This document shows positions 1-64,000 of a stretch of DNA of 64,000 nt, piece by piece. The notes under the pieces were generated by a model, which was given only the letters and a program-made list of their open reading frames with translations, had not been told where the DNA came from and ran no database searches. Both the position numbers and the translations under genes were made by a program. The DNA is taken from contig JAPPIK010000001.1 in NCBI GenBank assembly GCA_028820655.1, positions 62,001-126,000 on the forward strand, in the 5' to 3' direction. Each line of letters opens with the position of its first letter. The stretch's first letter is position 1. The DNA is from Candidatus Poribacteria bacterium. GTDB taxonomy: Bacteria; Poribacteria; WGA-4E; JAJDTR01.

Positions 1-17
1 CGGGGATAGAGGATGTC

Positions 18-1613
18 CTAGGAATTCGGCGACATTCGATACAAAACGAAATTCTGCACACTCTCTCGAATGACAGTCGGTCGAAAAACTTTGAGATTTT
101 GAAGGCCGTATTTTAATCGTATAGCTTCAGGGTAAACATGACCTGAAATTACCAGAATGTCTTCAGACGTTTCATTGCAGAACCGGCGAATTTCCTGAAG
201 CACATCATCAGTTGGCAGGTAGGCAGTGCTGGCGTATGTCGGATCCCAAGAAACGAACGAGCCGAACCTTTTTGGTCGTGGATAGTAAAATTGTTCCCTT
301 TCCAAGTATCCGAGAATTTCCAAGGAAACATCGCTGCGAACCTCAGGCGCAATCATCATGTCATCGAGTTCTGTGTTCTTGATGAACCGAGCCACCGCCT
401 TACCTTCCGAGAATGGATGCTTGTAGTCCAAACTCGCCGCCGCAATGCCACCGGCCAACTGAACGACGAACAGTAATATCAACACGTAATTGAGACCTCT
501 CCCCGCCGCAAAACTCAACTGATTAAGGCGTCTCCGTAATTGTCCCCGCTCTGTCCGTTGTCCCGCCGCCGAATCGGCACAGTAGCGAGATATCCAAATA
601 GCAGCAAGAAATAGTATGAATAGGTTGCCCCAATGGCGTATGAATCCAAAATAGGACGCAAAGAAAGCCAATATACCGAGAGTCCCAATCAGATAAATCA
701 GGAGTGCCGCCGGCTTCCTAAGTAGCAAGATTACGGCAAAAAGGAAGATCAGGGTTGCCAAGACAAACATCGCGCTATCAGCGCCGGGAATTGCGTCGAG
801 AAGGAATGTGTTCCAAAATCGTAAGGTAATCTCGGGTATCGGGAAAAACGCTTTCGGGATAATGTTCACGGCATTTTGAAATCTTTCGAAATCGGACACG
901 CCTCGTGTTAAATCTGTCCATTCAAAGCGCCCGGGATTAGACGGTTTCAACTGGATAATCGACGTGAGAATCCCAAAGAAAATCAGCGAAAGACCCACCC
1001 AAATATCCCTTTTTTCCGGACGGTTCGGTGTGGAAATCAGTTCCCAAGACAGTCCGACCGCAATCGCGATGGTAATAATCAGTGTAACGATATTTGTGTG
1101 GGCTAATAGCAGGAGAAGGAAACCGAGCAGCGGGAATCTGGTTTTCCATTCTTTGAATAGCGCGCAAAACAGGAAGAGTAGAAGCACTCCCAGCGCGTAG
1201 TTGCGGCAGATTATGGCGTATTCATAGAAAACCAGATATCCAAACGGGAACAGTGCTTTGTGTAATCTGGAGAACGGCGCGAACCTTACAAAAACGTAGA
1301 CGCTTGTGCAAGCAATGATGAGATGAAACGGCTGCATAATGATGGGTGACCAGGTGATCTGCTTAAGGCAATAAAGGAACAGATGCCACAGTCCAGGGTG
1401 ACCATCACCTCGGTTCAGGTGGTATAATACTTCGATAGGCGAGGCGCTGTCTCTCGCAATCAACCACGCTTGAATCTCGTCTCGCCACATCTCATGATGC
1501 CACGCGATGAATCCGCCAAGAAGGAGAAAGATTGCTGATAGCATCGCCGCGCAGGCGCTATCAGAAACTTGGAATCCAGGCTCTCTAGTAGGAGCCTTTT
1601 CAGGTTGATTCAT
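18..1613 (-). CDS. GT-C-type polytopic membrane protein (putative glycosyltransferase)
   Basis: A 531-residue integral membrane protein starting with ATG. After a short soluble N-terminus there are roughly ten hydrophobic segments. The first loop after TM1 carries a WRDEIQAW motif (about residues 43-50), which resembles the acidic catalytic loop of GT-C glycosyltransferases of the PMT/ArnT/GT39 type. The C-terminal ~120 residues are soluble and probably periplasmic. By family analogy it would use a lipid-linked sugar donor, but neither donor nor acceptor can be read from the sequence. The neighbours are metabolic and give no substrate clue. The GT-C fold is moderately sure; the specific function is unknown. 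Confidence 0.6.
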   Translation of the reverse strand: MNQPEKAPTREPGFQVSDSACAAMLSAIFLLLGGFIAWHHEMWRDEIQAWLIARDSASPIEVLYHLNRGDGHPGLWHLFLYCLKQITWSPIIMQPFHLIIACTSVYVFVRFAPFSRLHKALFPFGYLVFYEYAIICRNYALGVLLLFLFCALFKEWKTRFPLLGFLLLLLAHTNIVTLIITIAIAVGLSWELISTPNRPEKRDIWVGLSLIFFGILTSIIQLKPSNPGRFEWTDLTRGVSDFERFQNAVNIIPKAFFPIPEITLRFWNTFLLDAIPGADSAMFVLATLIFLFAVILLLRKPAALLIYLIGTLGILAFFASYFGFIRHWGNLFILFLAAIWISRYCADSAAGQRTERGQLRRRLNQLSFAAGRGLNYVLILLFVVQLAGGIAAASLDYKHPFSEGKAVARFIKNTELDDMMIAPEVRSDVSLEILGYLEREQFYYPRPKRFGSFVSWDPTYASTAYLPTDDVLQEIRRFCNETSEDILVISGHVYPEAIRLKYGLQNLKVFRPTVIRESVQNFVLYRMSPNS

Positions 1614-2013
1614 AGTATCATGCGGAAACGTAGCCGGAGTCTGACCTATGTGGCGGCGGAGGATTTCGTCGATGTCGGTCAGTCAAGAGAAAAGCCGACG
1701 ATTAAATGCGGTATGAGACAAACCGCGGATGAGTTTTTCCAAACAGAATCCGGGGTTCCTGGAATCCAAACCTACACCGTTCGTTTTTAGATGACGTTAC
1801 AAAAATGGCGTGAATTGAGCTGTTCCAATGCGGGGCAACAAGATCTCTATCGCAGTCCTTATTCAGTCGCTTGATTCCCGTCTACACAGAAAGACTACGA
1901 TATAATCAAAACATCAAATGCGCTCACACTTCTGCAATATGGAACTAGAATCCCAGCGGCGCAATTTTGCCGGCAAATGGAGATGCGCTAGCGGCAAATC
2001 AGTTGAGGGAGGT
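1614..2013. other. Intergenic, no gene recognised; short repeat words
   Basis: About 400 bases without a convincing gene. A 12-base palindrome (TTTGCCGGCAAA) lies near 1968-1979. The word ATCTCTATCGCA (1843-1854) recurs at 17246-17257, and a 17-base word (1859-1875) recurs exactly at 13776-13792. Confidence 0.5.
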
Positions 2014-3087
2014 TTAGAGGGCAACAACCTCTCCGGTGCGCACCGACTCATCGGCGGCGAGGACAATGCGGAGGCTGTTGACGGCGTCGCTCATATGATC
2101 AGTCAAGTCTATGTCTTCGCGAATTGCCTTGAGGAAGTACGCCTGCTCACGGTCACAGAGTTCTTGGTGGTCGGGCTCGTCCGTCGTGTCGATAATTTCG
2201 TCTTCTCTAAGAGGATTGCCGCTTCCGTCAAGCGCGGCATGATGTACGAGAATCCTGTTAGTTTTTGTGTGTGAATCAATGTCGGACGAATCGGCGTCAT
2301 CCCCATCCGCCGCTTTGACAATACTTGCGCAGCCCTTTGGCCCCGACACATCCTTAACAAAAAACGCTTCCTCACTTATCATGGGGCCCCATGCGGCTTC
2401 GTACCAACCGACAGAACCATCGTCAAATTTAACTTGAAGCTGGCCGTAGTTGTACATATCGGGTTTCAATTCGTCGCTCAGACGGGCGCCGATGGCGTGT
2501 ACTTTCGTTGGTTGCGCTCCGGTCATTTGGCACATGACATCAACGTAATGTACACCGCAGTCCACGATGGGTGAGAAACTGTCCATTAAACGCTTGTGCC
2601 ACTTCCACTCTTCCCCCGTACTTTGCTGATTGAGGTTCATGCGCATGACGAGCGGTTTTCCAAGTGTCTGCGCCTTCTCTATGAACAGCGTCCACGAGGG
2701 ATGCTGCCTCAGAATATATCCCACGACGACTTTCTTACCTAATCGCAGTGCCGTCTGCTTCACAGATTCCGCTTGTTCGACGGTGAGTGCGATAGGTTTC
2801 TCGACGAAGATATGCGCTCCCGATTCCAAGGATTTCAGCGCGAACTCCGCATGAGTGTCGGGGAGCGTGTTAATCGAGACTGCATCGGGCTTCGTGGCAT
2901 CAAGCGCCGTATAGAAATTGTCGAATTGCTCCAATCCGCCCAACTCCTGGGACAAATTGCCGCGCGTTTCCGGTCCTCGGCTGACCACCCCGACTATCTC
3001 GAACCCATCCAGTGTATGATATGCCCGGGCGTGCGACGCTCCCATATTGCCGCAGCCCACCACGAGCACGCGTATTGTATCGCTCAT
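2014..3087 (-). CDS. Gfo/Idh/MocA family NAD(P)-dependent oxidoreductase
   Basis: A 357-residue cytoplasmic oxidoreductase. The N-terminal Rossmann domain starts with a glycine-rich VVGCGNMG motif (about residues 9-16), followed by the family EKPIALT signature near residue 96, where the Lys is the conserved active-site residue. The C-terminal half is the alpha/beta substrate domain. ATG is preceded by AAGGGAGA, a good ribosome site. Such enzymes oxidise or reduce hydroxyl groups of sugars, inositols or similar compounds; the substrate is not predictable. It lies just downstream of a PhyH oxygenase gene on the same strand, so co-transcription is plausible. Confidence 0.9.
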   Translation of the reverse strand: MSDTIRVLVVGCGNMGASHARAYHTLDGFEIVGVVSRGPETRGNLSQELGGLEQFDNFYTALDATKPDAVSINTLPDTHAEFALKSLESGAHIFVEKPIALTVEQAESVKQTALRLGKKVVVGYILRQHPSWTLFIEKAQTLGKPLVMRMNLNQQSTGEEWKWHKRLMDSFSPIVDCGVHYVDVMCQMTGAQPTKVHAIGARLSDELKPDMYNYGQLQVKFDDGSVGWYEAAWGPMISEEAFFVKDVSGPKGCASIVKAADGDDADSSDIDSHTKTNRILVHHAALDGSGNPLREDEIIDTTDEPDHQELCDREQAYFLKAIREDIDLTDHMSDAVNSLRIVLAADESVRTGEVVAL

Positions 3088-3196
3088 TAGAAATCTCCCT
3101 TGTGTGTTTGATGTTGGACCATTTTATCCTACGTGTAAATGTCAAATGTAGGGTTTTTGCGCTCGCGACGATTTTCGCGGTTTGGATTTTCCATAG

Positions 3197-4135
3197 TTAG
3201 AGCGGGGGATTCATCACAGATGTTCCGCCACTTCGTTCTTCCGCCCACGCCCTCAAAGGAACATCGTCCCAATCTCGGGGGATCCAGTATTGAGACGACG
3301 GGTGAAATTCGGGATCGTCGCCCAGCGGATTGTTGCCGGTGCTCAATGCGCCGAGCAATTGACGCCTAATCGGCGAACTGTTGGTGACCAACTCCGGATC
3401 CTGCTGAATGTAGTCGGCGGGACGCATCCAGCGGTAGTGATAGCCCACGTGCATGATCTTGCGTATCTTGCTTGACAGGTTTGGGCCAACACAGTGCCAA
3501 GTGGCGGTGCGCCAAAGTACGGCAGCGCCCGGCGCCAGCTTGAGTTCAACCGCTTTACCGGCATCCACCTCGCGATCCGAATCTCTCAATTCCTGCGGGG
3601 GACGCTTGTGACTGCCCGGCAACATCCACAAGTTACCGCAGTTAGACTCGCTCAGGTCCGAAAGTACGTAGAAGACTTTGACCTCCATGAAGGGAAGCCG
3701 CCCGTCTAGGGAAGGCGCTTCGAACAGATAGTCACCAGCCAAATCAGGATGCCAGAGGACGTTTCGGTATCCCTTCTGATGGTCCTCGCCATCACCCTTG
3801 CCTACTCCGCCAGCCTTGAGATCGCGCGGATATGGCGGTCGATAGTCCAGATGTGAAGTTCGAATCTGAATGTTCCATCCGATCGCGTCAACAACGAGCG
3901 GCAATATCCTCGGATGGTCGACAAGATCGAGAAACGCCGTGTGGTGCGCTAACGCATTGCGGACAGCAAACGGCTCATCGGGGTTCAAGCCTTGTGCCTC
4001 CTGAATCTTAGTAGTGACGTCGTCCACCGCTGACAACAGCGTCTCTAACTCACCTTCGGTCAGGAAGTTCTCAAGGATGACAAATCCCTTTTCCTCGAAG
4101 TCTTTCTCTTGCTGTGTCGTCATCGCGATGGGCAT
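3197..4135 (-). CDS. Phytanoyl-CoA dioxygenase (PhyH) family protein, copy 1
   Basis: A 312-residue non-haem Fe(II)/2-oxoglutarate oxygenase of the PhyH family. It begins with the typical N-terminal helix and FVILENFLT strand. The metal triad is visible as H129-x-D131 (WHPD) and distal H214 (TWHCVGPN), with basic residues about 11 further on for 2-oxoglutarate. All key residues are present, so it should be active on some small hydrophobic or secondary-metabolite substrate. ATG is preceded by GAAGAG. It is divergent from the SDR gene at 4521 across 385 bases and upstream of the Gfo/Idh/MocA gene on the same strand. Confidence 0.88.
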   Translation of the reverse strand: MPIAMTTQQEKDFEEKGFVILENFLTEGELETLLSAVDDVTTKIQEAQGLNPDEPFAVRNALAHHTAFLDLVDHPRILPLVVDAIGWNIQIRTSHLDYRPPYPRDLKAGGVGKGDGEDHQKGYRNVLWHPDLAGDYLFEAPSLDGRLPFMEVKVFYVLSDLSESNCGNLWMLPGSHKRPPQELRDSDREVDAGKAVELKLAPGAAVLWRTATWHCVGPNLSSKIRKIMHVGYHYRWMRPADYIQQDPELVTNSSPIRRQLLGALSTGNNPLGDDPEFHPSSQYWIPRDWDDVPLRAWAEERSGGTSVMNPPL

Positions 4136-4520
4136 GGCTCTTCACCTGAATCGATTGAGTGGGCTGCCGTGGCCGTCCTCATTCTGGCTTTCGGCATTCC
4201 AAATTCTGCTCTCAAGAAATCGATTGTGTTCTAATGTCTGATTTTACTAGAGTTATGTCGCACGCGACCATCGTAGCTCTTAATCGCCTACTTGAATAGT
4301 CGCGTATTTTGTCCTCTCTGACGTGCACTACAAAGCATTGATTGGTTCAAACCTCTATGGTATCCTGTTAGAGGTGATCGAGTCAATTCAAGAATTTTAT
4401 AGGAGCATGCATTCTCGGGGCTATTTCCAGAGCGGGCAGTCATGACACTATAATTACTTTCCAGTAATCAGGAAACCCTCGGTGCCCCGGGACTGTTACT
4501 CATCTCACGGAGTTTTAGAC
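4136..4520. promoter_or_regulatory. Divergent intergenic region between PhyH and SDR genes
   Basis: 385 bases between two divergently transcribed genes, so it should hold both promoters. No specific operator is recognisable. The SDR ribosome site GGAG is at 4509-4512. Confidence 0.4.
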
Positions 4521-5324
4521 ATGGGACGTTTGAGAGACAAAGTGGCTATAGTCACCGCGGCGGCACAAGGCATCGGCCGCGCGACCGTAAAACGATTTGC
4601 ACAAGAAGGCGCAGTCGTGTATGCCTGCGACCTGCAGGAAGAAAAAATTAATCAACTGCAAACGGAAGTCGGAGACTCAGTTATCCCCGTTTGTCTTGAC
4701 GTCACCGATGCATTAGCTGTGCGAATCTTCGCCGACCGTGTGGAGCATGATCAGAAAACCATTGACGTGCTTTTCAATTGTGTAGGGCACGTTCCCGAGG
4801 GTACTATCCACGAGTGCGATGATGATCAGTGGCACAAGGCTTTCGATATCAACACAAAGTCTGTCCACAACATGTGCAAAGCCTTCATTCCGCGAATGGA
4901 CGCCAAAAACCCGGATGGGGACAAATGTATCGTGAACACAGCTTCCGTTGCATCGAGCGTACTTGCCACCGCGAATCGATACCTGTACATGGTAACCAAG
5001 GGGGCGGTTATAGCCCTGACCAAATCACTCGCGCACGATCATGTACAACTCGGTTTTCGGATAAATTGCGTTTGTCCGGGAACCGTGAACACGGAATCTT
5101 GGCGAAATGAACGGGCAACCACACCCGAACTACGCCAAGCGTTTGAAACCCGCCAGGCGATGGGGCGCGTAGCCACGCCGCAAGAAATCGCCGAATTGGT
5201 GCTGTACATCGCGGCGGAAGCCACGTACACGACCGGTGAGGAGTTCATCATTGACGGCGGTTGGCGAAATTCCGCAGGTGGATTCGGAACAGCGAACCAT
5301 GAAGATCTCCGGCGTTACCTATAA
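4521..5324 (+). CDS. SDR-family dehydrogenase, BDH2/2-keto-3-deoxy-L-fuconate dehydrogenase-like
   Basis: A 267-residue classical short-chain dehydrogenase. The ATG at 4521 was chosen over an in-frame upstream codon at 4482 because GGAG lies 8 bases before it and the protein then begins MGRL, as in the DHRS6/BDH2 group. The nucleotide motif is TAAAQGIG (residues 12-19) and D37 in the acidic turn suggests NAD. The catalytic set is S142, Y156 and K160 (YMVTK). The NCVCPGTV block matches the BDH2/keto-deoxyfuconate group. Likely role: NAD-dependent oxidation of a hydroxy acid or deoxy-sugar acid. It stands alone on the plus strand and converges on the next gene. Confidence 0.88.
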   Translation: MGRLRDKVAIVTAAAQGIGRATVKRFAQEGAVVYACDLQEEKINQLQTEVGDSVIPVCLDVTDALAVRIFADRVEHDQKTIDVLFNCVGHVPEGTIHECDDDQWHKAFDINTKSVHNMCKAFIPRMDAKNPDGDKCIVNTASVASSVLATANRYLYMVTKGAVIALTKSLAHDHVQLGFRINCVCPGTVNTESWRNERATTPELRQAFETRQAMGRVATPQEIAELVLYIAAEATYTTGEEFIIDGGWRNSAGGFGTANHEDLRRYL

Positions 5325-5391
5325 CCCAAGGTACCACCTATTGTTAATAGTTGAACTTGAGATTTTCCGAGTGTCAAATTGTAGTCCCGCT

Positions 5392-5417
5392 CGGTTTGGA
5401 TAGACTTATCCAAACCG
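5392..5417. terminator. Perfect 11-bp stem-loop between convergent genes
   Basis: An 11-bp perfect inverted repeat (5392-5402 with 5407-5417) encloses a GACT tetraloop. It lies between the SDR gene ending at 5324 and the convergent PhyH-Nudix gene ending at 5609. No U-tract follows on either strand, so a bidirectional terminator or RNA 3-prime-end stabiliser is plausible but unproven. Confidence 0.5.
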
Positions 5418-5608
5418 TATCCGATTGCAGTGGATTTGTCAATCCCTTGCGAGCAGTTTCCGTCGATTTAACGTACATCGACCCGGTTTGCGACGCATCT
5501 TTTGAGCGGATCGGGCTAGAAGCACGATCTGCGGGAATGGGTAGCAACATGCGTTGCCTATAACTAGCCACACTGCACCCGAGCGTATGGTGGACGTTTT
5601 CGCATCGA

Positions 5609-6820
5609 TCACACAAATTGGCGTTCTCTTTGACCGAACGCCACCCCTTTGCCTCGAACAACATCTTCTCGGCGCCATGTGCGAATAATGTCACCGATAT
5701 CCGACTCCTCTCCGAGCCTATCTTGCGCCTCGTCGCTCGTGAACCAGCCGCAACGAGTATTTGACTTGGTTAGGGCATCAAAATGTCTATTCTCGTCAGG
5801 GTAGCCGTAGACCCTGCACAATCCGTTACTCTCCTCGTGATCTGAAATGTATGACATCCATGGAACATCGACACCGAATTGTTCTTTGGTGAGTGTTTGC
5901 ATTGACGAGATTCGGGAACCGACATCCCAATCGATGTCGTCGTCCTCCTCCCAACTCTTACCGCCCGGTAACTGCCATGCTCGTGCGTCATGGTCGTAAA
6001 GGAGGAAGTACGCCGGTTCCCGAGTCGGTTCGCGCTCTACCAAGAGGCGCGATGTTGTCAACGGAACGTCGGAATGAAAGGCCAACAGGCGTTTACCTGC
6101 GTCGCTCAGGGAACGATATGCCGCCTCGTTGTACGGGTAATGACCGGCGGCGGGCGGTGCACTCACGGCACAATACTTGTGGAAGATACCGCTGCGAAAC
6201 TTACCCGCGGTGCCGCCCGGCGCCCAGTGCCAGGTGTACATGTTCAGCAGGAGCAGATCGCCGGCTTTTAGATCGGGATCGACAAAATCGGGTAATCTGT
6301 CCCTGTCGGGAGGCGTCAAGTCCAGTATCTTAGCGTCGGGGTCGATGACCTGATGCAACTCATGAGATTTGGGAGAAACCAGGAGCGGGCCATATTCGGC
6401 GTCGAAATCGGTCAGGGGAACAATCGCAAACAGCCAATTCATTGAGGAACCGACCGGGCGCCATCGCTTGTAGTCGTTATGCGGATTGGATCCCTTGTCT
6501 CCGGGTGTGCGCACGTAGGCTACGAAGGCGGCTAAGTGCGCTTGTTCGCCCAACAAGCTCTCAATACAGCGGACAATCGTGGGATGTTCGGCGACCGGCG
6601 CCAATTCCGGATGGGCGCTCATCATGTTTCCGCTGACGGTGTACTTACCTGGTTCCGGGTATTCGAGTGACGGCGGGAAGGCGGTGCGCTCCGCCTGAAC
6701 TTCGACGATGTTCCGTAGCGCTACAGTTTCGTCGGGGGACAAGACATTCCGAACGATGAGAAAGCCGTTTTCACGATAGTCGGCTATCTGTTCGTTGCTG
6801 AAGACGTTGGTGTTGGCCAT
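5609..6820 (-). CDS. PhyH-type dioxygenase fused to a degenerate Nudix-like domain
   Basis: A 403-residue protein. Residues 1-250 are a PhyH-family Fe(II)/2-oxoglutarate oxygenase with H114-x-D116, distal H198 (TWHWAPGG) and R209. Most PhyH proteins end near residue 270-300; here a further ~135 residues follow. They resemble a Nudix fold: a strand YFLLYDHD, then WQLPGGKSWEE (about 282-292) and an LTKEQFGV end of a Nudix-like helix (about 310-317). The consensus REUxEExGU is degraded: the first Glu and one later Glu are replaced, so hydrolase activity is doubtful and a ligand-binding role is possible. The oxygenase call is firm; the Nudix call is an inference from motif spacing. Confidence 0.75.
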   Translation of the reverse strand: MANTNVFSNEQIADYRENGFLIVRNVLSPDETVALRNIVEVQAERTAFPPSLEYPEPGKYTVSGNMMSAHPELAPVAEHPTIVRCIESLLGEQAHLAAFVAYVRTPGDKGSNPHNDYKRWRPVGSSMNWLFAIVPLTDFDAEYGPLLVSPKSHELHQVIDPDAKILDLTPPDRDRLPDFVDPDLKAGDLLLLNMYTWHWAPGGTAGKFRSGIFHKYCAVSAPPAAGHYPYNEAAYRSLSDAGKRLLAFHSDVPLTTSRLLVEREPTREPAYFLLYDHDARAWQLPGGKSWEEDDDIDWDVGSRISSMQTLTKEQFGVDVPWMSYISDHEESNGLCRVYGYPDENRHFDALTKSNTRCGWFTSDEAQDRLGEESDIGDIIRTWRREDVVRGKGVAFGQRERQFV

Positions 6821-7355
6821 TCGTAAAATACCTCATGTTTTGGGTGACTACCCATGCGGGGGATCAGGTGAAGGATCTGCGTACGTGTGCACCATGATCG
6901 TACTCACATATTGTGAGAGTAGCCTTATTGCAATACGGTTGCATTGCGCTCCGCTGGAACGCGAGATTCGCAAGTCTTAATTGTTTAGTTCAGTCCAGAA
7001 CTTACGCGCCAGCAGGATATCGATCCTACATTACGCTCATGGTGTGGGAACGGGGATTGAACTGAGCACGGCGAACTCACATTCCCAAAACAGATTGATA
7101 AACTAAACAGTTACCGTAAGTCGCACCTCTATTGATATACGGCTTCTCCGGAGCGAGGGTATCCGTTGGAGCTCACTTATATTTTGATTATCTGACACGC
7201 CCCGTACCAGAAATTTTATTTCGCGAATCGGAAGGCACTCCCCCTACCCGTAATAAAATGTCGCCTTCTATAGGAGGAAACTCCTATTCCCGATTATCAC
7301 TATAACGCCGCGATTCGGAGATCGCTCCTACTGAACTCAACCTATACCTACATCG
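6821..7355. other. 535-base intergenic region with inverted repeats
   Basis: No convincing gene. A 9-bp inverted repeat (TGTTTAGTT at 6982-6990 with AACTAAACA at 7101-7109) frames a 128-bp segment that could be a small non-autonomous element. A GAAA-tetraloop hairpin lies at 7270-7287. The word GATCGCTCCTAC (7320-7331) recurs at 17276-17287. Confidence 0.45.
7270..7287 (+). repeat. 7-bp hairpin capped by a GAAA tetraloop
   Basis: ATAGGAG (7270-7276), GAAA loop, CTCCTAT (7281-7287). GNRA loops are typical of stable RNA hairpins. A related TAGGAGGGAACTCC word occurs near 17200, followed in both places by GATCGCTCCTAC, which suggests a dispersed intergenic repeat. Confidence 0.5.
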
Positions 7356-8225
7356 CTATACCGTTCTGTTATCCAGCGAGTATTCACGGTTGCCCTCAGG
7401 ACCCCCGCCAATTGCCCACGTTCCTCGGAATAGGGACTGTCGCTTCAGCGGCATCGCCGCGATCATTTTGTGGTTAAGGTTGAGTCGATGCCACTGCGCC
7501 CATATAGAATTGTAACAGTTGAAGACGGCACAGCGGGGATTGTCCGGATTAGTCCAGTCGTTTGCCGCGTGGACGAGGCTTTCCGTGAAGATGACCACTG
7601 ACCCCGGTGGGCAACTGTAGTCATCCATTTGGGCTCGCATACTCATCTCCCATGGCGAGTCGCTGATGTTGGGACGGTAGGGGTCTGGTCCGCCATAGTT
7701 GAAATGCGCTTTGTGTGACCCACTGAGGAAGGAGGTGCCTCCGGTTCCTGCTTTTACCTCCTCAAGTTCCCACACTACCCGCGTAAGCCCGGAAAATATC
7801 TTGCCGCCCGCGACCTGATACCGCATGGCGTTGGCTTGCTGCGGCGGACGCACGACGTGTGGCAGTCCATTGTCGCTCCGTTCCGATTTACTCCAACCGG
7901 GCGGTCGGACGGTAATGAAGGAACCTTCGCATCGAAAACCGTAGCAATCGTCTTTCACAAAGGGTTCTTCAGTCAAGATTTCGGACAGGATTCCGACAAT
8001 CGCCGGATGATCGAGTAGTTTCTGGAGTGCGCCTTCATAACTCTGTCTAGCACCGGCATACACCTCCGCCTTCGTCTCTTCGATCTCAGCCTCTGACAGC
8101 ACGGCGGGTAGGAGTATCCAGCCGCGGAGGTCAAAAAAGAACATCTGCTCCGGGGTCATTGGCACCGGTACGCCGGTGGGGATGCCGTGGACATCTTTTG
8201 TCTCCGTGGTTTGCGTTGATGTCAC
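7356..8225 (-). CDS. PhyH family protein, copy 3, with altered metal motif
   Basis: A 289-residue PhyH-like protein. It shows the N-terminal PhyH helix (FFFDLRGWILLPAVLS), the strand region RYQVAGGKIFSGL, the GTGGTSFLSGSHKA turn and the distal H219 (LVHAANDW) with R231. The position where the HxD motif is expected reads H123-V-V125, so the metal-binding Asp is missing. Either another residue supplies the ligand or this subfamily works differently. It lies on the same strand as the other two PhyH genes but 535 bases away from the nearest, so it probably has its own promoter. Confidence 0.82.
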   Translation of the reverse strand: MTSTQTTETKDVHGIPTGVPVPMTPEQMFFFDLRGWILLPAVLSEAEIEETKAEVYAGARQSYEGALQKLLDHPAIVGILSEILTEEPFVKDDCYGFRCEGSFITVRPPGWSKSERSDNGLPHVVRPPQQANAMRYQVAGGKIFSGLTRVVWELEEVKAGTGGTSFLSGSHKAHFNYGGPDPYRPNISDSPWEMSMRAQMDDYSCPPGSVVIFTESLVHAANDWTNPDNPRCAVFNCYNSIWAQWHRLNLNHKMIAAMPLKRQSLFRGTWAIGGGPEGNREYSLDNRTV

Positions 8226-8466
8226 CCTTCGAGGTTTCCTTCCATATATAGTGTGTCTTAGAATTGATGAGACTCTCCAAACCGGTGCGGTTAGGATAGC
8301 GTACCTACCGGGGGCGAAAGTGTCTATTTATTTTCAGAATTCACCATTGTTTATGGATTTGGCGTCCCAGTGAAGCGAAGAATAAAACGTGAGAAGCATA
8401 ATGCGTAATACGTAATACGTGAATTGCAGGTTGGGTTTCGCTATCGTTCAACTCGACCTACCTCTA

Positions 8467-10992
8467 CTATTTTAATATTGACATCTTTCTCAACGATGAA
8501 ATATCGCCTGTATGGAGTTGGTAGAAATAGACACCATTTGCGACATCTTCGCCGAAGCTATTGCGACCGTCCCAGTGTGCGGCACGGGTTCGATTGGTGT
8601 AGAATCCCGCTGGCTGCCGCCCTAACGCCAACCGTCGGACGACGGTGCCTTGCACGTCATAAATCAGTATCTGTACATCAGCGTCCTGCGCCAATTGATA
8701 CGGAATCCAAGTCTCCGGATTGAACGGATTGGGGTAGTTGGGCAACAGCACCGTCCTTTCCGGAGTCAATGCAGTCAAAAGATTCTGCAAATACTGAATG
8801 CCCTTCAGTGATGTTGCATCTGCGAGTCCCAATAGACGCGCAGTTTCAAGCCACTGTTTAACGTCGGTTGTCCGAAGCATGAGCGATCCGTCCGGAGCTA
8901 CCGGTGGCGCGCCTGGTAGCTCATCTCTCATTCCCGCGGCCAGCACCAGATCAATGATACTTACAATTCCATCCCTGTTCACATCTGAGCGGTTCGGCGC
9001 GGATCTGCCCAAATTCCCTGCGATCAACACCAGATCCTGCATATCCACAATCCCGTCCCCGTTCACATCAGCCGGAACATGTGAAGGCTCTTCAAATTGC
9101 GAAACCTCAACTTCCGGTTCGATCTCCCACAGCAGTACAGTGCCATCCCAGCTTCCGCTTGCAAGCGTATGCCCATCTGGGCTGAAGGTCACGCTCGAGA
9201 CCCAAGACGTATGTCCTTCAAGTGTATACATGTGCACTCCCGTCTGCGCATCCCACAATCGGATGGTCTGGTCTCGACTCCCACTGGCAAGCGTCCTTTC
9301 ATCCAGACTGAACGCGACGCTCAAGACTCTATCCGAGTGACCTTCAAGTACCTGTTTCTGAGTTCCGGTGACCGCATCCCACAGACGGACAGTGTCGTCT
9401 TTAACGCCCCATACATCGCCGCTCCCGCTGGCAATCACCTGACCATTGGGGCTGAACGCTACGCAGTTGACGGTAGTGGTGTGGCCCTTCAGTATCAGCA
9501 ATTGCGTACCTGTGACCGAATTCCACAGACGGATGGTAAAGTCCTCACTCGCACTGGCGATCGTTCGACCATCCGGGCTGTACACAACCCTGTTGATATC
9601 ACGCGTATGCCCCTCCAATTTCAGCTTGTGTCTACCTGTTGTTGCATCCCACAGACGGATGGTACGGTCCCCACTACCGGTGGCGAGTGTTCCTCCATTC
9701 CGGCTGAATGCTACGCTTTTGACCTCTCCCGTATGGCGAGTAAGGATTTGCTTCTGCGCGCCCGTGACCGCGTCCCACAAACGGGTTTTGCGGGAGAAAC
9801 CGCCCGCAGTTGCGATTGTCCGCCCATCCGGACTGAACGCGACGCTACTTGCCCCTGACCCACGTCCGATGAGAGGTTGCTTAGGCGCGTTTGTGACTAA
9901 ATCCCACAGACGGAGGTGAACAAAATTACTTGCGATTGCGAGCGATCGGCCATCCGGGCTAAACGCTATGCTGCTGACCGGGGCCGAATGTCCGTCCAGT
10001 GTTCGCGTCACCATACCTGTCGCCGTATTCCACATACGGGTGGTAGCGTCCCGACTCCCACTAGCAAGGGTGCGACCGTCCGAACTAAACGCGACACTAT
10101 TAACTGCTCCCGTATGTCCTTTCAGTATCAGTTTTTTGGCGCCCGTGGCCGCGTCCCACAGACCGATGACAGCGTGGGAATCCCCGGCGGCAATCGTGCG
10201 ACCATCCGGGCTGAATTCGACGCTGCCCACCCAATACGAAGGCGTAGGTAGTCTCAACTTCTGAGCGCCTGAGACTGTGTCCCACAGTTGGACAACGCTT
10301 GCAGAACTCCCGGTGGCGAGGGTTCGACCATCCGGACTGAACGCTACACTGTAGACCACGCCACCGAAGAGGCCCCTACCAACAAAAAGCGAGACGCATA
10401 GATTGCGTGCGCCCGTAACTGTATCCCACAGACAGAAAGATTCGTCGTCACTTCCGCTGGCAAGTGTCTTTCCATCCGGGCTAAACGCGACGGCATTGAC
10501 CTCGGCCCTATGCGTCCCAAGTGTGCGGCGGTCGCCCGTGATCACATCCCAGAGGCGGATAGTATGGTCCGAACTTCCGCTGGCGAGCGTTCGACCATCC
10601 GAACTGAATGCCACGCTATTGACTCCACTCGTATGTCCTTCAAGTGTCTGCAAGTGTGCCCCCGTCACCGCATCCCATAGGCGAACCGTCCGGTCCCGAC
10701 TCCCACTCGCAACCGTGTTTCCATCCGGGCTAAACGCAACGCTTGTGACGTCACCGGTGTGTCCGCTGAACAAGGCAACTTCTTGATTGGTCGCCGTTTC
10801 ATAAATCCAGATTCCGATAGAACCCGCAACGGCGAGCCGCGCGCCGTCCGGAGAATACTTGAGTTCAGATATCAATCCCTTGCCGAGTCTCGCTTTTGCA
10901 CCCTCTGGCAGGTGCCATTGCGGGGAATCTTGGGCAAAGGTGTTGAGCGAGATTAGGATGAACAGCGTCAGTAAGGTTAAGGTTGTTTTCAT
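8467..10992 (-). CDS. Secreted WD40-repeat protein with dockerin-like and C-terminal sorting domains
   Basis: An 841-residue exported protein. Residues 1-20 form a signal peptide ending FAQ. About 14 WD40 repeats follow (residues ~40-630), recognisable by recurring AFSPDG, TLASGS and RLWD-VTG blocks, enough for two seven-bladed propellers. Residues ~645-700 hold two DVNGDGIVD-type calcium loops with the spacing of a type I dockerin. The C-terminus has PNYPNPFNPET and an FlgD/T9SS-like beta domain ending YFYQLHTG...RKMSILK, which suggests cell-surface sorting. Propeller repeats are near-identical at DNA level in places. Function: probably an extracellular binding scaffold; partner unknown. Confidence 0.9.
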   Translation of the reverse strand: MKTTLTLLTLFILISLNTFAQDSPQWHLPEGAKARLGKGLISELKYSPDGARLAVAGSIGIWIYETATNQEVALFSGHTGDVTSVAFSPDGNTVASGSRDRTVRLWDAVTGAHLQTLEGHTSGVNSVAFSSDGRTLASGSSDHTIRLWDVITGDRRTLGTHRAEVNAVAFSPDGKTLASGSDDESFCLWDTVTGARNLCVSLFVGRGLFGGVVYSVAFSPDGRTLATGSSASVVQLWDTVSGAQKLRLPTPSYWVGSVEFSPDGRTIAAGDSHAVIGLWDAATGAKKLILKGHTGAVNSVAFSSDGRTLASGSRDATTRMWNTATGMVTRTLDGHSAPVSSIAFSPDGRSLAIASNFVHLRLWDLVTNAPKQPLIGRGSGASSVAFSPDGRTIATAGGFSRKTRLWDAVTGAQKQILTRHTGEVKSVAFSRNGGTLATGSGDRTIRLWDATTGRHKLKLEGHTRDINRVVYSPDGRTIASASEDFTIRLWNSVTGTQLLILKGHTTTVNCVAFSPNGQVIASGSGDVWGVKDDTVRLWDAVTGTQKQVLEGHSDRVLSVAFSLDERTLASGSRDQTIRLWDAQTGVHMYTLEGHTSWVSSVTFSPDGHTLASGSWDGTVLLWEIEPEVEVSQFEEPSHVPADVNGDGIVDMQDLVLIAGNLGRSAPNRSDVNRDGIVSIIDLVLAAGMRDELPGAPPVAPDGSLMLRTTDVKQWLETARLLGLADATSLKGIQYLQNLLTALTPERTVLLPNYPNPFNPETWIPYQLAQDADVQILIYDVQGTVVRRLALGRQPAGFYTNRTRAAHWDGRNSFGEDVANGVYFYQLHTGDISSLRKMSILK

Positions 10993-11129
10993 GCGAAGTT
11001 GTCTCGTCTTGAGCGTAAATCTTCATGTAGGAGGAAAAACAACCGCAGCGACTTACGAACGGGTAATGAATTGCCCTCCAACACCACCAACAGCCAGCCA
11101 CTATTGCCGTCTGAATGTGTGATGCTCAG

Positions 11130-13385
11130 TTAAATCTTCCCCAATGCCTTGAGGATACGGCCGGGTGACATGGGGAGGTCTTTCATTCGAACGCCGACTG
11201 CTCGGTAGATGGCGTTTGCTATGGCGGCGGGCGGCGCAACGATGGGCGTTTCGCCAACTCCCCTCACACCGTAAGGATGACCCGGATTCGGTACTTCGAC
11301 GATTACAGCGTCGATCATTGGCAGGTCAAGGGAGGTGGGTATTCGGTAGTCAAGAAAACTGGCGTTAGTCATTTCGCCGTCATCGTTGTACATGTATTCC
11401 TCGTTGAGCGCCCAACCGATGCCTTGAACCGCTCCGCCTTGCATCTGTCCTTCGACGTAGCTCGGATGAATGGCTCTTCCGGCGTCTTGAGACGTCGTAT
11501 AACGTAGAATTTCCACCTTACCGGTGTCGGGATCGACCTCGACGTCAACGATGTGAGTGCCAATCGAGGGACCAGGCTGAGTGGGATCAGCAGAAGCGCG
11601 ACCGACTATGGGCCCGCCGGTTTCGTCGAGTTTTCCAGCAAGTCCTTTGAAATCGATCTGCTCCGTTTTTCCGTTGACGCATCGAAACAGACCGTCGGCG
11701 AACTCCACCTCTTCCACATCGACTTCCCACAGTTTTGCGGCACGCTGAATCATCTGTTCCTTGACATCTTGGGCGGCATTGTATGCGGCATACCCGGTTG
11801 CAAATGCAGTCCGGCTACCACCGGTGACATCGGTGTAACCAACCGAATCTGTGTCAACCACCGTCGGCGTAACCGATTCCGCGGGAATGCCCAACACCTC
11901 GGCAGCTTGCATGGCGATGGCGGCGCGTGTGCCACCGATGTCGGTTGAGCCTTCGACGAGACTGATTGTACCATCGGTGTTCACATTGATGGATACGCTC
12001 GACTTGAGACCGAAATTGGGCCAAAAACCGGAAGCGACTCCCCGTCCGGTGTTCTTTCCTTCCAATGGCGCGGAATAGTGGGGGTGTTCCTTCGCGGCTT
12101 CAACCGTTTCGATGAAACCGACTCGGGGCAAAGGAGGTCCGTCCACACGCGTGTCTCCCTCCTTTGCGCTGTTCAGGAATCGGAATTCAAGTGGATCCAT
12201 CTGAAGCTTCTCGCAGATTTCATCAATGATGGTTTCAACCGCAAATGCCGCATTAGTTGCGCCCGGAGCCCTGTACGCCGAGGTCTTGGGTTTGTTGACT
12301 ACGACATCATACCCGTCGACAAGGGCGTTCTCAACATTGTAGCAGGAGTAGATACACATCGCACCCGCGCCCACGGGAGATCCGGGATAAGCACCGGCTT
12401 CGTAAGCGAGGTAGCCCTCCGCCGCCGTGATACGCCCCTCGTTGTTTGCGCCAATCTTGACGCGCACATAGGAACCGGGGGTTGGTCCGGTGCCCTCAAA
12501 GACATCGGCGCGGTTCATCAGCACTTTCACCGGTCTTCCGGTTTTCATGGACAGCATCGCGGCAACGGGCTTGATATAGACCTGTATCTTGCCGCCAAAG
12601 CCGCCGCCGATCTCCATTGGAACGACCTTGATTTTCGAGAGGGGTAGCTGAAGGATTGAAGACACCTGCTGCCTCACGCCAAAGGCGCCCTGCGTGCTGC
12701 ACCAGATCGTCAGTTGTCCGTCAGGGTTGTGCAATGCGGTTGCGTTGTGAGGCTCGATGTAGCCTTGATGCACCGTCTGTGTCGTGAACTCGTGCTCAAT
12801 CACGACATCGGCTTCCGCGAAGCCTTTTTCCAGATTGCCCTTCTTGTGTTGGAAGTGGCTGGCGACGTTGCTCGGATTATCGGATTGCTTCCCCATCTCA
12901 TCGGTTTTCAAATCCTCGTGCAGCAGCGGCGCATCAGATTTCATGGCTTCGCGCACGTCGACGACGGGCGGCAGCACTTCGTATTCTACGTCAATGAGTT
13001 CGAGCGCTTCTTCGGCAATGTGCGCGTTGATTGCCGCAACCGCCGCAACTTGGTGCCCCTTGTATAGCGCCTTCCTCCCTGCCAACACGTTGTCTTGGAG
13101 ATCTTTCAGGCGAACTGCGCCCTCCCCAAGATCGGCAATGGTGTCTCCCACTTGGGGAAAATCTTTTGCCGTTACTACCGCCTTCACGCCGGGATAGGCT
13201 TCCGCTCGACTGGTATCAATTGATTTGATGCACGCGTGGGCGTGCGGACTCCGCAAAACTCTGCCGTGTAACAGTCCAGCCGCCTGAAAATCCGCCCCAT
13301 AGAGGGCGCGACCGGTTACTTTGTCAACACCGTCATGTCGGATGGGACGGGTGCCAACAACCTTGTACTCTTTCTTTTCAGCCAT
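11130..13385 (-). CDS. Molybdopterin-binding large subunit, xanthine dehydrogenase/aldehyde oxidase family
   Basis: A 751-residue molybdenum hydroxylase catalytic subunit. The a/b hammerhead domain is at the N-terminus (GRALYGADF, residues ~25-33). The molybdopterin domain has GGGFGGK near residue 260, an AYRAPGA loop near 365 and the C-terminal GVRGVGETP segment, whose Glu is the conserved catalytic base. The family hydroxylates purines, aldehydes or aromatic heterocycles using a [2Fe-2S] and usually an FAD subunit. No gene for either partner lies beside it, so they must be encoded elsewhere or be absent. AYRAPGA argues against a CO dehydrogenase, which uses a Cys in that loop. Confidence 0.9.
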   Translation of the reverse strand: MAEKKEYKVVGTRPIRHDGVDKVTGRALYGADFQAAGLLHGRVLRSPHAHACIKSIDTSRAEAYPGVKAVVTAKDFPQVGDTIADLGEGAVRLKDLQDNVLAGRKALYKGHQVAAVAAINAHIAEEALELIDVEYEVLPPVVDVREAMKSDAPLLHEDLKTDEMGKQSDNPSNVASHFQHKKGNLEKGFAEADVVIEHEFTTQTVHQGYIEPHNATALHNPDGQLTIWCSTQGAFGVRQQVSSILQLPLSKIKVVPMEIGGGFGGKIQVYIKPVAAMLSMKTGRPVKVLMNRADVFEGTGPTPGSYVRVKIGANNEGRITAAEGYLAYEAGAYPGSPVGAGAMCIYSCYNVENALVDGYDVVVNKPKTSAYRAPGATNAAFAVETIIDEICEKLQMDPLEFRFLNSAKEGDTRVDGPPLPRVGFIETVEAAKEHPHYSAPLEGKNTGRGVASGFWPNFGLKSSVSINVNTDGTISLVEGSTDIGGTRAAIAMQAAEVLGIPAESVTPTVVDTDSVGYTDVTGGSRTAFATGYAAYNAAQDVKEQMIQRAAKLWEVDVEEVEFADGLFRCVNGKTEQIDFKGLAGKLDETGGPIVGRASADPTQPGPSIGTHIVDVEVDPDTGKVEILRYTTSQDAGRAIHPSYVEGQMQGGAVQGIGWALNEEYMYNDDGEMTNASFLDYRIPTSLDLPMIDAVIVEVPNPGHPYGVRGVGETPIVAPPAAIANAIYRAVGVRMKDLPMSPGRILKALGKI

Positions 13386-13915
13386 CGTGGAATTGCCTCC
13401 GGGGATATCGTGTGGTCCGAATCATGATGAGCGTGGGTGGATTTGTTGCAGCGAATTCGGCGTTATGAACAGTCCGTGTTCCAAAAACGGGCTTCTTCTG
13501 AAAGGTTGATTCATCCTAATCGAAAAGGGGATTAGTGTCAAGTGGAAAGTGCCGAGATGGCAAATTCATGAAGACGGTGCATGGTACTAAAGTGTTGAGG
13601 GGAAGGGCGGAAGGGAGGAAAAATGGAAGGGGAAACGCAGTGGTGGGTACCCCTGTAAACAGTAACTATTGGGGAAGGATGGAAGAATTAACCCGAGTCG
13701 TGATGGGGAAAGGGATTCCCATCGTTCAATTGCCCCATAGGGAAGGTGGAGAGATCCCAAAGTAAATGTCGATACTTATTCAGTCGCTTGATCACTTCGT
13801 TGGACTATCACCTACAAGCAGCCAGTCTGCAACAACTGTCGTCTATTATATCAGTCGAGTAACATACGATCGACACATGGGCAAAAATGAGTGTGAATGA
13901 CTATAGTCTAGAAAT
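13386..13915. other. 530-base intergenic region, nothing recognised
   Basis: The first half is purine-rich on the plus strand without coding character. The 17-base word at 13776-13792 is an exact copy of 1859-1875. No gene or clear terminator seen. Confidence 0.45.
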
Positions 13916-16900
13916 CTACTCTTCAACAGAATCTGTGTTCTTTGATTCAACACGAACGCCCCGCCATGGACGAATGTCATCGCTGATTGCATAGAACGCC
14001 GGAATCACGAAAAGTGTCAAAAGGGTTGCCACCGACAGCCCCCAAACAACAGTGCTTGCCATCGGCATCCAAATCGCCGACTTCCCGCCGACTCCCAACG
14101 CCATCGGCAGCAAGCCGCTCACGGTCGTAATCGAGGTAAGTAGGATCGGACGTAAGCGTGTGCGTCCCGCACTGATGATCGCACGCCATTTATCGACTCC
14201 TGCCGCGCGCTGGCGGTTGATAAACTCAACCCGCACGATCGAGTCGTTCACGACGATACCGGCTAGCGCGACAAGTCCGTATGTTGAAGCCACGCTCAAG
14301 GGGTTTCCGGAAGTAAGTAGCCCTACCTTGGCGCCGATGAACGCGAAAGGTACGGTGGTCAAAATGACTAGCGGTTGAAGGAAAGACTTGAACTGCGTTC
14401 CCAATTTGAGATAGACCAGCAGAATACCGAAACCGAAGAATATAGGTATTCCGGTAAAAACCTTCTGGAATTCCGCAAATTCGCCGCCAGATTCGAGTGT
14501 GTAGCCCGGATAACGCGGACTGATCCCATCGAAATGCCCACGAAGCATCTGATTAACTTTCACCGCTGAAGTTACGTCCTCATCAACATTGGCGGTGATC
14601 GTGATGGCTCTCTCCTGTTTGTAGCGATGAATCGTGGAATAACCCGGCACCACCTCCAGGCGGGCGACATCTCGGATGGGCACCGGCACGTCGGTTGTCC
14701 CATCAATTTCAGGTTTGTCACATCTTGGAGCGACGATCGCCCGAATTCTCCGAATTTGACGACGACATCAATCTCTTCATCACCGTCGCGGAATACGGTG
14801 GCTTTCGTGCCTTCAAACGCGTTACGAACGGTGAACCCAATCTGACGGATCGTCATGCCGTATTCGTTGGCTTTGTCTTCATCAATATGGAGATTTATTT
14901 CCTCTTGACCCGGAGCGTAGTTGTCAGTGATGTCGGTAACTCCGGGAAGTCTGTCCAGTTCCGTTTTCAACTCATTGGAGATTGCCTCGAGTTCATCGAA
15001 GTTTTTTCCCTTCACTATGATTTCGACATCCGCACCGGCGGGCGGTCCTTCTTCTCTTGTCTGAAATTCGATCTGCTCGGGTCCCGTGATTCGGCTGAGT
15101 TGCACCCTTAGTGCCGCGATGATCTCATCAAGTGTGCGGGCGCGATATCTTGCCTCGACAAACTCGATATGGAGCATTCCGAGGTTGCCATTACGCTGGC
15201 TAAAGTTGTTTTCAATCGTGTGCCATCCGGTTCTCGCCATAACTGCTCTGATTTCAGATTTGGGGAGCGAAAGCGCAACCGCCTCGAATTTCCGGATTAC
15301 GTCATCTGCCGCTTCCAATCGAGTGCCCACCGGCATCGTGATGTAGACGTATACCATCGGGCACTCATCGCCACGGAACATGTCGACCTCAACCAGTCCG
15401 AGAGGGATTGGAACGATGCTTAAGACTAAGCAAGCGGTCACGCCGCCCAATACCCAATAACGGCGGCGCAGGGCGAATCCCAACAGTCTGGAGTAGGGTT
15501 TCAGCAGGTAACGCATCAGTCGGTCTCTAGATTTGGAATGGCGGACTTTACCCCACTCCGCAATGTGGGATGGCAAAATGAAGAAGCATTCAAACAGGGA
15601 TGCGGCAAGCGTCAATGCGACGATGATTGGGATTATCTTCATGAATTTTCCGACAATCCCCGGCAGCAGCGCGAGCGGGAGGAAGATGGATGCGGTTGTC
15701 AAGGAAGCGGTGATCACGGGCCAAGCGACCTCGTACGCGCCGTTGATAGCCGCTTGGATAGGCGGTTCGCCTCCCTGCATGCGACGATAGACATTTTCCA
15801 TCACGATAATCGCGTCGTCTACAATAATGCCGAGCACCAACACCAATCCAAACAGCGACATGGTGTTGATCGATTCGCCCGCAACGCCCATGAGGCCAAA
15901 GGTGATTAAGAGTGTCAATGGGATACCGACGGCGACAAAGAGTGCGTTCCGCAGTCCCATGAATAGGTACAAGACAAGGAGTACGAGGATTACACCGAAG
16001 AGCGCGTTATTTTGAAGTATTCCGAGCGAATCACGAATATAAATCGAGCTATCGTTCACCAATGTGATTTCCGCATTCTCAGGCAGTTGACTAGTCCGAA
16101 ATTTTTCTGTGATGGCTCGCACCGTATCAACAATCCGGATTGTACTGCCATCGCCTCGTTTTGCTACCGAGAGGGTAATCCCCGGTTCCCCATTCAAACG
16201 GGAAATTACAGTCGGTTCTTCGTAGGTATCGCGAACCTGTGCAACGTTTCCCACGCGGATTTTGCCGCCACCGGGAATCTGTTTTACTATCACATTTTGG
16301 ATTTGGTCGATTGCATCAAATTCGCCGACCGTGCGCAACAGGTATTCCGAACGACCGATTTTCAATTCGCCCGCCGGGACATCCATATTCTTGGCCCCCA
16401 ACGCACCGACAACGTGCCCCAACGTCAGCGAAAACCGAGCAAGCCGGTCGGGTTCAACCTCGACCCAAATCTGACGCTCACGAATCCCAAAAATTGAAAC
16501 CTCCAACACACCCTCTACGCCCCCGATTTCATCTTGGAGCGCTTCTGCCAGTTCTTGCATCTTTCTTTCAGCGAGGTCACCCGATACGACCACGTCTATC
16601 ACCTGCGTTGACGTATTTGATTCCAACTTGAACAAAACAGGCTCTTCCGCATCTTCGGGAAGATTCTGGACCTTATCTAACTCTGAGCGGAGGTCTTGGT
16701 ACAGTTTGTCAAACTCGTCTCGTGAGATACTTTGTTCGAATTTTATGCTGATGCCGGCAAATCCCTCTGCGGCGGTCGAGGTGATGGATTCGATTTTATC
16801 CACATCAGCTATCTCGTCCTCTATAGGTTTGACGATTAGTTTTTCGATTTCTTGGGGCGAAACGCCGGGGTACATCACCCAGATTAGCGCCCAGTTGAAC

Positions 16901-17025
16901 GACATGTCGCGTTCAAGTTCGCGCGGCATATTGATGAGTGTGTGTGATCCCAAAACAATTACCGCAATGGTAATCATGTGCACCAGTACCGGGTTGTTGA
17001 CGGATAGTTTGAAAAAGGGTTTCAT
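13916..17025 (-). pseudogene. RND efflux transporter (AcrB/HAE1-like), split by a single frameshift
   Basis: Together the two reading frames encode a ~1036-residue RND pump, the normal length. The 5-prime part (17025 to ~14700) covers TM1, the first porter region, TM2-6 with the proton-relay motif GIIVDDAIIVMENV near residue 400, TM7 and the second porter half. The frame breaks at the CCC run 14699-14701 (GGG in the coding strand); adding one G restores reading into DVPVPIRDVARLEV and TM8-12 through to 13916. Inner-membrane antiporters of this family work with a membrane-fusion protein and TolC, neither of which is adjacent. A true mutation and an assembly error are both possible. Confidence 0.85.
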
Positions 17026-17339
17026 GATGGGAATGTCCCGGTTGATAGCGTTAGGTCAACCTAGGTTTCTATTGTAACAGTGAAGCCGATTTTTGGTTCT
17101 CATACACTAAAGTCAATCATGTTCATATTTATGCACATATAGATTGGGTGCTGCTCGACCTGCTAGTTGAAGATTGTTGCGACAAATCAAGTGTCTCTAG
17201 GAGGGAACTCCGCTCAAGGCCAAGTTATCGCCACCGGGATGGGAAATCTCTATCGCAATCGCTAACCGTTAGCTTGATCGCTCCTACAAAAAGATACGCA
17301 GTAGATTTGTTGCAGTGCCGGAAAACGCTCGGATTCTGT
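17026..17339. repeat. Intergenic region with dispersed repeat words
   Basis: 314 bases without a gene, downstream of pgeF and upstream of the RND gene. It holds TAGGAGGGAACTCC (~17200), ATCTCTATCGCA (17246-17257, also at 1843-1854), a GCTAAC-C-GTTAGC palindrome (17261-17273) and GATCGCTCCTAC (17276-17287, also at 7320-7331). Confidence 0.5.
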
Positions 17340-18155
17340 TTAGGTTGACAACATGATTCCCGCTCCGAATCGGCCTGTCGTTCCTTTTTGGTGCCGCACC
17401 GAGAAGAATCGGTGCGCGTCGCAATAGGTGCATATTCGGGCGACCTCTATATTTTGCGGCGGAATTCCTACATCCATAATTTGCCGTCTGTTGGCTTCCC
17501 AAAGGTTGAAGTATCCCTTGCCGCTGGACAGCTCAACGTTGATATACCCGTCTGTGCCGCCAAACGCATCCTTAACCTGCGCGATGACATCGTGGCCAAT
17601 TTCGTAGTGACACGGACCGATTGAGGGGCCAATCCCTACCAACAGGTCTCGCGGTTTGCAATTGAATTCTTGGATTAAGATTTCCACGGTATTCCGGGCT
17701 ATCAGTTTGACGCTTCCCCGCCAGCCAGCATGCACCGCAGCTACGACGCGATTTCGGGGATCGAAGAGGAGCACAGGAACGCAGTCCGCCGTGAGTACCG
17801 TTAAACAAAGACCGGGTACTGATGTCACCATCGCATCAGTGGCTTCAACTGCCGTGTCGTAGTCAACCGTACCGCGCCCTCGCATCTGCGCCGTCACGAC
17901 CGTCACCGTGTTACTGTGAATCTGTTTGGCAAATGTAAAACCGGGGAGGGGCATTTGGATAGTGGCTGACAAACGTTCACGATTTTTCAGTACGGTTTCG
18001 TGGACATCGCCGACGTGAAATCCTAGGTTCAGAGATTCGTATGGCGGCAGGCTCAATCCGCCGATGCGGGTCGAAACGAAGTGGTTTACCCCGCCCTGAT
18101 TTGAAAGGTTTTGAAACCGGAATAGGGACGACAAGTTATGACATTCTTCTAACAC
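17340..18155 (-). CDS. pgeF: Peptidoglycan editing factor PgeF / YfiH (laccase-domain family)
   Basis: A 271-residue protein of the YfiH/PgeF (formerly multicopper polyphenol oxidoreductase) family, at normal length. The metal ligands are H80 (KQIHSNTV), C125 (LTADCVPVLLFDP) and H142 (AVHAGWRGSV). The family is known to remove misincorporated residues such as L-Ser from UDP-MurNAc peptide precursors; purine nucleoside activity has also been described. The start is GTG, with AGGT four bases upstream; no ATG lies nearby. It is a stand-alone cytoplasmic gene here. Confidence 0.9.
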   Translation of the reverse strand: MLEECHNLSSLFRFQNLSNQGGVNHFVSTRIGGLSLPPYESLNLGFHVGDVHETVLKNRERLSATIQMPLPGFTFAKQIHSNTVTVVTAQMRGRGTVDYDTAVEATDAMVTSVPGLCLTVLTADCVPVLLFDPRNRVVAAVHAGWRGSVKLIARNTVEILIQEFNCKPRDLLVGIGPSIGPCHYEIGHDVIAQVKDAFGGTDGYINVELSSGKGYFNLWEANRRQIMDVGIPPQNIEVARICTYCDAHRFFSVRHQKGTTGRFGAGIMLST

Positions 18156-18581
18156 GACAACCTGCCCTAGTTCAAAGGGTTGAGTATAACGTTCCGCAAA
18201 TTAACAACGCAGATTATCGACGGTCGGGTTTCAAGGCGTCGGCACATTTCGGTGGAGTTTCTCCCCGAAATGAAATAGTCGCATTTTCTCATGAGTTCCG
18301 TTCCACCTAATCGATTCCCATACTTCAAACTTGCAAAAAAAGGGGAACCATGGTTTGCCTTCGTCGGAGTTCCATTTTGGTCGTTGGCCTCAGGTTGCAT
18401 TCCGGGCGGCACAGGACGGCACCGGGGCCGCCTCTAAACTGGGAGTATGGTACGGAGTCAATCGGAACTGTCGAGTACACTTCGCTGACCGAGACGCTTT
18501 ACAGGTGCCTGGCGTTGTGGTAAACTAACGTCTGCAAATTCCACATCCTTCGTGACCGATTGAAACAAAGGAGTCGAGATT
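18156..18581. other. 426-base divergent intergenic region
   Basis: It separates divergent pgeF and the kinase-like gene and should hold both promoters. Short ORFs on both strands lack family features. The ribosome site AAGGAG for the plus-strand gene is just before 18582. Confidence 0.4.
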
Positions 18582-19298
18582 ATGAGAAGCTATTTTGTTG
18601 GTATTGAATACGCTGGGAAATCGACGTTAATTGACCTTCTAACCGAGTATTATCATCGCCTGAAGTTACCCACGCATGACGACGATCATTTTACCATTCC
18701 CGACCGAACGTTAAGTCCCGAGTCACGCGCCCTCATGTTGGATTTCCCCGATGACGTGAAGGAGCGTCTGCAGCGCATGCAGATTAACTATCATTTTGGA
18801 GTCGCCAGGGATTGCACGAATCCGATGATTTCGGGTTGGTACATTGAGGAAGCGATTTACTCCGAAATTTACGGCAAAGACCCCGATAGTCCGTACTACG
18901 GGGACTATAGATACGCTGCACAGACGACGTATGAAGGCGAAATCTTTGCGATGCATTTCCCGGACATCGTGTTGATTCACGTCACTGCGAGCGATGAAGC
19001 TATCCGTGAACGCATGAATGCGAACCCTCACGAATACGAGATTATCAAAGAGCCGGACATTCCCGTAATCAAACGGCGCTTTGAAGAGGAGGTCGAAAAA
19101 TCATTCTTGACCAGAACCGGCAAAAGGGTCGTGATTGACACCACGGACAAAACGCCGGCGGAATCCTTGGATGAGCTACTGTTGGTGACCGATCCGTTGG
19201 TGACATTTGGGGAATTGGCGTTGCGGTCACTCCCGATCCCGGATGGAGATTATGATGTGCGGTATGAAAACGGGGTGCGAAAGATGATTGCGAAGTAG
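18582..19298 (+). CDS. P-loop NTPase, nucleoside/thymidylate-kinase-like
   Basis: A 238-residue cytoplasmic protein that begins with a Walker A motif GIEYAGKST (about residues 6-14) directly after the first strand. HDDDHF (~35-40) could be a substrate-binding or DE-type motif, and IVLIHVTAS (~129-137) looks like a Walker-B-like strand before a LID-type helix with RERM. This layout fits the dNK/TMK kinase superfamily, but the phosphate acceptor cannot be named. ATG has AAGGAG 8 bases upstream. No operon partner. Confidence 0.65.
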   Translation: MRSYFVGIEYAGKSTLIDLLTEYYHRLKLPTHDDDHFTIPDRTLSPESRALMLDFPDDVKERLQRMQINYHFGVARDCTNPMISGWYIEEAIYSEIYGKDPDSPYYGDYRYAAQTTYEGEIFAMHFPDIVLIHVTASDEAIRERMNANPHEYEIIKEPDIPVIKRRFEEEVEKSFLTRTGKRVVIDTTDKTPAESLDELLLVTDPLVTFGELALRSLPIPDGDYDVRYENGVRKMIAK

Positions 19299-19448
19299 TG
19301 AATGGCGCTCGAACTGTTGGGTTCAAAGGCGCGTTTCAGGAAGGAATCAGTTTTACCGCAGGCAAGAGAGAATGTAGAAACTGGGTTGTGAAGAAAAATA
19401 CCGTGTCCGGGCAATAGCTCTTTGCAACGGGATTCCTACTGCCGCCAG

Positions 19449-21008
19449 CTACGCCGACGCTTTCAAGCGCAACCCCCTAGAGATTACAACACGGTCAAGG
19501 AGGTCAAAAAGGAATTGTGACAGGAGGGCAAGAAGCGCGGCGGGAATGGCGCCCTGCAGAATGACGTCGGTAGCGTTTAGGTTGATTCCACTAAGGATGA
19601 GTTCACCGTACCCTCCTGCACCTATGAATCCGGCTAGGGTTGCGGTGCCGATGTTGATGATTGTGCTTGTTTTTACGCCGGCGAGGATTGACCGAGATGC
19701 CATCGGCAGGTAGACCTTTGTGAGTTGGGAACGTGGCTCAAGCCCGAGGGCGGCGGCGGATTCTCGAATCGGTGTGGGGATATCCTGCAGTCCGGCTGTC
19801 GTGTTGCGCACAATAGGAAGCAAACTGTATAGAAAGAGCGCAGTAATCGCGTTACGCATATTTGTGCCCAAAACGGGAATCAGAACGGCGAGCAGGACAA
19901 TCGAGGGGATGGTCTGAATGATGCCGGTCAACCCCAAGATGCATTGACTGAAAATGCCTGGCCGGCTCGCGCGTATTCCCAGCGGAATGCCGATAATGAC
20001 GGCAAGAAACATTGAGATTGCCACCAATGTCAGGTGTTCACCGGTTAGAGGGGCAATCTTAGAAATGAACTGCGAGAATCCCGATTTGACGTTCGCCGTT
20101 TGTACCTCAGTATCGCCCGATTCAGACTCTCGAAAATATAGGGCGGCGGCGCGTGTGTAGTCTTTCATACGTTCCGCTGCCACGTTGAGTTGAATCATTA
20201 GTGTTTCATCAATGGTTCCCTTTAGCGCGCCAATAGCGGCAACAGCTTTCGGATCGATGTCCAATCGGTGTAGGAAGACGGCGTTATACTTTGGAAAGAA
20301 CTCCAAATCGTCCTCCAGGACAGCCAGGTCGTATTCTCCCAACTTCGCGTCCGTGGAATATGCATCCATGAGATCTATATCGCCACTGTTCAGAGCAACG
20401 TATGTCAAAGCATGCTCCATTCCGCGAGGTCTCATCTTCAGGTCATAGTGCTTACTCAGAGGTTCCCAGCCATCCTTGCGATTCAGAAATTCATGTGTAA
20501 ATCCAAGTTTCAGATTCGGGTGGTGCCTCAAGTCGCTAATCTTCCGAATGTTGAGCGATTCCACCGTTTCACGGCGCATAGCGAACGCATATGTGTTGTT
20601 GAATCCGAGTTCACCGGTCATGCCGATACCATGTTCGGCAAGCGCCGCTCGCATCTGTTCCGATGTCAGGGACGTTTTCGATTTCAGGATTGTTTCCTGA
20701 ATTGTGCCGGTGTAGTCCGGATACATGGAGATGTCGCCATTGGTTAGCGCCCTCCATACGATGATGGTGCCACCCATACCTTGTTTGTGTTCGACGGAGA
20801 ACCCGGTATCTTCCAACAGGCGTTTCGCTATCTCGCCCAGAACGTATGACTCCGTAAATCTCTTGGAGCCGACCTGAATTTGTTGGGCGTCGACGGTCAA
20901 AGGAGTGACGATGAGCAGCACTGCAAGGCACTTCGCTTTAGGCAAATCCCTTGCGGTTTTCCAAACTCTTAAGAGCCGGTTTGAAAAAGTCGTAGCAAAG
21001 CAATTCAT
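19449..21008 (-). CDS. Fused substrate-binding protein / permease of osmoprotectant-type ABC transporter
   Basis: A ~519-residue fusion. The start ATG at 21008 has GGAA upstream; an in-frame GTG at 21068 is possible. A hydrophobic export segment (CLAVLLIVTPLTVDA) precedes an OpuAC/OsmF/EgtU-type binding domain with VGSKRFTESYVLGE, GGT and YPDYTGTIQETIL. The C-terminal ~220 residues are a six-TM permease with the EAA-type loop ESAAALGLEP. Known fusions in this family (OpuABC, EgtU) usually have the permease first; here the order is reversed. It follows the ATPase gene by 331 bases on the same strand. With egtD upstream, the ligand may be ergothioneine or hercynine; betaine or choline is the alternative. 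Confidence 0.85.
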   Translation of the reverse strand: MNCFATTFSNRLLRVWKTARDLPKAKCLAVLLIVTPLTVDAQQIQVGSKRFTESYVLGEIAKRLLEDTGFSVEHKQGMGGTIIVWRALTNGDISMYPDYTGTIQETILKSKTSLTSEQMRAALAEHGIGMTGELGFNNTYAFAMRRETVESLNIRKISDLRHHPNLKLGFTHEFLNRKDGWEPLSKHYDLKMRPRGMEHALTYVALNSGDIDLMDAYSTDAKLGEYDLAVLEDDLEFFPKYNAVFLHRLDIDPKAVAAIGALKGTIDETLMIQLNVAAERMKDYTRAAALYFRESESGDTEVQTANVKSGFSQFISKIAPLTGEHLTLVAISMFLAVIIGIPLGIRASRPGIFSQCILGLTGIIQTIPSIVLLAVLIPVLGTNMRNAITALFLYSLLPIVRNTTAGLQDIPTPIRESAAALGLEPRSQLTKVYLPMASRSILAGVKTSTIINIGTATLAGFIGAGGYGELILSGINLNATDVILQGAIPAALLALLSQFLFDLLDRVVISRGLRLKASA

Positions 21009-21339
21009 AAATTTCCGATTTGCTGCTTCCTGTCGCCCCTCTGGGGCTTTTAATGTGTGGCTAATCACCGTTCCTATACACCTTCAAGATCTCTATGGGA
21101 ATTCTATCGCATGGGAAGTGCTATCGCACTCGTTTGATCCTGTCCGGTTACTTGATCACTCGCTTTCCACTCACTTGATCCGCACCGGGGCCTACTAGGG
21201 GCAGGTGCATCGAATTCCATCTCAATTTTGGGGCCAAGGTACGTTTCAGGAAACATGATTGGATCCAAATTGACTATTCAAGCAAGTTCTAAACATAGGA
21301 GCCAGTTTAGTTGGAAAATAGAATTGGTAGAAAGTAGCT

Positions 21340-22074
21340 TCATAGTTGGACTAGGCTCCTCTGTGCCGAAATGAAATCTGAAATAAATTGATCTGACGGT
21401 CTATCTCGCAGGTCATCCAAGGTGCCTGCTTGGATGATCCGGCCCTCTTTTAGCACCACGATTTGATCTCCGAGGTAGGCGGCTTCCGCCATATCGTGGG
21501 TAACGAGCACGACGGTCTTGCCAAGGTTCTGAAAGATCTCTTTGAGTTCGGTTTGGAGCGAGGCGCGTACGACGGGGTCCAGCGCACCCAGCGGCTCATC
21601 CAAGAGAAGCACGTCCGGATTCAACACGAGCGCCCGCATCAAACTGACCCGCTGTCGCTGACCCCCCGATAGTTCCACGGGATAACGGCTTAAGGCGTCT
21701 TCGGGAAAACGGGTCAACTCGCAAAGTTCGCTCAGACGTTCACCCGTCTCGTCATCGGCAATGGCGAGATGCTTTGCCATTAGCGCTACGTTCTGGGACG
21801 CCGTAAGATGGGGAAACAAACCTCCGTCTTGGATGACGTAACCCATCCGCCGGCGCAACGCAAGGACATTGTTCCGCGAAACACGTTGCCCCTCAAATTC
21901 GACACCCCCCGATGTCGGTTCCAGCAGACCGTTCATTAGTCTCAGGATAGTGGATTTCCCACACCCGCTCGGCCCAATCAGCACCGTGGTCATGGCTGAT
22001 TCTATGGTCAACCTTGTGGGATAAAGCGCCGTCGTATCTCCGAAGCGCTTGCTAACATCGTTTAGTTGGATCAT
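21340..22074 (-). CDS. ABC transporter ATP-binding protein, ProV/OpuCA/EgtV-like
   Basis: A 244-residue ATPase. The start at 22074 (MIQLNDVSKRF) was chosen because its ATG overlaps the egtD stop in an ATGA arrangement, so translation is probably coupled; the longer frame only reads back inside egtD. Walker A is GPSGCGKST, then Q-loop VIQDGGLFPHLT, signature LSGGQRQRVSL, Walker B VLLLDEPLGALD and switch VTHD, all intact. No C-terminal CBS regulatory domains are present, unlike typical ProV. It should energise the fused binding protein/permease encoded downstream. Confidence 0.9.
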   Translation of the reverse strand: MIQLNDVSKRFGDTTALYPTRLTIESAMTTVLIGPSGCGKSTILRLMNGLLEPTSGGVEFEGQRVSRNNVLALRRRMGYVIQDGGLFPHLTASQNVALMAKHLAIADDETGERLSELCELTRFPEDALSRYPVELSGGQRQRVSLMRALVLNPDVLLLDEPLGALDPVVRASLQTELKEIFQNLGKTVVLVTHDMAEAAYLGDQIVVLKEGRIIQAGTLDDLRDRPSDQFISDFISAQRSLVQL

Positions 22075-23081
22075 ATTTCCCGCGGCTTTAATAAGGCAAC
22101 CGCAAACCATTTTTGCTTGTCGAGCCACTGGTTCTGAATTTCGAGGCCGGCAGCGCGGCATATTTCCGCAAAACTCTGAAAGGTGTACTTATGTGAATCT
22201 TCGGTGTGAATATACTCCCCCTGCTCGAAGCTAAACTCTCGCTGAAGATTGTTGATGTAAACGTACTGAGGACATTTACTAATTAAACGCATCTCAATAC
22301 GAGAGTGCTCTTGGACGAAAGGCGCAAAGTGATCGAATTCGGAGATTGAGAAGGTAGCGCCAAGTTCACGGTTAATTCGCGCCAGGAGGTTTTTGTTAAA
22401 CGCGGCGGTGACTCCGGCGGCATCGTTATATGCGGCTTCAAGGATATGGGACGCTTTCACCAAATCGAAACTAATCAACAATCGGTCTTTCGAGTCCATC
22501 CGTTTGCGAATCTTAGTCATAAACGAGACAGCTTCCGCGCGATTGAAGTTGCCGATATTGCTGCCTATGAAAAGAAATAGACGAGGTTCTTTCGGGGCGG
22601 GAATAATCGGGAGGGCGTCGGCATACTCGGCGGCGATTGCCGTAATCGAGAGTTCATCGATTTGGCCGAGCAAGGCGTGCGAAGAGGCTTTCAAGAAACT
22701 GGAAGAAATATCAACGGGAATATAGTGTAGATGCTTTTGGCGCTTCAACGCTGCGTTGATTAATAGGCGGGTTTTTATGGAATTGCCGCTGCCAAATTCC
22801 ACGATCGCCAGTTCATGGCCCAAGGCGTCGATAATGTCGGTGGAATTATCTTCGAAAATCTTCTGCTCAGTGCGTGTAAGGTAATACTCCGGCAACTCGC
22901 ATATCTGCTCGAATAACTTGGATCCAGCCAAATCATAGAAATATCGACAGGGAAGAGTCTTCTGCTGCTTGGATAGCCCGTCAACCACCGCTTGTGAAAA
23001 TGCCCGTTCTTCATGACTCCTTGGCAACTCGATTAGATTAAGGTGCGGGGTTGGCCAATGTTGAACTTGCAACTCCTCCAA
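22071..23081 (-). CDS. egtD: L-histidine N-alpha-methyltransferase EgtD
   Basis: A 336-residue SAM-dependent methyltransferase of the EgtD family, normal length. It trimethylates L-histidine to hercynine, the first step of ergothioneine synthesis. Visible are the SAM motif EFGSGNSIKT (95-104), the SNIGN turn with N178, AYNDAAGVTAAFN with Y218, RIEMRL with M264 and HTEDSHK with E294 and S296. By alignment with mycobacterial EgtD from memory, M264 and E294 match the two residues that set histidine selectivity. The start is TTG, with GAGGAG upstream. No egtB is in the window. It overlaps the ABC ATPase start by 4 bases, which ties it to a transporter. Confidence 0.9.
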   Translation of the reverse strand: MEELQVQHWPTPHLNLIELPRSHEERAFSQAVVDGLSKQQKTLPCRYFYDLAGSKLFEQICELPEYYLTRTEQKIFEDNSTDIIDALGHELAIVEFGSGNSIKTRLLINAALKRQKHLHYIPVDISSSFLKASSHALLGQIDELSITAIAAEYADALPIIPAPKEPRLFLFIGSNIGNFNRAEAVSFMTKIRKRMDSKDRLLISFDLVKASHILEAAYNDAAGVTAAFNKNLLARINRELGATFSISEFDHFAPFVQEHSRIEMRLISKCPQYVYINNLQREFSFEQGEYIHTEDSHKYTFQSFAEICRAAGLEIQNQWLDKQKWFAVALLKPREI

Positions 23082-23334
23082 ATCATATCTCCTCAGTTGC
23101 TCGGATTGAGGGAATCACGACGATAGGTATCCTCTCTGCACCGCGTTTCCCGTGACGTAGGCGTATTATATGATTGCTCGTTCGGTTGAGTCAAGCCAAA
23201 TTCCGATTGCGTCTAACCTTCTCATACGTCAAACGCTAAAGCGGCAAGGGAGCAAATAATTTCATTTTGTTCACAGAATCCACGCGGGTTATAGTACTGA
23301 TTTATCGGCGGTGCAACATTCCGGAGAGTCTACT

Positions 23335-25392
23335 ATGAAAGATGAGAATAAATCTCAAACATTGGACCGTGGAACCGGTCTGATTGATCTTGACCCATGG
23401 CTGGAGCCATTCGCGGACAAATTGCGAGAGCGCTTTGCCCACTACGAACGCTTGAGAAGTCGTATAGATGGCGAGGACAGTGATGGAATAATGGGGCAGA
23501 TTAGCTTAGGGCACCGCTATTTGGGATTCAATCGCGGCGAGATGGATGGGCAGAGCGGTGTTTGGTACCGTGAGTGGGCTCCGGGTGCGGATTACTTGGC
23601 ATTGATAGGTGAATTCAACGATTGGAATAGAGACGCCAATCCGCTAGTGAGGGATGAGCACGGCGTCTGGCAGATCTTCTTGCCCGATTCTTGTTATGGT
23701 GATCGATTGACTCATAAGAGCACGGTAAAAGTCTATATCGGTTCAGGCGATGGCGGGCTTGATCGAATCCCCGCTTTTATACGACGTACCATTCAGGTGC
23801 ACGGCACCCCGATTTTCACCGGACAGTATTGGGATCCGCCCGAGACATACAAATGGAAGAATACAGCGCCAATTTCATCGCGAGGATTGTGCGTGTACGA
23901 AGCGCATGTCGGTATGGCGCAAGAGGATGCAAGAATCGGAACATTCCAAGAATTCTCGGTGAATATCCTGCCGCGCATCGTCAATCTCGGGTACAACGCT
24001 CTTCAGTTGATGGCTGTGATGGAGCATCCCTACTACGGGAGTTTTGGCTACCATGTAAGCAATTTTTTCGCCGTGTCCAGCCGGTTTGGCACTCCCGAAG
24101 AACTCAAGGAGTTGATAGATACCGCACACGGCTTGGGCATATTGGTTATAATGGATCTCGTGCACAGCCATTCGGTGAAGAACATGGAGGAGGGGTTGAA
24201 TCGTTTCGATGGCACCGATTCTCAGTATTTCCACGCAGGGAAAAGAGGACGGCATCCCACGTGGGATTCGCTCTGCTTTGATTACGCGAAGTACGAGGTA
24301 CAACAGTTTTTACTCAGTAACGTCCGTTTTTGGTTGGAGGAGTATCGGTTTGACGGTTTTCGATTCGATGGCGTGACCAGCATGTTGTATATGGATCATG
24401 GAAGTAAAGCATTCTCAAGTTATGAGGACTACTTTGATGGCAATGTGGACAAGGATGCATTGGCCTATCTAATGCTTGCCAACGAGGTGGCACATAGGGT
24501 CAACAGTCGGGTGATTACGATCGCCGAAGATTCCAGCGGGATGGCGGGATTAGCGCGCCCGGTAAAGGAGGGTGGATTAGGGTTTGATTATCGACTGGCA
24601 ATGGGGATACCCGACTATTGGATAAAATTGCTCGTCAGACAAAGAGATGAACAGTGGAACATGTCGGAGATTTATCACATTCTTCTGAACCGCCGAGTGC
24701 ACGAAAAGCACATCGGTTATGCGGAAAGCCACGATCAAGCGCTGGTAGGCGGTAAGACGATCGCGTTCCGGCTAATGGACAAAGAGATGTACTGGAACAT
24801 GAGCGCGTCTACACCCAGCCTAGTAATAGATCGAGGGATTGCGTTGCATAAAATGATTCGCCTCATTACGTTTACTTTGGGCGGGCAAGGTTACTTAAAT
24901 TTCATGGGAAATGAATTTGGTCACCCGGAATGGATCGATTTTCCTCGACCGGAAAACGACTATTCGCATCATTATGCGCGCCGGCAGTGGAGTTTGGTCG
25001 ACGACAAAGAATTGCGATACAAAGGGTTGAACGCCTTCGATCAAGAGATGCAAAGCCTCGATCTCCGTTACAATCTGCTGGAGGATCCCCTTATCGAATC
25101 CCTTATGTTTCATGAGGCAAAGAAGCTGTTGGTTTACCGTCGAGGTGATTTGGTGTTTGCCTATAACTTTCATCCCCGTGAGTCATACGCGGATCTGCGG
25201 TTGCCGGTGCCGGATCCATGCGACTATCAACTGGCTCTGAACTCGGATAATGAGGTCTTCGAAGGATATGGCGTAGTCGATGAGGGCATAATATATCCCA
25301 ATCAGGGTGTTCCTTTCCATGGTCGAAATCAGTCCATTCAACTATATCTTCCTGCTCGCACCGCCCAGGTGTTGGCACCCATTCGAGAATGA
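23335..25392 (+). CDS. glgB: 1,4-alpha-glucan branching enzyme, eukaryotic-like GH13_8 type
   Basis: A 685-residue branching enzyme that makes alpha-1,6 branches in glycogen. ATG at 23335 is preceded by GGAGAG. It has an N-terminal CBM48-like domain (GEFNDWNRDANPL, ~residues 88-100), then the GH13 barrel with D345 (DGFRFDGVTSM), E398 (TIAEDSSGM) and D467 (YAESHDQALVG), and a C-terminal all-beta domain. Long blocks such as FMGNEFGHPEW and YHVSNFFAVSSR read like animal and plant GBE1 rather than E. coli GlgB, so it belongs to the GH13_8 group. It is divergent from egtD and convergent with a glycogen-synthase-like gene. Confidence 0.93.
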   Translation: MKDENKSQTLDRGTGLIDLDPWLEPFADKLRERFAHYERLRSRIDGEDSDGIMGQISLGHRYLGFNRGEMDGQSGVWYREWAPGADYLALIGEFNDWNRDANPLVRDEHGVWQIFLPDSCYGDRLTHKSTVKVYIGSGDGGLDRIPAFIRRTIQVHGTPIFTGQYWDPPETYKWKNTAPISSRGLCVYEAHVGMAQEDARIGTFQEFSVNILPRIVNLGYNALQLMAVMEHPYYGSFGYHVSNFFAVSSRFGTPEELKELIDTAHGLGILVIMDLVHSHSVKNMEEGLNRFDGTDSQYFHAGKRGRHPTWDSLCFDYAKYEVQQFLLSNVRFWLEEYRFDGFRFDGVTSMLYMDHGSKAFSSYEDYFDGNVDKDALAYLMLANEVAHRVNSRVITIAEDSSGMAGLARPVKEGGLGFDYRLAMGIPDYWIKLLVRQRDEQWNMSEIYHILLNRRVHEKHIGYAESHDQALVGGKTIAFRLMDKEMYWNMSASTPSLVIDRGIALHKMIRLITFTLGGQGYLNFMGNEFGHPEWIDFPRPENDYSHHYARRQWSLVDDKELRYKGLNAFDQEMQSLDLRYNLLEDPLIESLMFHEAKKLLVYRRGDLVFAYNFHPRESYADLRLPVPDPCDYQLALNSDNEVFEGYGVVDEGIIYPNQGVPFHGRNQSIQLYLPARTAQVLAPIRE

Positions 25393-25425
25393 TGAGTGAT
25401 GGGGCCAAATTCGATGCGTCCAAGT

Positions 25426-27189
25426 TCAGGCTTTGTGCCGATTGAGTGCATGCCTCAAACCGGGAAGAAAATAGTTTTCGACTACGGTCTCCCAGCTCAT
25501 CTTTTCGGCGATTTCGTAGCCTTGGCGAATCATCTCTTCAGTTTCGCGCTCATCGCACGGCAGGCGTGCCACCAGTTTTTCCGCAATCTCCCAACTGTTC
25601 TCCGCTTCAATCTGTTCTCGTTCGGCGGCGCCTATTGCCAACAAGCCGTCTAGCGAATCCGGTACGTGATTCAGATGGGTATAGTCGGCAACTATGACGT
25701 TCGGTACATCCGCTCCATCAGTTGCGTGCCGGACGAAGCCGCAACAACCGCAGGCATTGCTCAATACGCAAATCGCGCCGAAACTTAGCGGCTCCACCTG
25801 CGCTATACCAAAGGGTTCATAGATAGATTGTCCGAATTCGGCATCAGTTCCCTTTCGGATGTCCATGAAATCCATATTTTTAGGCATCATCACTCCGCAG
25901 CGTTCTCTAGTCCAACCGAACTGATTGACAAAAACAACCTTTATTGCAGTCGAATCGGAATTGAATGAGGTGACTCCGTTGTTCAATTCAATTTCGCCTC
26001 CGACCAAGTCCGGAGCACCCATTCGATGATGCAGGGGCCAGCCGTATTCCGCTTCCATACAGTGGGCGTCTTCGCTCGATCTGCCATTGCCAATTTCGGA
26101 GGATAGAATAATCATAACCGCAGTTTTTCCTCTTGATGCAAGAAGACGATCCATGTGCCGCAGCAACTGCAAATCGCGCCATAACCCTTTGCTTCTCACC
26201 AGCCGTGCGACGTGAGTAAACACATAGTCAGGGTTGAAATCAAGTAGGTTTTCGACGTATTTTTGCAGGCGTTTCTTGGATTCCAACTTCTCGGAAAGAT
26301 TCAGGCGAATACTAGGAATCCCATTATAAACAAGATTAATATTTGCTTTGAAAAAAGGTTGGGCTAAGAAGCGAAGTTCGCACATGACGAGATCGCTCAC
26401 CGAAAAAATAGCGTCACAAAGGTGTGCCTTGTCTATAAGTGCATGTTTGTGATACCAAGACTGATCACCAAACACATCTTGAATTGATTTGCCTTTGTTC
26501 AACCCAGACTCAAGGGCGTTGTAAAACCTTGTGTCGTGCCCTGGGTGGTTCTCAATGATTGGCCTAACGGTTGCGACTTCATGAGCATAGAATATTGTCC
26601 GCATGCTAGGCCCTCCATCAAGCATCGCCTTGAGGGCCAGAGGCATACCCATGAATTCGTGTGCGACTATGAAACAGGGTGATTCGGGGTTTCCCTCGAT
26701 TAGGGTATGCAAGGCGTAATATCCCGGTTCCGCGAGCCGAACGTATTCCTCATATTCCCAATTGCCCTCGTAACGCTCGGATTCGATGGAAAAGCGCTCG
26801 AAGAGGCGTAACTTGAACGAGTTCAACTGTTCAAGGGAGAATGAGGACACATCAACCAAAATTTCCTCCGGGTGAATGGTAACGCCGTTTTCATCGTCCG
26901 CAAGGCGGCGTTTGCCATAGACGAGGTCTACCTCATAGGTTTTCTCAATAATTTGGAGTGCATCTGCATGAGGAGTTTTGCGGATTCCTAGAGAAGAGGA
27001 ATATAGCACTTCACCGCCTTCTCCCAAACAGTCATGTTTGCGTGCACCAGATTCATGAAGAGGGCCGATGAGAAATGTCCTTTCAATGTTTCTGTTGTAC
27101 TGACGTGTCGTGAGAAGGCCTTGTAAAACAGCGCCAATTCCTCCGATTTTCTGAATCGCTTCATGGGTCACGTGGGCGACAATGCTCAA
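25426..27189 (-). CDS. Glycogen-synthase-like glycosyltransferase (GT-B fold)
   Basis: A 587-residue GT-B enzyme. The N-terminus has HEAIQKIGGIGAVL, matching the KxGG(L/I) donor/acceptor loop of glycogen and starch synthases. The C-terminal half has SIYEPFGIAQVEP, the E-x7-E nucleotide-sugar signature, followed by a glycine/cysteine-rich loop. Its length and layout lie between GT3 and GT5 synthases; a GT4-type enzyme is the alternative. The start is TTG, with GAGGT shortly upstream. It ends 33 bases from the end of glgB on the other strand, so glycogen synthesis is the likely setting although the pair is convergent. Confidence 0.78.
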   Translation of the reverse strand: MSIVAHVTHEAIQKIGGIGAVLQGLLTTRQYNRNIERTFLIGPLHESGARKHDCLGEGGEVLYSSSLGIRKTPHADALQIIEKTYEVDLVYGKRRLADDENGVTIHPEEILVDVSSFSLEQLNSFKLRLFERFSIESERYEGNWEYEEYVRLAEPGYYALHTLIEGNPESPCFIVAHEFMGMPLALKAMLDGGPSMRTIFYAHEVATVRPIIENHPGHDTRFYNALESGLNKGKSIQDVFGDQSWYHKHALIDKAHLCDAIFSVSDLVMCELRFLAQPFFKANINLVYNGIPSIRLNLSEKLESKKRLQKYVENLLDFNPDYVFTHVARLVRSKGLWRDLQLLRHMDRLLASRGKTAVMIILSSEIGNGRSSEDAHCMEAEYGWPLHHRMGAPDLVGGEIELNNGVTSFNSDSTAIKVVFVNQFGWTRERCGVMMPKNMDFMDIRKGTDAEFGQSIYEPFGIAQVEPLSFGAICVLSNACGCCGFVRHATDGADVPNVIVADYTHLNHVPDSLDGLLAIGAAEREQIEAENSWEIAEKLVARLPCDERETEEMIRQGYEIAEKMSWETVVENYFLPGLRHALNRHKA

Positions 27190-27377
27190 GATTTACCTCG
27201 AGATTCACTGGGTTTGATGATAAGTCGAATGCCCGATAGTCTGTGGATGAATAAACTGGAACGTGGGCCCTGTCATCTCTAAAGGGCGACCGGGGGAGTT
27301 AAAACGATAGTATCTTGGTTCATTCTCGCTTTAGCATTTCCAAGACGTTTGTCAATGGCACCCGACCGAAAGAGTAA

Positions 27378-27923
27378 TTATGTCAGTTCACCACCATACC
27401 TGGCAGGCTTACGCTCTTTCGCTTGGTTATTGCATCGTTGGACGACCCAAGTCCATCCGTGATTCTTGGAGACTTCTGTATTTTCCCGGTAATTTCCCGA
27501 TGTATATTCCGCGACAACTTTTCTCCAAAACTCGCCTGCGGCTTTGTTTGATGGGGCTTAACTGACTTCCCAGTTGCCACTAAGTTGATCGAATTGGTAT
27601 CGGGCGACATATGTGCCAATTCCTATACGTCTGAATTCATGTAGAATGGGGAATTCAGCCATATTGAAATCCGCAAGTGTGTTGACGCCAACGTCGTCAA
27701 TAAGCACGAACCCGGCGAGACGACAATCTACTCTCAGAACAAAGGCACATTCATCATCATCGTTCCAAGATCTAGATAGATCGCCGAATGCATACCCTTC
27801 GAGTAGGCCATTATCCTGACAATTCCAACCTGTAACTGTTGGCAAGTCATAACAATAGACTCGGAATAAATTGTTGACTACAGGCAGGTCCTTATTTTGA
27901 CCATCTAACATTTCGATTTTCAT
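27378..27923 (-). pseudogene. GNAT acetyltransferase interrupted by an in-frame TAA
   Basis: The frame runs from ATG at 27923 and hits TAA at 27560-27558 after 121 codons, right after GNWEVS. Reading on in the same frame gives APSNKAAGEFWRKVVAEYT, then GWTWVVQR, to a TAA at 27380-27378. That is the expected end of a ~180-residue GNAT enzyme: FRRIGIG (acetyl-CoA loop), WEV, NKAAxxFW. A single C-to-T change from CAA (Gln) explains the stop. The downstream half is still clean, so the mutation looks recent, or the base call is wrong. Substrate unknown. Confidence 0.8.
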
Positions 27924-28142
27924 GTCGACTGTTTAATGCCAACTCTCTCGCGTTGACGGTTCAATCGCTACTGTAATTTATGCAGTCCTGTAGGTGCGGT
28001 GTCCAGCCGCACCTATCGAAATTTGTGTAAAAGGGAATGGAATTGACTAGAGATGAGAACCAGAAATCGAGTCTATGGCAACAACTCGGTATCGGCGGGA
28101 CGGGAAGTTTTGGCGCGAGAGGGTAAGGGGCGAAACCCTGTT

Positions 28143-29093
28143 TCAACTCCCGTCGATACTTAATCGCGCCTGTTCTCCCGCGTGGTAGGAACTCCGAACG
28201 AGGGGGCCGGATTCAACGTGACGAAACCCCATCTCCACGCCGGCCACTTTCAGTTCTTCAAATTCCGATGGCGTGTAATAGCGCTGAATAGGGAGGTGAC
28301 GAGATGTAGGGGCGAGGTATTGTCCAATCGTAAGAATGTCGCAATTGGTCGCTTGGATGTCGCGCATGGCACCCAGCAGTTCGTCAACAGATTCTCCCAA
28401 TCCGACCATCAAACCCGATTTTGTGACAAGGGCGGGCTCAATCTCTTTGCCTCGCCGTAACAGATCCAAGGTTTGTTGATAGTTTGCCTGGGGTCTAGCT
28501 CTTCGATAGAGGCGCGGAACGGTTTCGGTATTATGGTTCAGGAGGTCGGGCTTGGCGTCGATAATCACGCCGAGGGCCTCCCAATTGCCCTCTAGGTCCG
28601 GGATAAGCACCTCGACAGTGCACCCCGGACTGTTCAGCCGCGATTCACGAATGCATTCGGCAAAGATGCTTGCCCCTCCATCGGGAAGATCGTCGCGGTT
28701 TACCGAGGTGATGACCACGTGCTTCAGTCTGAGATCCCCAACCGCTGCGCCGATTCGCCGCGGCTCATCCTTATCAACGACGCCTCCGGGTTTGCCTTTC
28801 GTGACCGCACAGAACATGCAACGCCGCGTGCACACATCGCCCAGTATCATAAAAGTCGCCGTGCGGTTTTCCCAGCATTCCCCGATATTGGGACAACGCG
28901 CCTCCTCGCAGACCGTATGCAGGTTTAGGTCTCGCATGAGGTGCTTGAGATCGGCGAAATTCGGTCCGGACGGCATCTTCGCCTTTATCCAAGGCGGGTG
29001 CCGCCGTTTCGTCGAATACCGAACCGATTCTTTAGCAGAGACGCACGGTGACACCTTGTTGACTGCCTCGTGCATCCGCAGTGATTTGATCAT
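28143..29093 (-). CDS. lipA: Lipoyl synthase LipA
   Basis: A 316-residue radical-SAM enzyme that inserts two sulfur atoms into protein-bound octanoyl groups to form the lipoyl cofactor. The auxiliary cluster cysteines are C62, C67 and C73 (CX4CX5C), the radical-SAM cysteines C88, C92 and C95 (CTRRCMFC), and the C-terminal RSSYHA motif supplies the serine ligand. All are intact. It follows hflC by 88 bases on the same strand, but no lipB or dehydrogenase-complex gene is adjacent. Confidence 0.97.
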   Translation of the reverse strand: MIKSLRMHEAVNKVSPCVSAKESVRYSTKRRHPPWIKAKMPSGPNFADLKHLMRDLNLHTVCEEARCPNIGECWENRTATFMILGDVCTRRCMFCAVTKGKPGGVVDKDEPRRIGAAVGDLRLKHVVITSVNRDDLPDGGASIFAECIRESRLNSPGCTVEVLIPDLEGNWEALGVIIDAKPDLLNHNTETVPRLYRRARPQANYQQTLDLLRRGKEIEPALVTKSGLMVGLGESVDELLGAMRDIQATNCDILTIGQYLAPTSRHLPIQRYYTPSEFEELKVAGVEMGFRHVESGPLVRSSYHAGEQARLSIDGS

Positions 29094-29181
29094 AGCCGTT
29101 GTCCCCTCCTTTCAACCATGGAGACACAAAAGCATTACGATAAATAATCCACTCCGGCAGATTATTAACGTTCCAATTCCC

Positions 29182-30051
29182 TTATCTCCGCAGTCCATTA
29201 TTGATTAGAAATCGGAAGAAGTCGGAGTTGGCAGGGATGACCACCTTGTCGCCATCTTTAAGCATGTTTCCGTAGGCCTGAATACGCCGTGAGAAGGCGT
29301 AGAATTCGGGATCTTGTCCCAACGCTTCAGCGTAAATTCGGATCGCTTCCGCTTCACCCTCTCCGCGAATGCGCTGCGCTTCTTCGTATCCTTCAGCACG
29401 AATGACTGTGCTGTCACGGTCTGCCTGGGCGCGAATGATGTTCGCTTGCTCATTTCCTTCGGCGCGGAACAGGCTGGACTCCCGTTTTCGTTCGGCAATC
29501 ATCAGGTTGAAAACACTCTGTTCCACCTCCTCCGGTAGGTCGGTTCTTTTGGTGCGCACATCGACGACGTTAATTCCGTACTCCCCGGCTTTTTCGGTCG
29601 CCGAACGGGCAACGGCCTCCATGATGCTCTCGCGTTTCACGGAAATGACATCAACAAAATTGACGTGCGCCAGTTCCTGTCGAAGCTCGGAAAACACAAT
29701 GTCATCAAGGCGGGCGCGTGCGCCGGCTTCCGTTGTAACAGCTTTGAAGAAGATGAGCGGATCAGTGATTTTCCAGCGGGTGACGTGATCCACCACAACC
29801 CGCTTCTTGTCAACCGTGAGGTATTCTTGTGGAAGTGCATCGCTAGAAAGAATGCGTTTCTCAAAATAAATCACATTCTGAATGAACGGAGATTTTACCT
29901 TCAAGCCAGGTTCCTGTACCGTGGCCACCGGATTACCAAATTGAAGGATAATTGCCTGCTCCGTTTCGTCAACGATGAACAGGGATTGACTGATGACAAC
30001 GACAAGAACGATAACAAAGAAAACTGTAATACCAAGCGTTCGGGTATTCAT
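29182..30051 (-). CDS. hflC: HflC, SPFH-family membrane protease modulator
   Basis: A 289-residue protein. The start ATG at 30051 lies one base after the hflK stop, with GGAGG inside the end of hflK; the longer frame would overlap hflK by 86 bases and is unlikely. One N-terminal TM (ITVFFVIVLVVVISQ) is followed by an SPFH/band-7 domain and an Ala/Glu-rich helix (EGEAEAIRIYAEAL). HflC pairs with HflK in a large cage around the FtsH protease and modulates membrane-protein turnover. The tight hflK-hflC spacing supports co-translation. Confidence 0.95.
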   Translation of the reverse strand: MNTRTLGITVFFVIVLVVVISQSLFIVDETEQAIILQFGNPVATVQEPGLKVKSPFIQNVIYFEKRILSSDALPQEYLTVDKKRVVVDHVTRWKITDPLIFFKAVTTEAGARARLDDIVFSELRQELAHVNFVDVISVKRESIMEAVARSATEKAGEYGINVVDVRTKRTDLPEEVEQSVFNLMIAERKRESSLFRAEGNEQANIIRAQADRDSTVIRAEGYEEAQRIRGEGEAEAIRIYAEALGQDPEFYAFSRRIQAYGNMLKDGDKVVIPANSDFFRFLINNGLRR

Positions 30052-30052
30052 C

Positions 30053-31060
30053 TTAGTTGCCTCCTTCGGTTGATCTTGAACTGCTCGGGTTAGCAAGCGG
30101 CAGGAACGGCAAGACTCCCTTGCCAACGTCATCGTCAACCAAAATCAACTCGACTTTATTCAGAATCTTTTCCAACGCCTCAATGTGCATGCGTTCCCGC
30201 GTTACCTGCCGAGCCGACCGGTATTCCTTAAGGACGGCAAGAAATCGGTTGGCGTCACCCGTAGCGTGAAGAATTTGCTCCTCCTTGAACGCGGTAGCTT
30301 CCTCGATAGCCTGTTGTTTCTCGCCGCGAGCCTTGGGAACCACATTGTTCTGGTAAGCCTGTGATTCGTTAATAAGACGTTCCTTATCGGCTCGTGCGCG
30401 GACCACGTCTTGGAAAGCATCGCGAACCTCTTTGGGCGGGTCCGCCACTTGAAGGCGCACATCGGTAACTTGAATACCGGTTCCATAATCCGTCATCAAC
30501 TTTGAGAGAAATGTCCGCGTCTCCTCCTGGACACGTGCCCGCTCCAGTGTAATAACATCATCTACGGTCATCTGCCCAACGGTACTGCGGAGCGCCACTT
30601 CAGCACTAGTAAGCAGAATCTGTTCCGGTCTTTGAACATTGAAGACGAAATCACGCGAATTCGCAACACGGTACTGAACCAATAACTCGACCTGGACGAT
30701 GTTCTCGTCTTTCGTCAGCATTAGCGCTTCGCTCAAGACCTCGCGCTTCCGGTCACGATCCGTGGTTCGGAATCCGATCTCTGCGCGTCGAATGCTCTCG
30801 ACATTCACGATCGTAACGCTTTGGATTGGCCAGGGCAGTCGGTAGTTGAGCCCGGAGCCGGTGACGCTCGCAAACTTACCAAACGTAAGCACCACACCTT
30901 CCTGCCCCGGTTGAACAATATAGATTCCAGTTGCCAGCCACACCAACAGCACTATTCCAATGATTAGCAAATAGAGGAATTTGCTGGATCCCGAAAACCA
31001 CCTTGAGACATTTGACACGTACTGATTGAATTGCTCTGTTTCCCAAGGTTGTTGCTGCAT
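30053..31060 (-). CDS. hflK: HflK, SPFH-family membrane protease modulator
   Basis: A 335-residue partner of HflC. A short cytoplasmic N-terminus is followed by TM1 (FLYLLIIGIVLLVWLATGIYIV, ~residues 28-49), VQPGQEGVVLTFGKF at the start of the SPFH domain, and a long charged helix before the C-terminus. It lacks the glycine-rich N-terminal stretch of E. coli HflK. A strong ribosome site (AAGGAGGAG) precedes the ATG. Confidence 0.95.
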   Translation of the reverse strand: MQQQPWETEQFNQYVSNVSRWFSGSSKFLYLLIIGIVLLVWLATGIYIVQPGQEGVVLTFGKFASVTGSGLNYRLPWPIQSVTIVNVESIRRAEIGFRTTDRDRKREVLSEALMLTKDENIVQVELLVQYRVANSRDFVFNVQRPEQILLTSAEVALRSTVGQMTVDDVITLERARVQEETRTFLSKLMTDYGTGIQVTDVRLQVADPPKEVRDAFQDVVRARADKERLINESQAYQNNVVPKARGEKQQAIEEATAFKEEQILHATGDANRFLAVLKEYRSARQVTRERMHIEALEKILNKVELILVDDDVGKGVLPFLPLANPSSSRSTEGGN

Positions 31061-31154
31061 ATAATCTCCTCCTTTATTTTATATCCGATTGTAATCGATT
31101 TAGGTGCGTAACGGCGTCTATTCCTTCGCGCGTCCCGCACGCGATATCTACTTG

Positions 31155-33545
31155 CTACAATAGGAACAACGAAATTCCAATGTTAGTTCGTCTTTCGCCC
31201 CCGCCAAGAGGGACAAGAAAGTCCTGAATAACATAATCGGATGTGATCAGTAGTCCCATTCTCTGGCCAAAAGCGTCTCCCTGCAGCACAAGCTCCAAGA
31301 ATCCAACGGTACGGTTAAAGTCGTGGCGGGAATCGTTGAAATCGCGCCATGTGAGGTATTGGGCGCCAGCGCTCAACTGCAACTGCGCCGCAACTTGATG
31401 AATAAGTGTCAGGATATAAGCATTCCGCAAGACATCGATTGATTTTTCCTTTTCAAACGGAACTGCGTAACCGATGGATCGGTCGCTTCGAAAAGCGGGC
31501 GCAATCGTCAGGTCGTCCAGCACTTCATAATCGTAGCGAACTTGATTGATTAAAGCGGTGTCGATGACGCGCTGGCGAGTGTGAAACAGGTTGTCGCGTT
31601 GATATTTGAACTTGCTCGTGAGCATCAGATTCTTTAAGTTCTGATAGTCAACAATCATCGTAAAGATATTGCCGAGATAGTTCTGGAGCGCCAAGTTGTC
31701 CTCGATTCGCTCTCCAGTGCTTCGAATGACGACATCGTCGGGTATAATATCGCGGGAACGCCGAAGTGTATACCGAAAAATAACCGTTCCAAAGTGAGGA
31801 ATCGGATCGGGGGCATATGACAAGACATTGTAGTACCCTCTCGCGCTCTTATGATCTAGGACGAGGCGCTTCAAATAATATCCGGGAATAATTGAGAGTC
31901 CTTCCGCGAAGGGGAGATCGACCTTGAAGTAGGTATTGTGTCCATACGAACCCTCATCATAATCAAAACGGTAGTTGGGTTTATCATCATCTTCAAGGTT
32001 ATCCGGTTCGCCGTTGTTGTTAAAATCAATTGATTCCCGATTCAAACCCAAGCGAAACCGAGGCGGATCGGCAAAGAACAGGAGAAAATCATCGTCCCAA
32101 TCTTTGACTCGATCACCGTCTATATCGTCCTTGGTGTTTCCGGAAAACAAAATCTCGGGCTCACGCGAATCGGCGTATCGGTCCTCGTTGTCATTGTCGT
32201 CCACGAAATTCGCAGCCGTAAAAAAAGGCGCGATTCGCGTGAATTCGCTGCGCCAAGTGATGGGCCCAAAATTTCGATTGACATCGACATACCAAGCACT
32301 TGCACGCCGTTGGCTGCGATTTCCAGTGAAAATCGGATATTGCCGCGTCTGGTTGTACCATGCAAATTCGGATTCGATAGCAAAACCAGCCAAAGTGGTT
32401 TGCAGGTCGATGCCCATGGTGGTTTCGTCTGTGAGTGCCCCATAATCGAATGTTCGCATCTCACGATTTGAACTGTCACGGACATTGCCCACAGCGCTTA
32501 ACTCCAGTTGGAAATTCTGATTGTCCGTCGACAACTCTACGCGATAATCGTTGGCAATGTCGACCTCAAATTGCACACGTTTGATCTCTTGGGGATTAAA
32601 TAGCGTGAATCTATAGGTAAAGGTGTCTTCGCCGTCGACCCAACGCGAACGTGTATCTCGCTTGCTGTCGTTAGGGAGAAGCAATATCCCCGGCGGTTCT
32701 CGTCCGGCAGTCACGTTGTGTTCCAGTACGCCATCTACGAATACCCGAACATGAAATACCCTGGCGCCTCCCGAATTTTCTGGTGAAGCGTCACTAAAAC
32801 GGAGAAACAACTCGGTGGGTGGATTGCTGATGGTGATTCCTTGAAACGGATTATTCGTACGTGTAAGGTCATAGTTCGTAAAAAAACGGTGGACATAGTT
32901 AACCCCTAAGCGCGGCAATGGCACGGTTAATTCAGGATGCAAACCCAATCCAAAATCGTATGCGCCAAGATTCGCCTCGGCGCGCATTCCCGCCATGAAC
33001 CAGTCTGAGGTGCTTTCAATATCGACATCCTCAATAGGAGTTGTGTGCTCCCCAAGACTAGCGAAAGTGTTGTTTGTTACACGAGCAACGAATGCCGAAA
33101 TACCACCGCCAGCGTGCGGGACCGTAATGTTCCATCGGGCAGCATCATAGAGTTCCTTGTTAAGCGTGAAATTGGAAAATTTTGTCAAGAAATTGCCGAC
33201 GGTCAATTGGTGATTCACGTTTTCGGCGGGAATGTCGAACGTGAAATAATTGCGATTGCTCGTCTTTTTCCGAAATTCCGAATCGCGCCGCAAAACCGAA
33301 TCTCCCTCTAGCACACCGAAGGTTGCCTGCATCTTGTAGAGTTCCTTGCCGCTCTTATCAAAGACCTGATTTCCAAGAGGGTCGGTTTGTTGAGCGATTA
33401 CGGTAGCGTACATGCCCGCGAAGCCTAGCCAAAACGCAGCAAAGAGAACACTCGAGATATTATGCGTCTTAAAAGTCGTAGACAATGCTGAACCGATGGC
33501 TGCCGAAAGTCGACTGGATACCGCCATTTGGCAGAACGAACCCAT
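31155..33545 (-). CDS. Large outer-membrane beta-barrel-like protein with calcium-loop inserts
   Basis: A ~796-residue exported protein. The start is uncertain: ATG codons at 33545 and 33527 and a TTG at 33485 are in frame and all overlap the end of the PorV-like gene. The export signal is the hydrophobic segment ending ATVIAQQ. The mature part is rich in alternating aromatic and polar strands and ends in ...NIGISLFLL, a typical barrel closure. Midway are acidic loops of the thrombospondin-3/calcium type (DDIDGDRVKDWDDD and NNNGEPDNLEDDD, near residues 490-550). It belongs with the upstream PorV-like and F5/8C surface genes. Exact function unknown. Confidence 0.65.
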   Translation of the reverse strand: MGSFCQMAVSSRLSAAIGSALSTTFKTHNISSVLFAAFWLGFAGMYATVIAQQTDPLGNQVFDKSGKELYKMQATFGVLEGDSVLRRDSEFRKKTSNRNYFTFDIPAENVNHQLTVGNFLTKFSNFTLNKELYDAARWNITVPHAGGGISAFVARVTNNTFASLGEHTTPIEDVDIESTSDWFMAGMRAEANLGAYDFGLGLHPELTVPLPRLGVNYVHRFFTNYDLTRTNNPFQGITISNPPTELFLRFSDASPENSGGARVFHVRVFVDGVLEHNVTAGREPPGILLLPNDSKRDTRSRWVDGEDTFTYRFTLFNPQEIKRVQFEVDIANDYRVELSTDNQNFQLELSAVGNVRDSSNREMRTFDYGALTDETTMGIDLQTTLAGFAIESEFAWYNQTRQYPIFTGNRSQRRASAWYVDVNRNFGPITWRSEFTRIAPFFTAANFVDDNDNEDRYADSREPEILFSGNTKDDIDGDRVKDWDDDFLLFFADPPRFRLGLNRESIDFNNNGEPDNLEDDDKPNYRFDYDEGSYGHNTYFKVDLPFAEGLSIIPGYYLKRLVLDHKSARGYYNVLSYAPDPIPHFGTVIFRYTLRRSRDIIPDDVVIRSTGERIEDNLALQNYLGNIFTMIVDYQNLKNLMLTSKFKYQRDNLFHTRQRVIDTALINQVRYDYEVLDDLTIAPAFRSDRSIGYAVPFEKEKSIDVLRNAYILTLIHQVAAQLQLSAGAQYLTWRDFNDSRHDFNRTVGFLELVLQGDAFGQRMGLLITSDYVIQDFLVPLGGGERRTNIGISLFLL

Positions 33546-34428
33546 AGTCAATTCGCATCCTCTCTCTTGGACTGAAGCCGGCACCGGCGGTCAGGTTCGT
33601 TCCCCACGCCAAATTTTCGAGTCTGAAACCACTCCGCACGAACAGCATGTCACCATGAAGCCGATATTCCAGACCGACGGCGATGTCGATCTCATTCCTA
33701 CTGAAAACGAGGTCCATGCCCCAGACGGATTTACTTCCGAGAAGGCCGATGCCGAGGGTTGTCTGTACCGGCAGGGATTCATTTGCAGGCGACGATGATG
33801 ACGCCACACGGGGTGAATTCAAATTTTGTACGGATAAAGCAATAGGAATATTCGTCGACGACCGAAAAACGAACCCTATATCAACGCTCAATTGACTTCG
33901 TCCCGGTAAGTCTTCAAGCACAGCACCGTTTGCATCCAGCGTCGGCACCGTTTCCCAGTTGAGTAATTTACCAGACGCGCCAATCGAAAACTGACGGCTA
34001 CCTCCGCTGCCGATTCGATAACTCTTACTTGCACCCAAAACAACTTGATTCTCTGCGTACAGTTGGCTCACGTTCAGGCGTTTCCACAACAGTCCTACTG
34101 CGCCTCGTTTCGAATGCGAATTTGCGTAAGCGATGAGGTTCTGCGTAATGCTTGTCTCATCACTTAAGCCTACATGCAGCATCGCCATCGTCGCTGAGAA
34201 CTGTTGGGCGGAGATGCTGGAAATTGACGCGGGGTTAACCAATAAACCGTCCACCTCTTTCATGACTGCGGACGATGCCCCGCCCATGGCGTACGCGCGA
34301 GCACCGATGAACCGATCGTCAAATGCGGCATGTATTGCCGAAGTGTAGGGGGCAAAAAAAAGAGTTAGCCATATGATCGAATTAAAAGAGAACGAAAATG
34401 CAAATACCCGATCGGACAAACTCCCCAT
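33469..34428 (-). CDS. PorV/PorQ-like outer-membrane protein
   Basis: A ~319-residue protein. ATG at 34428 was chosen because it lies two bases after the upstream stop and gives a signal peptide (IIWLTLFFAPYTSAIHA). The mature N-terminus GARAYAMGGASSAVMKEVDGLLVNPASI matches the FadL-like PorV/UPF0164 family, whose members act in type IX secretion or as 14-strand outer-membrane carriers. It ends in FSIVYDF, a barrel-type C-terminus. Tight coupling to its upstream and downstream genes suggests one operon for surface proteins. Confidence 0.75.
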   Translation of the reverse strand: MGSLSDRVFAFSFSFNSIIWLTLFFAPYTSAIHAAFDDRFIGARAYAMGGASSAVMKEVDGLLVNPASISSISAQQFSATMAMLHVGLSDETSITQNLIAYANSHSKRGAVGLLWKRLNVSQLYAENQVVLGASKSYRIGSGGSRQFSIGASGKLLNWETVPTLDANGAVLEDLPGRSQLSVDIGFVFRSSTNIPIALSVQNLNSPRVASSSSPANESLPVQTTLGIGLLGSKSVWGMDLVFSRNEIDIAVGLEYRLHGDMLFVRSGFRLENLAWGTNLTAGAGFSPRERMRIDYGFVLPNGGIQSTFGSHRFSIVYDF

Positions 34429-34430
34429 TG

Positions 34431-34757
34431 TTAACCCGTTTTTAGAAACTGAATGATAAGGGCGGCAATCACTCCAATCCAGACCGGAACCATCATGCAG
34501 ATTAGCCACTTAAACACATCTCTAATTTCCACACCCATCCCTGTCTCGAGATCACTCATTTGAGTTTCGAGAGCTGTCATCCGTGCATCTATTCGAGTTT
34601 CGAGGGCAGTCATCCGGTTTTCAAGTGAAGCTAGTCGCTCAATGATTTGCGTTAGTTCACCTCGCATTTGGTTCTGATCTTTGGCGATCTGGATTACCAT
34701 CTCATGTGTATGTTCAACGAGATTCCTGATTTCTGTGGTTTGAGAGTCGCTGTTCAT
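34431..34757 (-). CDS. Small coiled-coil protein with C-terminal membrane anchor
   Basis: 108 residues. Residues ~10-75 form heptad repeats with near-identical units (RMTALETRID, RMTALETQMS), i.e. a coiled coil. Residues ~84-105 are one TM helix (WLICMMVPVWIGVIAALIIQF). The topology is tail-anchored with the coil in the cytoplasm. It ends two bases before the PorV-like start, so they are translationally linked. No family name recognised. Confidence 0.7.
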   Translation of the reverse strand: MNSDSQTTEIRNLVEHTHEMVIQIAKDQNQMRGELTQIIERLASLENRMTALETRIDARMTALETQMSDLETGMGVEIRDVFKWLICMMVPVWIGVIAALIIQFLKTG

Positions 34758-34914
34758 AGGCTTTCTCCTTTATATCATCCGTCCTTGAAGGCTATGTACT
34801 CTCTGCCTAATATTCAACGGCGCACGCAGCGTCAATTGGTAAAACCCGAACCAAAATGGGTTATTAATCGTAACATAAAACGGAATAACTGTTTTTTACT
34901 CGGATTGGGCAAGG

Positions 34915-36834
34915 TCATTTTGCGACAACGATTACTCCGTTACTTATCTTGGTGCCCATACGAACCTGATAGATATAAGGTCCAATGTTTACGGGGCGCC
35001 CCGTCCGGTCCGTTCCATCCCATTCAATGCTTATCGAATTCGAATTGACAGTTGAGCGGTTTATCAGAGTTTTCACCAATTTGCTATGCAGATCGTAAAT
35101 CTCGACAACGAGTTCGTTTTTATCGGCGCCTAGTGCGCGGGAAGAGGGAATTATCAGTTGCGTGACATCGGCTACACCATTACCGTCCGGAGAAAATGGG
35201 TTAAGGCTCCATTGGGCTTCAAGCTCAGTTGGCGGCACCGCCTGAAATAGCGCAAATCGCGAGATATAATTCAGTTCTAGGCGCACCTTCTGACGAGCGG
35301 GATCGACCTCTCCGCCCGCAAGTTGCCATTGGTGTGTTGATGGAATCCATGCGAACACGCGTAGGTCAGTTTCTCGATTCACACCTGCGTCCGCCAAGTC
35401 CGCACGATCATAATTGAATTCCAACAAAGCGGGACGCTCGAGCAGAAGATGATTAAATGCCGCAAATCGCGATATCTTCAAACCCAACGAATCAAAGAAC
35501 TGTACCTCGTTCAATTGTACATTGTTTGCCTGCTTGCTCTCGGTGATCAGTAAGCGGACATACCGGCATGACACGGGGGCCGGCACCTCGATGACGGTCA
35601 CTCCGTCACTGAATTCGGGGACATCCAATACCTCTCTAAAATCATGACCGTCGTTAGAGACCAATACAGTCCCGCGCTGCGGGCCATAAGAGCGATGATT
35701 CACGACATTGGCGTGAACCGTGATTTGACCAAGCGTATGAATTTCGCCCAAATCCACCGTCAGGTGAATTGGAAGCGGTACAAGGCCTGCCATCCAAGTC
35801 GATGGCGGTTCCAAAATACCATCGACAGCCAGCATCGGCGGCTGGCTTGAGAGGGAGCTTGTCGCTTCGACCCCGAAGTTTGCCCGTTTCAACACCTCGA
35901 ATCGATAGACTAGCAAGGGCAGTGTTCCGGGGGCAATGCGAGTGTTGTCCTGATACTCGGATGGGTTCACATGATGCAGCGGTTCACGAATAAACTGTAT
36001 CTTTTTAACGCTGGAATCCAATTTGTCAATCGGAACCGAGATGTTCGCTCGATCACCGTCGCTTAGTTCGAGACGTCTCTCGTCGAGTGTAGCACTTTGA
36101 AGGTCAGAAAGGAATCGAACCGAAATCTCCTCGACATCTTTTTCTGCGGATTGTGGGAAGACTCGGGTAGCAGTGACGAAAATCTCATTTTCCCCTTCAC
36201 TCAAGAGAAGCTCAATCGTAAAAGGCGCCTCTTTGCCCGAGGTTCGGTCAAGTAAGATTGATACGGAACTGACTATTGGATGAATAATTTGATCATCAAT
36301 ACCGAGAAATTCAATCGATTCGATCAAGATTCTGCCGGGCGACCATCCCTCTAGCATTTCGATCCGAACAAAACGCGCAGAAGTTATGTTCGGCAAACGC
36401 ACAACGACAGGATTCTGGGGCGCATCTGCGTTCGCCGAAACTTCCAGTTCGTGCTCGTTAAGTAGCGGCCCATCCTCGGAAATCGCCAGGAGGATGCGCC
36501 GCGGACCGATCAGTTTACCTCTGTCTACGGACGGACGAATTAGCACTGCCTGAAGTTGTCGTACGCCCCCCAAATCCGTCGTGACGGTGTGAACCGAGGG
36601 GCTGATCGATGAGAGGCGGGCGACGCCCGCCGGAGTGTCGATTGAGACAACGATTTCACCTTGGTCGGATGATGTCACATCCCCTTCAACCGCGAGGGTT
36701 CGATTTGTGGTCGTGTAATCATACGCTGGCCGAGTGATGCGCAGGTCAATTTCCGCGTTTGCCGTGGTAAGCAGGAACGCCGTAAAGATTACCAAGTGTG
36801 GTGTCGGGCGGAGGACAGTTAACATATATGGCAT
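34915..36834 (-). CDS. Secreted F5/8-type-C (discoidin) surface protein with FlgD-like C-terminal domain
   Basis: A ~639-residue exported protein. The start ATG at 36834 has AGGTT 6 bases upstream, and the signal peptide ends TTANA. Two galactose-binding-like F5/8C regions can be seen (about 100-180 and 325-450), each with the SxxxA.DG / VDLG / YVRL pattern. The C-terminus has NPFSPDGNG, VEIYDL and WDGTDRTGRPVNIGPYIYQV, the FlgD/T9SS-like sorting fold seen also in the WD40 protein at 8467. It probably binds extracellular sugars at the cell surface. It is downstream of purB by 29 bases. Confidence 0.8.
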   Translation of the reverse strand: MPYMLTVLRPTPHLVIFTAFLLTTANAEIDLRITRPAYDYTTTNRTLAVEGDVTSSDQGEIVVSIDTPAGVARLSSISPSVHTVTTDLGGVRQLQAVLIRPSVDRGKLIGPRRILLAISEDGPLLNEHELEVSANADAPQNPVVVRLPNITSARFVRIEMLEGWSPGRILIESIEFLGIDDQIIHPIVSSVSILLDRTSGKEAPFTIELLLSEGENEIFVTATRVFPQSAEKDVEEISVRFLSDLQSATLDERRLELSDGDRANISVPIDKLDSSVKKIQFIREPLHHVNPSEYQDNTRIAPGTLPLLVYRFEVLKRANFGVEATSSLSSQPPMLAVDGILEPPSTWMAGLVPLPIHLTVDLGEIHTLGQITVHANVVNHRSYGPQRGTVLVSNDGHDFREVLDVPEFSDGVTVIEVPAPVSCRYVRLLITESKQANNVQLNEVQFFDSLGLKISRFAAFNHLLLERPALLEFNYDRADLADAGVNRETDLRVFAWIPSTHQWQLAGGEVDPARQKVRLELNYISRFALFQAVPPTELEAQWSLNPFSPDGNGVADVTQLIIPSSRALGADKNELVVEIYDLHSKLVKTLINRSTVNSNSISIEWDGTDRTGRPVNIGPYIYQVRMGTKISNGVIVVAK

Positions 36835-36863
36835 GAAACAACCTGAACAGAATTCGATTGGAT

Positions 36864-38285
36864 TCAAACGATAGCTGGCTCTAGACACAGACGCACTTTC
36901 TGTGTTCGCTGTTCCCATTCATCACATGTGGCGTGAGTACGTTGAACCGATGCGCCAATATACTTCGTCGGATCTCGAAGCGCCTCGCGCTGTTCTACCG
37001 TCAATTGTTCCAGAAACGGTTTGAGTGCTTCGTCCGACCATAGGAGGTCCGTCAAGCATTCTCCCGTCTCATGCACCCGAGCGACCAGTTTCCGAGTGTG
37101 ATCATACGCATCCGGAAACCCGTAATACGCCATCAACAGATAGATCGGTTCCGCGATAGTGTCTCCGGCGCTCATTTCGAGATTGCGCCGCATATTGTCG
37201 GTCTTGGCCTCCAACTCGTCGAGTGCGCGATTTAAACGGAAAATGGAGTAGTCAAAAGCGGTGAGAAGTTCCGTGAGAAAACGACTCGACGCCGAGTTTG
37301 TTAAATCGCGTTGATGTTCCAAAATGCTATCCATGAACACGGTCATCATGCGTGGTACATACGCCTTCCAAAGACTCTTCACATTTTCAAATTCTTCCGG
37401 ATTTATTTTGTGCGGCATGGTAGAAGATCCGACGAGCTTCGGGTTATATGTTCTTCCGACCTCCGCGATTTCGGTGCGGTAGAGATGCCGCATATCGTCT
37501 GCGAAATTGGCAAGAATCGTGTAAGTCGAAGTGATGGCGTAAGCCAAATCCGAGATTGACTCCGGTTCGACGCACTGCGTCGACGTATGCGTGTCCGACG
37601 CCTTTAAGCCGAGTTGGGCAAGCAGATCTGCCTCAATCTCTTCAGGGCGCTCTGTGATCAATGACAGACCATTGAATGCTCCGACCGCGCCGGAAAATTG
37701 ACCACGGAGATTCCGGCTAGCCTGATCGATTAACTCAATCCTGTTTCCGATTCGACTGACGTAGAGTGCGAGCGCGTATCCGAAGGTTATCGGTTCCGCA
37801 TGCTGTCCGTGTGTACGCCCGATCTGTACGGCTTCCGCGTGTTCGCGCGCCAGTTGGATTAGTTGCGTTTGGAGCCCGATTAGGTCGGGCAGAATAACCT
37901 GCTGAGTCAGGTCCTTAAACCGCAATGCGGTTGCGGTATCAAGAACATCGGCTGAAGTCGCAAAAAGGTGTACACAAGGGCGTGCTTCAGGGCTCATCCG
38001 CCGTCGCATGACGTTGACGAGGGAGCGAATATTGTGTCGAATTCGAGTTTGCTCTTCGTAGACTTCATCGGCAGTTATTTCCTTTGCCGCATTGTCAGCT
38101 TCATCCGCAAATTTTTGCGCGCAGATGCCGTGGTTGGCAAGAGTGCGCACCAACGCCGCTTCAACTTTCGCTTGATATTTCACGTAGCCGGACTCAGAGA
38201 CGTACGGCATTAGCCGCCGCATGAACTCGTCGTTACCACCGTAATACCTGAAATCAAGTGGACTAACTGCTTCAAAGAGTTCCAT
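36864..38285 (-). CDS. purB: Adenylosuccinate lyase PurB
   Basis: A 473-residue fumarase/aspartase-superfamily lyase for two steps of purine synthesis (SAICAR to AICAR, adenylosuccinate to AMP). The start ATG at 38285 (MELFEAVSPLDFRYYGG) was preferred over an upstream frame because the family begins here. The catalytic region GRTHGQHAEP and the signature SSTMPHKINPEEFE are intact. purH lies 0.8 kb away on the opposite strand, so purine genes are grouped loosely. Confidence 0.95.
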   Translation of the reverse strand: MELFEAVSPLDFRYYGGNDEFMRRLMPYVSESGYVKYQAKVEAALVRTLANHGICAQKFADEADNAAKEITADEVYEEQTRIRHNIRSLVNVMRRRMSPEARPCVHLFATSADVLDTATALRFKDLTQQVILPDLIGLQTQLIQLAREHAEAVQIGRTHGQHAEPITFGYALALYVSRIGNRIELIDQASRNLRGQFSGAVGAFNGLSLITERPEEIEADLLAQLGLKASDTHTSTQCVEPESISDLAYAITSTYTILANFADDMRHLYRTEIAEVGRTYNPKLVGSSTMPHKINPEEFENVKSLWKAYVPRMMTVFMDSILEHQRDLTNSASSRFLTELLTAFDYSIFRLNRALDELEAKTDNMRRNLEMSAGDTIAEPIYLLMAYYGFPDAYDHTRKLVARVHETGECLTDLLWSDEALKPFLEQLTVEQREALRDPTKYIGASVQRTHATCDEWEQRTQKVRLCLEPAIV

Positions 38286-38599
38286 AGTAAGGTCTGTTTT
38301 GACACGTATAGGATTCAACTTGAGGACAACTGATTGCCGTTGGTAATTATAGATGATTGCGCAAAAAAAAACAACTGAAACACCGTAATCGGGCTGGTTG
38401 TCCGATCTACATGACTGAGTGGGATGCCGTGCGACGTTCGCTAGAGCAAATGGACTGCTCGTCTCCAACCAACCATACCCGATGGCGGAAAAAACGCTTG
38501 CTTAAGGCACGATTCTCTTGTAGAATTAATGCGTGCAAATCAGGCAAACCTTCCATCAATACTTACAACACAGTAGTCAAATTTCATAGGAGGATGAAC

Positions 38600-38827
38600 A
38601 TGAAACTGAGCATCGAGTATTGTGCCATGTGAAACTATCTACCCAATGCCGTCAGTATGGCGAGCGACTTGCTGAATAAATATGGTACGGATGTGAAAGG
38701 ACTTACCCTCGTTCCGGGTGGTGGCGGATGCTTTGAAGTGAAGTTCAACGGGAACTTAATCTATTCGAAACTAGACACCGGTGAATTCCCCACGGCGGAG
38801 CAGATTACTTCCGCGATTGAAGCCTAA
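38600..38827 (+). CDS. SelW-like (Rdx family) selenoprotein with in-frame TGA
   Basis: A 75-residue ORF invisible to standard calling because codon 11 (38630-38632) is TGA. Translated with selenocysteine it gives a C8-x-x-U11 redox motif right after the first strand, a helix (NAVSMASDLLNKYG), then LTLVPGGGGCFEVKFNGNLIYSK, TGEFPTAEQ and a final helix. This is the full Rdx/SelW thioredoxin-like fold pattern at normal length. ATG 38600 has AGGAGG 6 bases upstream. A stem-loop follows the TGA. SelW-type proteins are thiol redox proteins of the cytoplasm. selA/B/C/D are not in the window; if the cell lacks them, this would be a broken Cys homologue. Confidence 0.85.
38647..38662 (+). promoter_or_regulatory. 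Candidate bacterial SECIS stem-loop
   Basis: Fourteen bases after the TGA, TGCC (38647-38650) pairs with GGCG (38659-38662) across the loop GTCAGTAT, which starts with G. The stem can extend inward by G-U and U-A pairs. Placement and the early G fit the loose bacterial SECIS rules for SelB recruitment. The stem is short, so this is tentative. Confidence 0.45.
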
Positions 38828-39058
38828 TTGCCGCAAATCGAGTCACACCGTGCTCCTGGGATGAGAAGCGTACGTAGCACTGTCCCTTCAGTTATTTTAC
38901 TCATGGATTAATATGGCACCAGTAGGCATCTCAGGTCTTTCTGTGGATATGAAGGGATATGATTTGTTAATACGAAGTTCGATGTGACAGACGATCCGTT
39001 GCAAAGGCGTTATGCGCTTTCTGTTTCACCAAGTGCCACCAACGACACAACGACAATC

Positions 39059-40624
39059 ATGAAAATAATTCGACGCGCGTTGATTAGCGTCTTTGATAAA
39101 TCCGACCTTTTGGATCTCGTCCAAATTCTCGCTGAGAACGGGGTCGAGTTCTTATCGACCGGTCAAACCGCTAAACATCTCACACAGTCGGGGTTTCAGG
39201 TTCGCGAGGTTTCAGATTATACCGGCTTTCCCGAAATACTGGACGGGCGAGTAAAAACGCTGCACCCGAGAATCTACGGTGGTCTTCTCGCGGTTCTAGA
39301 CAATCCGGAACACGTAGAGCAAACCGCTGCGCATGGCATTGAATCGATAGATCTTATCGTATCCAACCTGTATCCGTTTGAAGCAACGGTCCAACGCGAG
39401 GGAATTGAACTCGATGAAGCGATCGAGAATATCGACATCGGCGGACCGACGCTCATTCGGGCAGCAGCGAAGAACTATCAGGATGTTGCCGTGGTCACAA
39501 ATCCTTGTCAATATCCCGAAATTGTTGAAGAGCTTCGAGAGAACGGCGGCGGATTGTCGTCAGAGACACGATTTCGGTTGGCGAAAGCCGCCTTCAATCA
39601 TATTACTCGTTACGACGCAGCAATTTCACACTATCTTTCTACTCTGGATGATCCCGGTCCTGAATTCCCTGAAGTTTTGAATCTTCGATACGAAAAGGCG
39701 CAAGAACTCCGCTACGGCGAAAACCCGCACCAGAAAGCCGCGTTTTATCGTACCGTCACCTCCCCCGAGCCGTGTGCGGCATGGGCTGAACAGCTAAGCG
39801 GTCAACCGCTGTCATTTAACAACATCCTGGATTTGGAAGCCGCCTTGGAGATTGTCAAGGATTTTGAAGATCCAACTTGTGCGATTATTAAACACAATAA
39901 TCCGTGTGGATTGGCTACTGGAAAGGACTTGGTTCAAGCCTTCAACGAAGCGCTCGAATGCGACCGAACTTCCGCATTCGGCAGTATAATCGGCGTGAAT
40001 CGGAAAGTTACCATCCAGACAGCGAACACTATTCGAGAAGCCGCCAAGGCAGGGATAAAGGTTGAGGCAATTATCGCTCCAAGCTATACCGAACAGGCGT
40101 TAAAAGCTCTGTCGCGTGTGAAACAACGGCGCATCTTGGCAACCGGGAAGTTATCACTACGGCCAACGGTTAAACAGATACGCAATGTGACTGGTGGGCT
40201 GCTTCTTCAAGACCGGGATCGGCGCGAGATTGGTCCGGATGAATTGCAAGTTGTCAGCAAACGTGAACCTACAGATGCAGAACTCGAATCACTCCTTTTT
40301 GGTTGGAGAGCTTGCAAACACGTCAAATCAAATTGTATTTTGCTGGCGCAGGGCACCAAGACCGTCGGGATAGGCGCCGGTCAGATGAGCCGGGTCGACT
40401 CGTGTATTATTGCCGCACGCAAGGCTGGAGAAAGAGCGAACGGATCGGTGCTTGCATCGGATGCGTATTTCCCGTTTCCCGATGGAATCGAGATTGCCGG
40501 CGGGGCGGGAGTGAGCGCGATTATTCAACCGGGCGGGTCGGTGAACGATCAAACGGTGATTGACGCCGCGAACCGCTATAATATGGCTATGGTCTTGACC
40601 GGCGTGCGGCATTTTCTTCACTAG
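39059..40624 (+). CDS. purH: Bifunctional AICAR transformylase / IMP cyclohydrolase PurH
   Basis: A 521-residue enzyme for the last two steps of IMP synthesis. The start ATG at 39059 (MKIIRRALISVFDK) matches the family; the frame extends to a GTG at 38984 with no ribosome site. The N-terminal cyclohydrolase domain shows GFPEILDGRVKTLHPRI, and the C-terminal transformylase domain shows IIKHNNPCGLA, with the catalytic Lys-His, and SDAYFPFPDGIE. Normal length and intact. Confidence 0.96.
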   Translation: MKIIRRALISVFDKSDLLDLVQILAENGVEFLSTGQTAKHLTQSGFQVREVSDYTGFPEILDGRVKTLHPRIYGGLLAVLDNPEHVEQTAAHGIESIDLIVSNLYPFEATVQREGIELDEAIENIDIGGPTLIRAAAKNYQDVAVVTNPCQYPEIVEELRENGGGLSSETRFRLAKAAFNHITRYDAAISHYLSTLDDPGPEFPEVLNLRYEKAQELRYGENPHQKAAFYRTVTSPEPCAAWAEQLSGQPLSFNNILDLEAALEIVKDFEDPTCAIIKHNNPCGLATGKDLVQAFNEALECDRTSAFGSIIGVNRKVTIQTANTIREAAKAGIKVEAIIAPSYTEQALKALSRVKQRRILATGKLSLRPTVKQIRNVTGGLLLQDRDRREIGPDELQVVSKREPTDAELESLLFGWRACKHVKSNCILLAQGTKTVGIGAGQMSRVDSCIIAARKAGERANGSVLASDAYFPFPDGIEIAGGAGVSAIIQPGGSVNDQTVIDAANRYNMAMVLTGVRHFLH

Positions 40625-40645
40625 ATTTGAAATCTAACCCGACAT

Positions 40646-41839
40646 ATGATGAGCCAATTACCTCCAGCGATAGCGTCGTTTATGATTCCGCCGACGGTTA
40701 TCACCGGTGCCGGCGCGGCTGAGCAGGCAGGCGAACAGGCAAAGCGAATAGGCGCAAGTACCGCGTTGGTTGTTACCGACAATGGAATCGTCAAACTGGG
40801 ATACGCCGATGAACTTGTGAGCCAGCTTCGAGGAGTCGGGATCGGTGCGTCCACCTTCTCGAATGTCACGCCCGATCCGACGCTGCAGAACGTCAATGAT
40901 GGACTCAAACAGTACCGGGACGAAGACTGCGATCTCATCATCAGCATCGGAGGCGGAAGCGCCATTGACTGCGGCAAGGCAATCGCAATTAAACTCACCA
41001 ACGACGGCGAACTTTCCGATTTCATGGGAGTGGAAAAAGTTCCGAACCCCGGTGTCTCCCTAATCGCCATTCCAACCACGGCAGGCACCGGCAGCGAATG
41101 CACAAAGGTAACGGTTATCACGGACATTGAGCGCAACGTGAAGATGATGCTCAGCAGCCCGTGTCTGATGGCGCGAGTCGCAATTGTGGATCCGCTCCTG
41201 TCGCTAACCACTCCGCCGCATTTGACGAGTGCGGTCGGAGTGGATGCACTGACCCACGCGATCGAAGCCTATATTTCCAAACGTGCGCAACCTATCACCG
41301 ATGCTCTGGCGTTGGAAGCAATCCGCATGATTTCGGGTTCTTTGCGTCAAGCTTGGGCTGATGGGGAGAACATCGGGGCGCGGACTGAGATGATTATCGC
41401 CGCTTCAATTGCCGGCATGGCATTTAGCAATTCTTCCGTAGCGCTTGTACACGGCATGTCCCGACCAATCGGGGCGTATTTCCACGTTCACCACGGTTTA
41501 TCAAATGCGGTCTTGCTGCTTGATGTTATGGAATATAGCGTTGTCGGGGCTCCGAACCGCTTCGCCGACATTGCTCGGGCGATGGGTGAGCCGATTGACG
41601 GACTGTCACCGATGTGTCAAGCAGACGCCGCGATCGCGAGCGTTGAACGCTTAGTCAACGATCTGCAGATGCCGCGTCTTCGGGAGATTGGCATCGACAA
41701 GACCAAGTTTGAAGCCGTGGTGGATCAAATGGCGTTGGATGCGCTCGCTAGCGGAAGTCCTGGCAACAATCCTCGCCAGCCGACGAAGGAAGAGATAGTT
41801 GCGTTGTATCATAGATGTTTCCAACCTCGACAGGTCTAA
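40646..41839 (+). CDS. Iron-containing (group III) alcohol dehydrogenase
   Basis: A 397-residue NAD(P)-dependent dehydrogenase. The coenzyme loop is SIGGGSAIDCGKA (about residues 96-108). TTAGTGSE is the family strand, and the metal ligands are the Asp and His of VDALTHAIEAY, the His of ALVHGMSRP and the last His of FHVHHG. All four ligands are present. Substrate (ethanol, lactaldehyde, hydroxybutyrate or other) is not predictable. It follows purH by 21 bases and is probably co-transcribed, without a clear pathway link. Confidence 0.92.
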   Translation: MMSQLPPAIASFMIPPTVITGAGAAEQAGEQAKRIGASTALVVTDNGIVKLGYADELVSQLRGVGIGASTFSNVTPDPTLQNVNDGLKQYRDEDCDLIISIGGGSAIDCGKAIAIKLTNDGELSDFMGVEKVPNPGVSLIAIPTTAGTGSECTKVTVITDIERNVKMMLSSPCLMARVAIVDPLLSLTTPPHLTSAVGVDALTHAIEAYISKRAQPITDALALEAIRMISGSLRQAWADGENIGARTEMIIAASIAGMAFSNSSVALVHGMSRPIGAYFHVHHGLSNAVLLLDVMEYSVVGAPNRFADIARAMGEPIDGLSPMCQADAAIASVERLVNDLQMPRLREIGIDKTKFEAVVDQMALDALASGSPGNNPRQPTKEEIVALYHRCFQPRQV

Positions 41840-42073
41840 GCCAGCCTGTCACGAGCGCCTTATTTCCTTAGGCAGTTCAATGACAACATGCCATTGAATG
41901 TGATTAATCCCACTCGAAATTACAATGGTCAATTGCATGCCAAAAACTCAGAAATGCATCTCCAACGGGATGGTCGATAGGCCCTGTGTGCCGCGGACAA
42001 TGGAAGGTGTACTTTTCGCGTTTGTGCACATTGAGTTCACAAGATTTTCCGTGCACGGAATTAAGGGAAAAAC

Positions 42074-44116
42074 ATGCAGAAATTGATGAATTGGAAATCC
42101 TTGTTCGTACTCTTGCTTGTCCTGCATCTTCTGCCGCTGTGGATTTTCACGTACTTCCCTTCACAAGACGGCCCCAGCCACATCTACAATGCCCTCACTC
42201 TGAAGGACTATCATAAGCACGAGAATTATATGATGCGAGATGTTTGGAAGTTGAACATCACCGTTTTCCCAAACTGGTTATCGCATCTCATGCTTGCCGC
42301 ATTCCTCTTCGTCTTCCCGCCCATCGTCGCCGAGAAAGTCTTTCTCACCTTGGCAGTCGGGCTTGTTCCAATCTCGTTCTTCTATCTGGTAGACGCGGTT
42401 CATAAACGCGGTTTCGTGTTCGCTTGGCTCGGGTTCCTTTTTTCTTACAACTATCTCCTCTTCATGGGATTCTACAACTTTGCCATAAGCACGTCGCTGT
42501 TCTTTTTCAGTTTCGGTTTCTGGTGGCGGCACAAAGATGACATCCGCGTGAATCACCTCATTGTTCTGTATATTCTCATCCTGCTCACCTATCTTTCGCA
42601 CATTTCTTCGTACGGTTTGCTGCTGTTGAGTTTGTCGACTGCGGCAGTCTGCCTATGGGGATCCGCCGCCGCGGCAGCCGCATGGCGTGTTCGAAAGGAG
42701 CATATCGCGCACATCGCAGCGCAATTTTGGAAGGGAATCAAACCCTTGGTACGGTTTGGACTCTATATGATTCCGGTGTATTTTGTCCTAATGGACTATT
42801 ATCTTAAAAGCCTACGCGACTTTCAAGAAGGCCACCATCGAGGCATGGAATGGGTTGAAGATTACTTTTGGGGAGTAAAGTCAATCGTCTATTTCACCGA
42901 TTGGCACATCAGAGTTCACCATGTATTGCTCGCGATCTTGGGTATATCCATTTTGGTTTCATTGGCGTACCGAATCGCCCGAAAACAGTGGGTAAGGAAA
43001 AGCGACGTGTTTCTGGTGATAGCCGTCGTATTTACAATTATGTTCATTAGGGCGCCGTGGCGGTTCGGTACGGGGGCCTGGATTAACGACCGGATCCATT
43101 TCTACATCATTTTGATGCTTGCTCCGTGGTTTGTCGTTGACATGTGGAGGTGGTTGCGATACGGATTCGCGGCGGTGTTGATCGCTATCTGTCTGTTGCA
43201 TCTCGGGCGCACCACCTATGACATGGCTCGGCTCAGTCCCGAGCTCGCCGAACAGGCGTCCGGTACGCATTTCATTAAACCGCACACTTCATACGCAATG
43301 CGTGTCCGTGACTGGCATAAGTCGGACGCGCTTGGAAGCGTGAAATACGTCGCACCATTTGGCCATTCCGTGGCATACTACGGGCTTTACGCCGACGATG
43401 TGGCAAACCTGGGCAATTACGAAGCAAAACATAACTATTTTCCAATCAACCGTCTGCACCAACCTACCTACGGTGGGCGTGAGGATTACGTGGTCGCATG
43501 GGCTTACCCTCCGGAAGAGAAATTCGACGACCTGAAGACGGATTTTGATCTTATCCACGAGACCAAAAACCTCAAGCTTTTTCAACGGAAGCTGGCTGAA
43601 GCTCCCGATTTGTCGATCTGGAGTAAAACCGCCGATGGTCGCCGAGTGATTCGTTTCGACATGCAGCCGCCCGAAGGGCAAACGGCGGAAGGCTATCACG
43701 CTGTCCACAGGGACCTTGGCTACGTGAGTGGAAGATTCGGCTGGAAGACTCATTCGCCGCACAGTCAACACGTGGGGAATGCCGAACTTCCTGCGGACTA
43801 CCGAGACTCCGTCTGGGATAGACACGATGCGGCGTTCAAACTCGACCTTCCGAACGGGAGATATCGCGTGACGAACCTATTCTGTTCGGCGGAAGACAAC
43901 GGGCATCAGGTGAATCTGATTGCGAATGGAAAACGGGTGATTAAGAAACTGGTTATCCCGTCCGGGAACGAAACTGTTGAACACGTCTACGAGATTGAAG
44001 TGACCGACGAGTATCTCACACAGGTTATCTTTAGACCTAACGAACGTGTGCCAAAAGCGGGAATGCACAACCACTGGGTCTGGAGCGGATTCACCGTAGA
44101 GCAGATAATCCAGTGA
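42074..44116 (+). CDS. 680-residue membrane protein with C-terminal CBM-like module, tandem copy 1
   Basis: First of three tandem paralogues of identical length. Residues 1-~395 hold about ten TM helices with a conserved first loop, TYFPSQDGPSHIYNA (~residues 26-40), like the acidic loop of GT-C glycosyltransferases. Residues ~510-675 form a soluble beta-rich module (RFDMQPP...GYHAVHRDLGY...FGWKT...FKLDLPNGRYRVT...HQVNLIANGK) that resembles the carbohydrate-binding N-terminal module of rhamnogalacturonan-acetylesterase-like and malectin-like proteins. This suggests a membrane enzyme handling surface glycan. No named family recognised. Confidence 0.7.
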   Translation: MQKLMNWKSLFVLLLVLHLLPLWIFTYFPSQDGPSHIYNALTLKDYHKHENYMMRDVWKLNITVFPNWLSHLMLAAFLFVFPPIVAEKVFLTLAVGLVPISFFYLVDAVHKRGFVFAWLGFLFSYNYLLFMGFYNFAISTSLFFFSFGFWWRHKDDIRVNHLIVLYILILLTYLSHISSYGLLLLSLSTAAVCLWGSAAAAAAWRVRKEHIAHIAAQFWKGIKPLVRFGLYMIPVYFVLMDYYLKSLRDFQEGHHRGMEWVEDYFWGVKSIVYFTDWHIRVHHVLLAILGISILVSLAYRIARKQWVRKSDVFLVIAVVFTIMFIRAPWRFGTGAWINDRIHFYIILMLAPWFVVDMWRWLRYGFAAVLIAICLLHLGRTTYDMARLSPELAEQASGTHFIKPHTSYAMRVRDWHKSDALGSVKYVAPFGHSVAYYGLYADDVANLGNYEAKHNYFPINRLHQPTYGGREDYVVAWAYPPEEKFDDLKTDFDLIHETKNLKLFQRKLAEAPDLSIWSKTADGRRVIRFDMQPPEGQTAEGYHAVHRDLGYVSGRFGWKTHSPHSQHVGNAELPADYRDSVWDRHDAAFKLDLPNGRYRVTNLFCSAEDNGHQVNLIANGKRVIKKLVIPSGNETVEHVYEIEVTDEYLTQVIFRPNERVPKAGMHNHWVWSGFTVEQIIQ

Positions 44117-44238
44117 TTACCGGGCGCATTGATAGTCGAAACCTTATATCGGCTTGTATTCATGGATATGCAATCCTTACGCGAGAATTTCCAACTTTAT
44201 AAATCAGAACTGCAGGGAATTTAGTCCAGGGACAGATC

Positions 44239-46281
44239 ATGCCGAAATTGATGAACTGGAAATCCCTTTTCCTGTTCTTGCTCATCTTACATCTGCTGCC
44301 GTTGTGGATCTTCACGTATTTCCCTTCCCAAGACGGACCTAGCCACATCTACAACGCGCTCGTATTAAAGGATTATCACAAGCACGAGAACTATCTGATT
44401 CGTGATGTTTGGAAGCTGAACATTACTATCTTTCCGAATTGGCTGGCGCATCTTGTGCTTGCGGCATTGCTCTATGTCTTTCCGCCCGTGATTGCCGACA
44501 AAGTCTTTCTTACCGTGGCAGTTGGTCTATTTCCAATCTCGTTATTCTACCTCCTTGACTCGGTTCATAAACGCGGTTTCGTGTTTGGTTGGCTCGGTTT
44601 TATTTTCACCTACAACTATCTTCTGTTCATGGGTTTTTACAGCTTTGTCCTAAGCACTTCGTTGTTCTTCTTCAGCTTCGGATACTGGTGGCGGCACAAA
44701 GACGACATCAAGGTAAATCATCTCATCGTACTGTACATTCTGGTACTTCTCACCTACCTTTCGCACATAGCCTCTTACGGTCTGCTTGTGTTAGCTCTGT
44801 CATTGGCGGCGGGTTGCCACTGGGGATGCGCTGCTATCGCCAGCGCTTGGTCTTCCCGAAAGGCGGGAGTGGCGCGAATCACGGCGCAAATTTGGGCGAG
44901 GCTGCAACCAGTAGTGTGGTTCGGTCTGTACATGATTCCGATTTATTTTGTCTTGGCGGATTATTACCTTGATAGCCTTAGGGACGGTCAAGGTGGCCGC
45001 TATAGAGGCATAGAGTGGATTAAAGACTACTTTTGGGGAGTGAAGTCAATCGTCTATTTTACCGATTGGCACATTAGGGTAAATCATGTATTGCTCGTGA
45101 TACTCGGACTTGCAGTTGTCGCTACAATAGTGTATCGGATAATTCGAAGGCAATGGATTCGACATAGCGATGTGTTTTTGGTCATCTCGGCAGTCTTTAC
45201 AATCATGTTCATCAAGGCGCCGTGGGGGTTCGGTCCGGGGGGCTGGATTAACGACCGAATTCATTTCTACATACTACCGATGCTCGCTCCGTGGTTGGTC
45301 GTCGACATGTGTAAATGGCTGCGCCACGGATTCTCGGCAGCGTTAATTGTCATCTGCCTTCTTCATCTGGGGCGTACCACTTATGAAATAGGCCGGATTA
45401 GCCCTGAAGTCGCGGAACTCGTGTCAGGAGGACATCTTATCGAACCGCATACGACATACAGCATGCGGGGGCCGCACTGGCACAAATCCGACGCATTTGG
45501 GGATATCAAGTACGTGACACCGTTTTATCATGGGACAGCGCTCTACGGAGTTTACGCCAGCGATGTGTGCCATTTGGCAAATTACGAAGCCAATCACGAC
45601 TATTTTCCGATCAACCGGTTGCACCAATCTGCCTACGGAGGGCGCGAGGATTACGTTGTCGCATGGTCTTACCCGCCGGAAGAGAAATTTGACGATCTAA
45701 AGACAGATTTCGACCTCATCCACGAGACCAAGAACCTTAGGCTATTTCAGCGGAAGCAGGCTGAATCTCCCGATCTGTCGATCTGGAGTGAAACCGTCGA
45801 TGGCCGCCGAGTTATTCGCTTTGACATGCAGCCGCCCGATGCACAAACCGCGGAAGGCTATCACGCCGTCCACAAGGATCTTGGCTACGTGAGCGGAAGA
45901 TTTGGCTGGAAAACTCAGTCGCCTAATAATCACCACGGGGGCAATGCCGAACTTCCTCCGGACTACCGAGATTGCGTCTGGGATAGGCACGATGCGGCGT
46001 TCAAACTCGACCTTCCGAACGGAAACTATCGCGTAACGAACATCTTCTGCTCGGCGGAAGATAAGGGGCATCAGGTGAATCTTATTGCGAACGGAAAACG
46101 GATGATTGAGAAACTGGCTATACCGGCCGGGAATGAAACCGTCCAACATAACTACGAGATTGAGGTGACCGACGAGCATCTCACACAGGTTATCTTCAGA
46201 CCGAACGAGCGTGTCCCAAAAGCGGGGATGCACAACCACTGGGTCTGGAACGGATTCACGGTGGAACAAGTCTCCAAGTGA
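44239..46281 (+). CDS. 680-residue membrane protein with C-terminal CBM-like module, tandem copy 2
   Basis: Same length and layout as copy 1; the first 60 residues differ at only 7 positions. The TM region is more diverged (e.g. SFVLSTSLFFFSFGYW) while the C-terminal module is nearly the same. It starts with ATG 122 bases after copy 1, and the spacers are not identical, so the duplication is not brand new. The acidic first loop and the beta module are both intact, so this copy looks functional. Confidence 0.7.
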   Translation: MPKLMNWKSLFLFLLILHLLPLWIFTYFPSQDGPSHIYNALVLKDYHKHENYLIRDVWKLNITIFPNWLAHLVLAALLYVFPPVIADKVFLTVAVGLFPISLFYLLDSVHKRGFVFGWLGFIFTYNYLLFMGFYSFVLSTSLFFFSFGYWWRHKDDIKVNHLIVLYILVLLTYLSHIASYGLLVLALSLAAGCHWGCAAIASAWSSRKAGVARITAQIWARLQPVVWFGLYMIPIYFVLADYYLDSLRDGQGGRYRGIEWIKDYFWGVKSIVYFTDWHIRVNHVLLVILGLAVVATIVYRIIRRQWIRHSDVFLVISAVFTIMFIKAPWGFGPGGWINDRIHFYILPMLAPWLVVDMCKWLRHGFSAALIVICLLHLGRTTYEIGRISPEVAELVSGGHLIEPHTTYSMRGPHWHKSDAFGDIKYVTPFYHGTALYGVYASDVCHLANYEANHDYFPINRLHQSAYGGREDYVVAWSYPPEEKFDDLKTDFDLIHETKNLRLFQRKQAESPDLSIWSETVDGRRVIRFDMQPPDAQTAEGYHAVHKDLGYVSGRFGWKTQSPNNHHGGNAELPPDYRDCVWDRHDAAFKLDLPNGNYRVTNIFCSAEDKGHQVNLIANGKRMIEKLAIPAGNETVQHNYEIEVTDEHLTQVIFRPNERVPKAGMHNHWVWNGFTVEQVSK

Positions 46282-46416
46282 CTGCGGCTTGCGTAAGCAG
46301 TCGAACCCATCTTACGACTCGTGCCAGTCAATAGGGAAGATCAGGTGATAGCCTTGCGGGAAAGATTTCGCTTTCAGTTGCCGAAAATTGCATTGGCTGG
46401 AGAGATAGGTTACATC

Positions 46417-48459
46417 ATGCTAAAACTGATGAATTGGAAGTCCCTGTTTGTATTGTTGCTTGTCCTGCATCTACTGCCGTTATGGATCTTCACGTATTTC
46501 CCATCGCAGGATGGACCCAGCCACATCTATAATGCCCTCACGCTTAAGGAGTATCACAAGCACGAAAATTATACGATGCGTGATGTTTGGAAACTAAACA
46601 TCACTATCTTCCCAAATTGGCTGTCGCATATCATGCTCGCCGCCTTCCTCTATGTCTTCCCGCCCATTATTGCCGAGAAAATGTTGCTTACCTTGGCGGT
46701 CGGCCTCGTTCCCGTCTCGTTTTTCTATTTCCTCGACGCAGTTCATAAACGAGGATTTGTCTTTGGTTGGCTCGGTTTTATTTTTTCTTACAACTATCTT
46801 CTCTTCATGGGCTTTTACAACTTTGCCTTGAGCACCTCGTTATTCTTTTTCTGTTTCGGTTATTGGTGGCGGCACAAAGATGATATCCGGGTGAAGGATC
46901 TTGTAGTTATTTATATTCTAGCCCTTCTCACGTATCTCTCGCATATCGCTTCTTACGGTTTGCTGATGTTGGGCATGTCATTAGCGGCGGGTTGCCTTTG
47001 GGGAGGGGCTGCTATCGCAACTGCTTGGAATACGCGTAAAGAGGGGTTGGTGCGAGCAACTACACAATTTTGGGCGGGAATAAAGCCGTTAATACGGTTC
47101 GGACTCTACATGATCCCGGTCTATTTCGTCTTAGCGGATTACTACCTTAAGAGCCTTAGGGACCATCAACACGGTAGTCACAGAGGCATGGAGTGGATCA
47201 AGGAGTACTTTTTGGGCGTTAAGTCTATCGTCTACTTCACCGATTGGCACATCGGAGTTAATCATGTACTTCTAGTGATTTTGGGAGTTGCCATTCTGGC
47301 TTCATTGGCGTACCGAATTGCCCGAAAGCAGTGGGTATGCCGGAGCGACGTGTTTCTAATCATAACTGTGGTATTCACGGTCATGTTCATTAGGGCGCCG
47401 TGGGGGTTTGGTCCGGGAGGCTGGATCAACGACCGCATCCATTTCTACATTCTATTAATGCTTGCTCCATGGTTTGTCGTCAACATGTGGAAATGGTTGC
47501 GACACGGATTTGCCGCGGCGCTGGTGGTCATCTGCCTGATCCATCTTGGGCGCACCACATATGAGATCGCGCGGATCGACCCGGAGATCGCGGAGCTCGT
47601 GTCGGGAGCACGCCTAATCGAACCGCACACAACTTACACTGTGCGCGCCAAGGACTGGCGCAAGTCCGACTCATTTGGGAAACTTAAATACGTATCGCCG
47701 TTCGTCCATTCAACCGCGCTATACGGAGTATACGCAGACGATGCGTGCCATTTGGTGAATTACGAGGCAAATTTTGACTATTTTCCGATCAACCGATTGC
47801 ATCATCACGCCTACGGCGGGCGCGAGGACTACATCGTTGCATGGGCACTTCCGCGCGAGGAAAACATTGACGACATCAGGAGAAATTTTGACCTCATCCA
47901 CGAGACCAAGAATCTCAAACTCTTCCGGAGGAAACGGACGGAATCCCCCGACCCGCACATCTGGAGCGAGACCGAGGACGGGCGCAAGATAATTCGGTTC
48001 GACATGCAGCCTCCCGAGGGACAGACTGCTGAAGGCTATCACGCTGTTCACAGGGATCTACGCTACGACAGGGGCAGATTCGGCTGGAAGACGCAATCGC
48101 CGCACAGCCATCATGGAGGCAATACCGAACTTCCTCCTGACTACCGGGATTCCGTCTGGGATAAACACGACGCCGCGTTCAAGCTAGATCTACCGAACGG
48201 GCGCTATCGCGTTACCAACCTGTTCTGCTCGGCTGAAGATAAGGGGCATCAGGTGAATCTGATTGCGAACGGAAAGCGGATGATTAAGAAACTGATTGTC
48301 CCGCACGGAAACGAGACCGTCCGACATACCTACGAAATTGAGGTGACCGAGGGGCATCTCACGCAGGTTATCTATAGACCGAACGAGCGTCTGCCGGAAG
48401 CCGGCATGCACAATCACTGGGTTTGGAACGGATTCACCGTGGAACAGATTTCCAAGTGA
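46417..48459 (+). CDS. 680-residue membrane protein with C-terminal CBM-like module, tandem copy 3
   Basis: Third paralogue. The ATG at 46417 was chosen over an in-frame GTG at 46321 because it gives exactly 680 residues and the shared KLMNWKSLF start. The first 60 residues differ from copy 1 at 3 positions, so copies 1 and 3 are closer to each other at this end than to copy 2. It differs in the soluble region (e.g. EENIDDIRRNFDLIHE). Two small genes follow on the same strand. Confidence 0.7.
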   Translation: MLKLMNWKSLFVLLLVLHLLPLWIFTYFPSQDGPSHIYNALTLKEYHKHENYTMRDVWKLNITIFPNWLSHIMLAAFLYVFPPIIAEKMLLTLAVGLVPVSFFYFLDAVHKRGFVFGWLGFIFSYNYLLFMGFYNFALSTSLFFFCFGYWWRHKDDIRVKDLVVIYILALLTYLSHIASYGLLMLGMSLAAGCLWGGAAIATAWNTRKEGLVRATTQFWAGIKPLIRFGLYMIPVYFVLADYYLKSLRDHQHGSHRGMEWIKEYFLGVKSIVYFTDWHIGVNHVLLVILGVAILASLAYRIARKQWVCRSDVFLIITVVFTVMFIRAPWGFGPGGWINDRIHFYILLMLAPWFVVNMWKWLRHGFAAALVVICLIHLGRTTYEIARIDPEIAELVSGARLIEPHTTYTVRAKDWRKSDSFGKLKYVSPFVHSTALYGVYADDACHLVNYEANFDYFPINRLHHHAYGGREDYIVAWALPREENIDDIRRNFDLIHETKNLKLFRRKRTESPDPHIWSETEDGRKIIRFDMQPPEGQTAEGYHAVHRDLRYDRGRFGWKTQSPHSHHGGNTELPPDYRDSVWDKHDAAFKLDLPNGRYRVTNLFCSAEDKGHQVNLIANGKRMIKKLIVPHGNETVRHTYEIEVTEGHLTQVIYRPNERLPEAGMHNHWVWNGFTVEQISK

Positions 48460-48543
48460 TAGCCAGTTGCAGATTACGGTGGGGTGCAACTGAAACACTG
48501 ACACAAATGAAGACGCTGCGATAGTGGGAAAGGAGCTGTAAGA

Positions 48544-48699
48544 ATGAATCTTTCAAGACCTGAATTCTTATTTGATTTAATCCTCCTCTTCTGGTACGTC
48601 ATTATATTCAGCGTGCTAGTTTTTGCCGCTGTAATAGTCGTTGCAGTTATTCGTGGGAAACGAGGAGCATCTGAATTGCCGGCAAGAACCGAAGCCTGA
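48544..48699 (+). CDS. Small single-span membrane protein (51 residues)
   Basis: ATG at 48544 has AGGAG 8 bases upstream. After MNLSRPEFLFDL there is one TM helix (residues ~12-36, IILFWYVIIFSVLVFAA pattern) and a short basic then acidic tail. It ends 12 bases before the PspC-like gene, with a good ribosome site, so a real two-gene unit is likely. No family recognised. Confidence 0.6.
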   Translation: MNLSRPEFLFDLILLFWYVIIFSVLVFAAVIVVAVIRGKRGASELPARTEA

Positions 48700-48711
48700 G
48701 ACCCGAGGTTA

Positions 48712-48924
48712 GTGCGCATTATAGAAAGGAAGTTAATCGGAGGCGTCTGTGCTGGTTTTGCCTATAAATTTGGGATTTCGCATTGGATTGTAAGGGCACT
48801 TTGCGTGTTATTGATGTTCCCGTTGTCAGGAACTCCGATTTTTGCCTATTTTATTCTGTGGGGATTTATGCCTAAAGTGAATGAATTCCCGGAGCATTAC
48901 GATAATCGAACCGAAGGGCATTGA
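48712..48924 (+). CDS. PspC-domain small membrane protein
   Basis: A 70-residue protein with a GTG start and GAGG just upstream. It has the PspC signature: RKLIGGVCAGFAYKFGISHWIVRALCVLLM, then a second hydrophobic stretch FAYFILWGFMP. Such proteins sit in the inner membrane and are linked to envelope stress (phage-shock response) in other bacteria; many are of unknown role. Confidence 0.85.
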   Translation: MRIIERKLIGGVCAGFAYKFGISHWIVRALCVLLMFPLSGTPIFAYFILWGFMPKVNEFPEHYDNRTEGH

Positions 48925-48984
48925 CACTATTGATAGTTGTTGGAAACCGCGTCGTTTTTTTCCGCAGGTTAGACCTTAAGCTCC

Positions 48985-49485
48985 TTAAAGCGTCCATTTC
49001 TTCAAGTCTTTCCAGAGCAGTGCACTTGACCGGAGATATTCTCCTCCCATCTTCTCGTAAAATTGCCGGTACGGATTTTCCGAGTACAAATTTACTCCCA
49101 TGCTGTAGATCCCTTCCGCCCGGACCCAATCCACCACCAATTCAAACAGATGTGTCCCGATTCCTTGTCGTTGATAGTCTTTCAGAACGTACGTCGATTG
49201 AAGTTCGCTTTCCACACCCCATTTGCTCGAGTGGTGGCACGCGGCGAATCCGACCATGAGCCCGCCGTCAAACGCGGCAAAGATAATCCGCGGATCCTTG
49301 GACTTGCGCGGACTCCGGGTTTTTTCGATGTACCCTTTCCACTTTACCAATAGTTGATCATAGTCTAATTCGTACTCCGGTGTCATGAACTCAATTACAC
49401 CTACCAGTGACGCCTGTTTGCTTGCGGCCTCTGTTCGCGCGATCGCCTTGGCGTCATGAATGGATGCTTCCCGATAGGTGAACAT
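48985..49485 (-). CDS. GNAT family N-acetyltransferase
   Basis: A 166-residue acetyltransferase with all GNAT motifs: N-terminal YREASIHDAKAIARTE, the central strand IIFAAFDGGLMVGFAA, the acetyl-CoA loop YQRQGIGTHLF (about residues 105-115) and the C-terminal NPYRQFYEKMGGEYL. It is convergent with the PspC-like gene and downstream of thrC on the same strand. Substrate not predictable. Confidence 0.9.
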   Translation of the reverse strand: MFTYREASIHDAKAIARTEAASKQASLVGVIEFMTPEYELDYDQLLVKWKGYIEKTRSPRKSKDPRIIFAAFDGGLMVGFAACHHSSKWGVESELQSTYVLKDYQRQGIGTHLFELVVDWVRAEGIYSMGVNLYSENPYRQFYEKMGGEYLRSSALLWKDLKKWTL

Positions 49486-49594
49486 CGTGAGACACTCCCT
49501 ATTTTCCCCGTAGGGTGCGCACTGCGCACCATCGCCAGCCGCTCACGATAGCAAGAGATTGTCCGAATTGGCCAATCAAACCGTGAATCTTGGA

Positions 49595-50788
49595 TCACCG
49601 AACGCATGTTTGGGCGTGGCTCTCCACCTGATACCCTCCCGTATTGAAGAGCACCACCCGTTCCGATTTATCTACCTGTCCGGTTGCTACCAACTTTATT
49701 AATCCTGCCACAGTTGCCGCGCCCTCGGGGCAGGCGAGGATGCCTTCATTCATCCCGAGGACATCCATCGCCTCCAAAATCTCTTCATCCGTGACGGCAA
49801 TCGCTGCGCCGCCGCTCCCCCGAATCGCATCCAAGATCAAAAAATCGCCGACAGCCCGCGGTACACGCAATCCCGCCGCAATCGTATGCGCGTCTGCCCA
49901 AGGCTCCGCTTCCGTGCTCCCCGCTTCCCACGCCTTGACAATCGGAGCGCAGCCCACAGCTTGCACCGAAATCATTCGCGGGCGTTTACTGTCGATCCAA
50001 CCTATCGCCTCCAACTCCTGAAATCCTTTCCACATTCCCACCATTCCGGTTCCGCCGCCTGTTGGATAGATAATTGCGTCCGGGAGTTCCCAATCAAATT
50101 GCTCTGCAAGTTCAAGCCCCATGGTTTTTTTACCTTCAACGCGGTACGGTTCTTTGAGCGTCGAGACATCGAACCAGTTTTCCTCCTCCTTCCGTTCGGC
50201 GACAATCTTCCCCGCATCCGTAATTAGCCCGTCAACGAGCGTGACGGATGCCCCTGCCATGCGGCAGGTTTTCTGGTTGAACGCCGGAGTATCCTTCGGC
50301 ATGAAGATATTCGCCTCCATCCCGGCTGCTGCCGCGTAGATTGATAAGGCTGTTGCCGCGTTGCCGGCGGATGGAATGGCTAACTTCGTCAACCCAAGTT
50401 CCCTTGCTTTGGACACCGCCATTGCCAGACCGCGCGCCTTGAAACTGCCGCCGGGAAGAGGGGATTCGTCCTTCACCCAAAGGGCGTCCAACCCCAACGA
50501 ATCGCCCAGACGCCGTGCCCGTATAAGAGGCGTCATCACCTCACCGAGTGAAATCTGGTGAGCGGGGTTGATGAGCGGGAGCAGTTCCGTATACCGCCAA
50601 AACGATGCGGTACGCTCCAAGAGAGCGGACTTGCTCCACGCTTTGGCAACTTTCTTCAAGTCGTAGCGCGCAAACAAAGGTTTTCCGCAGGATGTGCACA
50701 GATTCTGCGGGCGTTCGTGACTGTGCGTTCGAGCACACTTGCTGCATTCGAGGTGGGTTAAAAAATTCACGGGATTTTCCATTCGCAT
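49595..50788 (-). CDS. thrC: Threonine synthase ThrC (zinc-ribbon type)
   Basis: A 397-residue PLP enzyme that converts O-phosphohomoserine to threonine. An N-terminal zinc ribbon uses C15, C18, C31 and C34. PLP binds K117 (GGSFKARG), the phosphate loop is PTGGGTGMVGMWKG, and SAGNAA recognises the substrate. This is the form seen in archaea and many bacteria. ATG codons at 50788 and 50782 are both possible starts. Confidence 0.92.
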   Translation of the reverse strand: MRMENPVNFLTHLECSKCARTHSHERPQNLCTSCGKPLFARYDLKKVAKAWSKSALLERTASFWRYTELLPLINPAHQISLGEVMTPLIRARRLGDSLGLDALWVKDESPLPGGSFKARGLAMAVSKARELGLTKLAIPSAGNAATALSIYAAAAGMEANIFMPKDTPAFNQKTCRMAGASVTLVDGLITDAGKIVAERKEEENWFDVSTLKEPYRVEGKKTMGLELAEQFDWELPDAIIYPTGGGTGMVGMWKGFQELEAIGWIDSKRPRMISVQAVGCAPIVKAWEAGSTEAEPWADAHTIAAGLRVPRAVGDFLILDAIRGSGGAAIAVTDEEILEAMDVLGMNEGILACPEGAATVAGLIKLVATGQVDKSERVVLFNTGGYQVESHAQTCVR

Positions 50789-51173
50789 GTCTCACGGAGC
50801 GACTATGTTGGGTGTCATCGCCATTAAACACATGCAGCATCGCTAATACTACAGGGTATAAACTTGTCATTTCTGTTCTGCGTCTCTGAATTTACGCTTC
50901 CCGATTATAACATGTGGAGACTCGGTTATCAATTCAGCTATAATCGGTCTTTTTCCCTCGCCAACGAATCCGCGCGCAAAGTCGGATCTGAGCGGATTAG
51001 CAGTTTTCGGATGCTCCTGTGCATGCGAACACAATCCGTTGGCAATAAAGTGACTCTGTAGGTATAATATAATCAATAACGGTGCTTAATCACTTTCGAT
51101 CAAGTGATGGGAAGTTCAAGGGAGATTGTACGGGCTAGATGCGAGTCTACGGAAGATCAGGGAGGAACAGGGT
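50789..51173. promoter_or_regulatory. Divergent intergenic region thrC / ABC permease
   Basis: 385 bases between divergent genes. No operator is recognised. The permease ribosome site GGAGG is at 51161-51165. Confidence 0.4.
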
Positions 51174-52307
51174 TTGAACAATATCTTCCTTAAAGACATG
51201 GCATACCGCAGGACGCGGGTCGTGTTGACGGCTATCGGAATCACTGTCCTGATTCTGCTGATTCTGTTCCTCGGTGGAATCATGAACGGGATGCGCATAC
51301 AGGCGACGCAGTATGTCAAATCGACAGGCGCCGACATCTGGATTTCCGCTGAAGGATCCGGGGGCGCGTTTATCGGTTTTTCGATGCTCATTGAAGAGCA
51401 TATGGGCCAGTTGAACGCTGCACGGGGATTGGAGCCGCACTCGGCGTCTCCACTGGTTTTTGCGCAGGCGCGCCCTATCATTCGTGGAAAACCGAGCAAA
51501 GCGATTGTCGTTGGTTTCCGGCCCGGTAAGCTCGGCGGACCCACCCATGTGCTTGAAGGACGGATGTTTGAAAAAAGCGAGTTCGAAGATTACAGTCCGG
51601 AATATGTGCCACCCCTTCAGGTGGTCGTTGATGAAAAGATGGGGCTTGAAATCGGCGAACGAATTGTCATCGGCGGCAAGGAACTCAAAGTCGTCGGTAA
51701 AGTCAAAAGCCTCATGTTTGTGCTTGATACCCCTCTGTTATTCATGGAGATTCGTACCGCTCAAGACGTATTGCTAGGGAGTTATCCACGCGTAAACATG
51801 ATGATTGCAAAGAGCAGCGAGAGAGTTTCCCCGGAGCAGGTTGCCAAGCAGTTTGAGTATTCCCCGTTGAAAATCGAAGTGCGCACACTTCAACAGACGA
51901 TTGACGATATTATCGACTACTATGTTGTCAGCCCAATGAGGGCGGTCACATTTCTGCGTGTGATGCTATGGTTGGCGGCCGGCATACTCGTCGGGATGAT
52001 TACCTACGTGACAACCCTTGAAAAAACGCAAGAGATTGGTGTGTTGAAAGCTATTGGGGCATCCAATATGTACGTGATGCAGTTAATTCTCAAGCAGGTT
52101 GTTTTAATTTCAATCATTGGCGTTTTGTGCGGACTGATCTTGTCATTTATATTTGCCGCTGTTGCTCCAATTTTTGTTTCGATCCATCTGCTCGAATCCA
52201 TTATTGTAGCAGTAATCAGTTTTTTCGTGTGTTGCTTTAGCGGTTATCTCGCGGCGCGAAAGGCGGTCGCGGTTGACCCGATGCTCGCATTCAGAGGCGA
52301 GATTTGA
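51174..52307 (+). CDS. ABC transporter permease, FtsX/MacB/DevC-like
   Basis: A 377-residue permease. The TTG at 51174 was chosen because GGAGG lies 8 bases before it; a TTG at 51126 has poorer spacing. TM1 (VVLTAIGITVLILLILFLGG) is followed by a ~230-residue periplasmic MacB-type domain, then three TMs with the FtsX motif KTQEIGVLKAIGASNMYVMQL. This matches type VII (mechanotransmission) ABC systems for lipoprotein, peptide or glycolipid export. It is 13 bases upstream of its ATPase gene. Confidence 0.88.
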   Translation: MNNIFLKDMAYRRTRVVLTAIGITVLILLILFLGGIMNGMRIQATQYVKSTGADIWISAEGSGGAFIGFSMLIEEHMGQLNAARGLEPHSASPLVFAQARPIIRGKPSKAIVVGFRPGKLGGPTHVLEGRMFEKSEFEDYSPEYVPPLQVVVDEKMGLEIGERIVIGGKELKVVGKVKSLMFVLDTPLLFMEIRTAQDVLLGSYPRVNMMIAKSSERVSPEQVAKQFEYSPLKIEVRTLQQTIDDIIDYYVVSPMRAVTFLRVMLWLAAGILVGMITYVTTLEKTQEIGVLKAIGASNMYVMQLILKQVVLISIIGVLCGLILSFIFAAVAPIFVSIHLLESIIVAVISFFVCCFSGYLAARKAVAVDPMLAFRGEI

Positions 52308-52320
52308 GGGGAGAAGTCTG

Positions 52321-52995
52321 ATGGGGATTGTCGTAGAAGGAAAAGGTTTAACCAAACGCTTTGGTGACGGCGAGGCTGGTGTGCTCGCTGTTGACAGCGT
52401 CGACTTTGCAATAGGGGAAGGCGAGTTGGTGATGTTGATGGGAGACAGCGGATGCGGGAAAACGACGTTGATTAGTCTGCTCGGTTGCATTCTCACCCCT
52501 AACGAGGGTGAACTGTGGATTGATGGGGAACAGATAAATCATCCCGACCAGGACCTTTCCGTTGTCCGCCGCGAGAAAATTGGTTTTGTCTTTCAGCTTT
52601 TTCATCTTCTCCCGTATTTGACCGCGCTTGAGAATGTAATCGTCGCCATGGATCTCGCCGGCAAAAAGAGCGATCTAGCCGAGAATCGAGCCAAGGAACT
52701 CCTGATCCAGGTAGGGTTGGAGGATCGTCTCGAACACCGCCCCGCTCAGCTTTCGGGTGGTGAAAAACAGCGAGTCTCCTTTGCCCGCGCACTTGCCAAC
52801 AACCCGAACATAGTTTTCGCCGATGAACCTACCGCCAACTTGGATAGCCGCCAAAGCGAGAATCTTATGAGTCTCGTCCGAGAACTAAGACAAGAACACA
52901 GCACGACAATCGCGATCGTCACACACCACGAAGGGTTGAGGAAGGACGCCGATCGAATCGTCCAGATGAAAGACGGTCGGATTTTGTCGGAATAA
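52321..52995 (+). CDS. ABC transporter ATP-binding protein, LolD/MacB/DevA-like
   Basis: A 224-residue ATPase starting with ATG 52321 behind GAGGGGAGAAG. Walker A GDSGCGKTT (with Asp where most have Pro), Q-loop FVFQLFHLLPYLTALENV, signature LSGGEKQRVS, Walker B IVFADEPTANLD and switch His in VTHHEG are all present. It partners the preceding permease; no membrane-fusion protein gene is adjacent. Confidence 0.92.
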   Translation: MGIVVEGKGLTKRFGDGEAGVLAVDSVDFAIGEGELVMLMGDSGCGKTTLISLLGCILTPNEGELWIDGEQINHPDQDLSVVRREKIGFVFQLFHLLPYLTALENVIVAMDLAGKKSDLAENRAKELLIQVGLEDRLEHRPAQLSGGEKQRVSFARALANNPNIVFADEPTANLDSRQSENLMSLVRELRQEHSTTIAIVTHHEGLRKDADRIVQMKDGRILSE

Positions 52996-53070
52996 TCGGC
53001 GTTGGTATCGAGTTGCGAGGTCGCGGGAAGTGCCTCCCACCATGTGGACACATCTTGAAGTGGAGAAACA

Positions 53071-54489
53071 GTGAATCAAGGCTATCGTCACGCGGCGTGC
53101 TTGGGTATTTTGTTTATTCTCTTCACCCTACTCGTCAGTGGACGAGCATATGCCGAATTGTACGAGGGCCCCCCGGATCTTGAGGAATTGGCAATGGGGG
53201 GCGGCGGACTAACCGGCGGTGGTTTGTCCTTCATTGATGGCGATCCGTTCGTTCGGTTCCAAATCCAACCGGATATCGGCATCGGCAAGGTCGGATTCGG
53301 GTTGGGTTTTGTGTTGCTCTATAATCCGGAGGCGGGTGAGGGAGAAAATCAGATACTCGCCGAGGATGCCGAATATTGGGACAATCCCAGTACCATGGTG
53401 CGTGCCGTGCGTTACGTGCGTTATGCACATCCGCGCGACCCGTTCTACGCGCGTCTCGGCGAATTGAATTTCGTGACGATAGGACGCGGGTTAATCATGT
53501 CCGGTTATGCCAACTACGGCCGCCGTGGTATGAGTCTCAATCTCCGAACCGAATCGCGTCGAATAGGCGTCGAATCGATAGTCAATGATCTGGTCAATCC
53601 GAGGATATTCGGCGGGCGCTTATTCATCCGACCGTTACAGGGAATCAAGACCGTATCTATTCTTAGCGGATTGGAACTTGGTGCGACTTACCTGACCGAC
53701 ATCAAGCCCGATATTATTCCCGATGACTATGCGACCGGTCAAGGCGATTCCATCGACGAAGATCCGTTGATTGCATTGAGTGTCGATGTAGGATTCCCGC
53801 TCATCGAAAGTGATCTATTCCGGCTGGACCTATACGATGAATTGGCATTCCTCAACACACAATCAAGCCTCAAGCATCTGGCAGAATCTGAACCCCCGTC
53901 AGGAAACGCGATCGGGATTGGATTGACATTTCCCAGTTCACTCTTCAAATTCGAGTATCGCACCTTCAATGAAGGGTTTGTCCCGACGGTGTTTGATTAT
54001 TCCTACCAAGCGTCCGCTGTCGATTCGGCTCCGGTATTCCTCGGACTAGGACCCGACGTAGATAAAGGAAAAGCGAGATACGGGTATTTTTCCATGTTTG
54101 CATGGCAACCGATCCCGATGCTCCATTTGCTGGGCGCATTTGAAGACTACAATATCAGCTATCCGAAGTTATACGTCGGCATCACCGAATCCGGCATTGT
54201 TCAAAAGATGGCGTTCCGGGCGTTTTATGCCAAGCGCGACCTCGGTGAGCCCGATAGTGGATACCCCGATGCCCCGGGAAGCGAGGACCCAAGTATCTTC
54301 GAGGACCTGTTTCGGCTTGATGGGAAGTCCGCCCTCATTGTGCGCGTCGAATACGAGTTGTATCGGCCTATCGTCGTCGCAATCGTACGCGAGTTCCGCT
54401 TCCGGCATAGAGAGGACGCGGATGGGGTGACGGATTTTGAGACCATTCAAAAAACCACAATCGAAGTCGGTCTCAATCTTCAGTTTTGA
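53071..54489 (+). CDS. Exported outer-membrane beta-barrel-like protein
   Basis: A 472-residue protein with a GTG start behind TGGAG. The signal peptide (ILFILFTLLVSGRAYA) is cleaved near residue 28. Most of the rest is alternating short strands and loops typical of an outer-membrane barrel, ending TTIEVGLNLQF. It lies 75 bases downstream of the ABC pair, so it may be the outer-membrane partner or the cargo. No named family recognised. Confidence 0.6.
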   Translation: MNQGYRHAACLGILFILFTLLVSGRAYAELYEGPPDLEELAMGGGGLTGGGLSFIDGDPFVRFQIQPDIGIGKVGFGLGFVLLYNPEAGEGENQILAEDAEYWDNPSTMVRAVRYVRYAHPRDPFYARLGELNFVTIGRGLIMSGYANYGRRGMSLNLRTESRRIGVESIVNDLVNPRIFGGRLFIRPLQGIKTVSILSGLELGATYLTDIKPDIIPDDYATGQGDSIDEDPLIALSVDVGFPLIESDLFRLDLYDELAFLNTQSSLKHLAESEPPSGNAIGIGLTFPSSLFKFEYRTFNEGFVPTVFDYSYQASAVDSAPVFLGLGPDVDKGKARYGYFSMFAWQPIPMLHLLGAFEDYNISYPKLYVGITESGIVQKMAFRAFYAKRDLGEPDSGYPDAPGSEDPSIFEDLFRLDGKSALIVRVEYELYRPIVVAIVREFRFRHREDADGVTDFETIQKTTIEVGLNLQF

Positions 54490-54647
54490 AATATGACTAA
54501 ACGTGCCAACGGTCTTGGTAGCCCAAGATAGTTAGAGGATTAATTGGGCGAGGGGCAGTGTGCGCCTGCTCGAAGTACCTGATTCTCAAGACGTTTAACC
54601 TCTACTACCCGCACTATCCTATCCGAGTCATGTTCTAAGGACCAGCC

Positions 54648-55667
54648 TTGCTCACCTACATCCTTCATCGCTTAGTTTCGATGCTTCTGTCTTTATTTGG
54701 AGTGTCGCTGCTCGTATTCTTCATGGTTCATCTCATCCCCGGAGATGCGGCACTTGCGATCCTGGGTGAACGGGCAACCGAGGAGGCGTTGAAGGAACTG
54801 CGGCAAGAGATGGGGCTCGATAAACCCCTTTATCACCAGTACGGCACATTCCTCCGTAACCTTGCCCATCTTGACCTCGGCAGATCGTTCAAGACGAGAC
54901 AGCCGGTCGTTGATGAGATTAAACGTTACTTTCCCGCCACGATAGAATTGACCATCGCAGCCATGGTGTTTGCCATCCTATTTGGCATGGCTGCCGGTAT
55001 CATTGCGGCCGCGAATCGCGGCAAATTCTGGGATTACGCCACGATGTTCGGCTCGCTTGCCGGTATCTCGATGCCGATCTTCTGGCTCGGATTGATGCTC
55101 ATTATCCTGTTTGGATATACTTTTCCAATCCTACCAAGTTCGCAACGACTGGACGCTGTCTTAGATCTTGATGTTCAGCACCGCACCCACTTTTACTTGA
55201 TCGATACCTTACTTTCCGGGAATCTTGCCGCGTTTCGCAGCGCGGTTTCCCACCTCATACTTCCCGCTATCACACTTGGAACCGTTCCGTTGGCGATTAT
55301 CGCGCGCATGACGCGGTCGAGCTTGCTAGAGGTGCTTAACCAACCGTACATCGTGACTGCGCGTGCAAAGGGGCTTCCCGAGTGGTCCGTAATTCTCAAA
55401 CATGGACTAAAAAATAGTATGATTTCCGTGTTGACAATTATCGGTCTACAGTTCGGATATCTGATGAGTGGCGCCATACTTACGGAACATATTTTTTCAT
55501 GGCCCGGTCTGGGATCATGGTTACGAGCCTCCGTCGAGGCTCGGGATATTCGTCCGATTCAGGGCGGCGTGCTCTTTGTGGCTGCCGTGTTTATGACCGT
55601 GAACTTAGTGGTAGACTTGCTCTACACCTATTTTGATCCGCGAATCAGGATGGGGGAAAACACGTGA
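54648..55667 (+). CDS. Peptide-type ABC transporter permease, DppB/OppB-like
   Basis: A 339-residue inner-membrane permease. The TTG start has AAGG 7 bases upstream. The family N-terminus YILHRLVSMLLSLFGVSLLVF is followed by HLIPGD, and TMs flank the EAA-type loop ARAKGLPEWSVILKHGLKNS. The insert near residues 165-190 is typical of DppB. It overlaps the next permease by 4 bases (GTGA). Neither binding protein nor ATPases are in the window, so the complex is completed elsewhere. Confidence 0.92.
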   Translation: MLTYILHRLVSMLLSLFGVSLLVFFMVHLIPGDAALAILGERATEEALKELRQEMGLDKPLYHQYGTFLRNLAHLDLGRSFKTRQPVVDEIKRYFPATIELTIAAMVFAILFGMAAGIIAAANRGKFWDYATMFGSLAGISMPIFWLGLMLIILFGYTFPILPSSQRLDAVLDLDVQHRTHFYLIDTLLSGNLAAFRSAVSHLILPAITLGTVPLAIIARMTRSSLLEVLNQPYIVTARAKGLPEWSVILKHGLKNSMISVLTIIGLQFGYLMSGAILTEHIFSWPGLGSWLRASVEARDIRPIQGGVLFVAAVFMTVNLVVDLLYTYFDPRIRMGENT

Positions 55668-56521
55668 ACAATCGTGGACGAGGGATTTTAAGGAGATTGG
55701 CGAGCCACAAATCTGCCGTGGTGGGCGCTTCCATTCTGCTCTTCTTCGCGATCTTGGCGGTTTTTGCTCCATTGATTGCCACTCACGACCCTCGCGAAGC
55801 CGATGTATCGGCACGACTCAAGGGATGGTCAGTGGATCATTACTTCGGAACGGATGGGGTTGGGAGAGACATATTTAGCCGCATCGTTTACGGCTCGCAA
55901 GTGTCGCTCAAAGTTGGCATAATTGCAATGACACTGTCAATTTCCGTCGGTGCACTTTTGGGAATACTGGCGGGGTATTACGGTGGTTGGCTTGACAACA
56001 TTATCATGCGCCTCATGGATATGATGCTTCCATTGCCGAGTATTCTTCTGGCGATGGTAATCGTCGCCATACTGGGCACGAGTCTGACCAATGCAATAAT
56101 TGCCGTGTCGATAGTGTACATTCCTCAGTACGCACGCATATTGCGTGCTGCCGTCCTAAAGATACGCGAACAGGATTATGTAACAGCGGCACGGGTGATT
56201 GGCGCCAGCGACTTCCGGATTCTTTGGAACGCAATCCTACCCAACTGCGTAGCACCGCTGATTGTCCAAGCGACGCTCGGCATGGGCGAGGCGATCCTTA
56301 TTGCGGCTGGACTTAGCTTTCTCGGTCTCGGCGCCGAAGTCGGAGAACCCGAGTGGGGAGCAATGTTGAATGAGAATCGGCAACTCATTCGCCGCGCTCC
56401 TTGGACGGTGATGACACCGGGCGTCGCCATATTCCTCACTGTTTTGGGATTCAATTTACTGGGCGACGCGCTGCGCGATGTCCTCGATCCGCAGCTCAAG
56501 ATGCAGGGCAAAACGCGATGA
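55664..56521 (+). CDS. Peptide-type ABC transporter permease, DppC/OppC-like
   Basis: A 285-residue permease starting with GTG inside the dppB-like stop. N-terminal SHKSAVVGASILLFFAILAVFAPLIATHDP and the DGVGRDIFSRIVYGSQVSL block are diagnostic for DppC. The EAA loop is TAARVIGASDFRILWNAILPN. It forms a heterodimer with the preceding permease. Confidence 0.93.
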   Translation: MNNRGRGILRRLASHKSAVVGASILLFFAILAVFAPLIATHDPREADVSARLKGWSVDHYFGTDGVGRDIFSRIVYGSQVSLKVGIIAMTLSISVGALLGILAGYYGGWLDNIIMRLMDMMLPLPSILLAMVIVAILGTSLTNAIIAVSIVYIPQYARILRAAVLKIREQDYVTAARVIGASDFRILWNAILPNCVAPLIVQATLGMGEAILIAAGLSFLGLGAEVGEPEWGAMLNENRQLIRRAPWTVMTPGVAIFLTVLGFNLLGDALRDVLDPQLKMQGKTR

Positions 56522-56543
56522 CTTCTACCCAAACGAGCAGCAA

Positions 56544-56678
56544 TAGGACTTACGCAAAACGCGCAAACTGGTGATTTCGGCGACAATTTGATGTTGCGCC
56601 AAGCCTTTATAGGGAATAACGATCGTTATTCCCTATACTCGGATTAGGCGAATTTGATCGTTCGCTGCGTAAGTCCTA
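56544..56678. mobile_element. 135-bp MITE-like element
   Basis: Perfect 13-bp terminal inverted repeats (TAGGACTTACGCA at 56544-56556, TGCGTAAGTCCTA at 56666-56678) start and end in TA, as expected for an IS630/Tc1-type TA duplication. The centre holds a perfect 30-bp palindrome (56608-56637). No coding capacity. It sits 22 bases after the dppC-like stop and may also end its transcript. Confidence 0.75.
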
Positions 56679-56705
56679 AGCAAGTTACGTTACTCTAAAC
56701 GGGCG

Positions 56706-56751
56706 CGGGCAATTCCCATGGGAGTTACGCGTTTCAGCGCGTAGTTGCCCG
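56706..56751. repeat. 46-base three-way-junction (two-arm) structure
   Basis: An outer stem CGGGCAA/TTGCCCG (56706-56712 with 56745-56751) encloses two arms: palindrome TCCCATGGGA (56714-56723) and hairpin TACGCG-TTTCAG-CGCGTA (56726-56743). All three stems are perfect. It is just downstream of the MITE-like element and upstream of decayed genes. Confidence 0.55.
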
Positions 56752-56763
56752 ATTTATTGGGCG

Positions 56764-57324
56764 TTGGGAATAGCGTCCAACGGCAGGGAATCTAGCGCCA
56801 CCGACAAATTTAAGAAACGAGAGCAGTCAGAATTTCTAAAACTCTTGAAGGCTGAAGGACAAAAGACGATTCTTGAAATTGGCTGCGGTCGAGGTCGAGA
56901 TGCCCAGTTCTTTCAAACTCAAGGGTTCCAAGCGCTTGCGGTGGACAACGCCCCAACAATGGTGAAAATTACCGCAGAAAAGGGGTCACCGCTCATACAA
57001 TCTCGATCAAATTGACAAAACTTTTGACGCGGTGTATACGCTAAATTGTCTTCTGCACATACCCAAGAAGGGTATCGGTCACATTTTCAGCCTGATTGCG
57101 ACTCGACTCAACGGAAACGGCTTAATGTATCTTGGGCTTTGGGGCGGAGAAAATTTTGAAGGTATTCTAGAACAAGATACATACGAACCAAAGCGATTTT
57201 CTCTTTTTGGGAACCGGAGACACTCCTTGAAGTTGTACAACAATCATTCAGATTGGAATACTACCGTAGGTTAACCCCTTGTGAAGGCGTAACCTACAAT
57301 TCTATTATCGCCCGTAAACAATAA
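56764..57324 (+). pseudogene. SAM-dependent methyltransferase, broken by two homopolymer frameshifts
   Basis: Piecing three frames together gives a ~187-residue class I methyltransferase. Motif I ILEIGCGRGRDAQFF and the acidic ALAVDNAP strand lie in the first frame; after an extra G in the GGGG run (56982-56985) the frame continues YNLDQIDKTFDAVYTLNCLLHI (motif IV/V); after loss of a T in the run at 57204-57208 it ends WEPETLLEVV...YNSIIARKQ. Both breaks are one-base changes in homopolymers, so error and decay are both possible. The true start is unclear; TTG 56764 opens the first frame. Confidence 0.75.
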
Positions 57325-57381
57325 TATGATTATAAAAACCGAGTTTTTGGAAAAAACTTGGTTTCTTATTTGAGGTGACCG

Positions 57382-57786
57382 ATGCAAGACTTCAACTATA
57401 CACTGACATGGTATCACGGCTCTCAGCAAAAACTGACTATACTTAGGGTCGGAAGTTCGATTACACAGAACAGAAATGTGGCGAAAGGATTCTCACATAG
57501 TCCTTCACTGCTCACTCAGTCTGCGGGCGGCACGGTTAAGCATGATGGCGTGATTCCCGGTTATCTTTATACCGTTGCCGATGAGATTGGTCCCGATGAT
57601 GTATATCCACATCCCCATCCAGTCAATGCTACTCGCTGGGAGTGGCTGACCAATCGAGCATTGAAGCTAGAATTAATCGAACAGACCGTTGTGACGGACG
57701 AAGAGCGTCTGACAGACCAAGAAATTGCAGAGATGAAACGGAAACAGGAGGAGAGGAGCGAGAAGTCTTTCGTGGAGTGTATTTGA
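57382..57786 (+). CDS. Small protein with possible ADP-ribosyltransferase-like fold; TGA followed by open frame
   Basis: 134 residues from ATG to TGA. The N-terminus WYHGSQQKLTILRVGSSITQNRNVAKGF resembles the substrate-binding start of small ART/KptA-like proteins (YHGS, then GS-x-T and a helix), but this is a weak match. After the TGA (57784-57786) the same frame stays open for 43 more codons to TAA at 57918, with coding-like composition. So the gene may be truncated by a nonsense mutation. It lies in a stretch of decayed genes. Confidence 0.45.
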   Translation: MQDFNYTLTWYHGSQQKLTILRVGSSITQNRNVAKGFSHSPSLLTQSAGGTVKHDGVIPGYLYTVADEIGPDDVYPHPHPVNATRWEWLTNRALKLELIEQTVVTDEERLTDQEIAEMKRKQEERSEKSFVECI

Positions 57787-57925
57787 CCTGAGTTGACATC
57801 TATTCCAGAGAAACCAATTTTTGCAGATATTGAACAAATCGGTTGTGTTTTCACCCAAGCAGAAATGTTTCTTAATTCCGATCTTATCGGGGCTTGGGAT
57901 TCCATACTTAAAGGTTAATCATTGA

Positions 57926-58407
57926 ATGGTCAACGCCAAAAACCACCCTATTATTGTGCTTGGTGTAGAGCGCGGCGGACCCTCTGTCGTTGCTGAGGTG
58001 GTGCACCGATGGGGTGCGTATGCCGGGGCACCCGAAACATTGCATGAAGCGGATGCACATGCGCCCAGAGGGTATTGGGAATTCCTGCCATTATGGGATT
58101 TGTCGGTAGAATTAGGTGGCGATTTCGCTACCGGGGCAACTTGGTGGGATCGTGACTTCCAACAGCGAATGAAAGCCAAAGCCGCTGATCTTATGTATAG
58201 ATTGAACTGATGTCTCAAATGGACAAAGGTGGACCTTGGTTTCGGAAGGATCCCGCACTTAGTCATTTTTTGCCGTTCTGGAAACAGATAACGAAACCTG
58301 ATGAATCGCCAAACTACAAGGATTCGAACATTCAACTGCGTAACCATTATCGTCTTCGAATCGGGATAAAAGGAGAGGTTCAAGAAATGGATAATGTGTG
58401 CGGATGA
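57926..58407 (+). pseudogene. Sulfotransferase-family remnant, frameshifted and truncated
   Basis: The first frame gives PIIVLGVERGGPSVVAEVVHRWG; the usual 5-prime-phosphosulfate loop reads ERSGTS, so the loop is damaged here. It then gives HAPRGYWEFLPLWDL and stops at 58210. The overlapping next frame carries GGPWFRKDPALSHFLPFWKQI, the expected continuation, then diverges into unrelated sequence and stops at 58407. The C-terminal half of the enzyme (PAPS 3-prime-phosphate site) is missing. The EamA gene starts at once after it. Confidence 0.75.
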
Positions 58408-59297
58408 ATAGTCCCGAGATTCCCAACGAGCAACCGAATGCCAGAATGATTGCCTTCGCGCTGATGTTTGCGGTGCTTTGGGGCGGCAATTCGGTATCGA
58501 TTAAAATTGGACTGCAAGGCGTACCGCCGCTGGCACTTGCCGGTTTCCGGTTCCTGCTCGCGCTCGCGGCGGTAACGGCGTGGTCTATCAGCCAACGTGT
58601 ATCCATCCGTCCGAACCGCGGAGAGTTGGGCCCGCTTTTCCTATTGGGAATAGCATTCGTCATGCAAATTGTCACTCTCAATGTCGGCACACAGTTAACA
58701 TCCGCGGCGCGTTCGACAATCATGATAAACTTTTTTCCGTTCTTCACGGCGCTTTTCGCGCATTTTTGGGTGCCGGGCGACCGATTGTCGTTTTTGAAGG
58801 TCACTGGAATTGGGGTGGCGTTCTGCGGCGTTTTCATCACTTTTGTCCCAGCCCTTCAACTTGGTTCTCACTCTTATCTCGTGGGCGATTTGTTCGTTTT
58901 GATCAGTGCTAACCTTCTCGGACTTCGAACGGTTGTCACCAAGCGTTTGATACAGTCAATTCACCCTTATCGCTTGCTCATCTGGTTGATGATTTTTAGC
59001 TTGCCCTGCTTCTTTGGATCGAGTCTAATCCTGGAGGATCAGTCTAGCTACGCATTTACGCCTGTGGTGATTGCCGCCATTCTGTATCAAGGACTTATCG
59101 TCGGTGCATTCTGTTTTGTCGGCTGGACATCCATTCTGAAGAAACATAGCCCAAGTAAATTGGTGGTTTTCGCCTTTGCAACACCGATCTCGGGAATCAT
59201 CTTCAACCACCTATTACTGGGAGACGAACTCGGATTAAGTCTGATCGCCGGTGCCGTGCTAATCGCCTTCGGCATCTATCTAGTCAACAAACGATGA
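58404..59297 (+). CDS. EamA/DMT-family transporter
   Basis: A ~297-residue inner-membrane protein with ten predicted TMs in two EamA repeats (first repeat FALMFAVLWGGNSVSIKIGL, second around GDLFVLISANLLGLRTVVTKRL). The family exports metabolites such as amino acids and sugars; substrate unknown. ATG 58404 overlaps the 3-prime end of the sulfotransferase remnant, and no strong ribosome site is visible, so the start is uncertain. Confidence 0.88.
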   Translation: MNSPEIPNEQPNARMIAFALMFAVLWGGNSVSIKIGLQGVPPLALAGFRFLLALAAVTAWSISQRVSIRPNRGELGPLFLLGIAFVMQIVTLNVGTQLTSAARSTIMINFFPFFTALFAHFWVPGDRLSFLKVTGIGVAFCGVFITFVPALQLGSHSYLVGDLFVLISANLLGLRTVVTKRLIQSIHPYRLLIWLMIFSLPCFFGSSLILEDQSSYAFTPVVIAAILYQGLIVGAFCFVGWTSILKKHSPSKLVVFAFATPISGIIFNHLLLGDELGLSLIAGAVLIAFGIYLVNKR

Positions 59298-59333
59298 CAC
59301 AACTGCAAAATCAGCAGTCACGGGTGGAAAATT

Positions 59334-59534
59334 GTGGATGCGTTAAATTTTCATTGCAGGATATGGAATACCGAACGAGAAACTTACGGCACGCCTTTCA
59401 CCGTTTGCGATAGGCATTTGCAGCAGATTCGGGAATCCCTCGCGGCGAACTTTGCCCCTTGCTGGATTGAACAGATCAAGCGAACCGATGAGATGTGCGA
59501 AGATTGCGTGGAAGAGGAAGAGGAAGACGAGTAA
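59334..59534 (+). CDS. Small Cys-containing protein with acidic tail
   Basis: 66 residues from a GTG at 59334. It has five cysteines (FHC, TVC, PC and the pair MCEDC) and ends in an acidic run EEEEEDE. The pattern suggests a small zinc-binding protein. No strong ribosome site is visible and no family is recognised, but the composition looks coding. Follows the EamA gene by 36 bases. Confidence 0.5.
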   Translation: MDALNFHCRIWNTERETYGTPFTVCDRHLQQIRESLAANFAPCWIEQIKRTDEMCEDCVEEEEEDE

Positions 59535-59870
59535 AGCCCTTTTTTCACGGCGCCAAGAGTTGATGATTTGTGGACCGGACGCCGACAGAGTGTAAGGTTT
59601 GAGTCTGTATATCGACGATCATTTGACGATGAAGATCCGTCTGATTTTTTAGTGTCGCCCAAGAACCAAACGTCAAGTGTCGTAAATACGAAAGCCGGAT
59701 GGACAATCGCAGCGGTTTTTGCTAGAATGGAGGACAATCTAAATTCGGAACCGGAATCTCGTCAATTGGTGTATGGCACGTGACACAATTTCGTAAGCAA
59801 ACACCCGAACGAAGAGACTTCGAATCTATATTCGCGAAAGTACAATACCTTTTTGGTACGAGTGGCTACA
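59535..59870. other. 336-base intergenic region, no gene recognised
   Basis: A 71-codon frame from a TTG at 59566 has no motif or ribosome site and was not accepted. The promoter of the dehydratase gene is expected near the 3-prime end. Confidence 0.4.
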
Positions 59871-61046
59871 ATGAAGATTAAAGAGTTGCGAACCGTGTCT
59901 GTCAGGATTCCTTCAACCTCTCCCAAATCTAAGGCGCGGCGTCCCGGTTGGAACGAACGTTCCCCTCGGGCGTTTCCGATTAACAAATACCCCGAATTTT
60001 CTGGGTTTCACAGGACGGCGCCGGGGTCCAAACTCAACACGCCGGTTTGGGTGCAGGTGACGGCAGACGATGGAACGTGGGGGTTGGGAAGATGCAGTTT
60101 CGGGGCCCCCGTAGCCGCATTGATTGACTCGCATTTCGCACCGTTGCTCGAAGGACGAGATGCGATGGCGCTTGAACTCTTGAACGACCTGATGTGGCGC
60201 TCCACCCAACTCTTCGGCACAAGTGGAATCGCTTCTATAGCACAGTCTGGCGTCGATTTGGCTCTGTGGGATTTGAAGGGAAAGCTGCTCAAACAGCCGG
60301 TGTATACACTGCTCGGCGGCCCGTCGCGAGAAAAGGTGGCGCTATACTCTACCTCCGACGACCTCGATTGGTCGAAAGAGTTGGGGTTCAGAGCGTTCAA
60401 AGTCAGCAATCCCGTGACTTATGAGACGGGTACTGAAGGGTTGGGCGTGTTGGAGGAGAAAATCGCCAAAGCGCGGGAGGAGGTCGGACCAAACGCCGAA
60501 TTGATGTTTAACCCGGTGATGTCCTTCAATGTCGAATTTACGCTTCGGTTGGCCGAGCGGTTGAGACCATACGGGTTGCGCTGGTTGGAAGAACCCTTAA
60601 TTCCGAGCGATCTGGAAGGTCACATTGAACTGAAACGTGCCATTACATGGATTCCTCTTGCCACGGGAGAACATCATCACAGGCGTCAACCGTTTCGACA
60701 GCTAATTGAGAATCGCGCTGTGGACATCGTGCAGCCCGATATAGAGTGGTGCGGCGGGTTGTCCGAAGCTATCAAGATCTACACCATTGCGGAAGCCGCA
60801 GGCGTTAGTACGATCCCGCATACGGGAGCCGGCACGCCGTGGGGGCAGCACTTCGGAATCGCTATGCCCGAGTCGCCAATGGCGGAGTTCTGGATGGGGT
60901 CGGATCCTGGTATTCCGCTTGACGAAGTGTGCCCGATTCCGGGGATGCCGATGCCCGTGAACGGCGATGTGATACCTTCGAATGCACCAGGCTTTGGCAT
61001 GGAGATTGCCGCGGATTGGATCGAACCCTATCGAACAGGAAGGTAA
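59871..61046 (+). CDS. Enolase-superfamily dehydratase, L-rhamnonate-dehydratase-like
   Basis: A 391-residue mandelate-racemase-subgroup enzyme. The ATG at 59871 (MKIKELRTVSV) was chosen over an upstream TTG. The capping domain is followed by a barrel with ALWDLKGK, E240 (RWLEEPL), E267 (ATGEHHHR), D290 (QPDIEW) and H317 (PHTGA), i.e. the RhmD-like His-Asp pair and two metal ligands. The first metal ligand, normally Asp, is N214 (MFNPVM). Likely dehydrates a sugar acid; activity should be checked given this change. It opens a three-gene catabolic group. Confidence 0.88.
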   Translation: MKIKELRTVSVRIPSTSPKSKARRPGWNERSPRAFPINKYPEFSGFHRTAPGSKLNTPVWVQVTADDGTWGLGRCSFGAPVAALIDSHFAPLLEGRDAMALELLNDLMWRSTQLFGTSGIASIAQSGVDLALWDLKGKLLKQPVYTLLGGPSREKVALYSTSDDLDWSKELGFRAFKVSNPVTYETGTEGLGVLEEKIAKAREEVGPNAELMFNPVMSFNVEFTLRLAERLRPYGLRWLEEPLIPSDLEGHIELKRAITWIPLATGEHHHRRQPFRQLIENRAVDIVQPDIEWCGGLSEAIKIYTIAEAAGVSTIPHTGAGTPWGQHFGIAMPESPMAEFWMGSDPGIPLDEVCPIPGMPMPVNGDVIPSNAPGFGMEIAADWIEPYRTGR

Positions 61047-61176
61047 ATCGAGTCCGTGGGAATAGGAAGTTTCCGCAATAATAACCTCTTACGGTGTTCG
61101 CTCGTAACTGAGTATATGCGGTAACCGCCGCAATTCACACTCTCAAATTCAATCTTTGATACAAAGGAAGTACCCA

Positions 61177-62727
61177 ATGCAATTCGATACTATCATCCAA
61201 GGGGGAACAGTTGTCGACGGCACCGGTAAACGGCCGCCGTTTCCTGCAGATCTCGGGATCGTGCACGACGAAATCTCCGCGGTTGGCGAACTTGACGACG
61301 CACAAGCAAGCCGGACAATTGATGCGCGGGGTAAAACTGTGAGTCCGGGGTTCATCGATGTTCACGTTCATTCCGAGATCGCTTTATTGGGCGGAAGGGA
61401 CCAGATGGGAAGTGTTCGTCAGGGGGTCACGACCCAACTGAGCGCACCCGACGGTTTCGGATGGGCACCGCTGCCGCCGAAGCTGAGTAAGGAGCTATGG
61501 CACTACACTCAATTTGCGTACGGGGACGCGGAACTCTCCTTCGATTGGGCCTGCGCCGAGGATTATCTGAGTATTTTCACGGGGCGTATTCCCGCAAACC
61601 TCTATCCACAAGTGCCTCACTGCGCCGTGCGATTGGAGGCGATGGGCTGGGAGCCGCGGCCGGCAACCGACGCGGAGTTGGCGCGCATGGAGGAAACTAC
61701 CCGCGAATGGTTAGAGGCGGGTGCTGGGTGCCTCTGTTTGGGGCTTGACTATCAACCTAGCGCTAACGCGGACCTCAAGGAACTTGTGAGGCTGTCAAGA
61801 CTTGCAGACTCCTACGGTGCGATATATGCCGCACATATCCGTTACCAGCAGATTGGTCGAAAGAAAGCTTGGGAAGAGACTATCGAATTGGCGAAGCAAT
61901 CCGGGATTCCGGTTCATATTTCGCATGAGCGCGTCGATGATGAATCTGCGGAATTGCTGGATCGTGTGGATCGGGAAGACATCGACCTGACATTTGAATC
62001 CTATCTCTACCCGGCAGGGATGACACACCTCGCGATGATGTTGCCGTTAAGATTTCAAGACGGAAACGTGGTAGAACGCATGGAAGTTCTGAAGCGGCCT
62101 GAAACACGCGAAGCATCGCTACCTCATCTCCAAAAAAGCCTGGGCGAGCGCGGCGATCAAATTGTCGGTTACACGGCGTCCGGTCGATACATCGGAATGA
62201 CGCTCGCGGAAGCCGCCGAGAGCGAGAATAAACCGTGGGTTGAATTTGCTTACGACCTTACAGTTGAAGAAAACGGAGTCGAGACTCTCATCTTCCCGTG
62301 GCAGACGCCGCGTGAAAAATTTCAGTCGACTCTCGATCAGACCGCCGCGCATCCGCGAATGATGATTGCGAGCGATGGAGTCTATAACATACCGCACCCG
62401 CATCCTCGCAGTTACGGCTGTTTCGTGCAGTACCTCGCGCGCTATGTGCGTGAACGCAAGTTGGTTTCACTGGAAGAAGCCATCTACAAAATGAGCGGCT
62501 TTCCGGCAGAACGCTTCGGCATATCGGACCGTGGAAGGATTGCAAAGGGATTGGCGGCGGATGTGGTTGTCTTTGATCCGGAAACCGTTTCAGACCGCTC
62601 GACCTGGAAGAACCCGATAGAACCCCCCGTCGGCGTGGACTGGGTGCTGGTCAATGGTGTACCGGTGGTGAAGGAGGGAGGTCTGACCGGAACCTTGCCG
62701 GGGCGTGTACTGCGCCATGAGTTCTGA
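61177..62727 (+). CDS. N-acyl-D-amino-acid deacylase-like amidohydrolase
   Basis: A 516-residue amidohydrolase-superfamily enzyme. ATG 61177 has AAGGAAG 7 bases upstream. H63-x-H65 (DVHVHSE) starts the metal site, D92 (SAPDGFG) takes the place of the Cys of classical D-aminoacylases, as in the DG-type subgroup. Later His residues lie in AAHIRY and VHISHERV, and the catalytic Asp in MIASDGVYN. It releases D-amino acids or related amines from N-acyl compounds. Spacing of 130 bases from the dehydratase and 69 from the M55 gene suggests one transcript. Confidence 0.87.
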   Translation: MQFDTIIQGGTVVDGTGKRPPFPADLGIVHDEISAVGELDDAQASRTIDARGKTVSPGFIDVHVHSEIALLGGRDQMGSVRQGVTTQLSAPDGFGWAPLPPKLSKELWHYTQFAYGDAELSFDWACAEDYLSIFTGRIPANLYPQVPHCAVRLEAMGWEPRPATDAELARMEETTREWLEAGAGCLCLGLDYQPSANADLKELVRLSRLADSYGAIYAAHIRYQQIGRKKAWEETIELAKQSGIPVHISHERVDDESAELLDRVDREDIDLTFESYLYPAGMTHLAMMLPLRFQDGNVVERMEVLKRPETREASLPHLQKSLGERGDQIVGYTASGRYIGMTLAEAAESENKPWVEFAYDLTVEENGVETLIFPWQTPREKFQSTLDQTAAHPRMMIASDGVYNIPHPHPRSYGCFVQYLARYVRERKLVSLEEAIYKMSGFPAERFGISDRGRIAKGLAADVVVFDPETVSDRSTWKNPIEPPVGVDWVLVNGVPVVKEGGLTGTLPGRVLRHEF

Positions 62728-62796
62728 ACCATACGCAACATAGAATAGAAATGATTGTCCCATGTCTCACTACCTCATGCACCTGGAGTTTATCGG

Positions 62797-63609
62797 ATGA
62801 AGGTTTACATCGGCACGGATAGCGAAGGTCAAGCATGTGTTACACGCGAGGAAGACCCCAAGAATGTCTATGGGCCTTGGCAGGCAGACTATATTCGCAA
62901 GCGAGCAACGCAGGAAACAACGGCGGCAATAGAGGGTGCGCGTGAGGCCGGCGCCACTGAAATCGTGGTTCAAGACATCGGTTTCATAAGGGGAGTTTCC
63001 CCTGGCGGGCTTATTCTTCACTACGACGAACTGCCACGCGGTATACGCATTGGTTTGGGAGGTGCTCCTTTACACCGCGTTATCGATGCTAGCTTCGATG
63101 CGGTCGTTCTGCTCGGCCACCACGCTATGGCAGGGGTTGAGGACGGCGTAATGGCACATACCTTCAGTTCGCTGGCAATCGAGAACATGTGGCTAAACGG
63201 GGTGCGTATTGGAGAAATTGCCATGGAAGCGTTAATCTTTGGAACCTTTGATGTGCCTGTGGTTATGGTGTCCGGAGATGAGGCGGGTTGTCAAGAAGCC
63301 CTGGCATGGTTAGGAAACGTGGAGGTAGCGCCCGTCAAGAAGGGGTTGGGAACACACTGGGCGATCTCGCTCCATCCCGCCGACGCAGATGATCTGATTC
63401 GTGAGAAAACCAAAGTGGCGCTTCAACGGTTAGATGAGTTCGAGCCGTTCAAGGTGCCTCCTCCTCTCGAACTACGCGTTGATTGCTATACCCAAGAACA
63501 GGCACTTGAACGCTTCAGCCGGGAACAGGCTGCCGATTTAATTGGCCCAAAGAGTTTTCTCGTACGGGCTGATTCACCTATCGCCTTCAGCAAGCAGATG
63601 GGTGGGTAA
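62797..63609 (+). CDS. M55 family D-aminopeptidase-like protein (DppA-like)
   Basis: A 270-residue protein of the M55 family. ATG 62797 has TGGAG 9 bases upstream. It starts with the metal motif D8-S-E10-G, has LLGHHAMAG with H108/H109 and SGDEAG near residue 151. In B. subtilis DppA a further His ligand lies in an NDSHG turn; here that place reads VVQDIGF and the His seems absent. Likely cleaves D-amino-acid peptides or amides; with the deacylase it forms a D-amino-acid salvage pair. Confidence 0.85.
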   Translation: MKVYIGTDSEGQACVTREEDPKNVYGPWQADYIRKRATQETTAAIEGAREAGATEIVVQDIGFIRGVSPGGLILHYDELPRGIRIGLGGAPLHRVIDASFDAVVLLGHHAMAGVEDGVMAHTFSSLAIENMWLNGVRIGEIAMEALIFGTFDVPVVMVSGDEAGCQEALAWLGNVEVAPVKKGLGTHWAISLHPADADDLIREKTKVALQRLDEFEPFKVPPPLELRVDCYTQEQALERFSREQAADLIGPKSFLVRADSPIAFSKQMGG

Positions 63610-63640
63610 GCCGTCTGTTTTGGCACATGTGGGAGCTGCC

Positions 63641-63782
63641 ATGACGATTGAAGAGATGTTGGATAATCTGCGACTCAACGGATGGTGGACGAGAGAATGT
63701 AGTCTTGTCAGTTCCGCTCCACGTCTACGAGGCGCTCCCGGCCAACGTCAAGCCACTCTTCCGGCACTGGGTGGAATATTAG
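63641..63782 (+). pseudogene. Remnant of a PhyH-family dioxygenase gene
   Basis: ATG 63641 opens MTIEEMLDNLRLNGWW, the usual start of a PhyH-family protein. After about 28 codons a +1 frame gives PLHVYEALPANVKPLFRHWVEY and a stop at 63782, which looks like the usual C-terminus of the same family. The ~230 central codons are gone, so an internal deletion has left both ends. Confidence 0.6.
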
Positions 63783-63888
63783 TTAGCCCAAGTTACGGCT
63801 AATGAGATTTTAGACATTTATCACCGATTTTAATTGAGAGCATCCCATTATTCCTATCGGCATAGTTCATTTAGCAGGTAACACGCTC

Positions 63889-63936
63889 GTACCGCAAACT
63901 GTTAGTTTGCGATCACAATCTAACAGATTGTGGTAC
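63889..63936. repeat. Two-hairpin 48-base element
   Basis: Two perfect 8-bp hairpins stand side by side: CGCAAACT-GTT-AGTTTGCG (63893-63911) and CACAATCT-AAC-AGATTGTG (63914-63932), framed by GTAC (63889-63892) and GTAC (63933-63936). The layout resembles the folded element at 56706-56751 without sequence identity. The rest of 63783-64000 shows no gene. Confidence 0.55.
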
Positions 63937-64000
63937 AGTTTTCGTTCTTTATCCCTGCCATTGAAAAAGTGTTACTTGGTAGCGTGCCATTATCCCTGCC

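Follow-up and report, generated by a model that had tools for sequence, protein, structure and literature searches.

The window, a stretch of 64,000 nucleotides from a genome of the Poribacteria, a candidate phylum familiar from symbionts of sponges, carries a short gene of the selW type between purB and purH (Table 1). Its reading frame runs from an ATG at 38600 to a TAA stop at 38825-38827 and is interrupted solely by a TGA at codon 11. With this codon read as U, the product is MKLSIEYCAMUNYLPNAVSMASDLLNKYGTDVKGLTLVPGGGGCFEVKFNGNLIYSKLDTGEFPTAEQITSAIEA, in which the TGA occupies the second redox position of the motif C8-A-M-U11. The arrangement described in the first-pass annotation, an AGGAGG followed by an ATG and a TGA as codon 11 at the second position of a CxxC/CxxU motif, was thus confirmed by direct reading. 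Comparable purine-rich, Shine-Dalgarno-like sites precede the start in most relatives. Across the genome (5.88 Mb at 95% completeness) this is the single Rdx gene, and it has exactly one internal TGA.

Table 1. Features at the selW-like locus, in window coordinates
Feature	Position	Strand	Basis and remarks
purB adenylosuccinate lyase, upstream divergent neighbour	36864..38468	-	Pfam Lyase_1, ASL_C; coordinates of the listed ORF, whose true start is probably more internal
Shine-Dalgarno AGGAGG	38588..38593	+	6 nt 5' of ATG; direct reading
selW-like (Rdx) selenoprotein gene, 75 aa	38600..38827	+	Pfam PF10262, TIGR02174, AF2, Foldseek
In-frame TGA, codon 11, Sec-11 of the C8-x-x-U11 redox motif	38630..38632	+	
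Bacterial SECIS hairpin within the coding sequence	38649..38663	+	covariation, frozen codons
purH AICARFT/IMPCHase, downstream neighbour	38984..40624	+	Pfam PF01808; ORF as listed

Among the loci examined, the order purB-selW-purH was found only in a genome of the same genus, the other loci having short flanks, so the context is uninformative on the function of SelW. Further along the window, two consecutive ORFs of 680 codons (42074-44116 and 44239-46281) were noted. Pfam gave no match for either of them, and the first has many hydrophobic stretches. Apart from selW, a search of the window outside the long ORFs for frames interrupted by TGA yielded a few candidates, none showing an obvious motif.

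The identity as a SelW/Rdx protein, proposed earlier from the letters of the sequence, is supported by two family models, both of which match nearly full length and span the TGA: Pfam Rdx PF10262 (E=1.5e-20, 73.6 bits against a cut-off of 22.6) and NCBIfam TIGR02174 CXXU_selWTH (8.3e-19, 67.7 bits against a cut-off of 34.2). Homology therefore extends over both sides of the TGA. A further NCBIfam model, NF041051 SelTWH_Campy, also matched over nearly the full length with 82.3 bits, just under its equivalog cut-off of 88 bits, which makes the Poribacteria SelW a relative of that subgroup and not a member.

An AlphaFold2 model built with 28 homologues, in which the columns of C8-A-M-U11 are invariant, reached a mean pLDDT of 91.7 and has the order strand, helix, three strands, helix. 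Strand E2-8 of the model precedes the CxxU motif, so that C8-x-x-U11 lies at the end of strand 1. The top Foldseek matches were all Rdx proteins. In the ranking of PDB structures, bacterial Rdx and SelW-related chains came first, among them 2ojl (TM 0.92), 2fa8, 3dex, 2obk and 2p0g, which share the thioredoxin-like fold at a TM of about 0.90-0.92 and an identity to the Poribacteria SelW of 27-34%; MIEN1 and mouse SelW followed, and then thioredoxins. Mouse SelW (2npb) has the same fold with a weaker match (TM 0.67). According to the model, the predicted product adopts the Rdx variant of the thioredoxin-like fold.

The first-pass annotation held that automatic annotation would miss the gene. 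Family models for it exist at NCBI, but standard gene finders may easily overlook it: with UGA taken as a stop, a standard-code ORF caller reduces selW to an ORF of 56 aa that starts at the ATG at 38657. This short ORF is what the standard code would produce, and it could in principle be the real gene, with the part upstream being noncoding. It would, however, be left without strand 1 and the redox motif, while the structure model needs strand E2-8, and the N-terminal residues are kept in relatives that have a Shine-Dalgarno site at the upstream ATG. A gene starting at 38657 is consequently regarded as extremely improbable.

The closest named record is a Candidatus Poribacteria MAG (JAJDTR010000013.1), with 88% identity; judged by its coordinates, it is the copy in the genome of the same genus. 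A SelW match was found in 95 of 194 relatives and outgroups; within the order the gene is present in 70 of 73 genomes, each time with exactly one TGA. The first-pass annotation had stated that this site is Cys or Sec in the Rdx family and had left the state in related bins to an alignment of homologues. Codon 11 is TGA in 88 of the 91 loci extracted and TGC or TGT in the remaining three, all of which lie outside the phylum; within the order it is always U, and no Cys form was found among the 70 genomes carrying the gene. One order member that is 95% complete (G016) contains selB and has no SelW match, which may reflect an assembly gap or gene loss. For the pair from the same genus, the part after the TGA gave a dN of 0.07 and a dS of 0.67, and such a ratio well below 1 indicates purifying selection.

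A single stop within the frame of a gene that is otherwise undamaged looks like the trace of a Cys codon, TGC or TGT, that was mutated to TGA in a pseudogene or misread as TGA in sequencing. The same codon is TGA in all 70 carriers of the order and in most of the distant matches, and its occurrence in 88 of the 91 loci rules out a sequencing error. Selection on the downstream part and the complete Sec machinery of the genome, described below, also speak against such an origin of the TGA, which is hardly credible.

The components of Sec decoding were located in the same genome. On contig 51, a tRNA-Sec gene (selC) scored 76.6 bits against a gathering threshold of 47, with the anticodon TCA given by ARAGORN, and lies immediately 3' of selB (1.2e-104). 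An ORF of 480 aa situated 5' of selB is selA-like, a call made from the ORF, its length and its position in the cluster, so that the order on this contig reads selA-selB-selC. The gene for SelD is located on contig 22 (1.9e-108) and has an in-frame TGA of its own (VECAGUASK). Among the 73 genomes of the order, 67 have selB above cut-off. No match to selU/ybbB was obtained in the genome, and there is hence no sign of the selenouridine trait. The presence of selB, selC, selD and, by ORF and position, selA disposes of the absence of selABCD and tRNA-Sec that had been named earlier as the test of the reading, and together with the conservation of UGA it supports in silico the claim that this lineage decodes UGA as selenocysteine.

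An open frame across a TGA would look identical if UGA were reassigned genome-wide or read through by a near-cognate tRNA, giving Trp, Gly or Cys and no Sec. TGA is, however, the normal stop of 19 of the 38 ORFs of at least 250 codons in the window; as it ends half of these long ORFs, the recoding is local and UGA has not been reassigned globally. The position of the UGA at the redox site of a CxxC/CxxU motif, the tRNA-Sec, selB and selD genes and a conserved SECIS-like hairpin 3' of the UGA all speak for Sec, and reassignment or readthrough is considered very unlikely.

This hairpin lies within the coding sequence. In the window it consists of five base pairs (38650-38654 pairing with 38658-38662, including one U-G) closing the loop GUA at 38655-38657; a sixth position, 38649/38663, is C/A in the window and paired in many relatives. 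The relatives have the hairpin at a fixed place, with the consensus CGYCA-GUN-UGRCG and a loop of 3 nt that starts with G and follows the UGA after 22 nt. In an alignment of 36 distinct sequences, 90.7% of the stem cells pair. Stem pair 23/31 occurs as C-G (26), U-A (6) and U-G (4), and stem pair 21/33 as C-G (17), U-A (4) and A-U (2), being unpaired in 13. Cells in which both partners had changed numbered 12, against 4.2 +/- 1.6 after shuffling (0/500), and none of the slid registers of the stem in this alignment came near the true register in pairing.

Codon usage points in the same direction. In 29 dereplicated sequences, the codons counted from the UGA were frozen as GCC for Ala+7 (22/22), AGT for Ser+8 (29/29), TTG for Leu+9 (26/26) and GCC for Ala+12 (19/19). 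Further down the same genes, GCC accounts for ~6% of the Ala codons and TTG for 13% of the Leu codons; as the aligned sequences are related, products of these frequencies cannot be read as probabilities.

The folding energy of the window hairpin is -7.4 kcal/mol for 45 nt and ranges from -7.0 to -7.4 kcal/mol depending on the ends of the stretch; the copy from the same genus folds at -7.6 kcal/mol. When the same peptide was encoded by synonymous randomisations, 42% of these folded at least as well as the 45 nt of the window. The energy is thus unexceptional, and the case for a SECIS rests on covariation and codon freezing. The published model of bacterial SECIS elements demands a stem of 4-16 bp, a loop of 3-9 nt with G within its first two positions, a spacing from the UGA of 16-37 nt and an MFE no higher than -7.5 kcal/mol (PMC13188914). 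The window hairpin lies within these limits for stem (5 bp), loop (GUA), position of the G and spacing (22 nt), with a borderline MFE marginally short of the limit. The stem-loop which the first-pass annotation had placed where a SECIS is expected therefore exists and has comparative support, whereas its folding energy as a single sequence is ordinary. At gathering thresholds, no Rfam family matched the window. A simple best-stem scan chose another, spurious hairpin for the window sequence, and the alignment was used instead to place the SECIS.

Taken together, 38600-38827 is almost certainly a genuine bacterial SelW/Rdx selenoprotein gene with UGA-11 recoded as selenocysteine. Insertion of Sec at this codon would proceed along the bacterial route: SelA and SelD would make Sec-tRNA-Sec(UCA), SelB would bind the apical loop, with its first G, of the SECIS hairpin just 3' of the UGA, and would deliver Sec-tRNA-Sec to UGA-11. 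Cys8 and Sec11, at the end of strand 1, would act in the protein as a selenenylsulfide redox couple. Judged from the Rdx family, this location of C8-x-x-U11 makes selenenylsulfide/selenolthiol exchange the likely chemistry, and SelW would have a thiol-dependent redox role as a reductase or electron carrier.

Bacterial Sec-containing proteins of the SelW type have been known since 2005 or earlier, and the kind is not new. With 48 genes, they outnumbered every other family of the Sargasso Sea set (PMC1088965), and in the GOS set they ranked with the most widespread families (PMC2398784). Those proteins share with the present one the CxxU motif, a small single domain and a UGA with a bacterial SECIS in the coding region; only the host lineage differs, here an order including the Candidatus Poribacteria MAG. 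Cys forms of SelW-like proteins are rare in Sec-decoding organisms (PMC1794560), and Sec is universal among the SelW copies of this order. A study of the sponge microbiome recorded COGs for SelA and SelB in the majority of symbiont bins, which came from various phyla (PMC5649159). No earlier report of a SelW gene in this order of Poribacteria was found in the literature searched, and the order-wide description may be new. It would mean that UGA is decoded as selenocysteine throughout the order and that SelW is kept only in its Sec form. If gene prediction takes UGA for a stop, selW as well as the Sec peroxiredoxins described below will be truncated or missed, so the antioxidant capacity of these MAGs will be underestimated. 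With roughly 70 aligned copies of the SECIS from a single gene, the order also provides material for testing SECIS rules.

Other candidate selenoprotein genes were observed in the genome. The selD gene (L022:2613-3683, G000:C22, + strand) has its TGA in the motif CAGU, followed by a stable hairpin, and is a candidate for a Sec-containing selenophosphate synthetase. In five peroxiredoxin domains, TGA stands at the peroxidatic site. Two of these domains, both AhpC/TSA, lie together in a tandem protein of 333 aa (L131:3560-4558, G000:C5:27559-28557, + strand), each with an in-frame TGA in the motif FTGGU. This gene with two TGAs is present in 63 of the 73 genomes of the order and was not found outside it at E<=1e-40 among 387 genomes. 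From its sequence, the tandem protein is a candidate two-Sec bacterial peroxiredoxin; no bacterial report of such an architecture was found in the literature searched, and it may be more novel than the selW gene. The other three domains belong to peroxiredoxin-like genes with the motifs GVFUPFC (G000:C4:329891-330259, - strand), GAWUPFC (C56:155225-155599, + strand) and GTWUPNS (C15:371079-371462, + strand). A search for deiodinases was silent in this genome and equally silent in the control genomes. It is conceivable, though rather doubtful, that SelW belongs to a selenium-dependent redox system shared across the order and serves the Sec peroxiredoxins, including the two-Sec tandem protein. 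Finally, a thioredoxin-like TPR protein (L132:1668-2567, G000:C44, + strand) has a TGA at the first redox position of its motif WUGSC.
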